Shown: positions 1 to 64,000 of the stretch, in pieces
Layout of the letters: every line of letters starts with the position of its first letter
Numbering within the stretch: the stretch's first letter is position 1
Assembly (NCBI GenBank): GCA_900095095.1
Contig: FMBT01000316.1
Coordinates: 310,001 to 374,000, forward strand
Length of the DNA stretch: 64,000 nt
Direction of reading: 5' to 3'
Source: Fragilariopsis cylindrus CCMP1102
Lineage: Eukaryota; Bacillariophyta; Bacillariophyceae; Bacillariales; Bacillariaceae
Program-made: the position numbers and the translations under genes
The notes under the pieces: generated by a model
Told to the model about the DNA's origin: nothing
Databases searched by the model: none
The model's input: the letters and a program-made list of their open reading frames with translations, nothing else

Positions 1-110
1 ATAGTAATATTGCACTGAGATCTGAACATACCGATTTTTTGTACGCACGCGTGAGTTTTTGAACTGTAAATTTCAAGAAATTGATCAGCTAGGAAAAGAT
101 GTTTTCGACA

Positions 111-181
111 GCATCATTAGTTTAGTGGTAAAATATCTGCCTTCCAAGCAGATGTCCCGAGTTCGATTCCCGGATGATGCA
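111..181 (+). tRNA. tRNA-Gly (anticodon UCC)
   Basis: This folds as a full cloverleaf. The 7-bp acceptor stem pairs gcatcat (111-117) with atgatgc (174-180), and the discriminator A is at 181. The anticodon stem tctgc/gcaga encloses loop cttccaa, which gives anticodon TCC and reads GGA glycine codons. The T arm carries the standard gttcgattc box. There is no intron and CCA is not encoded, as is normal for eukaryotic nuclear tRNA genes. A T-rich tract follows at about 183-192 and could be the Pol III terminator. Confidence 0.95.
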
Positions 182-678
182 TTTTCTTTTTTACGCTTCT
201 CTTTTATTCCAATAACAGTATAAATACCACTTGCTTTTAGTTCGTCGAACAATTATCACGGGACTCCATCGACAAAAAATAATGGCGAAGCATGACATCT
301 GTATGATAGGCAGTATGTGTCAGTATCTCAACAGAACATTCCTAAAGATAATATCTTTTTTGCTGCGAAAAATTCTCACGAGTGATTAGTGTGAACTAAT
401 TAAGAAGCTTAAGAGTACAACATTATGACTTAGATGCTTTGATGTCATGTCAACACTAAACACAAAAGAACGCAAAACAAGTAAATACCATCCAGCATCT
501 TTTAAAGGATAGCTAGTGTACTACTATAGCTACGGATACGGATACGGATACACTGACGAAACTCTTGTACATCGTTTTACAGTATTTGCTTGCTGAAAAT
601 AGTAGAGATACGCATCATATTCTGTACTGGTCGATGTGTTGCGAATACAATATACTGTACCACAGAAGCGTAGAATCG

Positions 679-711
679 AACTCAAACTCAAACTCAAACT
701 CAAACTCAATC
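679..711 (+). repeat. CTCAAA hexanucleotide repeat in the transporter leader
   Basis: About five copies of a 6-bp unit sit just upstream of the chosen ATG at 726. This is one reason the in-frame ATG at 636 is treated as leader. A similar short (GGATAC)n run occurs at about 535-551. Confidence 0.7.
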
Positions 712-725
712 CATTATACTATATA

Positions 726-3604
726 ATGTCTTCTACTTCCGAGTCTGAACTACAACCCATTGTCGATGCCGATGATTTGTATTACCTTGATTTATCATTT
801 AGTGATGAATTTTCATCATCAACATTAGAAGAAAATGTGCAGAATCAAGTAAAAGAAATGGATTTAATACTTATGAACTTATATCCAACTACAAAAGCAG
901 AATTAGAAGGATGGGAATGGTATAAAGGTATATTCCAATCTCCACTATTGACGGTACTATTGTTTGTTATCCCTTTCTTGCTATTGTTTTTATCAACAAT
1001 TCTATTTTGTGTTAACAAAAAACGTCGTAAACGTATTAGTACAGACGGTGATGGCGATGACAATAAAAATGATACTACAGGTATTATTACAACTACTGTT
1101 TCAGCTCAGTCGCGTTATTCTATTGCTGCATCACGTCGTCGACGAGGATCACCTGCCGATGATGATGACGTCGTCGTCTTATCATCACCATCATCATCGT
1201 CCTCAACATTGAGTATGTTTTGTTCATGGTTCCGACGTGTAATTTGGAAAGAAGGATTGCGTATTGAAACGTCCTCATTAAATGTCAAGGATATACTTGA
1301 AAAAGAAATTGATACTATGCAAAAATCGAAGATGACTATTAATGGCAATAATGTTAGTAATAATTCATATCGATTTCAACGTGCTGGAAAACTTTTCAAA
1401 ATCCATCCAAGATCACATATAACAGAAGATGATATACGTAAAGTATATCCTGACTTAGATACTAGTGAAAATGACAGCGGCGATGACGATGACGATGGCA
1501 ACGGCAATAATAGTAATGGCAACAATGGCAATGGCAATGCCAATGCCAATGCCAATACCAATAATTACTATGATAGTAATCGTGTTGTATTATTTTTTAG
1601 ATTAGCATCAATATTTGTATCATGTGGTATGTCAACAATAGAAAATCATGAAATACTCCACAATGTATCAAAAGCATTACATTTACCATTATTATCAAAA
1701 TTAGAATTAGGTTTAAATGAAATAACAGTCCAATTTGAGTTAAGTAGTCCAGTTGTTACAATACAATGTTCAACTGCAGCATTTTATCAATTAAGTTTAT
1801 TAAGTCGATCACAACAATTAGCATACTATATAATTAAAAATGGAAATAGGAATAGTAGACAAAGCAGCAGCTTATTCATTCCAGCTTCTGTATACTTGCG
1901 TGTACTAGATGAACTAGAACAAGATAATGCATCTGATCCATATGGTTGGTTAATAAAAATATCTGCTATCTACATAGTTTGTGTATTCGCACCAGTCTCC
2001 GTTTATAATGGTGGATATATTAATTTATATTGGTCGTCTATCATTAGTATTGCAATTGTTATTGTATTATTAGTATTACAGTCGGGAATTGTACCATCCA
2101 GTGTTAGTGATCGATGGGAATGTCCAATTGTATCATTTATTACTGGTCTATTAAGTTCAATATTATGGCAAATTACAGCAGATAATGGTCATATATGGCA
2201 AGATATGGATTTATATCAGCATTTAGATCAATGTGCAGCTAATTATACAATTGGTGTATTACTTATATGGTTTCCTGGATCAACATTAGTATACGGCGCA
2301 CATGAAGTATGTTTAGGTAGTTATACCAATGGCGGGATACGTTTAATTAAAGGTATTGTTAGTGCTATGGTAATAGCATTATTTTATACATTAGGTTGGC
2401 AATATTGGGGAAGGAATTGGGCATCGAATGAAACAATGAATGGTATACCAACAAATTTATATAACACTACTGGTGGTATTGCAAGTTTACCACCATCCAT
2501 TGATTGTACGACACCAAATGATATCGAACTACCATGGTATATAAATCAAGTTGCATTTGCAATACCATTAAATGCAGCAACTATGATTGTTTTTAATATT
2601 CGATTACGTGATACACCGGGTGTTTTTTTAGTGGCACAGGCAACATACTGTGTCCAAGGTGCGCTTGGTAGTTGTGGCGGCGAGAATGATGTATATTGTG
2701 GTCTACCTACATATGTGAATGTATTAATTGTTGCATTTGCTGGTGGATGCTTTTCTGAAATCAATACATTGATTACTGGTTTTAGTAAGTACGGTTCAAT
2801 GTTAGCGATCATCTTTGTATTAGCACCAGGTGCGGGTGCAGTAAAGGCAATTTTAGGAGGTAAGTTTTCTTTTTCTGTTGTTCTTTTCTTACTTCACGAA
2901 GTGGCTTTCTTTAATTTATTGTAAATGACGGAATAATGACGACAATGATACAGAGTTTTTGTTCCACTTCTTGTACAAAAAAATGCTACAAAAAACAACC
3001 AAGTACAAAAATAGAGACAAAACAAAACAAAACAAAACAAACGATATCGACAATGATAGGATTTGACCCTACGCCCACAACGTACAAGAGATTAGCAATC
3101 TCCCGCCTTACAAACCACTCGGCAACAACATTGTCAGACTATTACATTTCCTACACATCATTGAGCACTGGTTATACTGTAATCGCTGGCATGTACCCCT
3201 TTTAATCTTCTCTCTCATTTTACTCATGAACGATTTTCCCACTCTCCATGTACTATACGCTCACTTTCAAATTTATCAAAAACAAAACAAAAAAAAACAA
3301 AAACAAAATGAATGGCATAGCATTCCATCGTACGGAGGGAGATGATAGAGGCAATGAAGCTACTATTTGGGAAAGCGTTGTCTTTGAGGGTGTTGCGTAC
3401 GCTGTTGGGTTTTATCTTGCATTTGACGTTCTTAGTCCGATCGTGACGTTTATTACAGAGGCGGTCATTACTGTCAAAGACGAGGCCGTTGATGTCAATA
3501 ATAATGACGATGACTCAAGTGGTAGTGTTGGTGGTGGTAGCAATCATAAACAAGATACAACTACTACCTATGGTGTTATTAACGTGGAAGAAAATTCAGA
3601 CTGA
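726..3604 (+). CDS. ThrE/Prm10-like (DUF1212-family) multi-span membrane transporter, two exons
   Basis: Exons are 726-2859 and 3321-3604, with a phase-1 intron (gtaagt ... catag); spliced length is about 805 aa. I chose the ATG at 726 over the in-frame one at 636 because the extra 30 residues come from a CTCAAA repeat that looks like leader. The protein has an acidic N-terminus, a membrane segment near residue 90, a long Asp/Asn-rich linker, then the ThrE-type N domain (FFRLASIFVSCGMSTIENHE...) and a C-terminal block of about 9-10 hydrophobic segments. The core motif IWFPGSTLVYGAHEVCLG matches the Pro-Gly loop of the threonine/serine exporter and pheromone-regulated Prm10 families. Family members move small amino acids or related solutes across membranes; the substrate and membrane here are unknown. 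Exon 2 supplies the last hydrophobic span (VAYAVGFYLAFDVLSPIVTF). A tRNA-Ser gene lies antisense inside the intron. Confidence 0.8.
3048..3135 (-). tRNA. tRNA-Ser (anticodon GCU), inside an intron of the opposite-strand gene
   Basis: Read on the minus strand this is an 88-nt class II tRNA. Acceptor GACAATG (plus 3129-3135) pairs with CATTGTC (plus 3049-3055), and the discriminator is G. The D arm has the Ser-type GCCGAGTGG box. Anticodon loop TTGCTAA within stem GGAGA/TCTCT gives GCU, which reads AGC/AGU serine. A long variable arm follows, then T arm GTAGG-GTCAAAT-CCTAT. It lies wholly inside the 461-nt intron (2860-3320) of the plus-strand ThrE-like gene, in antisense orientation. The extra arm and the G discriminator fit serine identity rather than leucine. 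Confidence 0.93.
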
Positions 3605-4379
3605 CAGTTTTAATGATTTATATATTTATGTAAGCAATAATGAAAAATAATAGATGTTAAAAAACATAATGTGTAGAAAGACTTGTACAAATTGTGGTAG
3701 TGTTCGGACTTCTGAGACTGTTCTAGCTAACTACACGATAATAGCTACACCTGATATTATTGTGTGAGTGTGGCAGCCTCTTTCGTTTCGTGTAGTATTC
3801 GCGTTGGTTTTAGTATTGAAAACTGTTGTCATGTAATAGAGAGCGTCTTTCCATTAGTAGTCCTAAGTCAACTCCACCTCTTATTGTGGTGATCTTTGCT
3901 TTTCGTAATACACTTTTATAATTACTATGCAAGTATTCCTATTTTTTTCCAATCATCGAACGTTTGTTTATCGTCTCTATTATTATCTGACAATAACGGT
4001 CGTATAATAATCATTTGCGCATGTGTCTGTTCGAGTCAATATGTGGTTGTTATAATAGGCAGGGCGACGTTAGTTGGTAGAATGTAGACAATAATTCGAG
4101 GGCATATTATTATGCACCATCTCTTAAATTCCTCACTTCCATTAGTTTCATTCTGACTTAACTTTAACTATCAACATCATCATCACATTAGTAGTAAATA
4201 CACCGACGGGACGTACGAACGGCGGTGGACGAGACGATACATACTGTTTCTCGTAAAGATATGCATGCAGTTGCGATGATTTACTGGAGGTCATCGTCAT
4301 GCATCGATCGCAATTTCAATCACAAATCTTTTCCGTTTTTTATTGTTCCTTTCTTTTGTAAGATTTCGTTCAAGGATAC

Positions 4380-4643
4380 ATGACGATGAGAACGAAAACA
4401 AAAACGAAAACGTCAAACTACGACGACGACGACAACAACAACAACATATGCGCTTTATCATCATCCACTGATAATGATGCTACTATTACTACCGCTACTA
4501 TTATGATGGCTGGTCCTACTATTACCAATAGTCCTAATGCTAATAAAAAGAAGAGCAATGGTGTAATAGGGCTACATCGACTTATGTTTTTTGTAATTCT
4601 TTTTTTTAACTACATTAATATACATTTATTTTTGATTCAATAA
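4380..4643 (+). CDS. Doubtful small low-complexity ORF
   Basis: This 87-codon ORF starts with a Lys/Thr repeat, followed by Asp/Asn runs and a hydrophobic tail (MFFVILFFNYINIHLFLI). Its stop overlaps the ATG of the following Met-Ser-Thr repeat ORF. No family is recognised. It could be a chance ORF in repeat-rich intergenic DNA, or the first exon of a small gene, since a gtaata at about 4561 could be a weak donor. There is little to support function. Confidence 0.2.
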   Translation: MTMRTKTKTKTSNYDDDDNNNNICALSSSTDNDATITTATIMMAGPTITNSPNANKKKSNGVIGLHRLMFFVILFFNYINIHLFLIQ

Positions 4644-4744
4644 TGTCAACGACGATGTCAACGACGATGTCAACGACGATGTCAACACAGACAACAATGT
4701 CAACACAGACAACAATGTCAACAGCGTCAACGACAACGACTTAG
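4643..4744 (+). repeat. 12/18-bp minisatellite, open in frame (Met-Ser-Thr repeats)
   Basis: Three copies of a 12-bp unit (atgtcaacgacg) are followed by two copies of an 18-bp variant with an added cagaca, then a degenerate copy. All units are multiples of 3 and begin with ATG, so the plus strand reads as MSTT/MSTQTT repeats for 33 codons before TAG. It is probably a simple minisatellite rather than a gene. Confidence 0.7.
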
Positions 4745-4867
4745 ATATATAACAAATTACGGTATTTATATTAGCGGTTCGCAGTTCGCACTTCTTTTCT
4801 TTGTACTTCGACTTCAACACTGGTCACAACTGTCCAACATTGTTTACTTTAATGGACATAATCCCTT

Positions 4868-7800
4868 TTATGTATGATTTGACAAATTGGAATCTAATGC
4901 ATTTGATGATGATAAAATGTAAGAAGTATCAAAATGGCATGGTGAGAAAACAACAGAAATAACAGTAAATGGCAGCAGAATAATATTTAGTTTGATTACT
5001 TACCAAAATTAGAATCATAAAGTAAGGTTAACAATCCTATCTCACTTGGAATGGGACCAAATAGCTCATTTGATTCTGACAGTTTGGTGATAAAAAAATG
5101 TAAGAAGTATCAAAATGGCATGGTGAGAAAGCAACAACAAAAAAAGGTAAATGGCAGCAGAAAAATACTCAATTCAATTACCTACCCAAATGAAGAGTAA
5201 AAAGTGAAGTCATCATTCCAATCTCACTTGGAATACTACCAGTAAGATTATTGTTATCTATTGCATTTGGTGGTAAAATATGACAAGTATTAAAATGGCA
5301 TTGTGAGAAAACAACAGGAAAAACAGCAAATGGAAGAAGACAAATACCCAACTCAATTACTTACCCAAATGAAGAGTAAAAAGTGAAGTCATCATTCCGA
5401 TCTTACTTGGAATAGTACCAGTAAGATTATTGTTATCTATTGCATTTGGTTGTAAAATGTGAGAAGTATAAAGATGGTATTGTGAGGAAAAAACAGATGT
5501 AACAGTTAATGGAAGCAGAAAAATACTCAATTCAATTACTTACCCAAATGAAGAGTAAAAAGTGAAGTCATCATTCCAATCTCACTTGGAATACTACCAG
5601 TAAGATTATTGTTATCTATTGCATTTGGTGGTAAAATATGACAAGTATTAAAATGGCATTGTGAGAAAACAACAGGAAAAACAGCAAATGGAAGAAGACA
5701 AATACCCAACTCAATTACTTACCCAAATGAAGAGTAAAAAGTGAAGTCATCATTCCGATCTTACTTGGAATAGTACCAGTAAGATTATTGTTATCTATTG
5801 CATTTGGTTGTAAAATGTGAGAAGTATAAAGATGGTATTGTGAGGAAAAACAGATGTAACAGTTAATGGAAGCAGAAAAATACTCAATTCAATTACATAC
5901 CAAAATAAAGATTTGTAAGTGAGGTCATCAGTCCAATCTCACTTGGAATACTACTAGTAAAATTATTGCCACCTAATGCATTTGATGATAACATGTGAGA
6001 GGTATAAAAATGGCATAGTGAGAAAACAACAGATATAACAGTTAATGGAAGAAGACAGATACTCAAATCAATTACTTACTTAAATACAGAGTTCCAAGTG
6101 AGGTCATCAATCCAATCTCACTTGGAATGGTACCAGTTAGCTCATTTTCATCTATTGCATTTGGGGATAAATTGTAGGAAGTATAAAAATGGCACTGTGA
6201 GAAAACAACAGATGTAACAGTTAATGGAAGCAGAAAAATAGTCAATTCAATTACTTACCCAAATTAAGATATGTAAGGGAGGTCATCAATCTAATCTCAT
6301 TTGGAATTGAACCAGTAAAATTATTGCCACCTAATGCATTTGATGATAACATGTGAGAGGTATAAAAATGGCATAGTGAGAAAACAACAGATATAACAGT
6401 TAATGGAAGAAGACAGATACTCAAATCAATTACTTACTTAAATACAGAGTTCCAAGTGAGGTCATCAATCCAATCTCACTTGGAATGGTACCAGTTAGCT
6501 CATTTTCATCTATTGCATTTGGGGATAAATTGTAGGAAGTATAAAAATGGCACTGTGAGAAAACAACAGATGTAACAGTAAATGGAAGCAGAATAATAGT
6601 CAATTCAATTACTTACCCAAATTAAGATTTGTAAGTGAGGTCATCAGTCCAATCTCACTTGGAATTGAACCAGTAAAATTATTGCCACCTAATGCATTTG
6701 ATGATAACATGTGAGAGGTATAAAAATGGCATAGTGAGAAAACAACAGATATAACAGTTAATGGAAGAAGACAGATACTCAAATCAATTACTTACTTAAA
6801 TACAGAGTTCCAAGTGAGGTCATCAATCCAATCTCACTTGGAATGGTACCAGTTAGCTCATTTTCATCTATTGCATTTGGGGATAAATTGTAGGAAGTAT
6901 AAAAATGGCACTGTGAGAAAACAACAGATGCAACAGTAAATGGAAGCAGAATAATAGTCAATTCAATTACTTACCCAAATTAAGCCTTGTAAGTGAGGTC
7001 ATCAGTCCAATCTCACTTGGAATGGGACCAAAAACAGCCATGCCTCCTAATGCATTTGGTGATCAATTGTGAGAAGTATAAAGTGGCATTGTCAGAAAAC
7101 AACAGATGTAACAGTAAAAGGAAGCAGAAAAATACCCAATTCAATTACTTACCCAAGTCAAGATTTTTAAGTGAGGTCATCAGTCCAATCTCACTTGGAA
7201 TACTACCGGTAAGACCATTGTTTTCTATTGCATTTGGTGGTAAAATGTGAGAAGTATAAAAATGGTATGAGAACATAATATACAAGATATCGAAATTGAA
7301 TAGCAGAATAACAGATTGATCACTTACTCATATCCAAACTTATTACAGTTCCTTCATCACATATGATGCTGGGCCAAACACATTGTCTTGTTGTTCTATT
7401 CAATGTGTAATTAGGAGAGTTGTAGGCAGCAAAGTAAATTACAGCTAGTGCATATCTTTCAAGAAAGAAAGGGTTCTCACACATCGAGTTCTCTGATTCA
7501 TCATTCATTAACCAACTGATTGCTTTTGCTGTTGGGTCATAATCAATACTAGTATAAACAGTTGATTTATCAATATAATCAGAAAGCTTATCAAGATAAC
7601 ATTCTGGTATCCTTCTAAAGTTGTAGGTACTTTCTTTAGCACTAGAAGACTGAGAAATTTCAATTGAATTACTTTCATTAGATTGTTTGTCTCCATGTAG
7701 AATTGTATAGTCTGCATACCAAATTGAATCATCTACACTACCATCATTTCTAATAGTCATGGTACAATCAGCACCATCACTAACCATAATCGTTTCATTT

Positions 7801-9977
7801 TGATTTTCCATGGACTTATCAACATAAATGTTCAGAACATTACTTCCATCACAGTCAATGAATAGTAATGGCTTTATTGGATTTTTTCTTAACCTCTCTA
7901 TATACCTCTCTATATAAAAGTCGCTATTACCAACACTATTCCTAAGAATATCATTAATAGTTGAACTTTTATTAAACCCATCTGGAAATAAATACGGATT
8001 ATCATCATATTGGAATTGAGGTTCAAAACTGGATAAAATGGTATCAAGACGAATAGTTATAGGGACCATATCAGGATCTGTACAATCTGGAAAACCATAT
8101 CCCGTAGCATTAGTTGTACCAAAGGTATTCTTGAGTGATCCAATTCCACAATTGGGTTTAGAACAAGTAGCAGCACAACAATCTCCACCATCATATTGAA
8201 AATCAAACTTATTAAAAATTGAATCACAATTGCCATCATTTATAAACGATGAACAAGTATTATTATTTAATTCAATATCACCATTGTAAAACTCTATAAA
8301 GGAAAGATCAAGAGGCGTATTACTCGGAGTAAACCATTGTTCTTCAAACATTGTTGAAACATCAAAGGTATCTGTTTCTGAAGAACGAGCTAATTCATTA
8401 CCACTGCCAACTGCCTCACAAGCATTAGTATTGTTACCCTTGAAGAGGATCCAGCGACGATTAATAATGCAATATCCAAATTTAGCACCATCAGCCTTGT
8501 TTCCAAAATCTTCATAGAACCTTCTTCCAAATCCTTCTTTCCTATGAATTGCAGTGTCATTCTTCTCGTAGCAGCCATTGTATACCTGGAGTCCTTGTTC
8601 CTCATCTTGAAATTGAACCCTAAATATTTTGGTGACCCAATGATTATTACTTTCTTGACGAATAATCATAAAACATATCATTGAAAACAATATTACACCA
8701 ATGGGGATGATAGTACACAAATATCTAACATGCTTGTATTTCCTGTAAAGGCATCTGGGAAGTGGTAGCTTCTCAATGCGTTTTGCTTCCTCTTCTAACT
8801 TTGGTCCATACTTTCCCCACTTAATAATTTCAAATCCAACATTGTCAAGAGTTGAAATAAAATTAATTGCTGTGAAATTTAAGATGATTTCAATTGTATC
8901 GGATGAAGCCAATACAAGTAAGAGTGTTACAATTATTGCAAAAATACCCTGACTTAAACGTAGAATAGAAGCAAATACCATGCACCCAAGCTTATCGTCA
9001 CTTGTTGCCTGATTAAAACGTGGAAACAATTCAACAGCTGTAACAACGTCAAGCACAGTTGAATCTGCAAAAATAACATATGACAATGTAGCTGTAATTT
9101 GGGTAGCTCTAACTGGTGGACTAACATTTGATGGAACAAATCCTGCAATTATTGCTAAAAGAGATTCATTTCCCCAATCAGGATTATCCACGTCATCATT
9201 ACTGGACCAGTCCGGATGGGTTAAACCAAGTACCATCAGTACAAGGAATGTCATCTGGAACAGGTACACCATTAAACCAAATGAAAAAAAAACAGGATTC
9301 CCAACAGGACCATGAAGAGATAAAAGCGAGTAGGTATCTGCAGGATACGGCCTGCTACTGAAAGTACTACTACTACCATCATCTTTGTTATTGTATAGTA
9401 CTGGTTGTTCTGCAACATTCTTGTTGCTCCCTCCAGTATTGTCTCGTCCTTCTTCTGATATACTATCAGAAAAATGGACTATTCCTAAGATATCGTTGTT
9501 ATTATTGGTATTGATATTAAAATTTAGGGTGTTTTTGTTACTGGGTGGTAATACTAATACTGCAGCTTCCTTATTGTTACATCCTCCTCCTCCTTCTTCT
9601 TCTTTTTCTTCTTTATCTTGTGGTCTAACGCTGGAAGGATTAACTCTTTCAGTATCTTTATTTGCATTACTTGACAACTTCTTCTTCTTCTTCTTTTTTG
9701 CAACTGTTGAGGACGATTCCAACATTATGCTGTCATTGTTATTCTTGCTGTTGTAGTCTTCAGAGGCAAAAACAATAGGAATGTCAATCGATTTGTTTCT
9801 TTCATTTTCGTCACTATTGGATGTACTATGATCATCAGTTGCATTGAAACCACTATTGTTGTTATTGCTTTCATTATGTGCTACATGATTACTATTATTG
9901 TTTTTATCATCATTAATTATACTAATTCCAATAATGCTACCATCAATGTAGTCGTTTTTATCTTGAGGAAGACTCAT
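4868..9977 (-). CDS. Multi-span LNR/LRR membrane protein with one-exon-per-LRR tail (15 exons)
   Basis: Exon 1 is 9977-7328. Then come thirteen 72-nt exons: 7224-7153, 7046-6975, 6867-6796, 6688-6617, 6509-6438, 6330-6259, 6151-6080, 5972-5901, 5794-5723, 5615-5544, 5436-5365, 5257-5186 and 5075-5004. The terminal exon is 4893-4868. All introns are phase 1; the spliced product is 1203 aa. Exon 1 encodes a disordered Asn/Ser/Lys-rich N-terminus (to about 225) and hydrophobic segments at about 230-255, 300-320, 340-370 and 419-438. It also encodes an ectodomain with a Notch-type LNR module near 573-605 (CSSFINDGNC ... YDGGDCC) and an LRR N-cap (CVWPSIICDEGTVISLDM). Each small exon adds one plant-type 24-residue LRR of the form NNFTGSIPSEIGLMTSLTNL. 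LRR receptors bind extracellular ligands; the ligand and signalling output here are unknown, and no kinase domain is present. The final exon stops part-way into a further repeat. Confidence 0.88.
5004..7224 (-). repeat. Tandem array of ~179-bp exon+intron units (13 LRR exons)
   Basis: Thirteen 72-nt exons recur every 178-179 bp (one interval is 182), with 106-107-nt introns that are also repeats of one another. A higher-order period of about 358 bp is visible. Units starting 6080, 6438 and 6796 are nearly identical, as are 5186/5544 and 5365/5723. Units 5901, 6259 and 6617 form a third class. This indicates repeated unequal crossing-over or gene conversion with a two-LRR block as the unit. 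Donors are GTAAGT except GTATGT (5895-5900) and GTAGGT (5180-5185). Confidence 0.93.
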
Positions 9978-11342
9978 TGTCGATGATGCTGGTATAAATA
10001 TAAGACGCTTTTGTTCGCAGCAAAAGTTGGTGGTATCTTGATGATACGAGCGCGAGCGCGAGCGTGTGTGTGTGTGTGTTCGTGATTGTGAAAGAGAGCG
10101 AATAGATATCTAGTGAGAGCGATTTAAAAAAAATAGATACGTATCGGTAATCTGAATTCATTGCAAGTTGTACATGTAAAGTACTATTTACCTTCTTCTA
10201 TTGTTATTTTGTATATATAGGAAAGTATTTTGTTGTGCCGTTCGTTGATTGAATTGATATTATTATAATGAAGATGGAATAATAATAATTATTATTATTA
10301 TATAATAATAATAATAGATTCAACAGAGATGGAAGGAGACAAAGACTAACTCAGGCAGAAAGATAATGATAAAATATCCTACTGCTTTCTCTAAGTTTTT
10401 TACTGATTCAGAGGTCGTCTATAAGATACTATTATATATGACGACGACGATGATGATGATTGATGATTGATGATGATTGGCGACGAACGACGATCGATGT
10501 TCGAAAGCCAGGAGTCGTACGAGAAAAACGATGGATTGATATGATACTGCAGTATAGAACAGTACAGGACAGGACAGCACAGCACAGTATATTATGGTAT
10601 GGTCTGATATTATATGTTGGTAATAAAAATGAATGAATGAATGTGTGTGTTTTTTTCGACAATACGCTGCTGTATTGTTTGTGTACTGTACAATACGCTG
10701 CTGTATTTTAGCAAAGGCAAAATAGCTAGAATGTACATACAAGTACGCACACCAGCTGTTGTTCTTTTTTTTTTGGTAGAAGTCGTAAGTAGCGAGCTAG
10801 TACTGGTAATCTACTAGGCAGTAAGCGATTGCAAACCTCCGGAGATACAGTACTAAGGTGCTTGAGGCTTAAATGAGATGATATTTTCTCGTGACTACGG
10901 TACGACGATAGCATACAACATAATCTAAAATTGAATTATTTTTGACAACAAAAAGAGAACAAGCTTCTAATTTTTAACATATTGGCCATTGATGTGTCAT
11001 TTTCCGAGGATAGAAGTATCATAATTAAAAATGTAGTCAATTAACAAACTATTAACTTAGTGTGACGCTACGCACAAAGAAGAAAAAAGCTATTCAACAT
11101 TCATCGATGAAAAATAGATACCGTATAAATGCATACAGGAATAATCAATGACATGCAACGCAGTACGACAACAACATAAAAAATACATACATACTAGTAC
11201 ATTATTATTTATTTTACATCATCAATTACAGGTATTTTTATAAAAACAGGCTTATATAATAATATGTACGTGGTGTACAGTACCGGAAGTTTGTTAGGAA
11301 AAATAGAAGTCAGAATTTAATTGAATGAATCCACGTTTGTTG
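9978..11342. other. Intergenic region with simple repeats
   Basis: This is the upstream region of the LRR gene. It contains a GT/GC-rich alternating tract at about 10046-10078, an ATT/AAT-rich palindromic stretch at about 10258-10315, GACGAT triplet runs at about 10440-10480 and a CAGGA/CAGCA repeat at about 10558-10585. Overlapping minus-strand ORFs here are short and made of repeat sequence. I see no convincing gene. Confidence 0.6.
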
Positions 11343-11666
11343 TTAAATCAATCCGCGTTTGAAACTGAAGGGTCGTATATTGACTCGTGTTTTAGTATTC
11401 TTCACGGAGAACTCCTTCAAACACATCTTTCCACGATGGATATCACTACGCTTACGCTTAAAGTTTGCTAGACAATAAGCTGCAGATGTTCCGTTGTCGT
11501 TATCGATATGGATAATAGTGCGGACCATCAACCAACGACTATTTCTTAAAAAACCAACTCCAACCGTGACAATCAACTCGTCATCGTTGTCTCTTCCACA
11601 ATATAACCACTCACAATTCACAATAATCCTTCTCCTCCATAAGAAGTAGTTTTGCAACACATTCAC
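11343..11666 (-). CDS. Hypothetical protein, doubtful
   Basis: This is a 107-codon ORF with mixed composition rather than repeat sequence (Trp, Cys and Arg present). It lies head-to-head with the tetraspan gene, 56 bp from that gene's ATG. The position would be unusual because both promoters would have to fit into that gap. No motif or membrane segment is clear. It may be a chance ORF or one exon of a gene. Confidence 0.25.
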   Translation of the reverse strand: MNVLQNYFLWRRRIIVNCEWLYCGRDNDDELIVTVGVGFLRNSRWLMVRTIIHIDNDNGTSAAYCLANFKRKRSDIHRGKMCLKEFSVKNTKTRVNIRPFSFKRGLI

Positions 11667-11722
11667 GAGAGAGAGAGAGAAAGACTACAAGTATATAGTA
11701 TTATAAAGAAATCAAATCAAGA

Positions 11723-12069
11723 ATGAGTACTAATAACGAGAGACAATCCTCCTCCGCCGGCTGCTGTGATCGTATTTGTCAATGTTGGTAAGTCGAGTCC
11801 CTTTTCTCTTCCTCCCAAAAATAGAAAAAAAAGAAGAAGAAAAAAAAATAGAGGAACCTCTTGCTGTTTGACTTGACTTTCCATAAAACTAATATATTCC
11901 ATTCTCTTTATTAATATTAATACTGTTGTATTCTTGTATATCTATATATATCTCACATTATCGAACCTATTTTATTTCTCACTCTCCCCAAAAAAAAACA
12001 ATACATACATTAATGTTATAATTAAAACAACATCAAACGATGGAAATCAACTTTTCTATTCTATACATG

Positions 12070-12100
<31 letters not shown>

Positions 12101-12931
12101 TAACATACAGCCCCTACGTTGATGGGTTTATGATGACTGCACAATTTATTTCGATTGTAGCATTTTTAATTTCATGGATTTGGTACGTACGTGGGTTAAA
12201 AATTTCTTTCTTCCTGATGTTACACCCCCCCCCCCCCCTTGTAATGTCTCGCTGTTACTACTACTATTACTACCACTTTGTCGCTAACCGTAATTTCTCG
12301 CTACTACTACTACTACTACTACCACTTATTCTTACTTATTATATATAGGTGGGTAACATTCATTGTTGGATTGATTTGTTTTGTACTACTTCAAGTAATT
12401 TGGTGTTGTCGACAAAGTAAAATTGGATTGTATATATCGGCAGGACTTTCGACGTTAGCCGGTATTACATGTACAATTGCTGGTATTGTCATGCTTGTGG
12501 TTTGGAAAGATCAAGTACAGTGTTCTGTATGGCGTTTAACAGGTGGTGGTAATTGGTGGAGTTATGATTACTATAGTGAATTTGAAAAACCTGATTATTG
12601 TGAAGAACGTAGATGGGCAGTGGTAGCATTTGTATCAGCACTATTATGGTTTATAACATCGGGATGTATCTTGTATTTTGTAAACAGTGGACGGCATACC
12701 AAATGGGAACACAAATTACAAGCTGCTGCTGCTGATGCTGATGCTGATATTGATACTGATACTACCACTGCTATCGAAATGGGTACTGTAGTGCAACATT
12801 ATCATCATCACGACGACCACCACCATCAACAACAATCGTCTATTGCTATGGCCACAACTGCAGCAACTACTACTGCCGTTGCAACTGCCGTGGTTCTTCC
12901 AGACATCCCAAACAAAATTGATAACGTATAA
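11723..12931 (+). CDS. Four-span (tetraspan) membrane protein, three exons
   Basis: Exons are 11723-11787, 12111-12182 and 12349-12931, all joined in phase 2 with GT-AG borders (gtaagt, gtacgt; catacag, atatag); the product is 239 aa. The N-terminus is Cys-rich (CCDRICQCC), a possible palmitoylation site. Four hydrophobic segments follow: about 30-44, 47-65, 70-95 and 126-147. The loop between the third and fourth has Cys residues (QCSVWRL and YCEERRW) that could form a disulfide, a layout seen in tetraspan families such as claudin- or MARVEL-like proteins. The tail is low-complexity (Ala/Asp, then His- and Gln-rich). Function is unknown. Intron 1 holds a CAA repeat (about 12069-12100); intron 2 holds a C14 run and TAC repeats. 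Confidence 0.75.
12225..12238 (+). repeat. C14 homopolymer in an intron
   Basis: This is a run of 14 C in intron 2 of the tetraspan gene, 110 bases upstream of the acceptor, followed by TAC triplet repeats (about 12254-12325). Long G/C runs are rare in this AT-rich window; the others are at 13924-13940 and 16358-16373. Confidence 0.85.
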
Positions 12932-12939
12932 TAATATTA

Positions 12940-12972
<33 letters not shown>

Positions 12973-13020
12973 AATAAAACGAAAACTGTATCGTCTATTT
13001 TCTATGAATGAAAAAAATAA

Positions 13021-13284
13021 AAAATGAAAGAAAGATTCTTCTGTTGCACACTTATATCTAAAGCATGAATTAAAATTGGATCTAATTGAATTGTACATGT
13101 AGTTAGTTACGACAACTAAGGAAAATACAGATACTAATAGTATATTAAAAAATGATATAATAAAAAATGAAAGAAAGATTCTTCTGTTGCACACTTATAT
13201 AAAGCATGAATTAAAATTGGATCTAATTGTACATGTAGTTACGACAACTAAGGAAAATACAGATACTAATAGTATATTAAAAAA
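13021..13284. repeat. Two tandem copies of a ~143-bp unit
   Basis: The segment beginning aaaatgaaagaaagattctt (13021) recurs at 13164. It runs in both cases through the conserved gacaactaaggaaaatacag block to a tatattaaaaaa tail. Copy 2 differs by small deletions (for example loss of cta, of aattg and of ag in the middle). It lies just downstream of the tetraspan gene, so one or both copies may be in its 3' UTR. Confidence 0.85.
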
Positions 13285-13746
13285 AATGTTTATAAAACCT
13301 ACTAGTATAATAGTAGACTAGCTAGTATGCCACAACATGTACAGTATTCTACTTCTTAATTATCGTACTATTAGTATTATAAATAGAAAGTAAATGTTGT
13401 TCAAATATCATGAATAGAGTCAAGTCGTACACCATCATTTATTTATACAAGTAGTTGCGGCCTCATCATCCTCCATCATAAATGAGCCTGGATTTATTGT
13501 GACACAGCGGAATCGAGATTGTTTGCCTGTACAAATGGTTTGGAGTGTGATGGCATTGCTCCGTAATATAAGTGGTAACAACAGTAGTATGATGTGTGGT
13601 TTGAGAGGGTTGGGGTTGGGGTTCTACTTCATTCTGAACAATACCAAGGAGAAAGTATAATTTAAAGTAAAAATAAAACCCGTACCAGTCTCACACAGTA
13701 GCACTTTAAAACTAACAGTCCGATGTTGCTGTATAGTAGATCCTTT

Positions 13747-13748
<2 letters not shown>

Positions 13749-13785
<37 letters not shown>
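13749..13785. repeat. (AC)n microsatellite
   Basis: About 18 uninterrupted AC dinucleotides lie in intergenic DNA. Alternating purine-pyrimidine tracts of this length are usually length-polymorphic and can adopt Z-DNA. Confidence 0.95.
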
Positions 13786-13786
<1 letters not shown>

Positions 13787-13923
13787 GATAAATAGATAAA
13801 TCCTTATATAAGACTGTACGAGGAGTATTATGAAATTCGCCTGTATCGTAGTTTGAATCTACTTGCTACTATGTAGTTATGCTAGCTATGCTAGCTAGCT
13901 AGAAACCGATCAATCAACAACAA

Positions 13924-13940
13924 GGGGGGGGGGGGGGGGG
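13924..13940. repeat. G17 homopolymer
   Basis: This is a run of 17 G on the plus strand in intergenic DNA, the longest of three G/C homopolymers here. It can form a G-quadruplex and is also a typical site of assembly length error. Confidence 0.9.
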
Positions 13941-14224
13941 CTGGAGATAATCATTAATTGTTTCGCTCGATTTTTCAGTTTTAAATTGAAATTCTTCGCC
14001 GAGCGGAGAAGCGAAAAAAGCGAACACCGAAAAGATCTTGTGTGAATTATAAGGCACGCAATAAACGCAGTCAGCATGTTGTGTGGGGTCGATCCATATT
14101 AGTTATCACAACAAGATCACAATAAGATCGACACAAACCAGATGTTCAGTATGTATTTTAAATGGAAAAGAAATAAAGAAAGAAATTCTTTGACTATTTA
14201 CTATTTACTATTCCATCTTCATGT

Positions 14225-14440
14225 CAATCCGGCATTGAAGGGGTGGTCAAGATATTGCTCACAAACATTCACAAAACATAAGTCAAAAAACGTCAACACT
14301 GTCAGCAGCTCACAACAGAACTAGAATCACACCAATCCGCTATTGAATGGGTGGTCAAGATATTGCTAACAATAATTTACAATTATAAACCATAAATCAA
14401 AACACCAAGACTGTCAACTATCAACAGACCCAGAACCAAC
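14225..14440. repeat. Diverged direct repeat, ~110-bp unit
   Basis: Copy 1 (from about 14225) and copy 2 (from about 14333) share caatccg..attgaa.gggtggtcaag and following bases (atattgct.acaa), then a weaker match over an aaac.taa.tcaaaa and ctgtcaac/cagc tail. The copies are clearly diverged, so this is an older duplication than the one at 13.0 kb. The second copy ends just before the ORF at 14466. Confidence 0.65.
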
Positions 14441-14465
14441 TGCTGTTATTAGGACATACGTCTTT

Positions 14466-14852
14466 ATGAATATGAAAAAGAAGGTACGATTTCAGGAACA
14501 GCCTACACTTAACTGGCAGAATAGAGCTGCTGTTGCGAAAGAGATGACTCCTCTCATGGAAATCACAAAGGATCTCCTTTCGTTCTCTTTTACGCAAGAC
14601 CGGCGGTGGGATTCATCGGTATCGCCTACTACTCCACCACAAGCCCAATCTTCACCACAAATAAAGCAAACGTCATCAAGCAGTACTTTATCAGATGATC
14701 TTCTACAACTGTTCCTTGGAGAAAATTCTACTTCTATATCTCCTGGGGCGTCTTCTTCCGTAGGCGTAGGGATGAATGATAAAAGCAGTAAGAGCAAAAA
14801 ACAAAACTACAGTCCTCCTTTGATTCCTATTCGTAAGGAGAGTATAAATTAA
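14466..14852 (+). CDS. Small hypothetical protein with a KKVRF motif
   Basis: This is a 128-aa ORF of ordinary composition with no hydrophobic segment. It is Ser/Pro/Thr-rich in the middle and ends with a Lys-rich patch. KKVRF at residues 4-8 fits the RVxF docking consensus for protein phosphatase 1, but short motifs like this occur by chance. No domain is recognised. It could be a complete small disordered regulator or part of a longer gene. The antisense ORF over the same bases is judged to be a shadow. Confidence 0.4.
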   Translation: MNMKKKVRFQEQPTLNWQNRAAVAKEMTPLMEITKDLLSFSFTQDRRWDSSVSPTTPPQAQSSPQIKQTSSSSTLSDDLLQLFLGENSTSISPGASSSVGVGMNDKSSKSKKQNYSPPLIPIRKESIN

Positions 14853-14994
14853 GATACGGGAATACAGCCTATTCGTGCTTTGGCACTAAGATCGTTCTTT
14901 ACTGATACTTTGGAACCTTCACTGCATGTCTAGATGCAGAATGACACTTAAACGTAGTTTAGTCTTTACGGGACGCTTTAAACAAATTAGATAC

Positions 14995-15258
14995 CTATAT
15001 CAATATGTTATACTTCAACATCCTTCCAAATAATTCCGAACTACGTATGGAAGTGGGTGCTACACTAGGATCAACACTAGGAAAAATACTTTGAACAACA
15101 CTAGGAACAACACTAGGAACAGAACTTGGCAGAAGACTTGGCCTGATCCTTGGAGTGGAACTCGGCATAGCAACTGGGAGCTGCACTGTCATCAGGGGAA
15201 GAGCAAATTCCCACGCTGATGTTGTCCATAATCCATCTGGATTGATTGAACTTGACAT
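14995..15258 (-). CDS. Short Ser/Pro-repeat ORF (PSxxPS type), possibly a fragment
   Basis: This 87-codon ORF has a central run of Pro-Ser repeats (SVPSVVPSVVQSIFPSVDPS). Such repeats are common in diatom secreted, cell-wall and adhesive proteins, where the Ser/Thr are glycosylated. There is no signal peptide and the repeats are few, so it may be a gene fragment or a degenerate copy. It is convergent with the 14466 ORF. Confidence 0.35.
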   Translation of the reverse strand: MSSSINPDGLWTTSAWEFALPLMTVQLPVAMPSSTPRIRPSLLPSSVPSVVPSVVQSIFPSVDPSVAPTSIRSSELFGRMLKYNILI

Positions 15259-15336
15259 TTTTGACAGTTTTTTTTTATAATCTTAATATAGAAATAATTA
15301 GAAGAAGATATAGATAATATTAATTAAGATTATTGT

Positions 15337-16798
15337 TCAAAAGAAATCATCTTCATATTCTTCTGCTGCAGTAGAATCCCCTGTTGCATTTATATTATTC
15401 TGTATACCTTCCTCCGTATTAGCACTAGTATTATTAAATAAACGATCATAACTTAATAATTCTTTTTGTTTGGCATCCTCTAATTTTTTTTGTTTCTCTA
15501 TTTTATCTTGTTTTCTTTGATGATCTTTTTGCTGTTGTTGTATTTCTTTTATTCTATCTTGTTGTGATTTATATAAATAATCTTGTACATTCGTTTCTAT
15601 TTCAGTTTTGGTCTTTTCTATTTTTTTTATTCGTGCGTTATCTTTATAGGCTTTTATTTTATGTACATTCTCAGGACGATGAAACCCAACTTGTCCATCT
15701 ACCATACCGGATGTTTTCTTTAAATTTTTCCATCTTGTATATACTATATCAGTTTCTGACTTCTACAATTACATTATATAAAAAATAAGATAAAATGAGA
15801 AAAAAAATAGAAGTCAATGTGAGAATTCGAATCAATCAATCGTTAAGAATATCGATCGATCGATCGATCGATGGTGGCGTTACGGTAGTATTTATTGACG
15901 TTAACGCCAAACCAACCAACCAAGAAGTAAGAAGAAGAATAGATGGAACTCAGATAAACCCCTTAATGTGTATTGATTCGCATCAAAATTTCGACACACT
16001 ATAATTTATAAATAAATAGAATTCCGGTCACAAAGTGATCTTCATAGTTCTTTTCTCTCTCTCTCTATCTTCCTTTCTTTCTCTTTCTCTGAATGGAATT
16101 CCTAGTAGTAGCTACCGTAACGGTACGTACCTTACATCCAGCAATAGAATTGGCTTTTACTAATGTGGCACAATCCAAAATTAATTCATCATGTAAATCA
16201 TCAATTGTCATACTAGTAATACTACCATTATTGTTATTTGTATTTGATTTTGATTTCATTCTGATATAGACATGTGCACTCGATAAATTATCTACATGAA
16301 ACCAAACATCTTCCGGATGTCCTACGATCGATGAAAGGTAAGAGGGAATAAAAAAAAGGGGGGGGGGGGGGGGAAGATAGAAGTGATAGTAGCGTTAGAA
16401 AGTTGAATTTTTGAATCGCATAAATACAAATAGTAAACGATAGCTAACTATGCTATAAGCAGTCTTTTTGTTGTTGTGGTGTTCGGTTAATTTTTTTATT
16501 TTGATGATTGATTTAAAGCAGTCTCGTCACGGAATAATTTCAGAGAGATTCCCATCGCATTTTCTTCGTCATGACAAAACAACAAAAAGACTGAAAAGCT
16601 GAAAGCTAATGCTGGTGCTGTGCTATGCTGTGCTATCCTGTGCTGTGTTTACTTACCATATTTGATTAATAATTCATTTTCACTTTGATTTTTTCCCATA
16701 TATACTGTATATGATTCAGTATTAGTATTGGATCCATCATCAGCTGATGCTGCAGATGCTGCAACAACTGGTGCTGTCACGGTGAAAAAATACACCAT
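15337..16798 (-). CDS. CCDC25: CCDC25/Jlp2 family protein (NFACT-R domain), three exons
   Basis: Exons are 16798-16657 (phase 1), 16321-16131 (phase 0) and 15762-15337; the product is 252 aa. The start is at the first ATG, which gives MVYFFTV, matching the family's MVFYF start. The NFACT-R (DUF814) domain spans about residues 1-160: [51 protein letters not shown] and VDGQVGFH all match CCDC25. After that comes a Lys/Gln/Glu-rich coiled coil and an acidic end. Human CCDC25 is about 208 aa; this one is longer through an Ala/Ser insert in exon 1 and an Asn insert in exon 2. The NFACT-R fold is linked to nucleic-acid and ribosome binding, and human CCDC25 has been reported as a DNA sensor; the role in algae is unknown. 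Confidence 0.9.
16358..16373 (-). repeat. C16 run (G16 on plus) in the CCDC25 intron, upstream of the acceptor
   Basis: In the transcript of the CCDC25 gene this is a C16 followed by a T run, about 35-50 bases before the acceptor at 16322. It therefore forms an extreme polypyrimidine tract. Confidence 0.85.
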
Positions 16799-17293
16799 AC
16801 TTTATTATTGTTGTTTGTTTGCTGGTGATGGATGTGCGTTACTTGCTGTCGGGGATTTTTAGAGTTGGGTTGGGGTCGGGGTCGTAATTGGGTTGATTAT
16901 ATCTACCACTACTAGCTTGACTTACTTGATGTTGTCGTTGTTTATGATTGATACAGTACATACTCTAACAACAGAAAAAGATACATCAACTAAATTATTA
17001 TACCGTACAATCATGATTCGACAGAAAGTGGTTGGCTGTACAGTAGCGTTCGCTGTGGCATCATGACGTCTGTCCTTCACTCCTCCTTTCAGCCGAATGT
17101 CTCGGTCCAAGTGTGAATGAATGAATATTATGGCCTTCTTTGAATAGATCGAGGAGGAACTTGAATGAATCAATCGGTCTTCGATGGATATAACTGTACT
17201 CGTCATAATCACAGCAACATCATCAGTTGCATCATCATCGTGGATGTTGCTATTAATTATAGTACAGTATACAGCTTAGTTTATACTATAATA
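16799..17293. other. Intergenic region
   Basis: This is the upstream region of CCDC25 and the downstream region of the dioxygenase gene, both on minus. One 96-codon minus-strand ORF is present, with no family signal. I see nothing else apart from short G/T-rich runs at about 16862-16890. Confidence 0.5.
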
Positions 17294-19474
17294 TTATAAT
17301 ATAAATTCTTCATCTTTTACATTTGTGATCATCATTATCGGTATCATCGATATAGGTGTTGTGATCCCATCGTCGTCATTCGTAGTAGTAGTAGTAGTAT
17401 TACTGTTATTCTCCTTCTTATTATTATTATTATTATTATTACTGGTATTTATATCAGTAGTTTTCAAATTCATATTCAAATTCATATCCATGTTCCATCG
17501 ATGAAATGCCGAATATAATCCATGTAATCGTTTCTGAATGTAATCTTTTTTCCATTCATTATTAATAAAATGATTAATTGCAGCACTACTACTCCTAATA
17601 GAAGACTTGTTGTTGTCGTCGTCGTCGTCGTCGTCGTCGTTATTCGTTTTTGATTTTGCTGCTTCGGTTGCTGTTGCTTCCTCTTTTTCGTCATCATCTT
17701 GTAATTGTAATAATAGTAAATATTTACCAAGAGGGATACCCTTTTTCCACCAACAAAATGCTATTAACTGTCTTAGTTCTGTTTTTGATAATGATGATAC
17801 TACCGCATAATTACTACTACTACTATTGTGCAATTGTGGTATTACTTCTACTAATTCTGCTCGTTCTAATACATCATAATGTATTTGTTCTGCTTGTTCT
17901 ACTGTTTCCCATGGTTGTGGTGGTGGTGGTGGTGGTGGTGTCGATAATAATAATAATGATGACCTATAAAAATTATCATTCAGCATATTCGTATTCATAT
18001 AATTTTGAAGTGAATGCAAATGTTCCATTCTACCGTAGTAGTGATCATCATTATTATAAGACGTATTCGACTTATTATTACTACTAGATTTAGTAGTAAA
18101 CCACATAGTTAATGTATATCTGGTACCATCTGTAATTTCATTGACACGATGTATATATTCTTTCGAGGATGGAAAACAGACAAGTCGTCCCAATTTTGGT
18201 ATGATCATCTTTGTATTTGTATTTGGTTTTGGTTTTGATAATGAAGTTGCAGTAGTTGTAGTCAATTCATTATCCTTCTCCTCGTCTATCGCTACCGCTA
18301 TCGCTGCCGCTGCTGCTGCTGCAGTTGTTGATGTTGATGCTGATGCTGATATTGATGAAGTTGTTGATGTTTTTACAGCTGCCTCTGCTGATGTTTTTAC
18401 AGCTGTCTCTGCTGATGTCGCTGTCGATGCTGTCGATGCTGATGTCGCTAATACCTCTGCTGTTGTCGCTGATGTTTCAGCCGTTGATGATATTGTTGGT
18501 GTTGACATTGTTGGTGGTACTTGCAATATTAAATCACCACCTTTGAAACCATTCAAATGATAATTATTTGGATGATGATAATGATGATGATTTTTTTGGT
18601 CATTGTCATTGTTGTTGTGTTTATCAGTAGTGGATGTCGTACTCGTACTCGTACTAATTGTTGGATTATTTAAGTATAATATCGCCGAATAATGTCGATC
18701 TTGTAAATAAGAACGATTGGAATCATAATGATTCTTTAATCCTATACTACCATTATGCCATGCTGTTAAGGATGTAAATTCTGGTACTAATTCCAAATCA
18801 TTATTATTATTGCAATTCCGAAAATGATTTTCCACAATTTTCCATATTACATATCTTGCTCTTACTATCGGTAATGTTAAATGTACTGGTACTACTACTT
18901 CTGATACTTGTGACGCTTCGTCTGCTCCTGCACCTGAACTTTCTTCTTCTGCTGGACTCTTATAATTATAACATAAATCTGAGATACGTGTGATTGTTAA
19001 GGAATTAATATATCCGGAATGTGCTTCGGATTCATGGATCGAGATTAATTCATGACAATCTTCGACACTAATAATACCAATACTACCAATACCATCATTA
19101 TCAATACCAATACCATCATTATCATTATCAATAGAAGTAGTATCATATATACCAATGTTATTTTCCCATTCTTCGAATGTATTGGTATTATTGGCATTGG
19201 CATTGCCGTTGCCGTCGTCTTCACTATTTGCATCATCATCAGCCACAGCAGTAGACACTACTACTACTTTACGTTTCTTGTTGCTAAGTGTATTCCTTTT
19301 TTCGTCACCATCATCGGCATCGTCATCATCATCATCATCATCATCATCGTTATCGTTATCGTCACTGTCATCACTGTCATCTTCTCCAAAAAGAACTTCC
19401 ATAAAATTTGATTCATTCAAGAATGATTTTGATACTGATGATTCATTCAATGAAACTGATTCTGATTCATTCAT
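17294..19474 (-). CDS. Prolyl-hydroxylase-like 2OG-Fe(II) dioxygenase
   Basis: Single exon, 726 aa. The N-terminus is very acidic (Asp runs about 30-55) with a basic patch (KKRK). The catalytic region starts near residue 130. HYD at about 249-251 gives the HxD iron ligands, followed by YSAILYLNN and GGDLIL. After a long insert come LGRLVCFPSSKEYIHRVNEI (distal His near 440) and TRYTLTMWFT, whose Arg binds 2-oxoglutarate. This order matches the P4Hc/prolyl 3-hydroxylase (leprecan) fold. A ~90-residue low-complexity Thr/Ala/Ser insert sits between the GGDLIL strand and the distal His, where the family usually has a short loop. The C-terminus is poly-Asp/Asn-rich. The likely reaction is hydroxylation of a protein side chain using O2 and 2-oxoglutarate; the substrate is unknown. 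It is divergent from the gene at 20142. Confidence 0.75.
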   Translation of the reverse strand: MNESESVSLNESSVSKSFLNESNFMEVLFGEDDSDDSDDNDNDDDDDDDDDDADDGDEKRNTLSNKKRKVVVVSTAVADDDANSEDDGNGNANANNTNTFEEWENNIGIYDTTSIDNDNDGIGIDNDGIGSIGIISVEDCHELISIHESEAHSGYINSLTITRISDLCYNYKSPAEEESSGAGADEASQVSEVVVPVHLTLPIVRARYVIWKIVENHFRNCNNNNDLELVPEFTSLTAWHNGSIGLKNHYDSNRSYLQDRHYSAILYLNNPTISTSTSTTSTTDKHNNNDNDQKNHHHYHHPNNYHLNGFKGGDLILQVPPTMSTPTISSTAETSATTAEVLATSASTASTATSAETAVKTSAEAAVKTSTTSSISASASTSTTAAAAAAAIAVAIDEEKDNELTTTTATSLSKPKPNTNTKMIIPKLGRLVCFPSSKEYIHRVNEITDGTRYTLTMWFTTKSSSNNKSNTSYNNDDHYYGRMEHLHSLQNYMNTNMLNDNFYRSSLLLLSTPPPPPPPQPWETVEQAEQIHYDVLERAELVEVIPQLHNSSSSNYAVVSSLSKTELRQLIAFCWWKKGIPLGKYLLLLQLQDDDEKEEATATEAAKSKTNNDDDDDDDDNNKSSIRSSSAAINHFINNEWKKDYIQKRLHGLYSAFHRWNMDMNLNMNLKTTDINTSNNNNNNNKKENNSNTTTTTTNDDDGITTPISMIPIMMITNVKDEEFIL

Positions 19475-20141
19475 CTCTGCTCGCTTGCTATGCTGTTCAT
19501 TGCATCCGTATGGCTGAACTGATTACAGTATTTTGTTGTTTGAATCATAGATATCATAAACTAAACTACACGTCACCTACTACAGTACTAGCTAGCTAGT
19601 ACTTCAATAAAATGTAATTTTATTTTTTATTTATGTTGTCTTTTGTCGTCGATCTTATTTAATTATTATTTCTCGTTTTATTCGACTCAGTCGACTAGAT
19701 CTCAAATGTTTTTCAAATTTGTACCTTTCCGATCATTACAGTAACGTTACGCTACGCATTGAAAAAGAAACAAATAATTGAGTCTTTCCACGAACAAAGT
19801 CGGCGACATTTCCACGCGCGAGGTGATCATTTTTCATAGAACGCGTATCTGGAATGAAGTCGCCAACACATTAAAAAAAGGTATGTGACATCGCTAACTG
19901 CGAAAACCTCGTATGACCAATCCCTAGATTTTGTAGGAAGTTCGCTCTCCTATGCATGTCTTGTTGTCACGTCTACTATCGCGATCGTAGCTGTGTAATC
20001 ACTCTTGATTTCTGGTTCCTCTACTAGTAGTATACTAATAAAAGTACAGCAATTTCGTTTTGCCTACCAACTAAACTAAACCAAACTAACAGCATAATCA
20101 TCAAACAAATCAAAATTTAGAAATAAAAGAACACCATTACG
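19475..20141. promoter_or_regulatory. Shared upstream region of two divergent genes
   Basis: These 667 bp separate the start of the dioxygenase gene (minus, 19474) from the start of the Arg/Ser-rich gene (plus, 20142), so both promoters must lie here. No TATA box or other named element is convincing. Short self-complementary stretches (ctagctag at about 19590, cgcgcgag at about 19816) are present. Confidence 0.5.
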
Positions 20142-21290
20142 ATGGGACTTTTTGGTAACAACCCATCCTCTCGTAGTAGGAGAAGTAGGAGGGGCAGTAG
20201 AAGAAGTAACTTTATGAATAATACTGATTATCATGATATGATGTACATTGATGTTCAGCAAGCAAAAGGTAATAATACCACGAAAGCATTCACTAAATCA
20301 ATTACTCCGAAAGCATTAGATAAGGATGGATTTCCAGTAACTAGAACTATAGTAACTAATCCAGCTACACGCACGAAAAGTACGAAATCGAAAGGCAAAG
20401 AAAAGAGCAAACAACAACAACCGAAAGCGCGTCGTCAATTCATTAGTCCGAAAAATATGAACAAGAGTAATGTTGATCTACTATCAGCGAAGATATCGTC
20501 ATCTAGACAAAGGAGCAGAGATTTTCTAAAAGAAGCACCAACGATGTTAGGACTATCATTATCAGCATCATCGTCCTATGATCGTAATAGCCGTAGAGGA
20601 GGACGAAGAAGTAAAAGTTTGGATCCAATGTTATCAAGAAAAAAGTCACCAGGAACTGATTCCTCATCTATTGATGATCCTCATCATGCCCATCGTCAAA
20701 AAACAAGACCTCATTCGACACGATCAGGTAGTAGGTCGCGTCAATCGACATCAACTACTAAGAGAAGGGGGCGATCACTATCAGGGGAAAGATCGCGATC
20801 AGTAGAAGGAGGGAAGACAAAAAGCAAAGAAGAAGAAGAGAGGCCAGTCCGGCGTATGAAACTTAGTTTAGATATGACTGTATTAGCGGATGGGCTTAAT
20901 TTAGATGAACATTCACGAATGATGTTAGCTGTACATGATGCAAGAACATTGGATGATTTTTATCTAATGGCCGATACAGATTTTAAAGATTTGATAATAA
21001 GAGCAAATTTATCAAATCATACATTACACAAATTACAAGTACGTAAAATTCGAATGTTACGTCGGTGGTTAAAAGAAGTTATTGAAGAAAATATGGAAAA
21101 TGGGAGTGATTCGTGTTTCGCAGGTCAAAGGAAACAAAGGGGATTACTACCAACAAATTGGAAGAATCAATTTCGAAATGATTTACCAAATATAAAATTA
21201 CAACTACGGCAACAAGGTGATTCTTTATGTGAACGATCGCCGTTATTAAATTGGATTGCTAGTTTTATTGGATGTGGTGTTGGAATGTGA
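20142..21290 (+). CDS. Arg/Ser-rich unknown protein with conserved-looking helical C-terminal module
   Basis: Single exon, 382 aa. The first ~240 residues are disordered and very basic, with several RS/SR clusters (SRSRRSRRGSRRS, RSGSRSRQS, RGRSLSGERSRS) that resemble SR-protein regions and could be phosphorylated. Residues ~245-320 look like a folded helical unit: LADGLNLDEHSRMMLAVHDA, then TLDDFYLMADTDFKDLI and LHKLQVRKIRMLRRWLKEV. The pattern somewhat recalls SAM-like domains but is not a clear match. There is no RNA-recognition motif, so a splicing role would be speculation. Function is unknown. Confidence 0.7.
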   Translation: MGLFGNNPSSRSRRSRRGSRRSNFMNNTDYHDMMYIDVQQAKGNNTTKAFTKSITPKALDKDGFPVTRTIVTNPATRTKSTKSKGKEKSKQQQPKARRQFISPKNMNKSNVDLLSAKISSSRQRSRDFLKEAPTMLGLSLSASSSYDRNSRRGGRRSKSLDPMLSRKKSPGTDSSSIDDPHHAHRQKTRPHSTRSGSRSRQSTSTTKRRGRSLSGERSRSVEGGKTKSKEEEERPVRRMKLSLDMTVLADGLNLDEHSRMMLAVHDARTLDDFYLMADTDFKDLIIRANLSNHTLHKLQVRKIRMLRRWLKEVIEENMENGSDSCFAGQRKQRGLLPTNWKNQFRNDLPNIKLQLRQQGDSLCERSPLLNWIASFIGCGVGM

Positions 21291-24088
21291 ATTGGTGAAT
21301 TGGGAATACGAATATTTTAAGAACAAAAAACAACCAACCAATCTAATACTACGCTACGCTAGCTATAAAAGCATTCGCATGGATATATCCACCCACAAAA
21401 GTAATGCTTCATTTCACTCTCTTGCAGCCCCAGCTACTGATACATCAGCAGCTACAAAGCATCGAGTGGCAGACACATCAGCCCGCACCTCGTCATCAGT
21501 CACAACAAACAATATACAGTACTCTTCGTTAAAGAATTGGCAGCATTAACTTATGAATGCATCAGAGCTACGAGCAGCTAGCGCCAGGCACCAACGGCAG
21601 CAACGGTAACGTCACCCCATTAATACGAATATCCAACGGACGTTACTGATCCATAGAATAAATAAATATTGACTGTAAGAATATCATACATACATAGAGA
21701 AAAATCTAAATCTAACCAAATAGAAAAAGTGCACCTACAGTATGCATCATTCGTGTTTTACACTACATTCTCATTGCAAGAACGAAAAGAAATTGTTTAT
21801 TTGTGTCATTTTGTATCAACTACCGTAGTAAGTAGAAGTCCAACTATAGTATACCAACCACCAACTAAAAACCTAATTTGTCACAAAGATCAGATGATCT
21901 ACCACAGTTATTTAGAATAAGGATCATCATCAGGTAGGCCTCCTCATTCACCACTGTTGTTCTATCTTTTTAACAATCTGGGTCCTTCTCTGTTAACAAT
22001 GTCAAATCATCAACAAGAAATGTGATAAAGGATCAGGCATACAGAGGCATGCAGAGGCATGCATCTAGTAGCTATATATAGGGTAGGACCTAGGTTCTTT
22101 TTTGTCAGTAATATCAAACCATCCCAGTAAAACCAAGATCTCCACATCATTGCTTCAAAGAAGATCAACATGATATTAGGTCAAGATAAGGTTGAGTTCA
22201 GCACGGATTTTCTACCAACAACAATATGGAGAGGAATTTCATTGTGAATTAGATGGTATGAGGAGTGTACGTGCTTTTGATGAGTTTGTTCACAATATAA
22301 GTTTTGTTGTGCAGTTGTGGTGAAGCTGATTCATTTGTTTCACCAAGTGTAGTAATGCAAAATTGTAGTCTGAATTTGAATTTGATTTGGTGGCTGTCAT
22401 ACTCAAGACTTTGATAAACAGCCTCAAGACCAAAAAGAAGGTTGAGTGGTCATGGGTTCATAGTCTGGTCCGTGCAGCATGGTCAAGTCACGCCCGGGAG
22501 TCTAGTATAGGACTCAGGCTCTGCAGCAGGTGCAGCCATGTGCTCACCAATAGTTCTGCAGCCTGCAACTATATGGAGACCAACACAGAACAATAACAAC
22601 AACAACAACATATCAAGAAGAAGAAGTATATTTGTAAATTGTAAACCTATAATATAATATAATAACACCCCCTACTAAAGTTGCATGATGTCACTTTGTT
22701 GGGCTCTGTTCTGTTTCTTTCTGATGGTCATTTCAGTTAGGTTCAGTTGCTGTCCTGTTCTACTGTATTGTATTGTATTCTATTCTATTCTATTCTATTC
22801 TATTCTACTATTCTATTCAAGTCTCTTCTGGTCTGGTGATTCTGTTCTGCCAACAAGCATCAAATCAAATCAAAAGAAAAGAAAAGAAAAGAGAACAAGA
22901 AGAAGTGAATGATAATATGTCTGCATAAAAGCTTTGTTTGCAGCATGCATGTAATATTCAATGATGATTACCTGCTTAGTTTCCCGGGTGATGGTGTATA
23001 TGTGTTCTTGTTCTTGTTTGTTAGTTGATCAATTGATGTTAATTTTTTTGCTTCCCCTCTTTATTACCTCATATCACAGAGTAAGTGTAGTAGTGTAGTG
23101 TAGTGTAGAAAAAGTAGAAAAAAGTAGTAGAAGAAGAAGAAGATCCAGCCATTATACCACCATACCACTACTAACTAATGACTTGCTAGCCTATTCATTG
23201 TCAGTATTTTGTTAGTTGGACATTAGTTATGATTTATTATTTATGTATTTATATCATGTAGTTAGTAAAAATTCATAGAGATGCAGAGATAGTTCAGGTA
23301 GTTACATTACTACGTTATGTTAGTTAGTGGTGATGATGTAAATGTAAATGTAAATGTAAATGAAGATGAAGATGAAGATACAGAATGCTAACCTTCACTT
23401 CCCTCTCAACATTTTGTGTGTTCCTTTTCAAATTTGTTGTTTGTTACTGTTACTGTTGTTGCCATGTTGATGTTGTCTTGTTGTTGTACACAGCTACTAC
23501 TAGTATGCATCGCAGGCTGTGAACTAGGCAGAGTTGACTGACTGACTGACTGACTATTGTCTGTTTGTCTTTCTGTCTGTCCTTTTTGTCGTGCGGTACG
23601 TAGCATCCATTCAATTTTTTATTTTATTTTATTTTATTTTATTTTTCCCTCGTTTTTGTTGCCTCTTCACTTTTTCGTTGGCTTTGTTTACTTCTCCCAC
23701 CAAAAAAAAAAATTAAAAAAAATCCCATCATCCATGATCATCGCAACAACAATCCCAATCATTACACAGGCAGTACTGTACTGTCGTCGAATCGAGCATT
23801 TATTTCTTGTCACGTACTAAGTAAGCACACATAACAAGTAACTTTTATTACATACGTTAGCTAGTTTCGTCGAGTAAGTACCATAGTCAATTCAACAGAT
23901 ACCTCTGATCTAATCTTTAAGTTGTGTTGGTCAAGCAAAAGCAATAACATAACAGCCAGCATCACACACACACATCACAAAAGACATTCTATCTTGTCTC
24001 GTTCTCTTTTTTCTCAACTCATCAAGCAAATCAAGCAAATCAAAGAAAGGAAGAAAAGCGCCAGCCCAGCCCGAACTAACTAGTAAGA
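21291..24088. other. 2.8-kb gene-poor region with microsatellites
   Basis: Repeats present include (TATTC)n at about 22767-22806, (AAAAG)n at 22875-22892, (GTAAAT)n/(GAAGAT)n at 23336-23379, (GACT)n at 23536-23552 and (TATTT)n at 23617-23645. ORFs of 60-97 codons occur but none has a family signal. A relatively GC-richer patch at about 22440-22580 could belong to an untranslated or non-coding transcript; I cannot assign it. Confidence 0.55.
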
Positions 24089-27000
24089 ATGAAATTTAAT
24101 TATAAATTACAACGATTATGTGGTGCCTATTATGGTAATCCATCTATTACGACAGAAATGGGAAGTACCAATCCTAAAAAAGATGGTTCTAATATCTTAT
24201 ATACCTCCAATGGGAATACCTTAATTAGTGCCACGTCGAATCGTATTCAATTAATTGATCTGTTGACACATAGTGTACGAACATTACCAGTCGAATCACG
24301 TTCGAATATCCGTTCCATGTGTTTAAATCCAACTGATACTTTATTATTAGTGGTGGATGTACAAAATTATGCCATGATTATTAATATTATTCGAGGTGTG
24401 ATATTAACAAGATTTAAATTTAAACGTAGTGTATATGATTGTCAATTTAGTCCCTGTGGACAATACATAAGTGTGACACATGGACGACATCTACAAATCT
24501 GGTTTTCACCGAGTGCTACACATAAAGAATTTATGCCTCTTATTCTACATCGAACCTATACGGGACAATCACAAGATATAAGTAGTATAACCTGGTCAGC
24601 TGATTCAAGTGTAATTATGGCCACGTCCAAAGATTGTACGGTACGGATCTGGTCTGTCAATACCATCTATCAATTCAATCCTATTACATTAAGTGGACAT
24701 AAAACACCTATTGTAAATGCATACTTTGTGTATCGTGATTTAGAGGAAACTGGAACTGGAACTTCTACTAGAAGTGTCATCGACTCATGTTATACAATTT
24801 CACAAGATGGTGCACTCGTGACATGGAAATGTAGTACGTCTTCTAGCACTGATGAGGACAATGATGACACTACCACTCCAAAAGAAGATATTGATTTGCC
24901 ACCGTCTCAAGACAATGATAATGATGATGGCGGTGCTAATGGTAATGATAATGATTTTGAAGCACAAGCTGATAATGCTGTGGATTTCTTTTCGGGTGGT
25001 AATGGAAATGGACAACAACCTCTATCAAAGAAAGCAAAGTTTGATGATTCAACTTCAACTTCAAATAGCAAAACACAAGCCCATGCATTAGTACAAAAAA
25101 TCTGGAAATTTCAATCCCGTCATTATTTTAATCAAACTGGATCGAGTTTAATTACATCCTCATACAATGAATCTAGTAAGCTGTTAGCACTAGGTTTTTC
25201 GTCGGGTATATTTGGTATTTATGAAATGCCATCTGTTTCTAATATACATACATTAAGTGTTGGTAGTAATCAAATCATTTCAACCTGTGTATTAAATACT
25301 ACAGGTGAATGGTTAGCATTAGGTTGTCCCAAAACACAACAATTATTAGTATGGGAATGGAGATCGGAAACCTATATCTTAAAACAACGTGGACATTCGT
25401 ATGGTATGAAATGTTTTAATTATAGTCCCGATGGGATTATTATTGCATCGGGTGGAGAAGGTACGTTTGCTTGTTTTGTTGTTGTTGTGTGAGAGAGAAA
25501 AAGAAAGACCATTGTATTTTTGTATTTTGTAGGGATGACAAAAATTCACCACATCACATCCGATTTCGGAATATTGTAAACCAATTGATTGTATCTCGGT
25601 TCGTATTTCTATGAGTGATAAGTTTTTTGACTGAACAAAAAAAGAGTATACTGTATCTTGTTTACTGTTATGTATTCATTCCATTCGTTCTATTACTCAT
25701 TCTTACGCTTGTCCTCGTTTTGTTTTTCGTTCACTTCCCCCAATTTGTTTTTCGTTCACTTCCCCCAATTTGTTTCTTCGTTTTAGATGGAAAAATTAAA
25801 TTATGGAATACATCCTCTGGATTTTGTTATGCTACATTAGGTGGTACAGCAGTTGGTGGTAGTGGTGCCGAATCATCACACACGGCACCAATTACTGCAA
25901 TAGAATTTAGTAAATCATCTGTGGTTCTATCCGCAAGTTTAGATGGTACCATAAAAGCACATGACTTGCATCGATATCGTACATTCAAGACATACACAAC
26001 ACCAACACCAGTCCAATTCTTATGTTTAGCTATTGACCCATCAGGTGAAATTGTTGTTGGTGGTACAATGGATCCATTTCATATATATACATGGAATATA
26101 CAAACATCACGTTTATTAGATGTCTATACTGGTCATACTGGACCAATATCAGCATTAAAATTTCAATGTAATAATGGTGGTATTTTAGCATCATCCTCAT
26201 GGGATGGTACAGTCAAATTATGGGATTTATATAAAAATAATGTACAAACTGAAAGTTTACAACATAATTCAGATATTGTTTGTTTAACATGTTCACCAAA
26301 TGGGAAAGAAATATGTTCAGGAACAATTCGTGGTTTATTATCATTTTGGGATATTGAATCCGGAAAATTAAAATTTGAATTAGATGGACGACGTGATATT
26401 ATTGGTGGCCGAAAACATAATGATCGAATGACAGCATCTAATAATTCAAGTTCACATTATTTTACATCCATTGCATATAGTGCAGACGGAACATGTTTAT
26501 TAGCAGGTGGGAATTCGAAATATGTTTGTATATATGAAATATCACAACAAATCCTATTAAAGAAATTCCAAGTTACATTCAATAGAAATTTAGATGGTGT
26601 ATTAGATGAGGTACGTTTTGTTTTAACATGACACGACACTACAGGTTTGTGTGTGTGTGTGTGTGTGTATGATCGGTGTTTGTTCCAGGAAAATGAACGG
26701 TCGGGAATAATGTTTCGGATGTTTTGGTTGTTATTTTTGTTTTATTTATATGCGATGATCGATGTATTCCCATAAACGTTTGCAGAAACTACTGACGGGG
26801 TTTTAATAACCCCCATTGGAGTCTTATTTACTTCCTTGGATGTCTGAGCGTACTATACAAAAATAACAGTAACAATAACAGCAGCATTTGTTTTGCTGAG
26901 CCTACCTACGCCTACTCCTTTTCGCATGCCTCTCACATTTTCACTTCCCTTTTACTGCATTGATTTCCTACATTATTTCTACCATTAATATTACTTTAGT

Positions 27001-27749
27001 TGAGCTCCAAGAATATGACAGATTTTGGTCCTATTGATGATCATGCTAATGATTCTGAAGATGAAACTACGTATAATGCTATCCGATTACCGGGTGCAAA
27101 ACGTGGTGATGATGGTTCACGATCCACCAAAGTAGAAGTATTAACACGGCAGGTTGCCTTTTCTTCTACGGGTCGAGAATGGTCTGCTATTTCCGGTGAA
27201 GGTTTACATGTGTACTCCTTAGATGAAGATATGTTATTCGATCCTATCTCATTAACGGAAGCGATTACACCAGCCGCTGTTGAGATCAAATTACTCAATA
27301 AGGATTATTCTATGGCATTACGTATGTCAATTCATCTCAATGAATACAAACTAATGAAACAGGTACTGGAAGAAATTCCATACGGATCTGTTCCATCCGT
27401 TGTTAAGACAATCAGTTCAGAACAACTTGAACGATTAATGAATACTATTGCAAAAATAATGGACACGTCACCTCACGTACAGTATTACTTACGATGGTGT
27501 TTAGAAATATTAAAAACACATGGCGTTCACATGGACAAACACCGGTCATCATTTATGAGAGCATTCCGTTCGATGCATAAGATCGTCCAAACAAAGAATG
27601 ATGAATTAAAAACAATCTGTAATCAAAACAAGTATACGTTAGATTTTATTGAAAGTCATGCACAACTTGCTGCAGCAACGTCAGCAGCATCATTAGTGTC
27701 AGCGTCGACACCTCCCGGCAGTTCAACAAAGGCAGCAGAAGTGAACTAA
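24089..27749 (+). CDS. PWP2: PWP2/UTP1, U3 snoRNP (SSU processome) WD40 protein, three exons
   Basis: Exons are 24089-25460 (phase 1, gtacgt), 25787-26610 (phase 0) and 27000-27749; the product is 981 aa, close to the ~920 aa of animal and yeast PWP2. The start MKFNYKLQRLCGAYYGNP matches the family's N-terminus. WD repeats run through exons 1 and 2: SPCGQYISVTHGRHLQIW, DSSVIMATSKDCTVRIW, GGILASSSWDGTVKLWDLY and PNGKEICSGTIRGLLSFWD. An Asp/Asn-rich insert of ~70 residues interrupts the first propeller near 255-330. Exon 3 encodes the helical C-terminal domain (MALRMSIHLNEYKLMKQVL, YYLRWCLEILKTHG). PWP2 is a core of the UTP-B subcomplex in the nucleolus, needed for 18S rRNA processing. Confidence 0.93.
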
Positions 27750-28024
27750 CTGACGGGGATAGCTAGCTATACTACAAAGTAAAGATAAAATTTTATATTA
27801 ATAAAGTATCATACAATGTAGTTTACATATTTTATCATATCGTAATTGAGCAGTTTTACTACCTCGCCTTGTTATAAAGTTCATCTTTGTCCCCCTAGTA
27901 GCACACTGTATGCATGTAGTTGTACCGTGCATGTATGCGTAGCAGCGTCTCTTCATCTTCCATGAAAAAGTATCGCAGGTGGAGGTAAGTAATTCGATGA
28001 GATTGATGTTAAGAAAAGAGGTTT

Positions 28025-28903
28025 TTAGTTCCCATTAACTAAGTTCAAGTTCAAGCCTTCCGTAGTAATTGAGCAGAAATTGCGTCGACATGTTGGACAC
28101 GGGTTATCCTCAATGATGGTGATATGTTCATCGTCGATGGTTCTCTCAGGTCTGCTGGTATCAGCACTGTGGTCATTGCTTTGATCTTCTCTCGGATTGG
28201 TATTCGTAATTACTTCCTTTTGTCGTCGCTTTAAAGAGAGATAATCGATCATACATTCTTTATGATAAAAATGAGGGCATTCATTGTTTTCAGACCAGAC
28301 AATAATATCGTCAACACTGAAATCTTCGAAGCATATAACACAAGATATATCGTTTGTTGTGACGACTTGTTGTTGCTTTTGTTTGTTACAAGCACTGTCA
28401 TCTGTGTTGCAATGCGCTGTATCGTTATAACGTTGTTTTTCAAATATCAAATACACTGATTTTGAAGCGATCTCGTCGTCGTCGCCAAGCTCAATATCCA
28501 CAAATTCACAACTACGACAATTCTTTCCAATTTCCTTATTTTCTGATTCAAATAAATGACTGTCTGTTAGTGTGATGTAATTCCCATTTGATAGAAAGGC
28601 CTGTTCGTATACTTCTTTTCGTTGCTTCAAGCTCATTTTCCCCAATAGATTTGCGGTCCTGTCTTCGCTGTTTGCTTCGTTTGCTACCCTAATCGCTACC
28701 ATTTTAAGTCGTTGATTATCAATGCATAGTAAAATAAGGAATATCATCAAACTACACAGAGCAGTAATGGAGATAAATATTGCCCATGTGTTATTCATCT
28801 CATGTGATGTTGATACATCATAGGATTCTGATGTTGTATTGTTCATTATTGTAGTTGAATTATTCATTAGAGCATCATTGATGCCGCCGTATCCGTATAC
28901 CAT
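28025..28903 (-). CDS. Membrane-anchored RING-H2 finger protein, probable E3 ubiquitin ligase
   Basis: Single exon, 292 aa. An Asn/Thr-rich N-terminus with several N-x-S/T sites precedes one transmembrane helix near residues 40-62 (WAIFISITALCSLMIFLILL). The C-terminal RING has CVIC, a long loop, CPHFYHKEC (the C-x-H-x2-H-x2-C core) and CPTC, so all eight zinc ligands are visible. A ~45-residue Asp/Ser-rich insert lies between the second and last ligand groups and stretches the usual RING spacing. Such proteins transfer ubiquitin at membranes; the partner is unknown. A perfect 10-bp inverted repeat lies ~166 bp upstream of the start. Confidence 0.75.
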   Translation of the reverse strand: MVYGYGGINDALMNNSTTIMNNTTSESYDVSTSHEMNNTWAIFISITALCSLMIFLILLCIDNQRLKMVAIRVANEANSEDRTANLLGKMSLKQRKEVYEQAFLSNGNYITLTDSHLFESENKEIGKNCRSCEFVDIELGDDDEIASKSVYLIFEKQRYNDTAHCNTDDSACNKQKQQQVVTTNDISCVICFEDFSVDDIIVWSENNECPHFYHKECMIDYLSLKRRQKEVITNTNPREDQSNDHSADTSRPERTIDDEHITIIEDNPCPTCRRNFCSITTEGLNLNLVNGN

Positions 28904-29771
28904 AATTGCAAAGACTCGATATGTTGTGTAATGGAACGTTAAGGTTTGATTTGTGAGCTCATTATTGTTGCTTTGAATGCGAACGAACGAGCGATAGCTA
29001 GATTTCCATACAACGAGCGTGTGGGTGATAATAAGAGTGCATAATCTCCTTGAAGTATTTTTCGTGAAATTGAAGTTTTACTGAAACTTCAATGAAAAAT
29101 AAAAACCATGAAACAAAACTAACTTTTTCCTGCCGCATGTTTCCAAATGTTACAGTTAATTAATTTTTTGACGCGTCGATCAATTTGTTTTTTTTTTCGC
29201 GTTCAAAAATGCTCCCATTAATAAGCCTCCTACAAATCGCCGACAACAACGGTGAGAAAATAAGTAAGCAGTGGTGTAATGGAGATTAATTCGTGCTTCA
29301 CAAGCTTAGTACTTATCATCGGGCCTAGATAGATATAGTAGCGGGTACAAAATTAATTCGTGGTTTTTCAGGGTATGTACCATCGAGGCGAAGTAGATCA
29401 GCTCTCTTCTTGCCAATACTCTTCGCTGTCGGTAAGATACATGTAGCTGCTACCTACACACGGACGATTATCATCTCCCATATACAGGATGGTATTCGAG
29501 ATTACACGTAACACATATCACGAATACGACAAAGCAGTAGCAGTAGCAGTAGCAGTAGCAGATAAGAACTTATTAGAAATCCACCGTACAAGATTATTTG
29601 TTTTGGTACATTGAAATATAAAAAAGTTTGGAGATGCAGTAGGTCAACGTTTTAAATTTGATTTTATGATGTATCTTAAAAAGAAAACTTTAGACTAGAC
29701 TGGACTAGACTGGACTAGACTATTAATAGTTAGACTACTATATTTCAATTATTCAATTACTGTATTGTATT
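28904..29771. other. Intergenic region
   Basis: This is the upstream region of the RING gene and the 3' flank of the next minus-strand gene. It holds a perfect inverted repeat (29069-29093), a (GCAGTA)n run at about 29532-29560 and (GACTAGACTG)n at about 29692-29720. I see no gene. Confidence 0.6.
29069..29093. promoter_or_regulatory. Perfect 10-bp inverted repeat with 5-nt spacer
   Basis: attgaagttt is followed by tactg and then aaacttcaat. The arms are exact complements. It lies about 166 bp upstream of the RING-gene start and could be a dimeric protein-binding site or an RNA hairpin in the leader. No terminator-like T run follows it. Confidence 0.45.
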
Positions 29772-31017
29772 CTACAATAATAAATTACCATTACATAAAT
29801 CATCAATATCCGTTATTTGCCATTCCCCTAACTCATGTCGAAATGGGAATAAACCACGTCCATTATTAATAATATATGTCTTCGTTACTTGTTCAAACCG
29901 TACTAGATGTATCACTTTTCTACGATTCATTGTTCCTTGTATGATATTACTTGTAGCTTCATCGTCATTATTGTCATTATCATTGTCATTATTAATATCT
30001 TTCACATAAAATGTTTCATTACAGGGTATTAGTACTTGAACTATCACAGTATTTTCACAATATCCTTTTTTCGTATTCCGAAAATCAATCATTAATTCAC
30101 GACTTAATTGCATCCCCTCTCCTGCTCGTGATCCTTCCTCATCCTCACCCTCACTTATTAATGTTATCATACGTTTGTATTTTTGTAGATGTTGTGACTG
30201 TGATGAATTACTATTATTTTGATCTTGTTTTTCTTCCGAAATCATATCCCTGGATAAGAATGGAAATACAAACATACTAACAATTTTTGGTTCTTTCAAA
30301 AGAAAATCATCATCATCATCATCGTCTTCTTCATCTTCTTTTTCTTTATCTGTAGTAGTGGAAGCAGCAGTATCAGTATCAGTATTAATATTGATAGGCT
30401 GTACTTCTAATTTAACTTGTAATGAATCTTTACCAAATTCACGTGCTGCATTAAATAATTTTGCTAACTTTGGTTCCATCATTCTCTCCAATAATCCATT
30501 ATTACCATTATTACCTTTTACAACCGCATTTTCTATGGCATATTGAAAGGAGTAGGACATTGATTCTAATAAATCAGTTTCTACAGCATTTCGAAAAAAT
30601 AATAAATCCAAGGCCGGTATTCGTAAAAAAAAATAAGAGGTAGCATAAAAATCCATAGTCGGATTCGATGATGTTAAATTACCACCTAATAATAATCCTT
30701 TTTTATCATACTCATTGGTACCCACAATCAACCGATCTAATAATTCCGACGAGGATCTCCATGGAAATAATCCTTGATTATTATTATTATTTTTGTGGTT
30801 AGGCATAATTTTAGAAAAAAATGGTTGTTTGGTACGGACATTTTCAGCTAACTTGCTTTCTTCAGCAGTAGTTGTTACTGCTGCAGTTACAGCTGCTGTT
30901 GTCGTGTCATTGTTGTTTTTGTTACTACTATTATGTTTCACCGCCGTTGTATTAAATAGTCTGCATAATTCTGGTCGACGATTATGATGTTGTGTACACG
31001 TACTACCACGATGATAT

Positions 31018-31050
<33 letters not shown>

Positions 31051-31244
31051 TGTGTACGTAGAACGAGTCTCGCAGTAGTTCTTAACAATGCATGATCCAT
31101 TGTGCTGCTGCTGCAGCTATCATTTAGAATGAAAGTAGACAGACAGAAACAGAGTATGTTGTTGATTGTGCTAGCTTGAGGGACGGCGCTTGGCGCTTGG
31201 CGTTGGCTTGATTGATGAAGTCGTCGAATCTTCGACTGATTCAT
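29772..31244 (-). CDS. Probable mitochondrial protein, Tim44-like (NTF2-fold) candidate
   Basis: Single exon, up to 490 aa. A start at the in-frame ATG at 31100 (442 aa) gives a better mitochondrial presequence: MDHALLRTTARLVLRTHHRH, rich in Arg and lacking acids. After a Thr/Asn-rich stretch comes a folded-looking segment (FFLRIPALDLLFFRNAVETD, then LLESMSYSFQYAIENAVVKG). An acidic insert and C-terminal strands ending GEWQITDIDDL follow. That closing pattern resembles the last strand of Tim44-like/NTF2-fold domains (WxIxDID). The assignment is an inference from the end pattern and helix content, not a firm match. Confidence 0.5.
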
Positions 31245-31836
31245 TCATTCATTACTATTTTCATTCATTCATTTCGACGTAAAAATAGTTGAGTCGACTG
31301 GGCCTTTTTAACGGGGCTTAGGGGAAACATATATTCCCTATTATTTTAGAGAAAATATACTTCCCCTTAATTAAAACAACAATTGTAAAATTCAAGAAAC
31401 GGTCAGTAATAAATCGACTCACTCGAATAAAACTACACATCTGTAATAAAATCTTGGCGCGGTTTGGCCAGTGCACATCGACCAAAGACAAAAAACAAAA
31501 TAGTCACGAGCGTGAATGAAAATTCAAGGCAACCTCTTCTTAAAGCACACATTGGTAGACATAAGCGCGAACAAGAATTAACCACAAGCTGAGTTACCAC
31601 CACTGCCTATTGCTATTACGCTTTTTCGATCCTGCTTGTACTGTATAAAGACAAACAAAGACACTGTTCCACTGAATCCAATCTCCATTTTCAGAGAGAT
31701 CTACTGTACTGTACGAGTTAGGTAGGTACGACGAGAGAAGGAAACTGAACGAAAGAAATCAGATCAGTCAGAATAGAATAGAATAGAAGGGACACAGAAG
31801 ATCAGATCTCGCTCACATCTCTCTAATAATAAAAAG
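31245..31836. other. Intergenic region between divergent genes
   Basis: These are upstream sequences of the 29772-31244 gene (minus) and the zinc-finger/TFIIS-N ORF (plus). It contains (TTCA)n near 31240 and (AGAATAG)n at about 31770-31786. I see no RNA gene. Confidence 0.5.
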
Positions 31837-32964
31837 ATGATTGCGGAAGTAGCAGCACAACAGGGTGGTGCTCCGCAAAAGCAGCAGCAGCAGCAGTCAA
31901 CGGGATCCACCACTGCTATTCCCAAGAAATGGCGTTGTGATATATGTCAAAATTGTTGGTTTGAAGATTTTCATGATGCTGTGGAACATGAAAATAATTG
32001 TACCACCAGTATTCCAAAAAAAGAAGATGTAAAAGGCGCTGCTGCTGCTACAGAAGCAGAAGAAGAGGACAACAGCAATAATAAAGATTCAGATTCTTCA
32101 AAACCAGTTACGTCGACGACGTCATCATCTTCCAATTCTAAGAAGGTATTATCATCATCACCTGTCATTACACCAACTACGACACCCATCAGACGAGATA
32201 ATAATATCAACAGCAATAACAATAATGCTGACAGTACTAATCCTTTAATAAAATCTATTGAAGAAATTAAAAAATTATTGTCCAAAAAAGTGGCTATACT
32301 TCAATCACCAACACAAACACTTTCCGATACTGATGTACAATACATCAATGCTATATTGGATCGATTAGATTTGTTTGGTGATTCTATTGCATATGATATT
32401 CTATCAACAACATTAATTGGAACTGTTGTATCAAAATTTAAAAAACATGATAGTATTTTAGGTCCAAAAGTAAAAGCCCTAATCAAAAAATGGAAATCAA
32501 TTGCATCAAAATCAGCGTCATCAGCGTCATCAGCGTCAGTATCAACATCAACATCAAAATCAACAGCCTCCACCGCTTCAGGTACCAACGCTAAGAAGAA
32601 TTCTACGTCGTCGTCAACAATGACAAAAAAGAAATCCGTTGCAAAATCAAAATCAATGCATAAGAATCAGCCACCACCACCGGTTGTTATAAAGTTAAAG
32701 CCTCATTCCTTTTTTGCTCCCCGTACAACAGTTGCACCGACGGCAACAACAACAACAACGAAAAGCTTGAAACGAAAGCTTCCTTCGTCATCTTCATCAT
32801 CAGGAGATATGGCGATCAACGTCGACGACAACGATGATGATGATGTTGATGATGATGGCAACATCGATGATCCAATCGACATGGACGTAGACGCAGAGAA
32901 AGAATCAAAAACAACAACAACGGAAATGATAAAGACAACAACAACAAAACACCGACGACAGTAG
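31837..32964 (+). CDS. Zinc-finger + TFIIS-N-like domain protein; may be the 5' part of the ATAD5/Elg1-type gene
   Basis: This is a 375-codon ORF. Residues ~32-56 form a small Cys/His module (RCDICQNCWFEDFHDAVEHE then NC). After a Ser/Asn linker, residues ~155-225 resemble the TFIIS N-terminal/LEDGF fold: YINAILDRLDLFGDSIAYDI, TLIGTVVSKFKKH and KVKALIKKWKSI. Further on are IKLKPHSFFAPR, which resembles a degenerate PCNA-binding (PIP-type) motif, and a KRKLP nuclear signal. The ORF ends in a Thr/Asp repeat 8 bp before the next ORF, which is open further upstream in another frame. A PCNA-type motif just ahead of a clamp-unloader AAA+ domain suggests one protein, joined by an unrecognised intron or a frame error, but two genes remain possible. 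Confidence 0.55.
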   Translation: MIAEVAAQQGGAPQKQQQQQSTGSTTAIPKKWRCDICQNCWFEDFHDAVEHENNCTTSIPKKEDVKGAAAATEAEEEDNSNNKDSDSSKPVTSTTSSSSNSKKVLSSSPVITPTTTPIRRDNNINSNNNNADSTNPLIKSIEEIKKLLSKKVAILQSPTQTLSDTDVQYINAILDRLDLFGDSIAYDILSTTLIGTVVSKFKKHDSILGPKVKALIKKWKSIASKSASSASSASVSTSTSKSTASTASGTNAKKNSTSSSTMTKKKSVAKSKSMHKNQPPPPVVIKLKPHSFFAPRTTVAPTATTTTTKSLKRKLPSSSSSSGDMAINVDDNDDDDVDDDGNIDDPIDMDVDAEKESKTTTTEMIKTTTTKHRRQ

Positions 32965-32972
32965 AAAAAGTA

Positions 32973-35900
32973 TTGAAAAGTGTTATTGCACCAATGTTTC
33001 AAGGGAAAACATCGAAACAAATATTAGCAGAACAACGTAGTGCTGAATTAGCAGGGAAACAAAAATTAGAACGTCGTAAAGAACAACAACGACAAGTAAA
33101 ACGTGCTGAATTATTTCATAGTAACAAGAATAAGGGGGAACCATCATTATCATTATCAAAGGGATTGTCGTCGTCATCGTCATCGGGGAATAATAATGTC
33201 AACGACAACAGCAGCAACAAAAATTATGGCATTGCCAAGAAGCTCCGACTACCACTGGCTCCAAAGTTTCCTATACCGAATCACATCATCAACAATGATG
33301 ATAATACGTTGTCGTCCGGTGATTCTACTACAGATCTAATTCTTCTTCCTACGAATCATCCTTTCCGACGACGATCAAATAAGTCAACGACTACTACTAC
33401 TGAATGTACCATCATCAACAACAACGAATCGATGATAAAGGAAGGCAGCAGCACCAGCACCAGCTCGTCGTGGTTATCTGTACCGTCAGCATTAGATACA
33501 ATAGTTGACGATACATCATATTATACATCAATTCAACGTGCAATGCATGATACATTCATAATTCCTCCTACTTCGCAACAACAACAGCAACAAGCACAAG
33601 CACGCAGCGGTGACGATATTGTTGTTGACACTACTGCAGCAGTTCTTTGGAATGATAAGTATGGGATGGAACAACAAGGTTTAGTAGGAACCAATGCAAA
33701 CGATACATTTCATAAATTAGTGGAATGTATCGATCAATGGAGGATTTCAAGAAAGGATGCATTAGAAAGAATGGCAGATCGTCATCGTAAATTACAAGCA
33801 AAACATCGTAGGGATATGATTAATGGTGGCAGTAACAGTAAAGGGGAAAATAATTCTAAGAAAGGGGGGAAGGCTGCAATAACAAAGAAAAAGAAACGCA
33901 AGTACGACTATTACGACGACGACGATGATTGGTTAGTTGGTGATGATATTAATGACGACAATGATCAGATGACAAATCTATACCTATTAACAGGTCCATC
34001 ATCAAGTGGTAAAACATCAATGGTACATCATGTTGCTAAACATTGTGGTAATTGTAAAGTACTTGAAATTAATACTACACAAGCACGCAGTGGTTTGGCA
34101 TTGAAGAATGCCATTGAAGAAGCAACTCAATCGTATAGTTCATCATTTGATATACAACAACAGCAAGCAAAATCAAAAGAGAAAGAAAAAGAAAAAAGTA
34201 CGAACAACAACAACAACGTTGCTACTGCTGCTGCTGCAAATGGTTTCTTCGGCAAACCAACCAATAAGAAAATTAAAACCAATAAGTCCCGTAAAAGGAA
34301 TACGATTTTAGATTCTGACGATGAATCATCTTCCGAATCGGACTCGGACGGGGAAGATAACCAAGAAAATAATGAAAAGAATAAATCAGCTGTAACAATC
34401 GTTCTAATTGATGAGGTTGATATATTATTTGATTCTGATGGTGATGCAGGATTCTGGTCGGCACTTGGTTCATTAGCAAAATCAACAAAATGTCCTATTA
34501 TATTAACAGCCAATTCGTGTCCACCACAACTCGATAATAATAACAATAAAGGTGGTAATAGCTTAAAACGTGCTGGTTTACCACCCTGTCGTCATTTTCA
34601 ATTAGAACGACCATCTCCAATGGAATGTTCAACAAAATTATTACAAATTTGTCGTAATGAAAGTAATAATGTCATTCAATTTCGATCTGATTTACGTGCT
34701 AAGGGTAGTGATGCAATCCAACAGCAGTTGTCAAGAATTGCTATTTCATGTAATTGCGATCTACGTAAAATGATACAAGAATTACAAGTATTTTCTTCGG
34801 CTTCTAATGCATCTCTTGCTGGAAGACGTGCGGGTGCGATTACGATTGCGTTCGGAGATAATGTGTTCTTATCAAAGGGGAAAGAAGAACCAGCGGGGAA
34901 AGGTAGATTGCCATCATCATCATTAGCAGTACTACCAAGTAAAGATAATGATGATTGGCGTCCAACCGTTCATTCATTAGAACCCTCTAAAATTCCTATG
35001 GATAAACATTCGATCATTACCATAAAAGGAATACATTTTGATGCGTTTCGTTCGGTAGTAGATTCCGAGATGAACGAGGAGCAAATTACTGTACAAATCG
35101 GATCTCATGTTTGTCAAAAACATATTGTCGACGATGAAACTATGTTGATTCTATGTCCACCGTATTCACTTGAGGAAGAAGAAAAACACTGCATTACGTT
35201 CTGTAGTAGATTAACAAAACGGATACTTCCTTTATGTATTGATTGTCCATCGCTGGGATTGTGTGGTGGGGTTGGTACACCCTCTCGTATTGTCATGCCC
35301 GATGAATTAGTCGATGGAAATCTTGTGAATGGAACTCATTGGTTGACAGTGGAATATGTATTTCCAGAAGAAATACCCAACAAGAAAACTAAGGACGACA
35401 ATATTTCTACTACTACTGCTACTGCCGATACTACTAGTGATGCTGAAGATGATGATGTTGAATTCGAATTGGATGAGAACAAGAAGAACAGCAACGACAC
35501 TTCCGACGATGAAGCAATAAAAGCGGCACGCATGATGGATAATATCGAAGGGGAAGAAGCTGGATTATTGCTTTGGAAGAATGCTATATCAACGACGACC
35601 GCACAAGATGAGGAGAAGGAAACGATGCTGCAGAAATATAAGAAGACGACGAGCCCGTCGGATCTTGATATTGCTGCACAACTCGAACTTCTATCAAAGA
35701 ATGCTCACAATGCTAGTGATGCGTCGTTCTTAGAAGATTTTGTGAATGGTCTACCATACCTATCTGGTGCATGTAAAGGTTTCGCTTTCGACTATACAGA
35801 AGATTGTATCGGTAGTCGAACAACTGGAGGTGTTGATACTCTCCGAATGCACGAAAAGAGTCGACCGTAAGTTTGTGTTGCCTGCCTGCCTGCCGCGTAT

Positions 35901-36852
35901 TGCGTATTGTATTGCTTTGTTGCTGCTCGCCGTTTCGATAGTAAAGAAATGCATACCAGTTGGTGTAACTTATAATCCTCACTCGTATTTTCAATTTGTT
36001 ATTGTTAATCATATACCATACAGTCCCCGAGAAGACAAATTGTTTGAATTGGGTTGGAATGATAACTGTTACTTTCATGGTAATGCAGACACTTACATGA
36101 CTTTGCCTTCTATATCGCAAAGACGAGATGCAAATATCTTTATGAATCACTTCCGAGGGGACGAAGCATCCGCTGGACAGCTTGCTATTACTACTGCCAC
36201 TACTACCGCCATCGGTGGTGGTGCGATTTCACCATCCTTTGATGATGAAACCAACAATTTTTCACGAGAAGATTTTGATTGGTATGCAAATCAACAATCT
36301 TGTGCTACTACTTCAGAAGAAGATTCTTATCTACCACAATATATTCCACCACTTATCAAGAATCTACCAAACATTTTACGAAATGCAACTGGCGGAATTA
36401 GTATCTCATCTATTCACGACGATGATATGGAACGTCAAAAAGAGGAATGTTACAATAGACTTACCACACAAGCAACAGATTACATTCTTCCTACAACATG
36501 GAATGATCTAGCTAGGTGGTCGTATGGAAAATTCGGTTTCAATTACAATCAACGTGATCGAACCAACCTTGTTTTGGAATGCATGCCATTTTTACGTCGG
36601 ATTGGTATTTTAGAAAAAGCTGCAGAATTTGCTGATTTGAAAGCAACAGAAAATGAGGAGGAAACTTCCACCACTCGAAGAACATCAACTCGACGAACAA
36701 CACGTCGACAAGCAAAAGCACGTCGTCATCATTATTTTGATAAATTATCGTTGACACTTCGTAGAGATGAAGCCGATTTGAATTCAAGTGATGTTGGTAC
36801 ACTTTTTGCGAACGATAGTATCGTGTACAGCAACAGCAACAGGAACAAATGA
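32973..36852 (+). CDS. ATAD5/Elg1-type AAA+ clamp unloader (RFC1-like large subunit), 3' two exons
   Basis: Exons are 32973-35866 (phase 2, gtaagt) and 36024-36852; that is 1240 codons from the first Met, but the frame is open upstream (TPTTVEKVLKSVIAP), so the true start is probably earlier. Walker A GPSSSGKTSMVHH is near residue 340, the sensor-like NTTQARSGLALKNAIEEATQ follows, and Walker B IVLIDEVDILF is near 475. The RSG...EATQS stretch and the acidic Walker B neighbourhood fit ATAD5/Elg1 better than RFC1; no BRCT domain is seen, which also argues against RFC1. Elg1 replaces RFC1 in an RFC-like complex that unloads PCNA from DNA in the nucleus. The C-terminal exon carries the helical collar-like region (YILPTTWNDLARWSYGKFG). 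Confidence 0.8.
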
Positions 36853-37545
36853 TAATTGAACATAAATAGATCAAATGCGCAAGGTGTTGCAGCACGGGAT
36901 CCCACCGTCCTCACGGGTCCAACGGTAAAACCCGGTCTCTCTATAAACGAACGAAGGAATAAACTACGGGTTGCGGTACAGTATTATCTACGGATAGATT
37001 ATATAATGCACTAGATATAGTAGATATATCCTAGTATAGTAACGGCATGTATTTGATAAAATCTGAGTGAAACACGTTGGGGTAGACATCATTATTTTAT
37101 CTCCTTACGCTTTCGTGTTCGGTAAAACAGCAACTTCTAACTAGAATAGAAAAGTAGCACACGTACCGGCATTAATGGAATGTTAGGTGGGTACTGTACG
37201 CGTTGATTATAACAGTCATCTACTCTTAGTAATAGTTGTTATTAGTAAATATTTATTAAAGTATGTTTTTCTATGTTTGCATCTTTTTGTTATCTTTTCC
37301 ATGTATATTTTCTTGATAGGACGGCGACGAAACGACCTGCCATCCTATCGTGTGTATTCTTCTTGTCTTGTCTTAATTGATCCATCCATCCAATCCGATC
37401 CTTCCACCAGAACCCCTACGAGTCCCGATGCGGCATGCATCTTCATCTTCATCTTCTTGGTCCATCCGATCCGATCGTCATCACCACGAAGAGGATGACG
37501 ATCTAACAAGTAATCACGGCATTATTATTTTATTTATTTTATATT
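36853..37545. other. Intergenic region between convergent genes
   Basis: These are the 3' flanks of the ATAD5/Elg1-type gene and the complex I gene. A relatively GC-rich patch (about 36880-36945) and (CATCTT)n at about 37438-37458 are present. I see no gene or tRNA. Confidence 0.55.
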
Positions 37546-39467
37546 TTATACCTTACTTTGATGTGTCAAGCCATCACCAAATTCTTTAGCCCAATTAATA
37601 TTTGAAAAGGGATCACCACTCCATGATTTTTGAAACACGGCATCATGATCGAACGCATCGGGATTATCAATCCGATCTTCAATATCTTTTTTAAAATGTC
37701 TAACAAGACCTTGTACGGGCCAGGCGGCAGCATCCCCTAACGCGCAGATCGTTTGTCCTTCAATTTGACGTGAGATTTCTTCGAGCATTGGAATTTCACG
37801 TTTGTCGGCGGTACCATGTTCCATACGAATTAAGACATCCTCGAGCCAGGATGTACCTTCTCGACAGGGTGTACATTGTCCACAGGATTCATGTTTATAA
37901 AAATGTGCTAGACGACGGATAGCACCGACCATATCGACAGTATTATCAAACATGGTAACAGCGGCGGTACCTAAACCACTACCTTTCGATTTCAAATCAT
38001 CAAATTCCATGATTGCTTCATCGGATTGTGTTTTGTTTAAGGCAGGGACAGAGGATCCACCGGGAATACAAGCTTGTAATGAATCCCATCCATTCCGCAT
38101 TCCACCACAATGTTTTTCAATTAATTCCTGTAAGGGGATACTCATTGATTCTTCAACAACTTTAGGATTTTTGACATGACCCGAGATACCAAATAATTTC
38201 GTACCATGATTATTGGGATTCCCAAATCCATTAAACCAATTAGCACCTCGTCGTAATATCGTAGGTGCAACGGCAATCGTTTCTACATTCGTGACCGTCG
38301 AGGGACAACCAAATAATCCAACTCCAGCAGGGAAGGGTGGTTTTAGTCGGGGTTTACCTGGTCTTCCCTCCAGACTTTCAATTAATGCTGTTTCTTCACC
38401 ACAAATATAAGCACCAGCACCTCTGTGAAGAAACACATCAAAATCATATCCGGTACCACAAGCATTTTTACCAATGAGTCCAGCCGCATACGCTTCATGG
38501 ATCGCTTCATCTAACACAACTGCTTCATTAAAATATTCACCACGAATATAAATATACGCCGCACGAGCACGCATTGCATATCCGGCGAGTAAACAACCTT
38601 CGACTAATTTATGTGGATCTTTTCTCATAATTTCACGATCTTTACAAGTTCCAGGTTCTGATTCATCCGCATTGACTACTAAAAATGATGGCCGACCATC
38701 ACTTTCTTTTGGCATAAAGGACCATTTTAATCCCGACGGGAATCCAGCACCACCCCGACCTCGTAATCCTGAATCTTTCATTTCTTGGACAATCCAATCC
38801 GGACCCATCGACATAATGTCGGAGGTCATATGATAATCACCACGTTTCATCGCATCCGGTAATCGCCAATCTTGTTCCCCATATAAATTTGTAAATATAC
38901 GATCTTGATCGGTTAATCCACCATACACACTAACAAAAACAACAATATAAATTCAATTAATTTAATATAAATTTAATGTTTGGTTTGTGAAACAAACAAA
39001 CAAACAAACAAACAAACAAAACAAAGCGATAGAGAAAGGATTGGGGGGTAAGAATAAATAAATGAATAGAATAAATAAATAAAATGAAAATGAATAGAAG
39101 GTCCGTGTGGGTAATACGATACGATACGATTTGATTTGATGTGGCGGTATGCTAGTGAACGTGTGCGTAGTGGTTTGAAATACAGGCAGGCATGCAGGCA
39201 TTGCAGGCAGAGGAGGAGGAGAATGGGTGGGTGGATTCTATAGCTAGAGTGAAACGAAAAACACCCAATGAAAATAGGAAGATTAAATTAAACTACTTAC
39301 CCAGTACCAGCATTGAGTTCAGCAGCACCATTACCAGCGGCAGCGGAAGCGAATGCACGTCGTGCCGTAGTTTTTAAATTATTGCGGACAACTGCTGTTG
39401 TAGTTGTACTATTACTACGACGTATAACAGCACTAACAGCCTTTCTTGCTGCTACGAAAGAAGTCAT
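37546..39467 (-). CDS. NDUFV1: NADH:ubiquinone oxidoreductase 51-kDa flavoprotein subunit (complex I, NuoF/NDUFV1), two exons
   Basis: Exons are 39467-39301 (phase 2) and 38929-37546; the product is 516 aa. Exon 1 encodes a mitochondrial presequence ([20 protein letters not shown], Arg/Ser-rich) and exon 2 almost all of the mature protein. [13 protein letters not shown] binds FMN, and the NADH site is [16 protein letters not shown]. The N3 [4Fe-4S] cluster uses [11 protein letters not shown] plus the Cys in [12 protein letters not shown], so all four cluster ligands are present. It accepts electrons from NADH at the tip of the matrix arm of complex I. Codon use is more GC-tolerant than in the repeat-rich neighbours, as expected for a well-expressed housekeeping gene. 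Intron 1 (38930-39300) holds (AAAC)n. Confidence 0.96.
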
Positions 39468-40210
39468 ATCGTTTTTACTTTTATTTTAAACTCTCTCTCT
39501 CTCACTCTTAGCGTAGTAGCCCTTATATTACTTAATGTTAATGATGTTAATGTTAATGAAATGTCGTGACGTTTAGTTAGTTATTATTACTAATTAATGT
39601 AATGATGTGAATGAAATTGTTGTTGTGTTGAGTTTGTTGGGTGTTTTCTCGTTGTTTATTGTCACTTTTGTACTGCTGCATGTGCGTTGTTGGAGAAATA
39701 CCAGTACCGGTTAGCACACATTAAAAGTCGTGGACGAAAGTACAGTACGGTCCAATCAGATGTGAAGAACACGCCGCAGAAAAGTCATCTTCTTTCTTTG
39801 CACGCGATTCAATTGATACGATTCGATTGATTCATTCGATTCAAACTTTCGAATTCTGACCTCTTTTTTCAAACGTGGAACGACTCACTCATTCTTGTAA
39901 TTTGCAGAAAAATGCAATCACTTCTTTATTATAATCGGGACTCGATATTCGATTGATTCTGAAAAATTTGAAGAAGATCAAACGCTCCCTGACGTATGCA
40001 ATTCTAAACTACTAGTACGACACACACACACGAAGAAAAGAAGGCGTCTGCCTGCCAGTCCAACTACTTTTCTGCAGTAGTTGTTTTGCGCGTTAGGATA
40101 CGCATAATCAAACTACAACAACTGACAACAACAACAAGAATAACAACAAGAATACTACTAACCCATCAACAAGAAACAATATAAATAACTTAATATAATC
40201 AATATATACA
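39468..40210. promoter_or_regulatory. Shared upstream region of complex I 51-kDa gene and plastid-targeted gene
   Basis: These 743 bp separate two divergent starts. A CTCTCTCT tract lies directly upstream of the complex I gene (39491-39507) and TTAATG repeats at about 39536-39560. A CACACACA run is at 40020-40031 and an AACAACAA leader (about 40107-40155) precedes the plus-strand gene. No TATA element is clear. Confidence 0.5.
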
Positions 40211-41570
40211 ATGAAGTTATCATCCGCAGTCGTCATCCTTTCCCTTACTACGGGTACCGCTTCGGCGTACTCTGTATCACGTAGCAGTATCCGTAATCTT
40301 GGACAAAAATCGGTACAAGCAACAGGTCCACAACGATCAAATGGTTCCACAATGAAAATGGAAGGTACGTTCTTTTTTAATAACTAGGCAGTTCTCTCTG
40401 TTAAAGTTTCATCATCAAGAATTTATTAATATTAATAGGGCTTTTACTGGAGAGTGTTGAGGATGTTGTTTCTGTCGTCTGCCACTACCCTATATTAGGC
40501 CAGTCCCAATATTGTGAAAGTGCAACGATAATTCATTCGTTCATTCGTGTTCGGATTAATGGGTGCTTTGGGTGTTGTGTGTTGTGTGTGAGGAGCACTG
40601 TTTCGCAACCTATCGATAATTTCTATCATCATTAAAGGGATAGCACGGACTAACTATCGTGATAGAAATGGTGTGCTGTGGATGGATTCGGTGTTTGTTT
40701 GTGAGAGAGAGAGAGTAGAGTAGAGTAGATGAGCTGCTTTGGCTTTTTTTTGTTTTGTCCGTTCCGTCGATCACACAAGAGAAAGATCGATTTCTTCTAA
40801 GCTCTGTGTGTGCGAGTTGTGAAACCAAAGAAACAGTTTTAAATTGAATTCTATCAATACGTTCTTCGCTTTTTTTCTATGTTTCACTAACGCCATATTT
40901 TCTTTTCATGCACAAACAACAACTTAAAACAAAAAAATCAGATTTTGGTTTATTTACTGGAACTAAAATTGGTTTTGATGATTTATGGGGTGGTGAAGAA
41001 GTGATTTGTGAAACGGCATTAGAAGCCCGATTAAATAAAGATGGATTACGTTTCCGAATGAATCGTACACCGGAAGAAGCTGAAGAAGTAGGACGGTTAG
41101 GTGGTGTCGAAGGTATTACATTGAACTTACCGATTATTGGTGAAACTGTCTTCGCTCCACCCAAAGTAGCATCGATTTTTGAAGCGATGGGTTTTACTGC
41201 TACGTCCAATAATGCGGCACGACAAATTGAAAAGAAAAAGGCCGTTGAAAAATGTATGGTCGATAATAAAACAGGTTCCCAAGGAAAATGGTTAGAGGCT
41301 GGTGATGGAATGGAAGAAAAAGGTGTCGCATTACGTGCAGCATGGTTAGAAAAATATGGTTATCCACGATTAGTTGGAAGTGGTGGTATTTTCTACAGTG
41401 ATCAACTGTCCAGTGATAAAGAACCAAGTGGTGGATTTAATATGGGTAAATCCGGTACGATTTGGCCGGTACCGGAAGTGGTCAAAGAAGGACAATATGG
41501 TGGTTCGATGGGTTGGGGAATGAAAAAGAAAGGTCCCGCGATTGATGGATTACCAAAACAAGAAATTTAA
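40211..41570 (+). CDS. Plastid-targeted protein of unknown function, two exons
   Basis: Exons are 40211-40364 (phase 1, gtacgt) and 40942-41570; the product is 260 aa. The N-terminus is a clear signal peptide (MKLSSAVVILSLTTGTASAY) with ASA-Y at the cleavage point, like the ASAF motif of diatom plastid precursors but with Tyr instead of Phe. A Ser/Arg/Gln-rich transit segment follows, and the mature part probably starts near MKMEDFGLFTGTKIGFDD. The mature protein is rich in Gly, Glu and Lys, with a Trp-Pro segment (GTIWPVPEVV) and a GGSMGWGMKKKGPAIDGLP tail; no transmembrane helix or known catalytic motif is seen. Long irregular segments recall small photosystem-associated subunits of red-lineage algae, but that is only a guess. 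Confidence 0.75.
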
Positions 41571-43628
41571 ATTCAAACTATGTTTCTTATAACAAACTAA
41601 GAGCATAACCATACATCAATCATTCATACCTGACCTTATCTATCTTCCTGAATACCTTCCTTCCTTCCTTCCTACCCGGTATTTGTATAATCTTAAAAGA
41701 AAAAGCTAGTTTTCTGTAATGAACAAAAAAGCTAACTTTATATTCATTAATATTATATCATCATTACATACATCTTCTGTCTTCTCTACTCTATACGGTA
41801 CGGTGATAGCTACTACTACTACAACTTGCTTCGACTTTTGCCTCGTTCTGCTTTTTTGTTGTCTTCTCTTGTTTGCTTATAGAATTCAGTGTACCATGAT
41901 GTAGGTGGTTGTGTTGTAGTACCGGTAGAGAACATGCCAGCCAAGAGAAGATAGTGTATAGGAAGATTCCCTCAGTCAGAGACTGGGTTCTTCTCTTCTT
42001 TAATAGTATATCACAACTTTAGTTTTGCCCTAAAAAAACAATTATCTACTATGATAATGTAGATCCCTAGGGTACAGATACAGCAAGTGCTGTAGCACAC
42101 AGAAACACACATACGCACACGCACATGCACACACACACACATATACGCACATACATGTGACCCTACTAGCATATGATTGTCTTCTCTTTGTGGACATCTT
42201 TCAGGTTCTTACACAGAACAGAGCACAGACCACAGAGCACAGAGCACAGTGCGCAGAGCACAGTGCGCAGTACAGCACACACAGTGTACACTGTATGGGG
42301 GCATAGGGGGGAAACAGAGGTATTCTGCCTGATTTTGTTGCACTATTACCAGGTATGGAAGGAACAAATACTAATGGAAGTACCAAAATTATGGTCAACC
42401 AGAACAGAGCACATATTTATAGGGTATAATCCACCTCCTCATTCTAACAAGAACACAGAACACAGGGGGAACAGAGATATTCTACCTGTTTTTGTTGCAC
42501 TATTACCAGGTATGGAAGGAACAAATACTAATGGAAGGACCAAAATTATGGTCACCAGAACAGAGCGCATACTTATTGGGTATAGTAAACCTCCTCATTC
42601 TAACTTGGGGTGTTGTTAGAGACAGAATACAAAAAAATTAGAAAAGAAATAGCATCACATCATTTGTCTAAGGATTTACCTCCATTATTTGTTCCTCTGT
42701 GAGGAAGCTTTTGTAGAGGTGCCAATGATGAATACAAAAACAAATCTTGACACATTAAAGGAAGTACAATTATTCAAATGAGAGAAGACATTTTTCAGAA
42801 TCATCTCCTTCCATGATGGTTGTATAAACACTGTTGTAGAGAGCAGTTAGGTTTGTTATCTTAATGTTAGTAGCAGTTCCTGTTGCATGTTTGCTATAAT
42901 TTTCACACATGGATCTAACCTGCTGTTTAACTTCTTTGTCACTCATATCATGTCCCAAAGGTCCTACAATCTCAGAGAAAAAGGTGTTAACTTACACATG
43001 TAGAATCAAATTTCCATTGCCTCCTATCAAAATATTCAGAGACTATCACTTCCAATAGTAACTTAGCAAAGGTATGGAAGGAAATATCTATGTGATCAGT
43101 ATCAGGACTCCCAATTTACAATTTTAAGAGACAGCAACAACAACAGTGGTAGTTTGACTACCTTGTAGTGGGTAAAATTGTTCCACACATGGTATGGAAC
43201 ATGTGTCTATTTACACCACCCTACATACGCTACTCGTTGACTAGTAGGCTAGGACTAGTAGGTATGATGTCTGTGTATTATTATGGTCTATATGATAGTG
43301 TTATTGATCAAGAGTTATAGTAGTACACAAAAAAGAGAATATTAGGGCCGCACATGCTGAAAAGTGCACCAACTTTGCCCCCTATCTGAACAAAATAAGA
43401 CTGCAGATCAATACAGTGATATGTTCTGCAAAAAATAATAAATACTAGTCATTCAATACACATTAATATAGATTACTCAAGCACTGTTGAGCATAACTGC
43501 AGCAGCAGTGGGTCAACTACTCACTCACTAGCCTTGTTAAGACTGCAGGGAGCAATGCATCAGGTACTATAGTGCTATAGTAAATAACAAGTTATATATA
43601 TATATAATATCAAAGCAGCTATAATGAG
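41571..43628. other. 2-kb gene-poor region with local duplications
   Basis: It holds (CTTC)n at 41654-41673, (AC)n-type runs at 42099-42160, a CAGAGCACAG-rich tract at 42210-42285 and a two-copy direct repeat (42306-42604). A near-palindrome lies at 43180-43201 (acacatgg..ccatgtgt type). Small ORFs cover the repeats but none is convincing. Confidence 0.55.
42306..42604. repeat. Two copies of a ~140-bp direct repeat
   Basis: Copy 1 is at 42306-42448 and copy 2 at 42465-42604. Both contain ttgttgcactattaccaggt, atggaaggaacaaatactaa, accaaaattatggtca and cctcctcattctaac in the same order. Differences are scattered single bases and small indels. Copy 1 follows a CAGAGCACAG tract; the same acagaacacag word sits at the junction of the copies and may have mediated the duplication. 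Confidence 0.85.
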
Positions 43629-43997
43629 TTAAATGATGGTATGGAATTTGAGAACCAAAACAATATCAACTAGCATAGCTAGATCAACATACCGCAGAAG
43701 CAGGTGAAAGTAAGAAGGAAAAGCACCTGGTAAAATGAAAAATGAAAATAGAAGAAGACTAGCTAGATCAACATACCGTATCACTAAGTAGAAGTAAAAG
43801 AATCTAGTAGATTGAAACATTAAAATTAAAGAAAACTTAACATTATTGATTACAAGATTATGGAACAAATAGGGCCAACAAACAAGCTTTAGTAATATGG
43901 TGGGAATTCCGTTCAATTGATACCCATCCGGAACGTTCGCTAGTGGTGGTAGCAGTACAACAATAATGATAAAAACAGCAACCAAATCAAGCTTCAT
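43629..43997 (-). CDS. Doubtful hydrophobic ORF, possible secreted first exon
   Basis: This 122-codon ORF begins with a good signal-peptide-like stretch (MKLDLVAVFIIIVVLLPPLA) and then stays hydrophobic. Its 5' end overlaps the last codons of the larger minus-strand gene. Inside it a 20-bp word (ctagctagatcaacatacc on plus) occurs twice, 82 bp apart, and on the minus strand each copy starts with a good donor (ggtatgt). The later part of the ORF may therefore be intron read-through. It may be a first exon of an unrecognised gene or no gene at all. Confidence 0.25.
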   Translation of the reverse strand: MKLDLVAVFIIIVVLLPPLANVPDGYQLNGIPTILLKLVCWPYLFHNLVINNVKFSLILMFQSTRFFYFYLVIRYVDLASLLLFSFFILPGAFPSYFHLLLRYVDLAMLVDIVLVLKFHTII

Positions 43998-46865
43998 AAT
44001 GAATTTGAGCTGGAGGTTTCGTTCGTTTTACGTTAAATGTATGGTCTCGGTCATCCTGTTGTATTCTTGAACCTTCAACACTTTGAACACTTTTTTTGAA
44101 TTTCGAAACAGAATTTTTCAGTGACTTAGATAATTTTTTCATTGGTGATTTGGGACGTTGTGCGGATTCATCACCATCATTGGACTTAAGCTTAAACAGA
44201 CTGAATCTCTTCTTGCTCTTACTGACTTTCTTGCTCTTGCTCTTCTTCTTCGAGTTCACGACAGCATGATCCTGCGGTTCTTCGTATTGGTCGAGGTATA
44301 TATCATTGTCATCATTTTCGGCGACAGCACGAGTGCTGATCTCTAAAGTAGAATGCCGCATCACTGGAGCTTTCTTTGAAATTGGAGCTTTCTTTGAAAC
44401 TGGGGCATCCTTTGAAACCACATGAGCTGTTGACACCTCTTCACGGATCTTACCATCACTTGCGAACTTTCTTGGACTAAATGCTTGATGGTATGCTTGA
44501 TGGTACTGTGATCTTGTAGAATTCCTCCGCGGAGTCGGTGGTTTTGTAACCACATGAGTTGTTGATACATCTTCACGGATTTCATCATCACTTGCGAATG
44601 TTCTTGGACTAAATGCTTGATGGTATGCTTGATGGTATTGTGATCTCCGCGGAGTCGGTGGTTGTATACCACTTTGATTAAAGAAGGATAATCCACCTCC
44701 ACTGGGGGATCACGTGTATCGAATTGTTTCTTTAAGCTAGCAACAACACCGGAGGAACGACACGATTTAAGAAGTGTCTCATCATCGACCCTACTTCCTG
44801 TAACAGCAGAATTTGCTTGATTATTTATTGATTTCAAATAACTACCCGTTACCACCGATTTCTTCTTTATGTTCCTTTTCTCCAATTGTTTCTTGATGGA
44901 GCTCACACTAATGTTGCTGTTATCGTTTTTTCGCTGGAATTTGTGCCCCTTACTGTCATTACCACTATATGGAGAAGACAAAGAAGAACGTTCTTTTTGT
45001 ACGTGTTTTAATTCTTCAAACATCGATGAAAACGATCCTTTTAAGCTCGATTTCTTAGGTTGTTGTTGTTTTTCATGTTGTTGCTGCTGTTCAGTTTTAT
45101 CATCATTATTTTCCTCATCAAATAACGATGCATAATCTTCACCCTGAATAATACTATTATCACCATAACTTCTATCTCTGCCAAAATGCTTAACAGTAGT
45201 ATTACCCATAGTAATTTCACTCTCAACATCCGAGCGGGATGCCGAGTACGTGTCCGATGATGCGTTGTTATTGTCGTTCTCCTCCTTTTGTTGCTTATTT
45301 TCTTCTTTAGCATCAACGTTATCATCAAGGTCTTGCATTGAACGTCGCATATGTTTTGGTGTTGATTGACGTTTAAATATACCACCACCACCCTTACTAG
45401 GACTACGGCCAGGTTGGGGACCATAAGTTTTTGGTTCGTATATTCCCAAAGCCCTCTGTGCTTCGTTCAATTCGGATACGATATCAGGATTACCAGACGA
45501 AGTATCGGCATTGGCATCGGCACTGGCATCGGTAGCGGAAGGAGGATTATAATTATCATTACTGTTATCATTATAACAGCCAGTCGACGTACAACCTGTT
45601 TCATCATACAATCCTGTCGACGAACAACCTGTACAGAACAGATTTGGTTTACATCCTTTTGGAATATAGGCTGCTGCACCTGCATCTGCTCCTCCTGTAC
45701 CTCCGTCGCCTGTACATGTTTTAGGTATATTATTATAACAACTTGGTGGTACACCTGCTGCGACCGCCGCAACACCAACTGCTTCCATAACATTATCCAT
45801 AAAAGCAAAGTTACTACAAATTAGATTTGTTCGGCATCCTCTTGCAGTACTACTTCTAGAAGTGGCACAGTTATACGCAGCTGCTGCAGCCGTAGATGCT
45901 GCTGTGCTAGCAGAAGCAGAAGCAGCGTTTGATGTTGTTTGAGATCCGCTACTACCACCTCGTGGAGTGGCACCACGAGGAGTAGACGAACAACCTGTAG
46001 AAAAGAATCCATCATCATCATGATTTATATCAGTATCATCTTCTTCCACTGGATTACCTAAATCATCATAAAGAACTTTCTTGCTTCTTTTGTTCTTGTT
46101 ATTTGTAGCAGCAGTACCTCTACTACACTCATCATCATCATCATCATCATCGACTGTATAAGCATCGTCGACTGTATTGGTAGTAGTTCCTGATGCAATC
46201 GAATTAGGTGTATCATTACCATTACCATCTCCACTTCTAAAAAATGATTGTGCATCACGTCCTTTTGGAGATGATAATAGACCAGCAATGTTTTCACCTG
46301 CATTTTGACTAAACATACCACAATATTTATCAGCAATTTCAACAACATTATTTTCAAGTCTTGTACGATCTGCTGTTGAAGATTGTTGTCTTTGTTGTTG
46401 ATTCTGTTGTTGTTGAGGTTGTGGATGTTGATCTCTCCACGTAACAGTTTTATTATTTCTATTATCATGCATAGTAAGTTCTGTTGATGTTGCTACTGTC
46501 TCATCATCATCACGACCATCACTGACATTATTATTGGCATTGGCACTACCATTATCATAATTCTTAATGATGTCTTTCATCTTCTTCTTCTTGTTGATGT
46601 TCTTTTTCCTCCTTGGTTTAATTTTGTTAGTTGTATACTTTAATATACTTTTTGCACCTTTTAAACGTGAACCTGATTTATACTTTTCTGGATGTTCCTT
46701 TGCATCCGTATAAGCCCGTCGTTGTGATTTAGTACTAGTTGGTGGTTCATACGTACAAAATAATCCATTAATTACATCCTCTGTAACATTTTCTATATTA
46801 AAATCTAATGCAGGATCATCAGCACCAGTACGAAATGGAACAGGACCTTCCACAAAAAATGCCAT
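43987..46865 (-). CDS. Large unknown protein with Cys-Ser-Thr-Gly motifs and an apparent frame break
   Basis: An open frame runs from 46865 to about 44710, then the evidently coding frame switches to the one ending at 43987. The switch coincides with a C5 run on the minus strand (plus 44704-44708). One extra C there would join the frames, so a base-call error or allelic indel is likely; no good GT-AG intron fits. The product would be about 960 aa. It is Asn/Asp/Gln/Ser-rich, with a basic stretch (KPRRKKNINKKKKMKD) and a mid region of Cys motifs (FFSTGCSST, GCRTNLICSNF, GCKPNLFCTGC). The C-terminal part has two copies of a ~48-aa unit containing PPTPRR...SQYHQAYHQAFSPR and a Lys/Ser-rich end. 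No family is recognised. Confidence 0.6.
44400..44690 (-). repeat. Tandem ~144-bp repeat in the C-terminal coding part
   Basis: Two consecutive copies each encode PPTPRR, SQYHQAYHQAFSPR, FASD, IREEVST or IREDVST, and HVV in order. The second copy has a 12-bp insertion (coding NSTR) after PPTPRR. Repeat length is a multiple of 3 and only one frame gives conserved residues, which identifies the true coding frame here. Confidence 0.8.
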
Positions 46866-47696
46866 CGTGTTATAATGCTGTTGCCGATACCGATGCTGAC
46901 GCCGATGCTGATACTGATTCGGTAGCTGTTTGTTGGGTTGGGCTAGTTTACTTTCCTAAAGGTATGTATGCATGTAGTATGTTAACCTAACGAACTATCC
47001 TTGCTAAGTGAATGTAGTTAGTGACGTCGTTGTACTGTACGTTCTGCTTTTCACGTCTATCTGTGTATTGTTACTGATTATTTTGTTTTGTTTTGTTTAG
47101 TCTACAGTTTCATACGGTAGTAGCGTACTGGTAGCGTAGCAAATTTTTTGAGGGGATGGTTGAGCGAATGAATCAATCAATCTATCGCCAAGACTTCTTT
47201 GGCACATCATTCTGTCACGAGCATCAAAAATGTGAGGGATAGATTTTTTTATTCTCGCCAAATAAATGAGGTATGTAATTCGAAGTAGAGATCGCCAGGA
47301 TACAACAAATATATATGTTCTGAATATTTACATAAAATTATTGTAACTCTTGCGCGCGGATGGCATAAGAATCGAAAACGTCTTTTAACATCATAACTTC
47401 TTTGTTATATCGAATATGAATGAATGAGTCCCAATTTTATTATCGTGATTCAATTATTTTTGCAGGGTATTACGTACGGGACTGAATTATCTGCTATGAT
47501 GCCTGGTCCTGCTGCGGCTGAAGAAAAACGTTATCTTTTGATCTCTCTTCTTTGATTTGTGTCATCATCATCCATCAATGGCATCTTGACAGCACAAACA
47601 AAGATCACTAACCTCTATTTACGGTAGGTGCAATCCGCGTGAACGTATATTGTATCCTACGCTACTGAACGATCGACTTGATATCATAGGACGACG
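46866..47696. promoter_or_regulatory. Shared upstream region of two divergent genes
   Basis: These 831 bp lie between the unknown minus-strand gene and the FKBP gene. A (CCGATG/CTGACG)n run directly follows the minus-strand start (46884-46921), and (TTTTG)n occurs at 47080-47098. No gene is supported. Confidence 0.5.
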
Positions 47697-48653
47697 ATGA
47701 TGACAATCTTGAGGAAAAATCGCGAGCACAGGTGGCGCACATGCTGCTGCTTGTCAGCGGTATTACTACTCCTCGCAACTGTTGCCAGTATGAGCACGAC
47801 GATCTTCTTTGCCGATGGACTCATCATCAACGTCGATCAGCAAATGCAACGTCAGACGATACGTCTTTCACGACAACAACAACAAGGACGGTCGACAAAA
47901 ACATCCCTAATGATAGCGTCATCGTCGTCGTCAATGAACGGTGATCGCTACTACGATCATAATTTTGATGATGATGAAATGGTGCTGCAACAACAGCAAT
48001 CCCAACAACACGTTTTAGAAGATGAAGATGATATTCATGGTATATCACGTCGTTCAATGATGGCTGTAACAGCTATAACATCTGTATTATTAACAACACC
48101 AACAAATTTTGGGGCTGCATATGCTGCAGCTAAAAATAATGGTTTAATATTAAATACAGCTTCTAGTAGTGGTTTACGATGGGCAGATGCAAAAGTTGGT
48201 ACAGGATCTGACACACCATCCATAGGCAATAGAGTTAGTATTGATTATTCCATGGCATCTACTGGTGGACGATTCCCATCAATATATACCACAAAAGATA
48301 AAGGTGAACCATATACATGGATATTAGGTGATGGGACAACAATTCAAGGTATTGAAATTGCTATTCAAGGATCGATCACCGATAATATACCACCCATGAA
48401 ACCAGGTGGTATCCGACGACTTATTGTACCAAATACATTAGGTTATAATGATTTAATAGTATCAAACAAAAGTTTGTCAGCAGCATCGACTAATAAAAGA
48501 TGTATTGCTGGTAATGAGGGTAGTATTGGACCAATACCACCAAAGGATGCACCAGATGGTGCCTATCAAAGATGGTATCAATTTTATTGTAATCCACGTA
48601 TACCCTATCAACCTGATTTAGTCTTAGATATTAAATTATATGGGAAACGATAA
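47697..48653 (+). CDS. FKBP-type peptidyl-prolyl isomerase, probable thylakoid lumen
   Basis: Single exon, 318 aa. The N-terminus is Arg-rich, followed by a hydrophobic core (LSAVLLLLATVASMSTTIFF) typical of a signal peptide, and then a Gln/Ser-rich transit region. A second targeting element at about 115-145 has a twin-arginine (GISRRSMMAVTAITSVLL) and ends AAYAAA, as in Tat-routed thylakoid lumen proteins. The FKBP fold follows from about 158: GLRWADAKVGTG, GNRVSIDYSM, WILGDGTTIQGIEIAI, MKPGGIRRLIVP and PDLVLDIKLYG. Lumenal FKBPs assist folding and assembly of photosynthetic complexes; many have weak isomerase activity. Alternative in-frame ATGs exist at codon 2, so the exact start is uncertain. 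Confidence 0.88.
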   Translation: MMTILRKNREHRWRTCCCLSAVLLLLATVASMSTTIFFADGLIINVDQQMQRQTIRLSRQQQQGRSTKTSLMIASSSSSMNGDRYYDHNFDDDEMVLQQQQSQQHVLEDEDDIHGISRRSMMAVTAITSVLLTTPTNFGAAYAAAKNNGLILNTASSSGLRWADAKVGTGSDTPSIGNRVSIDYSMASTGGRFPSIYTTKDKGEPYTWILGDGTTIQGIEIAIQGSITDNIPPMKPGGIRRLIVPNTLGYNDLIVSNKSLSAASTNKRCIAGNEGSIGPIPPKDAPDGAYQRWYQFYCNPRIPYQPDLVLDIKLYGKR

Positions 48654-49515
48654 GAAACAAATTGATCTGAAACGATAGAAACAAAAACAAAAAGATTTGA
48701 ATAAAATGCTATGCAGATGGATTTGCAGCGTAGGAAGGTAGGTAGGTAGGCAGGCAGATGTGATGCATTCACTCACACACGTGGCCTACTGTTTTGCTGG
48801 CAGTTGCAGTTACAGTGATGGTAATATAGTGCAGTATGAATAGTAGCCATCATCTAGAGTTCAACCCATTAACAACAAACAATAAACTATTTACTGTAGC
48901 CAACGCTTTCTTCTGCCGCCTTCCCTTTCGTCGTGCAGTGGTAAGCTTCGTAGTATCCCGTACAACAATTAGTTTTCTAACTACCGACCGTATACAAATA
49001 ATTAGTGCAGTACCGCTATCTGTCTTGAGGAAAGTCTTAGCTAGAGTCAAGTAGACTATCAGGATACAAAAGGAGTATCAGTATTGGATACTACAAGTAA
49101 GAGTACTACGATACACTAGTTTTTTTCTTTTCTTTATACTGTTATTATAATTTACAGCTACTGTAAGCCTAGGATTTTGTGTCGTTTCTTTTCTATTCTA
49201 CAGTAGAGAGATGAATTGCTTTCTTTTTTGCGCACGAAATGGAAGGTATCCCGATCAAAACAAAAAACTTCAAACCGCCGTGTGTATTTGTCTTGGGGGT
49301 ACGCGGGAGTTGATCGATCGTCGTTACTATATTCTCTTACCGAGAATACGGATTTGGATGGACAGGATATATCGATCATTTTTGCATGTATACGCGGTGG
49401 AAGTTTGTGTTGGGTGCAAGATGATGCTCATTCAGTTCAGTTCGTTCGTTTCTGTTGTTTTGTCTTTCCTTATATCGCCGCAACCCTTATTCTATCAAAA
49501 GGCGCTGAAGTGTTT
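48654..49515. other. Intergenic region between convergent genes
   Basis: These are the 3' flanks of the FKBP and mTERF genes. (GTAG)n/(GCAG)n occurs at about 48735-48756. Overlapping ORFs here extend into the antisense of mTERF and show no independent gene signal. Confidence 0.5.
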
Positions 49516-52503
49516 TTACGCCGGAGATGGAAAAGCCATCGAAGCACCAAATCCGTCGTCTGCTTCTCCTTGCCGTCCTTTTTTGGGGGAATTCTTTGTT
49601 TTTGTTTTCGTCGACGTTGCCTTCTTCTTGGATAATGACGATGCTTTCTTAACTTCTTCATCAGACGCAATCGCAGCAGCCTTGGCTGTTGCTGCTTCTG
49701 CAGCCTTCCTTCTTCTTCTATACTTTTTACTATTTGATTTTCTAATATCAGCATTTAAATTTCGAATCACATCATCAGGTGTCCTTCCACGACCACCTGA
49801 TCTTGACGCTAATGATGATTTATTATTGTTCTTCTTTTTAGTTGTTACCCATGGTTTGTGTTTGATTGCTGCTGTACCAGCTTTGTTGTTACCACTACTG
49901 GTACGTTGTGTTTGTCCAAATTCTTTATAGGCTTTACCATTATCATCATCTAAGGCAATTTTGGTGGCAAAATCGATATCACCAAATCGTAATACCGTAT
50001 CAATACGATTCGATGTGGCAAACCAAAACATACCCTTGTAGGATAAATAATTAAATCTTGTTTGTATCACACGATTGAATGGATATGAAAAATAGGCGGG
50101 GAAGGCATTTAATTCCCATTCCGGACGTAACGTAATCTTTTTTAAATATTCCCATTTTGGTTGTATTTCGGTTGTAACATTATATCCAAGAACTGGTGGC
50201 AATCTTGTTATAAATGATCCTAACATATCTTTATTGTCACCAATACCACAATGTTCTTTTAAATATTCCACCACAGGTTTCATATCATTCTCAATTGATA
50301 ATGAAAATAATACCGGAAAACTTCTAAATATTGTCCCTAAATCATCTTCATTGACACCTAATTCATCCACAAGATACGAGACCACTTTTTCTAAATCATC
50401 AATCCTTCTACCTAACAGTGTTGGATAAAGCTGTAGTAATGATGACAAATCATCTTCCCATATCCCTAATCCACCCATTAAATAACGTGCCACCGGTAAA
50501 ATTTGTTTTTCGGCATCCAATAACAAGACTTGTGGATAGGCTGCCACAACTCTGGATAAATCTTTCGATCCAATTTGTTTTTGTAATATAAGGGCTGTAC
50601 GTGTCATGTCACTATATGTACTTTCAATTTCTTTTTTTCGTTCCGCTGTTACATCACGTGCCTTTCTACTTGTACTCCATACCGCTTCTTCATCATCATC
50701 ATCCTCATCGTTGGATACTGATTGTTCCTCAGTTTGTAGTGATAATGGTATCGGATTCACTGCATCCATTAATAAGGATGTCGGTTTTCGTATGAGTGGA
50801 CCAATTTGATGGATTGGCATCCGTACGGCTGTGGTGGATAAAAATGAGATTAATTTAAATAATCCTGCCGGGGATCGACTTAATAAGGTCGGTAAACCAT
50901 TCTTATCACGTGCTAATGACGAATAACTCACACCGGTCTTATTCATGATCACAATAATTTGACAAGCGGATTTGGATCCACGAACACTTAAGAGATTGGG
51001 ACAACCTCGTAATACTTTCCGTGCATCATATCGTCGTAACTTTAATGTTGATTGTAATAACCCTTTAAAGGAACGATCTAATGTTTCTTCTAATGATTCA
51101 GCATATTGTTGTTGTACGCTATTATTTGCTGCTTGATTTGTATTTTTTTCTCTTGCTACTTGTACCGCTGTTTCAGCAATTTTTCTTGGTACTCTCAAAG
51201 CAAGGTTTGGACTATGTGTTAATACTATACATATATCATTGAATGTTAATCCATATTCTTTCATGACAGTAACAACATCTTGAAAATCACCAGTAGTGGA
51301 TTCTTCTTCTTCATCTCCACCATACGATAGTAATAGCATTGCGGCAGGAGATAAGGCTGCTGCTGCGGAAGCTAAGGATTCTAATTCTTGACGACTACTA
51401 CTACTGGATGACGTAGTGGAGGAACTACTTCTGGTATTGGCATTATTAGTGACCTCATCCCATACTGTATCACGTTCTCTTAGAAAACGTCGTATACGTC
51501 GACGTGCAGTCCGTGCCACCACATACCGTTCAATAGCATCGCCAGCACGCTTTGCGGCAGCTACGTCACTGGCGGATGTTATGGTTATGGCATCGGCATT
51601 CTCCTCATGCAATAGTAAAGTTTGTTGAACATTATTCGAACTAAATTGTGTTGATGATGATGACGATGGCTGTTGTTGTTCTGTGGCAGCACCAGTTGCT
51701 GCCTCTACTTTCTTATCTTCCATCACGACTACAACGTTGTCTGTATTACTACTGCTCCACGGTGTTGTTGGCGTTTGCGATGACGTTGTCGTCATCTTTC
51801 TCGTTGCTGCTACTGCTACTGTTCTTCGTGTTTCTTCTGTTGGTAATGCTGAAAAAGAAGACAATAAAGAATTTGCTAAACTTTGTGTTTGTGCTGTTTG
51901 AATTGTAGTCTTTTTTCGTTTCTTAGTTTTCGATTTCGATATTGACACAGCATTTGTTGTTGTTGTTCTCATTGATGATGGCGATGGCGACTCTTCTGAC
52001 GACGCTGACGCTGCTGTGTTTAATGCTTTCAATTCATCTATCGCTGACGTCGACGACGAATCGTAACCATCGCCAAATTCGTATTCTTCTCCTGCCTTTG
52101 CAACAGCAAATATGTCAGGACTAAGTTGTTTTTGTTGTTGTGATATAAAGCGAAGTAATGTTGAATCAACGACGGGTGCACCCGAAGATTTACGTCGTAT
52201 ACTGTTTAGACTTATTGTATCAGTACTATTTGTTATACTGGCAGCATCATCATTACGTTCAGTTGCAGTTCTGGTTGTTGTGGACCAACGGCAAGTTTTT
52301 ATTAGAGAATAAGCCGTCGTTTCTATTCGAGAATGACGAGAAGAAGAAGAAGAAGAAAGTAATAAAGGCCTTGTTCTTATTGTTGTTGATGCCCGCAGGG
52401 CTTCCGTCGTCCTAAAAGTAAGCACTGTTATAACATCATACGAAAATACGAACAACAATGCCACCACTACCACTCCTCTATATTGTATTCTTATCCTTGT
52501 CAT
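49516..52503 (-). CDS. mTERF-family organellar protein, probably plastid
   Basis: Single exon, 995 aa. The N-terminal signal peptide (GVVVVALLFVFSYDVITVLT) is followed immediately by FRTTEALRAS, fitting a plastid bipartite signal with Phe at the +1 position. A long Ser/Thr-rich linker follows. From ~400 on there are repeated helical mTERF motifs with the Pro-containing signature: YGLTFNDICIVLTHSPNL, LSRVVAAYPQVLLLD, LSSLLQLYPTLLGR, LGTIFRSFPVLFSLS and LGSFITRLPPVLGY. The end is Lys/Arg-rich. mTERF proteins wrap around organellar nucleic acid and act in transcription termination, transcript processing or ribosome assembly. At 995 aa it is much longer than the usual 300-600 aa because of disordered inserts. 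Confidence 0.9.
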   Translation of the reverse strand: MTRIRIQYRGVVVVALLFVFSYDVITVLTFRTTEALRASTTIRTRPLLLSSSSSSRHSRIETTAYSLIKTCRWSTTTRTATERNDDAASITNSTDTISLNSIRRKSSGAPVVDSTLLRFISQQQKQLSPDIFAVAKAGEEYEFGDGYDSSSTSAIDELKALNTAASASSEESPSPSSMRTTTTNAVSISKSKTKKRKKTTIQTAQTQSLANSLLSSFSALPTEETRRTVAVAATRKMTTTSSQTPTTPWSSSNTDNVVVVMEDKKVEAATGAATEQQQPSSSSSTQFSSNNVQQTLLLHEENADAITITSASDVAAAKRAGDAIERYVVARTARRRIRRFLRERDTVWDEVTNNANTRSSSSTTSSSSSSRQELESLASAAAALSPAAMLLLSYGGDEEEESTTGDFQDVVTVMKEYGLTFNDICIVLTHSPNLALRVPRKIAETAVQVAREKNTNQAANNSVQQQYAESLEETLDRSFKGLLQSTLKLRRYDARKVLRGCPNLLSVRGSKSACQIIVIMNKTGVSYSSLARDKNGLPTLLSRSPAGLFKLISFLSTTAVRMPIHQIGPLIRKPTSLLMDAVNPIPLSLQTEEQSVSNDEDDDDEEAVWSTSRKARDVTAERKKEIESTYSDMTRTALILQKQIGSKDLSRVVAAYPQVLLLDAEKQILPVARYLMGGLGIWEDDLSSLLQLYPTLLGRRIDDLEKVVSYLVDELGVNEDDLGTIFRSFPVLFSLSIENDMKPVVEYLKEHCGIGDNKDMLGSFITRLPPVLGYNVTTEIQPKWEYLKKITLRPEWELNAFPAYFSYPFNRVIQTRFNYLSYKGMFWFATSNRIDTVLRFGDIDFATKIALDDDNGKAYKEFGQTQRTSSGNNKAGTAAIKHKPWVTTKKKNNNKSSLASRSGGRGRTPDDVIRNLNADIRKSNSKKYRRRRKAAEAATAKAAAIASDEEVKKASSLSKKKATSTKTKTKNSPKKGRQGEADDGFGASMAFPSPA

Positions 52504-53437
52504 CGTTCTTTTTGTCTGTTTTTTGTATTTGAAAAAATTGTGTAGAATGAAAAACTCAAACTCTCCTTCTTTCCTTCTCTCTCTCTCTCTCGCACTCTTT
52601 CACTTTCACTGTCACTACCCTTCAGCTTGTCTATTTCGTTTGACGATGTCCTTTCGATCGTGCTTTTTTATTTTGTTTTGTTTTGTTTGTCTTGATCGGC
52701 CTTCTCTTTTACGTGTAAAAACTACTAATATACAATGGTACTGTGTATTGGATGATTTGATTTGCTGAGTTAGTGTTGAAGAGTTTGTAATGCTCAGATC
52801 GCAGCAGCTCGTCTCCTCCTTTCTTTCGCGTTCTTTTCTGTCAAGATAATATGCTGAACAGGTTGGTTGTTGACTTTCTATTGGCTTAAATTGTGACGTT
52901 ATTCTCTTTGCGAGGAAAGAAATCGCGTTACACTCATTCTCGTTCGACTAGATCGATTCAATCTATGACACAAGCTGTTTTTCTCTAAATTATCATGACC
53001 CCAGCAAGTCACAAAAGAAGAACAGCATTGGGAATGAAGGAAGGACGGACGTATCTACGGGACTAAATCTGAGAGTCACGTATATTCGTATCGTGGAACG
53101 ACTCATATCCTAAAAAAAACAGCTGACGTACGCGTTACTGTAACGCGCATAAAAAGATACGATGTGATCATAGCTGCTACTAGTACTACTGTACCACTAC
53201 AATTGATTGCAGCAATAACTCTGCCTGCCTGACAGACAACAAACCCCTCTGGCACAAAAGACACCAACACCGCAAACAACACATCAAAGAACAATAGGCA
53301 TGCCATCAAGATTATTCAACAGACAGCAAAACGACTTCATTAGTGTCGACAACCGTAATATCGAATCGAATCAATCCAATTAGCTAGTTCAATCCGGCAT
53401 AATTTAAGTCCAATCTCTACTAAACATCAATCAAATC
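52504..53437. promoter_or_regulatory. Shared upstream region of mTERF and PsbP-like genes
   Basis: These 934 bp lie between two divergent plastid-related genes. A CTCTCTCT tract (52578-52590) lies close to the mTERF start. GGAACGACTC occurs at 53095-53104; the same word occurs at 39880 in another divergent promoter. I see no gene. Confidence 0.5.
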
Positions 53438-54799
53438 ATGAAGATTTCTTCCCTTTTGTTTTCATCGTTCCTATTGGCATCATCTGTTGATGGATTCACT
53501 ACTGCACCGTCTTCGTCGTCAAAAGCAACAACAACGCTTCGTGCATCGTCGAACAATGATGTTGACAATGAAGGTGATGATTCACGACGACAATTTATGT
53601 CCAAATCAGTTGCAACTGCTTTCACAACAATGGGTGTTGCTGGATCTGGTGTATTAGCACCATTACCTGCTAATGCTGCAAGTGGTGCTGATAAAATCAA
53701 TGCACGTTTAAGATCGTAAGTGATATATAGTATGTATAGGTTTTTTACTTGTCATCTATTCGGTATCTTTTTCAGCTTTTTCCATATTCCTGTCTGTTGT
53801 CTAATCCCGCTGCATACTTCTCTTTCCAAACACCTATTACTATTAGATACGGATTACCATCAATTGTCAATATTCCAAGTGGTATGAAACCATTATTAGA
53901 AGTATATGGGAAAGGAAAAAATCGTTTTCCATTATTAGTATTAATGAATCATCCCTTAACATGGGTCGTTCAATTACCATCGAATGATGTGAATGGTGAA
54001 GATGGTACAGTCCAGGCTGGTGAATACGCTAAGGGTGACACAGCCACATTTTTCTTATATGAACCGGAGGGACATATTGATAATATATATGATGTCGATA
54101 AAAAATTATATGAAAAAGTATTAATTGCTGCAATCAGTCAAAAGGGTGGTAATATGTATCAAGATTTTAAAGTCATTAAATCCACACCACAAGTCGATAA
54201 TACTGCCGCATACGGTGATCGAAAATATGTCATTTGTGATTTCAAATACACATTATTAACCGGTGCAGGCTTTGAAGTAGAACGTCGTGGTGTAGCATCC
54301 TTAACATCGGAAGGTCCAGCAGTAGAAGCATTATGGGCCGCCTCCACACGTGAACGGTACGTCTTTTTTTGATTTTGATTTGATATATACTATTATAATT
54401 ATACTGCTGTTGTTATTGACGACGACAACGAATGAGTGAATGAGCAAAAGAATGAATTAATAAAGTGAATACAGAATATCTTCTGAAAGCGGCGCGTCCA
54501 TTCTGTTCAAACAAACGCATTATCTGTAATCTTAATTTGTCGTCTTTGTCTCTCACCAAAAAAACAATACATTATTATCAATTTATTTTTTTGTAAACTT
54601 TTTTGCCAACTCTCTTTCCTTCTTTATAACTTATATGACTTTTTGGAACAAAAAACAAAAACAAAATAACAGATTCAAGAAGACAGAAACAACATTACGT
54701 GATATTGTTAGTTCATTCCGTTGTTATGGTGATGGAGTAAATTTTTCAGCTGAAATTGCTAAAAATGATAGTCGATTTGATTTAGACAAATCCTTATAA
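53438..54799 (+). CDS. PsbP-domain protein, thylakoid lumen, three exons
   Basis: Exons are 53438-53715, 53847-54356 and 54673-54799, all phase 2; the product is 304 aa. A signal peptide (MKISSLLFSSFLLASSVDGF) with Phe at the cleavage region is followed by a Ser/Thr transit segment. A twin-arginine lumen signal (DDSRRQFMSKSVATAF ... LPANAAS) follows. The mature part has the PsbP pattern NHPLTWVVQLPSNDVNGEDG, GDTATFFLYEPEG, YGDRKYVICDFKYT and a C-terminal FRCYGDG. PsbP and PsbP-like proteins assist water-splitting and photosystem assembly on the lumenal side. Diatoms lack a true PsbP in PSII but keep PsbP-like paralogues, so a PPL/PPD-type role is more likely. Confidence 0.88.
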
Positions 54800-55277
54800 T
54801 AATAACAATATTAATAATATTAATACTGTAATAGGACTACAAACAATATTGTAGTAAAGATTCAATACAATACAATACAATACAACTCCATGAGTATTTA
54901 TACAGTATTTTGCTAAAATGAAAAGTAAGATAAAATAAAAGAAACGCGTATGATAGGGAAAAAAGCACACAATATACAAACAAACGAAACAAAAGAAAAA
55001 CTCTATTGATATTGAAACTACTATAAATAATACTATATATAAATTAGAAAGATTTAAATATGGTACTACATACATTGTACACTAGGACCTACACTACAGT
55101 ACTAGCTAGTAGCCTATTGTAGCAATCCTCGCGCCCGCGCCGTCTCCGCCGCTGCACAACAAAGTCAATCAGTGTCTGTATTATTCCAATGAATATACTG
55201 TACGATACTGTTATATTATACTGCCTGCTGTATTTTGCCTGCTAGTTGTACAGGGCCTTGCGGCACTAATAAATTTT

Positions 55278-55480
55278 GGGGGTTTCGTAGAAACTAAATA
55301 ATTTTGTTTATTTTTGCAATTTTCAATTGGGGGTTTCGTAGAAACTAAATAATTTTGTTTATTTATACAATTTTCAATTGGGGGTTTCGTAGAAACTAAA
55401 TAATTTTGTTTATTTTTGCAATTTTCAATTGGGGGTTTCGTAGAAACTAAATAATTTTGTTTATTTTTGCAATTTTCAAA
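55278..55480. repeat. Four tandem copies of a 51-bp unit
   Basis: Copies start at 55278, 55329, 55380 and 55431, each beginning gggggtttcgtagaaacta. They are nearly identical; copy 2 has ata in place of the ttg of the others near its end. Because 51 is a multiple of 3 the minus strand stays open (55492-55211), reading a 17-residue repeat ENCKNKQNYLVSTKPPI. The partial inverted pair gtttc/gaaac occurs inside each unit (gtttcgtagaaac, a 5-bp stem with 3-nt loop). Confidence 0.92.
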
Positions 55481-55599
55481 GCGGGTAAACAAAGCCTTTA
55501 CAAAGCGGGTAAGTTATTGGAAGACAATGTACAAGGGATGATGAGGTTGTCTGAAGAGATACAGCTACGGTCACTTCGGCGTTGATTTACTACTATTGT

Positions 55600-55637
55600 G
55601 TCATGTACATGTACATGTACATGTGCATGTACATGTA
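55600..55637. repeat. Self-complementary (GTACAT)n tract
   Basis: About six copies of a 6-bp unit that is nearly palindromic as a whole; one copy reads GTGCAT. It can form a cruciform or a long hairpin. It is intergenic. Confidence 0.8.
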
Positions 55638-55835
55638 CCTGTATCACGGATGGGTACGATAACGATAACAAGCAACGTACGTCAGCAGATCAACAAATAT
55701 TATATTAAAATATAACTTTAACTGTACTTTCATCTATGCATTTACTTTTTATTTCGCATTAATGATTATAATTTACTTTACTTTTACTTTACTTCTTATT
55801 TTCTTTTTACTTCTTGTTATTATATCTCATTTTCA

Positions 55836-58228
55836 TTACTGTTTATTTAAATTCATCCATGCCACAGTATTCGAACCAATATCATTTACAATTTCATCGG
55901 CAGCATATGGATTACCAGCCTCCATTGCTGATTGTGATAATTTTGTTAATAATGTTGGATCTTGTAACCAGGATGTCACAATGGAGGCAATTTCGGTTGG
56001 TTTATTATTATATTCACCAAATTGACTTTCTAATACCACATCCACATTACCAGCCTCCTGTCCTGGTAAGAAACTATGTATGTATGTGTACACAAGTAGA
56101 GCAGCAGAGCATAGCAGTTAATAATCAGTAAGAGTAAAGGGAAACAAAAACGTGTGTGTGTGTTGTTTAGTTTAGAAACAAAATGACAAGGGAAAAAAAG
56201 ATTCATGAAACGACAAATACATGATGACGTCGACAACGATGACAACATCTACATAACACATATGACACAATATAACATACCTTGTCATCATAACAGGTAA
56301 TCCAACAGCTGCAGCTTCTGCTATAGTACCAGGACCAGCTTTCGATACTAATATATCCGCCGCCACCATATATTCTGGTATATTTGTTAAAAATCCTAAT
56401 GGTACTATATCAACATTACCTCTACTTCTTTTGTCAGATGATAATGATGATAATGATGAATCGTCATCATTATTATCATTATTTTTATTCTTTCTTCTTC
56501 TGTTAAATATTTTACGTTTTAATTTTGTGACTAATCGAAATCTTCCTTGAAGTATATCATTAGATATTGCATCAAGATCAAAATCATAGTCTTTATATTT
56601 TTCTAATAATTCATTTTGTAACTTTTCATTCCGACCACATACCACACATATTGTGGCATCGATATCATTTTTAGTTAATGAGATATATAATTCATGAACA
56701 ATTTGTGATAAGGAACCAACACCTTCACCACCACCCATTATTAATATACATTGTTTATTTATATTAGGAATCACCTTTAATTGTTTTCGTATTGATAATT
56801 GATATTCTAGACCCTCTTTCGATGTACGATCTCCCATTAATTTTTGATTTTGGATGGCAAATCCATGTCGTATTGGTAATCCAGTTTGTACAATATCTTC
56901 TGGTGCTGTTCCACCACGTTTTCTGGCTAAGTTATATAATCGATCACTTGCGACATATAATTTATCGACATTCCTTTCAAACCACATACAATGTCCCGAA
57001 CCTAAATCCGTCACTACTGTATAAAATGGTATATGTATCCCTAATTCTTTCGATATTTTATTGGTGGCCTTTAATGGTGTATGATTCATGGTGGGATGGA
57101 CACTGATAATACAATCTGGTTTACTGGACTGAAGTCTCTTTTTTATTGCTCTACCGGATGTAATTCTAGAATGTATATTCGCACAGACTTCATTTAATTT
57201 GGTATTTGATAGATGATAAAATATACGCCATTCGAATGGATTTGCCGACATTCGTTTATACGTATTGACTAAAGTCCGGTAGGGTAAGACACCATGATCC
57301 GACCAGACATCAATTAATTCATACGTCGATCCTGGATATTGTATCAAAAATTGTTTGGCTAATGCTTCGGCACTTGCTCGATGTCCACCACCTGTATCGG
57401 CTGATAAAAAGATGATATGCATTGGTGGTTTCTCCTGTTACAGTATTGATATTATAAATAGAAATAGTTAGTTATAGTATAGCGGTGTCGACCAGACGCA
57501 GCAGTAGCGGAAAATCGAATGTTTGAAGTAAGTAGTAGGGGCGTGGAGGGAGGAAGTAGAAACAAGAAAAGAGGAAAAACAGACAATAATAAAGTTAGTT
57601 TTACGAGATTTGGAGTTGAGTTGAGTTGCGTTTGTTTTCAATGGTGTGTTCAATGGAGAAAAGAGAGAGAATTCGGGAAGTCAAAGTCGAATTCAATCCA
57701 GATTCAATTTTGAATTCGAATTCAATTCATCCCATTTCGTTTCGTTTCTTCTGACGAAAAGAACAATAAAGTTTTGTGTTTACGAGATTGATGGATTGAT
57801 TGATTGCGGGGTGCTGTGCGTTTGTGTTTTCCATAAAGAAGAGATGGAGATGTGTGGGGAATAACGTCGAATTGAATCAAATCAAATCAAATCAAATCTC
57901 CGTTCGAATCAATCAATCTAGATTAATTCGATTCATTCATCTAATTCAGCCTATTATTTATACATACCTCGCTTAGACTTATAGGGATTGCAACTGGAGC
58001 GCTACTCGCCATACTCGTGCTCGCAACACCAACATGAGATGTTTGTGTACTCATTGACGAAGATCGTGTAGATACAGCAGTGTTAGCCGATCCAGATCCA
58101 CCCCTGAATGATGACGGTCCAATAGGACCAACAGCAAATGCAACACTACTCTTCATTGGTATTAATAATGCTAATACTAAAAAGGTAGTACATAACCAGT
58201 AACACTGCATCATAGTTGCAAGTATCAT
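55836..58228 (-). CDS. MGD1: Monogalactosyldiacylglycerol synthase (MGDG synthase), three exons
   Basis: Exons are 58228-57968 (phase 0), 57434-56281 (phase 2) and 56073-55836; the product is 550 aa. Exon 1 encodes a signal peptide (CTTFLVLALLIPMKSSVAFA, then VGP) and a Ser/Thr-rich transit segment. Exon 2 begins with the GT28 N-terminal domain: IIFLSADTGGGHRASAEALA, then DCIISVHPTMNHTPL, VVTDLGSGHCMWF and ILIMGGGEGVGSL. The UDP-sugar site is LVSKAGPGTIAEAAAVGLPV, and exon 3 starts FLPGQEAGNVDVV as in plant MGD. It transfers galactose from UDP-galactose to diacylglycerol, making the main thylakoid lipid. An ~35-residue Lys/Asn/Asp-rich insert (RRRKNKNNDNN...) interrupts the C-terminal domain. 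It is head-to-head with the tandem PGAM gene. Confidence 0.95.
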
Positions 58229-59188
58229 ACTGTAATTAATTTGATTTTGTTTTTGATTTGCTTTGATTGCTACTGTACGTTACTTCACTTTAACTTTCGT
58301 TTTGTTTTTCTTCTTATCAACACACTCTCAACGGCTTTTGCTATGGGTATAGGAGGTAATGATAATTGATGATGTAATAATCTCCCTCGCTCAAAATTCA
58401 CATCATGACATCGACGACGTCCCCTTTGCCTCGGATGGAATTTTCGTCGTTGAGTTCGAAAAATTCAATATTTTTGTTGTGTAAGCAACGTTTTACACGT
58501 GCTTTCACGTGTAAGCACACGTCATACCGTACTGTACTACTAGTAGATCAACGTCAAAACAAAACGCGAACCTCAAGATTCAGCTAATTATCTATGATTG
58601 GCTATCATCTTGAAGTCGATCCTTGACAAATAAAATGTTGACAACCAAAACTCTAACCCTAACTGATTGCTCGATTTGCTCACCCACGTCATCATCCTTC
58701 GAAAAATTATTCAATCACGAGTACCAGTTAGTCCCACGAGTAAAGGGATGATCTTGTACTTTGGGGAGAGAGACGAGGGAGAATGGTACGTTTGTCTTCC
58801 GCTTTAACTTCACAACATACTGTACTGTGCATACATTATGTACTGTAGACATGCCTGCGTGTGGATGTCATTACGGCATGGATGTGATCTTTTTTGTTTG
58901 TTTTTGAAAAAAATAATGCATCAAAAATCTCAAAGCAAAGCAATCCAAGAAGAATCGAAATCAATCATCATCACAAAACAACCACCAGAACTGCTCGCCT
59001 CGACAACTACTGACAACTGCTCGAGTGACTATGAACGCAAAAGTCTAGACAGACAAACAGAGAGAGAGAGAGAGAAGGAGAGACAAACAGAGAGAAAGAG
59101 AGAAAGAGAGAGAGCGAGAAGGAGAAAGAAAGAAAGAGAGAAAGAGAGACAGAAAGAAAGAATAAAAAATAGAGCAACAAGGTCTATT
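58229..59188. promoter_or_regulatory. Shared upstream region of MGDG synthase and tandem-PGAM genes
   Basis: These 960 bp lie between divergent starts. A GAGAGAGA/AAAGAGAG purine tract at 59058-59160 lies just before the PGAM start; it is open in frame with the PGAM gene but looks like leader. A perfect repeat of cacgtg-type sequence (ttacacgtgctttcacgtgtaagcacacgt, about 58490-58520) contains two inverted CACGTG E-box/G-box cores, which are common light- or clock-related sites in plants; relevance here is unproven. Confidence 0.5.
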
Positions 59189-62100
59189 ATGGCGATGATG
59201 ATGTTGATCCGTAATAGCAACAGCAACAGTAGCAGCGGCAGGAACAACAATAAGATCCGTACAAGCAGCAGCAGGAGGAGGAGGAGCGTACTAGCAGCAT
59301 CGAAGAAGAAATCTACTACTAGTACTGTTTCGATTATCACAATCACAACCGTTGTCATTGTCATCTTTCTTCCATTGTTGATGATAGTAACAACGGTGTT
59401 GAATCAACAACTTTGCGTTGAATCATTTTCATTCTCTTCTTCCTACTCAAGATCAAGAAATGCAAGACCGTCAACGACGACGACGACAACGACCGTAATA
59501 AAATCTGCATCATCTGTCGATAATGCAGATACAGATACAGATGCGTCGTTTGGTAGTACATCCAATGAAGAAGAAGAAAAAGAAGAGGCATATATTAACG
59601 CGTTGATAGATGAAGATTCGGTGTTACAGTACGGTGATGGCACAATCAAGAATGGATATAGTGGTACGACGTCTGGATATAGTCCATTTTTAGATAAGGA
59701 ATCATATATATCTACACCCAAGTGGTTTCAACCAACCAAAAAATTCTTTCATAGACGCAATGAAAGAAAAGTATTGAGAGAATCAAAATTAAATGAAATG
59801 AATGAAGATGGATATGGTGAAATGAGACGAAGTAGTATTGGTACTGTGAATAGTAAACGATCCTATATAAAACGAGTAATCAAAAAACCATATAGGAAAT
59901 TGAAAAAATTAATTACAAAAGATACAACAGAACCAGGAACTCTCATACTGGTCCGTCATGGTGAAAGTATTTGGAATAAAAATAAAACATTCACGGGATG
60001 GGCCGATCCAGACTTAACAATACAGGGATATCGAGAAGTCGAACATGCGGCACGTTTATTAATGGAAGGTGGATATCATTATGATATCCATGTCGTCTTT
60101 ACCTCACGATTAAAACGTGCAATACGTAGTACCTGGATTTTATTACAAGAATTTAATGAAGTGTATTTACCGGTCTTTAAATCATGGAGATTAAATGGTA
60201 AGTAAATGTGTAGTATTATTGTGCTATAGTTTTGTTTGTATTATTCGTCTTTTTGTTTCTTTTGTTCCAAATACCCGTCATCAATTCTCACACACGCCTT
60301 CACTGTCACACTCCATACACAAATAAACATTAGAACGTAATTATGGTGCATTAACAGGATTAAGTAAAACACAAACCGCCGAACGATTAGGTGCAGAATT
60401 AGTACAAGGATGGCGTGGTTCATTAACCAAAAAACCACCTCCGTTAGATATCAAAAATGATCCAATTCATTATCAACAATATTATCCCGGCAATGATCGG
60501 AAGTATGCAGATTTGACGGAAGATCAGATACCATTAACCGAATCATTAAAAGATTGTATGATACGAACCAAACCATTATGGGACGACAAAATTGTATATG
60601 AATTAAAAAAGGGTCGAAATGTATTAGTTGTCGCACATGCAAATACATTACGTGGATTAGTGAAAACAATAGATGATATTGGTGATGAAGAAATACAAAA
60701 TGTACAAATACCAACAGGTATACCAATAATATATAAATTTAAAAAGGATGTTGATACTGGACAATTAATATCAATTGATGATGATGATGGTGGGAATAGT
60801 AATTTAGTTAGTCAAGTACATATGAAAGGTAAATTTTTAGAAAAACCTGGTCTGTTAAAGGAAGCATTAAAATTAGAAGAAGGTTGGAAGGTATGTAAAT
60901 TTGTTTGTCTTATCTTGGATTGCTTGCTTTGCTTTGCTTTGACTGATATGAATATTGATTCGATTCTTACCCGCTGTCCCCACCTCTTATCACAATATTT
61001 ATAAAACAAAAAAAAACAAAAAAAAATTAAGGCACGTGTTCCTGGATATGATCCTATAATGCAGCGTCAAATTCGTCCAATGACAGGATTAGAACGTTCC
61101 TTATACAAATTAAATGCTGTACGTGAATTAGGTGCATGGGCAAATGAGTTTATTGATTTAGATATGTTAAAAAACAATGGTGATGGAAAAGTAGGAGAAG
61201 ATACTGATAGTAATGATGATGGGAATGGTATATTCTTTACAACTAATGGCAATGGTAACAATAAAATAGCACCAACAACAACCGCGATAGTAGCGAATAA
61301 CGGTAGAGGTGATGTTGGTGCAGACATTATAAGTGATCAAGAAGAGGATGATGTTAGTTCTTCTGCCATTGTCGATGATGATGATGATGATGATGATGGC
61401 GACGAGGATGAAAATGAAAATGCAGTTCCTACATTTTTTGCTCAACCTTGTGTTGTCCCCGATCGGGAAGGAGGGACCAATAACGACGACGAAGTTTCAT
61501 CATCTGGTGGTTCTAATACTCAGACAAAACGTCAAGATTCTGTTATTGTTATCATCCGGCATGGCAAAACGCAGCATAATAAATTAGGTCTGTTTACTGG
61601 TTGGGAGGATGCACCATTAGCAGAAGAAGGTATTGAGGAGGCAAAATTAGCTGGACGGAATTTAAAAAAGTTTGGTTTCGAATTTGATGTTGTGTATACG
61701 TCATGGTTAAGCCGTGCATTAGAAACTGCATGGTTTGTTATGGATGAAATGGATTGCTTATGGTTACCAATTGTTAAGACATGGCGTCTCAATGAACGTA
61801 TGTATGGTAATTTGACAGGCTTGTCAAAGCAGATGGTCAAACAACGGCATGGAGAAAAACAATTCAAAGGTAAGAATACGTGTATTTACAGTAATGTCTT
61901 ACAACTCCTGTCCTGCCATGTCCTGTTCAGTCTTGTCCGTCCATGCAAACAATATATTTTAGTGCGCCTTGCACTTTATATACTCTAATTTCCTCTGATA
62001 TGTTTGTTTTAATCTCGTGTGAATGATCCCCCCTAACAACCCAAATTTGATTTTCACAGCGTGGCGACGTGGATTTGATGTTCGACCTCCACCTGTTTCA

Positions 62101-63036
62101 TCATTCTCAAAAGATTATCCAGGGTACGTAACGCACACACAAACAAAAATAAAAATAAACTGTTATCGATGTAGTCCTCGTGCTGCTGTATATTTCATGC
62201 TTAATCTAATAGCATACATATGTTTTCCTCCACATGTACACGTAAAGAAATGATCCAAGGTATCAAAAATATTTACGTGATGTTCGGTACTCGATTAAAG
62301 AAAGTTGTATCAGATCAATCGAAAAAGGAAAACCAGTCCTCGTACGTAAATTACCTAAAACTGAAAGTTTGAAAGATTGTATGGATCGGACGTTGCCATA
62401 TTTTATTGAGCGAATTGAAAAAGATGCAATTGACCAAAATAAGCGGGTGCTTATATCCAGTAGTGAAAATGCAATTCGTGGCTTACTTATGCATCTTTGC
62501 GATATACCACAAGGTAAGGAATTTCGATTTGATTCGATACGATACGAAAGTAAAGTAGAGTAAACTGAATGCAGCACAATCCGATGTCGACTATAGAAAT
62601 TCTCACGTCTCTCTATCTCTCATAATATACCAAAAGATGAAATTACTGGACTAGAAATCCCGAATGGTTTACCATTAATTTATGATATCCGAAGTAAATG
62701 TGTCAAACTATTAGATGACGGTACAGGGTAAGTAGGGAGAAAAAAACTGAATCGAGCACAATACGATGACGATTATAGGAATTCTCACATCTCTCATTGT
62801 TCTTATTGTTATTGTCATTATCCTTATGAAGTCGGGATCCCATGGAAGTATATAACTTCGGTACATCAGCAAAATATTTATTCCGTCCGTGTCAAAACGA
62901 AGATGGTAGCCTTGATGAAGAATGCTCAATCAATTATGATAGTATGGATACATCTAGACCTTCTATTTCATCAAAAGATCAGGCAATACTTGATGAGATC
63001 ACAGGAAAAACAACGAAAACGAAAACGACGGTTTGA
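59189..63036 (+). CDS. Tandem phosphoglycerate-mutase-fold protein (dPGM type), seven exons; second domain degenerate
   Basis: Exons are 59189-60197, 60334-60890, 61032-61869, 62060-62123, 62248-62513, 62637-62727 and 62832-63036, all GT-AG; the product is 1009 aa. I start at 59189 rather than 58838 because the 117 extra codons are mostly purine repeat. An Arg-rich N-terminus and a hydrophobic signal/anchor segment (about 48-75) suggest an organelle or ER route. Domain 1 has LVRHGESIWNKNKTFTGW (catalytic His near 256), TSRLKRAIRSTW, RLNERNYGALTG and the second catalytic His in VVAHANTLRGLV. Domain 2 has IIRHGKTQHNKLGLFTGW, TSWLSRALETAW and RLNERMYGNLTG. Its distal motif reads LISSSENAIRGLL, with Ser (codon 62462-62464) where the second His should be, so domain 2 is probably not an active mutase. 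An acidic linker joins the domains. Confidence 0.9.
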
Positions 63037-63441
63037 AATGTCTTATATACTACTTCCTCCAGTCAAAAAATTAGTACGAGGAACTGCGCATTAAAGTTAA
63101 CGCTCAAAAGTAAGGGGGAAAGAATTAAAAATAATTATTTAAAATTGAAAGCGTTCACGTTGAGTGTTAACGAACTCGTGACTCAAATACATGGGACTCA
63201 ACGAAGGCCTTGTACAGTACTGTATTTAGAATTTTCGTTGAAAAAATTAAAAAATATTGTCGTTTCCCTGCTCTCCCTCACACTCGTGACCCAAAAAGAA
63301 TATCTTTTCGCATTTCATTATTTACCTACTATCATCATATATTTGTTATTGTGTTGATGTGTTGATAAATAAATCCATCTCAAATATTATAATCTGTTGT
63401 TGAGTCTAGTCTCTACAATGAGTGTAATGCATTTATGTACC
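63037..63441. other. Intergenic region between convergent genes
   Basis: These are the 3' flanks of the tandem PGAM gene and the edge gene. The region is AT-rich; I see nothing recognisable. Confidence 0.5.
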
Positions 63442-64000
63442 TTATAATTCTTGTATATAGGATATTAAGGAACGTATCAAGTATGCAAATGCATCATTTG
63501 TACGATGTGCATCAGGACCAATTCCATATAAAAATGCATTCCCTACATCCGTTTTCATGGAATCTTGTTTTTGTTGTATAATGGATTTTGATTTTGATTC
63601 CTTTGTCTTTGATCTTGTTTCTGATAATAATACTGCTTCGTCATTATTATCATTTTCATTTTCTATATTATGATTCTGATGATCTATTAATAATGTATTT
63701 AATGTTGTGATTAAATTTGTAATACTTTGTTCTGGATTTGTTTCATTACCAATAATTTCTATCACAAAATTATTATATTGAATACCTATGTTGTTGTTAT
63801 TGTTATTGTTATTATCCTGCTGGTCTTTTTGTTGATCTTGTTGTTGTTGTTGTTGTTGTACTGCAACGAATGGATAGGATTCTTCTACCGACCATGTATC
63901 ATCAATACCATAATTATTATTTTCTGGTACATACCAACTACGTGTACGTCTGCGTTCATTATTCTTAGTATTATTAGACCTAGTAGTAGGATTCTTATTA
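63442..64000 (-). CDS. 3' part of an unknown gene, cut by the window edge
   Basis: The minus-strand frame is open from the window edge to a stop at 63442-63444 (186 codons seen). It is Asn/Gln-rich, with a poly-Gln run and an acidic Asn stretch. The clearer pieces are RRRTRSWYVPENNNYGIDDT, TWSVEESYPFVAVQ, the segment FVIEIIGNETNPEQSITNLI and the end NAFLYGIGPDAHRTNDAFAY. Part of the sequence may include an intron I cannot define. No family is recognised. Confidence 0.55.
   Translation of the reverse strand, partial: NKNPTTRSNNTKNNERRRTRSWYVPENNNYGIDDTWSVEESYPFVAVQQQQQQQDQQKDQQDNNNNNNNNIGIQYNNFVIEIIGNETNPEQSITNLITTLNTLLIDHQNHNIENENDNNDEAVLLSETRSKTKESKSKSIIQQKQDSMKTDVGNAFLYGIGPDAHRTNDAFAYLIRSLISYIQEL

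Follow-up and report, generated by a model that had tools for sequence, protein, structure and literature searches.

The window, by which we mean the whole 64,000-nucleotide stretch of DNA analysed here, contains a gene whose LRRs are laid out one per exon in a tandem array. The question raised by this locus is whether such a layout lets the LRR domain of a protein change in length and make-up, and whether selection acts on the surface that results.

Gene model and predicted protein

On the minus strand we found 13 LRR exons of exactly 72 nt each, every one flanked by AG and GT, in phase 1 and with an open frame, and each exon corresponds to one plant-type LRR of 24 residues (Table 1). A first-pass annotation had described the same 72-nt, phase-1, one-repeat exons of 24 residues, and all 13 were recovered. 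The intron length of 106-107 nt that it gave held for 11 of the 13 introns that follow an LRR exon and failed for the two that follow the exons starting at 5257 and 5075, which are 110 nt long; the short terminal exon that closes the array, encoding DSNLSNHT and a stop, was missing from its list. An in-frame stop lies within the first three codons of all 13 following introns, so the array encodes LRRs only if it is spliced, and in the nine loci described below, taken together, 85 of the 95 introns have an in-frame stop within four codons. The exon joins of the window array are predicted from the sequence, and an intronless relative gives indirect support for splicing.

Table 1. Positions of the array, its exons and other features of the window
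Feature	Position	Strand	Details
Exon 1	7328..9977	-	883 codons plus one base; open frame with start; donor GTAAGT; low-complexity N-terminal part, three hydrophobic segments, cysteine- and sequon-rich region, LRR N-cap
Pre-array intron	7225..7327	-	103 nt; GT-AG
LRR exon 1	7153..7224	-	72 nt; phase 1
LRR exon 2	6975..7046	-	72 nt; phase 1; chimera-like
LRR exon 3	6796..6867	-	72 nt; phase 1; exon and intron unit same as those of exons 5 and 7
LRR exon 4	6617..6688	-	72 nt; phase 1
LRR exon 5	6438..6509	-	72 nt; phase 1
LRR exon 6	6259..6330	-	72 nt; phase 1
LRR exon 7	6080..6151	-	72 nt; phase 1
LRR exon 8	5901..5972	-	72 nt; phase 1
LRR exon 9	5723..5794	-	72 nt; phase 1; unit identical to exon 11 unit
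LRR exon 10	5544..5615	-	72 nt; phase 1; exon sequence the same as in exon 12
LRR exon 11	5365..5436	-	72 nt; phase 1
LRR exon 12	5186..5257	-	72 nt; phase 1
LRR exon 13	5004..5075	-	72 nt; phase 1; 96% shared with last array exon of C569
Terminal exon	4868..4893	-	LRR-exon remnant; same 26 nt after C569 array
Two head-to-tail 358-bp two-LRR blocks	5186..5900	-	copies 5544-5900 and 5186-5543
Whole tandem array	4892..7265	-	179 bp, 13.2 copies, score 2777 (TRF)
tRNA gene	111..181	+	Rfam
tRNA gene, weak	3048..3132	-	Rfam; 33 bits against a gathering score of 29
ThrE-like transporter gene			between the two tRNA genes
Tandem repeat	13016..13284		132 bp, two copies
Tandem repeat	55276..55479		51 bp, four copies, 97% matches, AT-rich stretch
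Two adjoining open frames	58808..61988		with histidine-phosphatase (phosphoglycerate-mutase-like) domains; may form a single two-domain gene

The gene is predicted to encode a protein of 1203 aa that ends in a C-terminal LRR domain. This protein contains three strong hydrophobic (membrane) segments at residues 234-252, 338-356 and 421-439, followed after residue 460 by 18 N-glycosylation sequons and 16 cysteines. Should the protein cross the membrane an odd number of times and have a cytosolic N-terminus, the LRRs would lie outside the cell, and we read the gene as one for a multi-pass membrane protein with a probably extracellular C-terminal plant-type LRR domain. The Pfam families LRR_1, LRR_4 and LRR_8 were above cut-offs when the first 1003 residues were scanned, and LRRs are all that Pfam reported; the Pfam scans of this protein showed neither a kinase nor any other signalling domain, no ROC-COR domain at E up to 1, and no Pfam family below E 0.9 in exon 1. 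Nor did a Pfam scan of the intronless relative find a kinase. The label of receptor given by the first-pass annotation is best taken as putative.

The repeats follow the consensus of the 24-residue plant-type LRR, LxxLxLxxNxLtGxIPxx. When the array was compared with the PDB, 157 sequences were retrieved at E up to 1e-10, the best solved relative being GSO1 (E 1.8e-133), with FLS2 at E 1.2e-119. Residues 4-316 of the spliced array align to residues 195-506 of the FLS2 chain in 4mn8 (313 versus 312 residues), which indicates that the exon joins keep the LRR register unbroken. The solved ectodomains of FLS2, GSO1, PEPR1 and ERL1 share with the window array the 24-residue plant-type LRR and its register; these are kinase receptors of land plants, and the resemblance is one of repeats, with no evidence of orthology.

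A family of arrays and its intronless member

The assembly comprises 67.9 Mb in 818 contigs with the haplotypes mixed, and 104 matches to the light-harvesting family in it point to a photosynthetic eukaryote, which from its gene content and the character of the genome is probably a diatom. Protein and DNA searches of this genome led to 15 regions that were fetched, eight of which share with the window an array of LRR exons strictly 72 nt long. These nine loci hold 95 such exons, 6 to 16 per locus: 14 in C635:60k, 9 each in C47, C367 and C108:41k, 11 in C569, 6 in C297, 8 in C704, 16 in C635:121k and 13 in the window. The equal-length symmetrical exons that define one-LRR-per-exon tandem arrays in general were thus found for 13 of 13 exons in the window and for the 95 in the nine loci. 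The other seven regions are C108:172k, which is an intronless array, five distant relatives (C108:424k, C791, C459 twice and C426) that have LRRs 72 nt apart and no array introns, and C91, which has other LRRs. The family has at least ten loci, in searches of which one scored 150 of its 462 candidates and with C507 outside the 15 regions fetched, and it may exceed ten. The first-pass annotation had included neither this family nor the intronless relative, nor the selection on the concave face reported below.

Exon number differs between close relatives, being 14 versus 9 in C635:60k and C47 and 9 versus 8 in C367 and C704. Between C635:60k and C47 the likeness covers the gene and the region downstream of it, and none of their seven longest matches lies further upstream. 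The array of C635:121k (C635:117001-127000) has 16 strict 72-nt exons, and its successive units, 187-190 bp long, are almost the same in sequence; several stops occur in its exon-1 matches, so that the locus is possibly a pseudogene. We also considered whether the array introns are mobile intron-like elements dispersed in the genome, an idea that was rejected: a two-unit DNA query, run with very common words skipped and with 14 candidates passing the first look, gave 58 matches, all of them at the ten family loci.

The intronless member, C108:172k, is one open frame of 1259 residues. It has the same N-cap, followed by exactly 13 x 24 residues and by EDSNVSNHTLCPF, where the window has DSNLSNHT, and TRF reports it as a 72-bp array of 12.6 copies. 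The join of exon 1 to the first LRR and the 12 joins between LRRs fall exactly where the window model places them, and the last join is one residue off. C108:172k therefore has the form expected of a spliced window message and lends the exon model indirect support, as judged from the two sequences.

How the intronless state arose can be approached from the exon-1 protein tree of 15 loci, in which C108:172k groups with the intron-bearing C367, C704 and C569 (UFBoot 88, FastTree 0.942) and deeper nodes are supported at only 45-63. This grouping suggests that introns were lost, and the loss may have been cDNA-mediated, most simply by recombination with cDNA of a spliced message. The opposite reading, in which the intronless state is ancestral and the other genes gained their array introns later, would draw on the five more distant relatives with LRRs 72 nt apart and no array introns, since in the wider family the contiguous arrangement of LRRs is probably the older one. 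It could also appeal to the 94% identity over 1398 bp that exon 1 of C108:172k shares with C569, because this stretch could reflect gene conversion that misleads the tree. We nevertheless hold an ancestral intronless state to be quite improbable, as the nesting of C108:172k with three intron-bearing genes would then mean that the same phase-1 introns were gained more than once. The lack of array introns in the distant relatives suggests that these introns were gained once in the family and then multiplied with the unit.

Turnover of units and probable selection on the concave face

Within the window array, shifting the sequence against itself by 1, 2 and 3 units gave 409/2220, 208/2035 and 361/1850 mismatching columns, and shifts of 4, 5 and 6 units gave 267/1665, 309/1480 and 252/1295. 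The two-unit shift has the fewest, 208 columns versus 409 for one unit, in agreement with the two-LRR higher-order period proposed in the first-pass annotation. The same source had block 5186-5543 repeated at 5544-5900 with about two changes, and we measured one substitution and one gap column; the units that it regarded as nearly alike, with exons ending at 6796, 6438 and 6080 (starts 6867, 6509 and 6151), are in fact identical at 179/179 positions. Exon and intron of one unit can differ in history. The exons starting at 5615 and 5257 are identical (0/72) and their introns are 27 differences and 3 gap columns apart, while the reverse is found for exons 2 and 4 (starts 7046 and 6688), which differ at 12/72 positions and have introns that differ at one. 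Such mosaic units are expected if the ends of exchanges fall inside units, and the runs of near-identity at the two-unit shift have their starts and ends in exons as well as introns. The idea that the module of exchange is a whole beta-strand straddling the intron, with breaks in the conserved core of the exon, was rejected: with eight loci pooled (C297, with too few units, being excluded), the correlation of an exon's end is 0.32 with the start of that same exon and 0.22 with the start of the following one (376 within-locus pairs), and the intervals of the difference span zero in 8 of 8 loci.

Units turn over within loci. Of 84 units, 54.0 have a closest relative from their own locus, compared with a mean of 9.2 and a maximum of 22.0 in 300 shuffles of the locus labels, and unit pairs less than 3% apart number 12 within loci and 3 between loci, all three of the latter between C367 and C704. 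The first-pass annotation had proposed that unequal exchange lengthens and shortens the array without touching the frame. The range of 6 to 16 exons across nine loci, the within-locus relatedness and the mosaics speak for this proposal, and unequal exchange would account for them, with the proviso that slippage and gene conversion would give like patterns. The part of the proposal that concerned length change between alleles did not find support at this locus, because the flank at 700-2700 has no other full-length match in the assembly and only one haplotype of the window locus is thus present.

Another pair of loci bears on alleles. C704 and C367 are collinear over 15-16 kb with 88-93% identity in long pieces, and a 3-kb piece of C704 aligns with C367 along 2999 bases (88%) and gives two further, partial matches in other places; the two loci are probably haplotypes, with a segmental duplication as the alternative. 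Their first two units are 98% alike and the remaining units do not pair in order, so that array content differs between alleles if C367 and C704 are alleles. In C704 (C704:11001-21000) the exon-1 frame is interrupted near its end, earlier than in C367 (C367:209001-219000), and its introns include two with roughly 33 bp more (212- versus 179-bp spacing). The assembly seems to keep both haplotypes of many regions, and the pairs C317/C341, C464/C117 and C629/C372 agree at 88 to 99.7% over the pieces that were compared. A general edge effect, with outer units conserved and inner ones turning over, was not supported by a comparison of seven loci, in which first, last and middle exons are 77.2, 72.0 and 77.5% alike between loci. 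Despite this, terminal units are shared in single cases: the last exon of the window and that of C569 at 96%, and the first two units of C367 and C704 as given above.

In the LRR fold, six residues per repeat have side chains that point out of the concave beta-sheet. The six corresponding codons were chosen beforehand from the fold, and all 24 codons of the repeat were compared within loci (seven loci, 73 units, 360 pairs), the units compared being repeats of one protein and not alleles. Over the seven loci, pN at the concave six was 0.42-0.57, with an exon pS of 0.16-0.25 and intron differences of 0.11-0.20 per site, and the 95% bootstrap interval of the difference between concave pN and exon pS (the former minus the latter) lay above zero in 7/7. 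The window alone gave 0.503, 0.248 and 0.148 for concave pN, exon pS and introns, and the intronless C108:172k a concave pN of 0.589 versus 0.279. In the pooled pN values the six concave codons are the six highest of the 24, for which the chance under random ranking is 1 in 134,596 by our own arithmetic. The signal is weak or absent in C635:121k (concave pN 0.519, pS 0.479, concave pS 0.577) and in C297 (0.655, 0.435 and 0.511). Exon distance exceeds intron distance in 7/9 loci, with the reverse in these same two, which are the most divergent. Synonymous sites are more divergent than introns, with an interval above zero in 5/7 loci, so the introns are not a clean neutral measure and may be constrained or homogenised. 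Recent positive selection and selection that keeps old differences against homogenisation or conversion would both fit the concave excess.

Candidate explanations and known systems

We consider it likely that the array generates diversity for recognition, with units exchanged without loss of frame within a ten-member family and selection acting on the binding face. The LRRs would be copies of one exon-intron unit, a 72-nt exon with an intron of about 107 nt, and the symmetrical exon in this unit would allow gain, loss and exchange by unequal exchange or gene conversion with the frame kept. Such turnover has gone on repeatedly within each locus of the family, one member of which would have lost all of its array introns, and selection would hold the LRR scaffold constant while the six surface residues of each concave beta-strand diversify. 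The outcome would be membrane proteins whose recognition surfaces vary in length and make-up, and the changing partner of the putative recognition domain could be a pathogen, a competitor or a mate.

The same anatomy could have other causes. Since all 13 exons are 72 nt long and in phase 1, any one of them could be skipped in frame, and symmetrical exons might serve alternative splicing, giving isoforms with different numbers or sets of LRRs, with turnover of the DNA as a by-product; in brown algae the same layout is accompanied by splice variants of different LRR content (PMC11378527). We regard this as unlikely, because three identical units and two near-identical 358-bp blocks would enlarge a splice repertoire little and because C108:172k has kept 13 intact LRRs without any splicing. 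A structural or adhesive array with no recognition role, its length drifting by neutral slippage and unequal exchange, is a somewhat weaker candidate and in our view distinctly unlikely. Tandem arrays drift anyway, and C635:121k, for all the stops in its exon-1 matches, still has near-identical 190-bp units, but the non-synonymous excess at the six concave codons in 7/9 loci is unexpected under neutral drift. Very improbable, finally, is that the near-identical units are in part an artefact of repeat collapse or expansion in the assembly. In length the identical units stay under or close to the limit at which short-read assemblies break down, in an assembly as fragmented and as mixed in haplotypes as this one; against this stand nine separate arrays with different unit orders, the distinguishability of most window units, and a layout of one LRR per 72-nt exon that is independent of the exact unit count.

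Diversification for recognition, our preferred explanation, can be set beside arrays known from other organisms. The LRR-ROCO genes of brown algae are reportedly the subject of work by Zambounis et al. 2012. Brown-algal LRR-ROCO genes have 72-bp one-LRR exons in phase 2, with exon shuffling, splice variants and positively selected concave sites (PMC11378527); they resemble the window array in having one LRR per 72-bp exon, shuffled and repeated exons, selected concave sites and a stramenopile host, the last a kinship that we infer. They differ in intron phase (2 versus 1) and in their ROC-COR GTPase, in place of which the window gene would encode a membrane protein with C-terminal plant-type LRRs. 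Near-identical introns, compared directly here, are not described for LRR-ROCO in the passages of PMC11378527 used for this comparison. In Tetrahymena, LRR exons of 90 bp in phase 2 form arrays, and unequal crossing over was proposed for them (PMC6564038); this organism shares with our loci the tandem exons of one exact length and one intron phase and an exon number that varies among in-paralogues; its 90 bp, phase 2 and thousands of genes contrast with 72 nt, phase 1 and the ten loci found here. Rice LRR kinases have 72-nt one-LRR exons with phase-2 introns (PMC3050792). Plant LRR receptor kinases of the ERECTA/SERK type are likewise similar in their 72-nt one-LRR exons, plant-type LRR and extracellular LRR domain; however, their phase-2 introns split the first Leu of xxLxLxx, whereas the phase-1 introns of the window lie 8 nt further on (own arithmetic), and they have a kinase, whereas Pfam scans found none in the window protein, which has membrane segments before its LRRs. 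In human NLRs and other gene families LRR units are also exons, with skipping allowed (PMC6642158), though the NLR-type LRRs are of another class and no recent DNA-level homogenisation is described for them in the passages of that source used here.

Arrays of one LRR per exon are thus already known from plants, brown algae and Tetrahymena, and the phase-1 form described here differs from them. An intron phase and position other than those of all three argues for independent invention, and the phase-1 LRR exon array probably has an independent origin. In diatoms, LRR genes stand out among the tandemly duplicated genes of Seminavis robusta (PMC7335047), and LRR receptor-like genes of Pseudo-nitzschia multistriata respond to sexual cues (PMC5485032). 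Our search of the open-access literature, a scope that most subscription papers fall outside, found no such array reported in a diatom.

A bolder proposal is that, in a single-celled alga, the array actively generates diversity, with exchange frequent enough, perhaps even within clonal populations, to yield new recognition surfaces, and with spliced messages that can return to the genome in intronless, fixed form. We offer this as a long shot; if true, DNA-level shuffling and RNA-level assembly would reinforce each other. Because introns and exons are copied together and an intronless relative serves as a control, the family offers a yardstick by which change of the binding surface can be measured against the linked intron. 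The arrays represent a candidate recognition system of phytoplankton that is directly testable by counting exons across strains.
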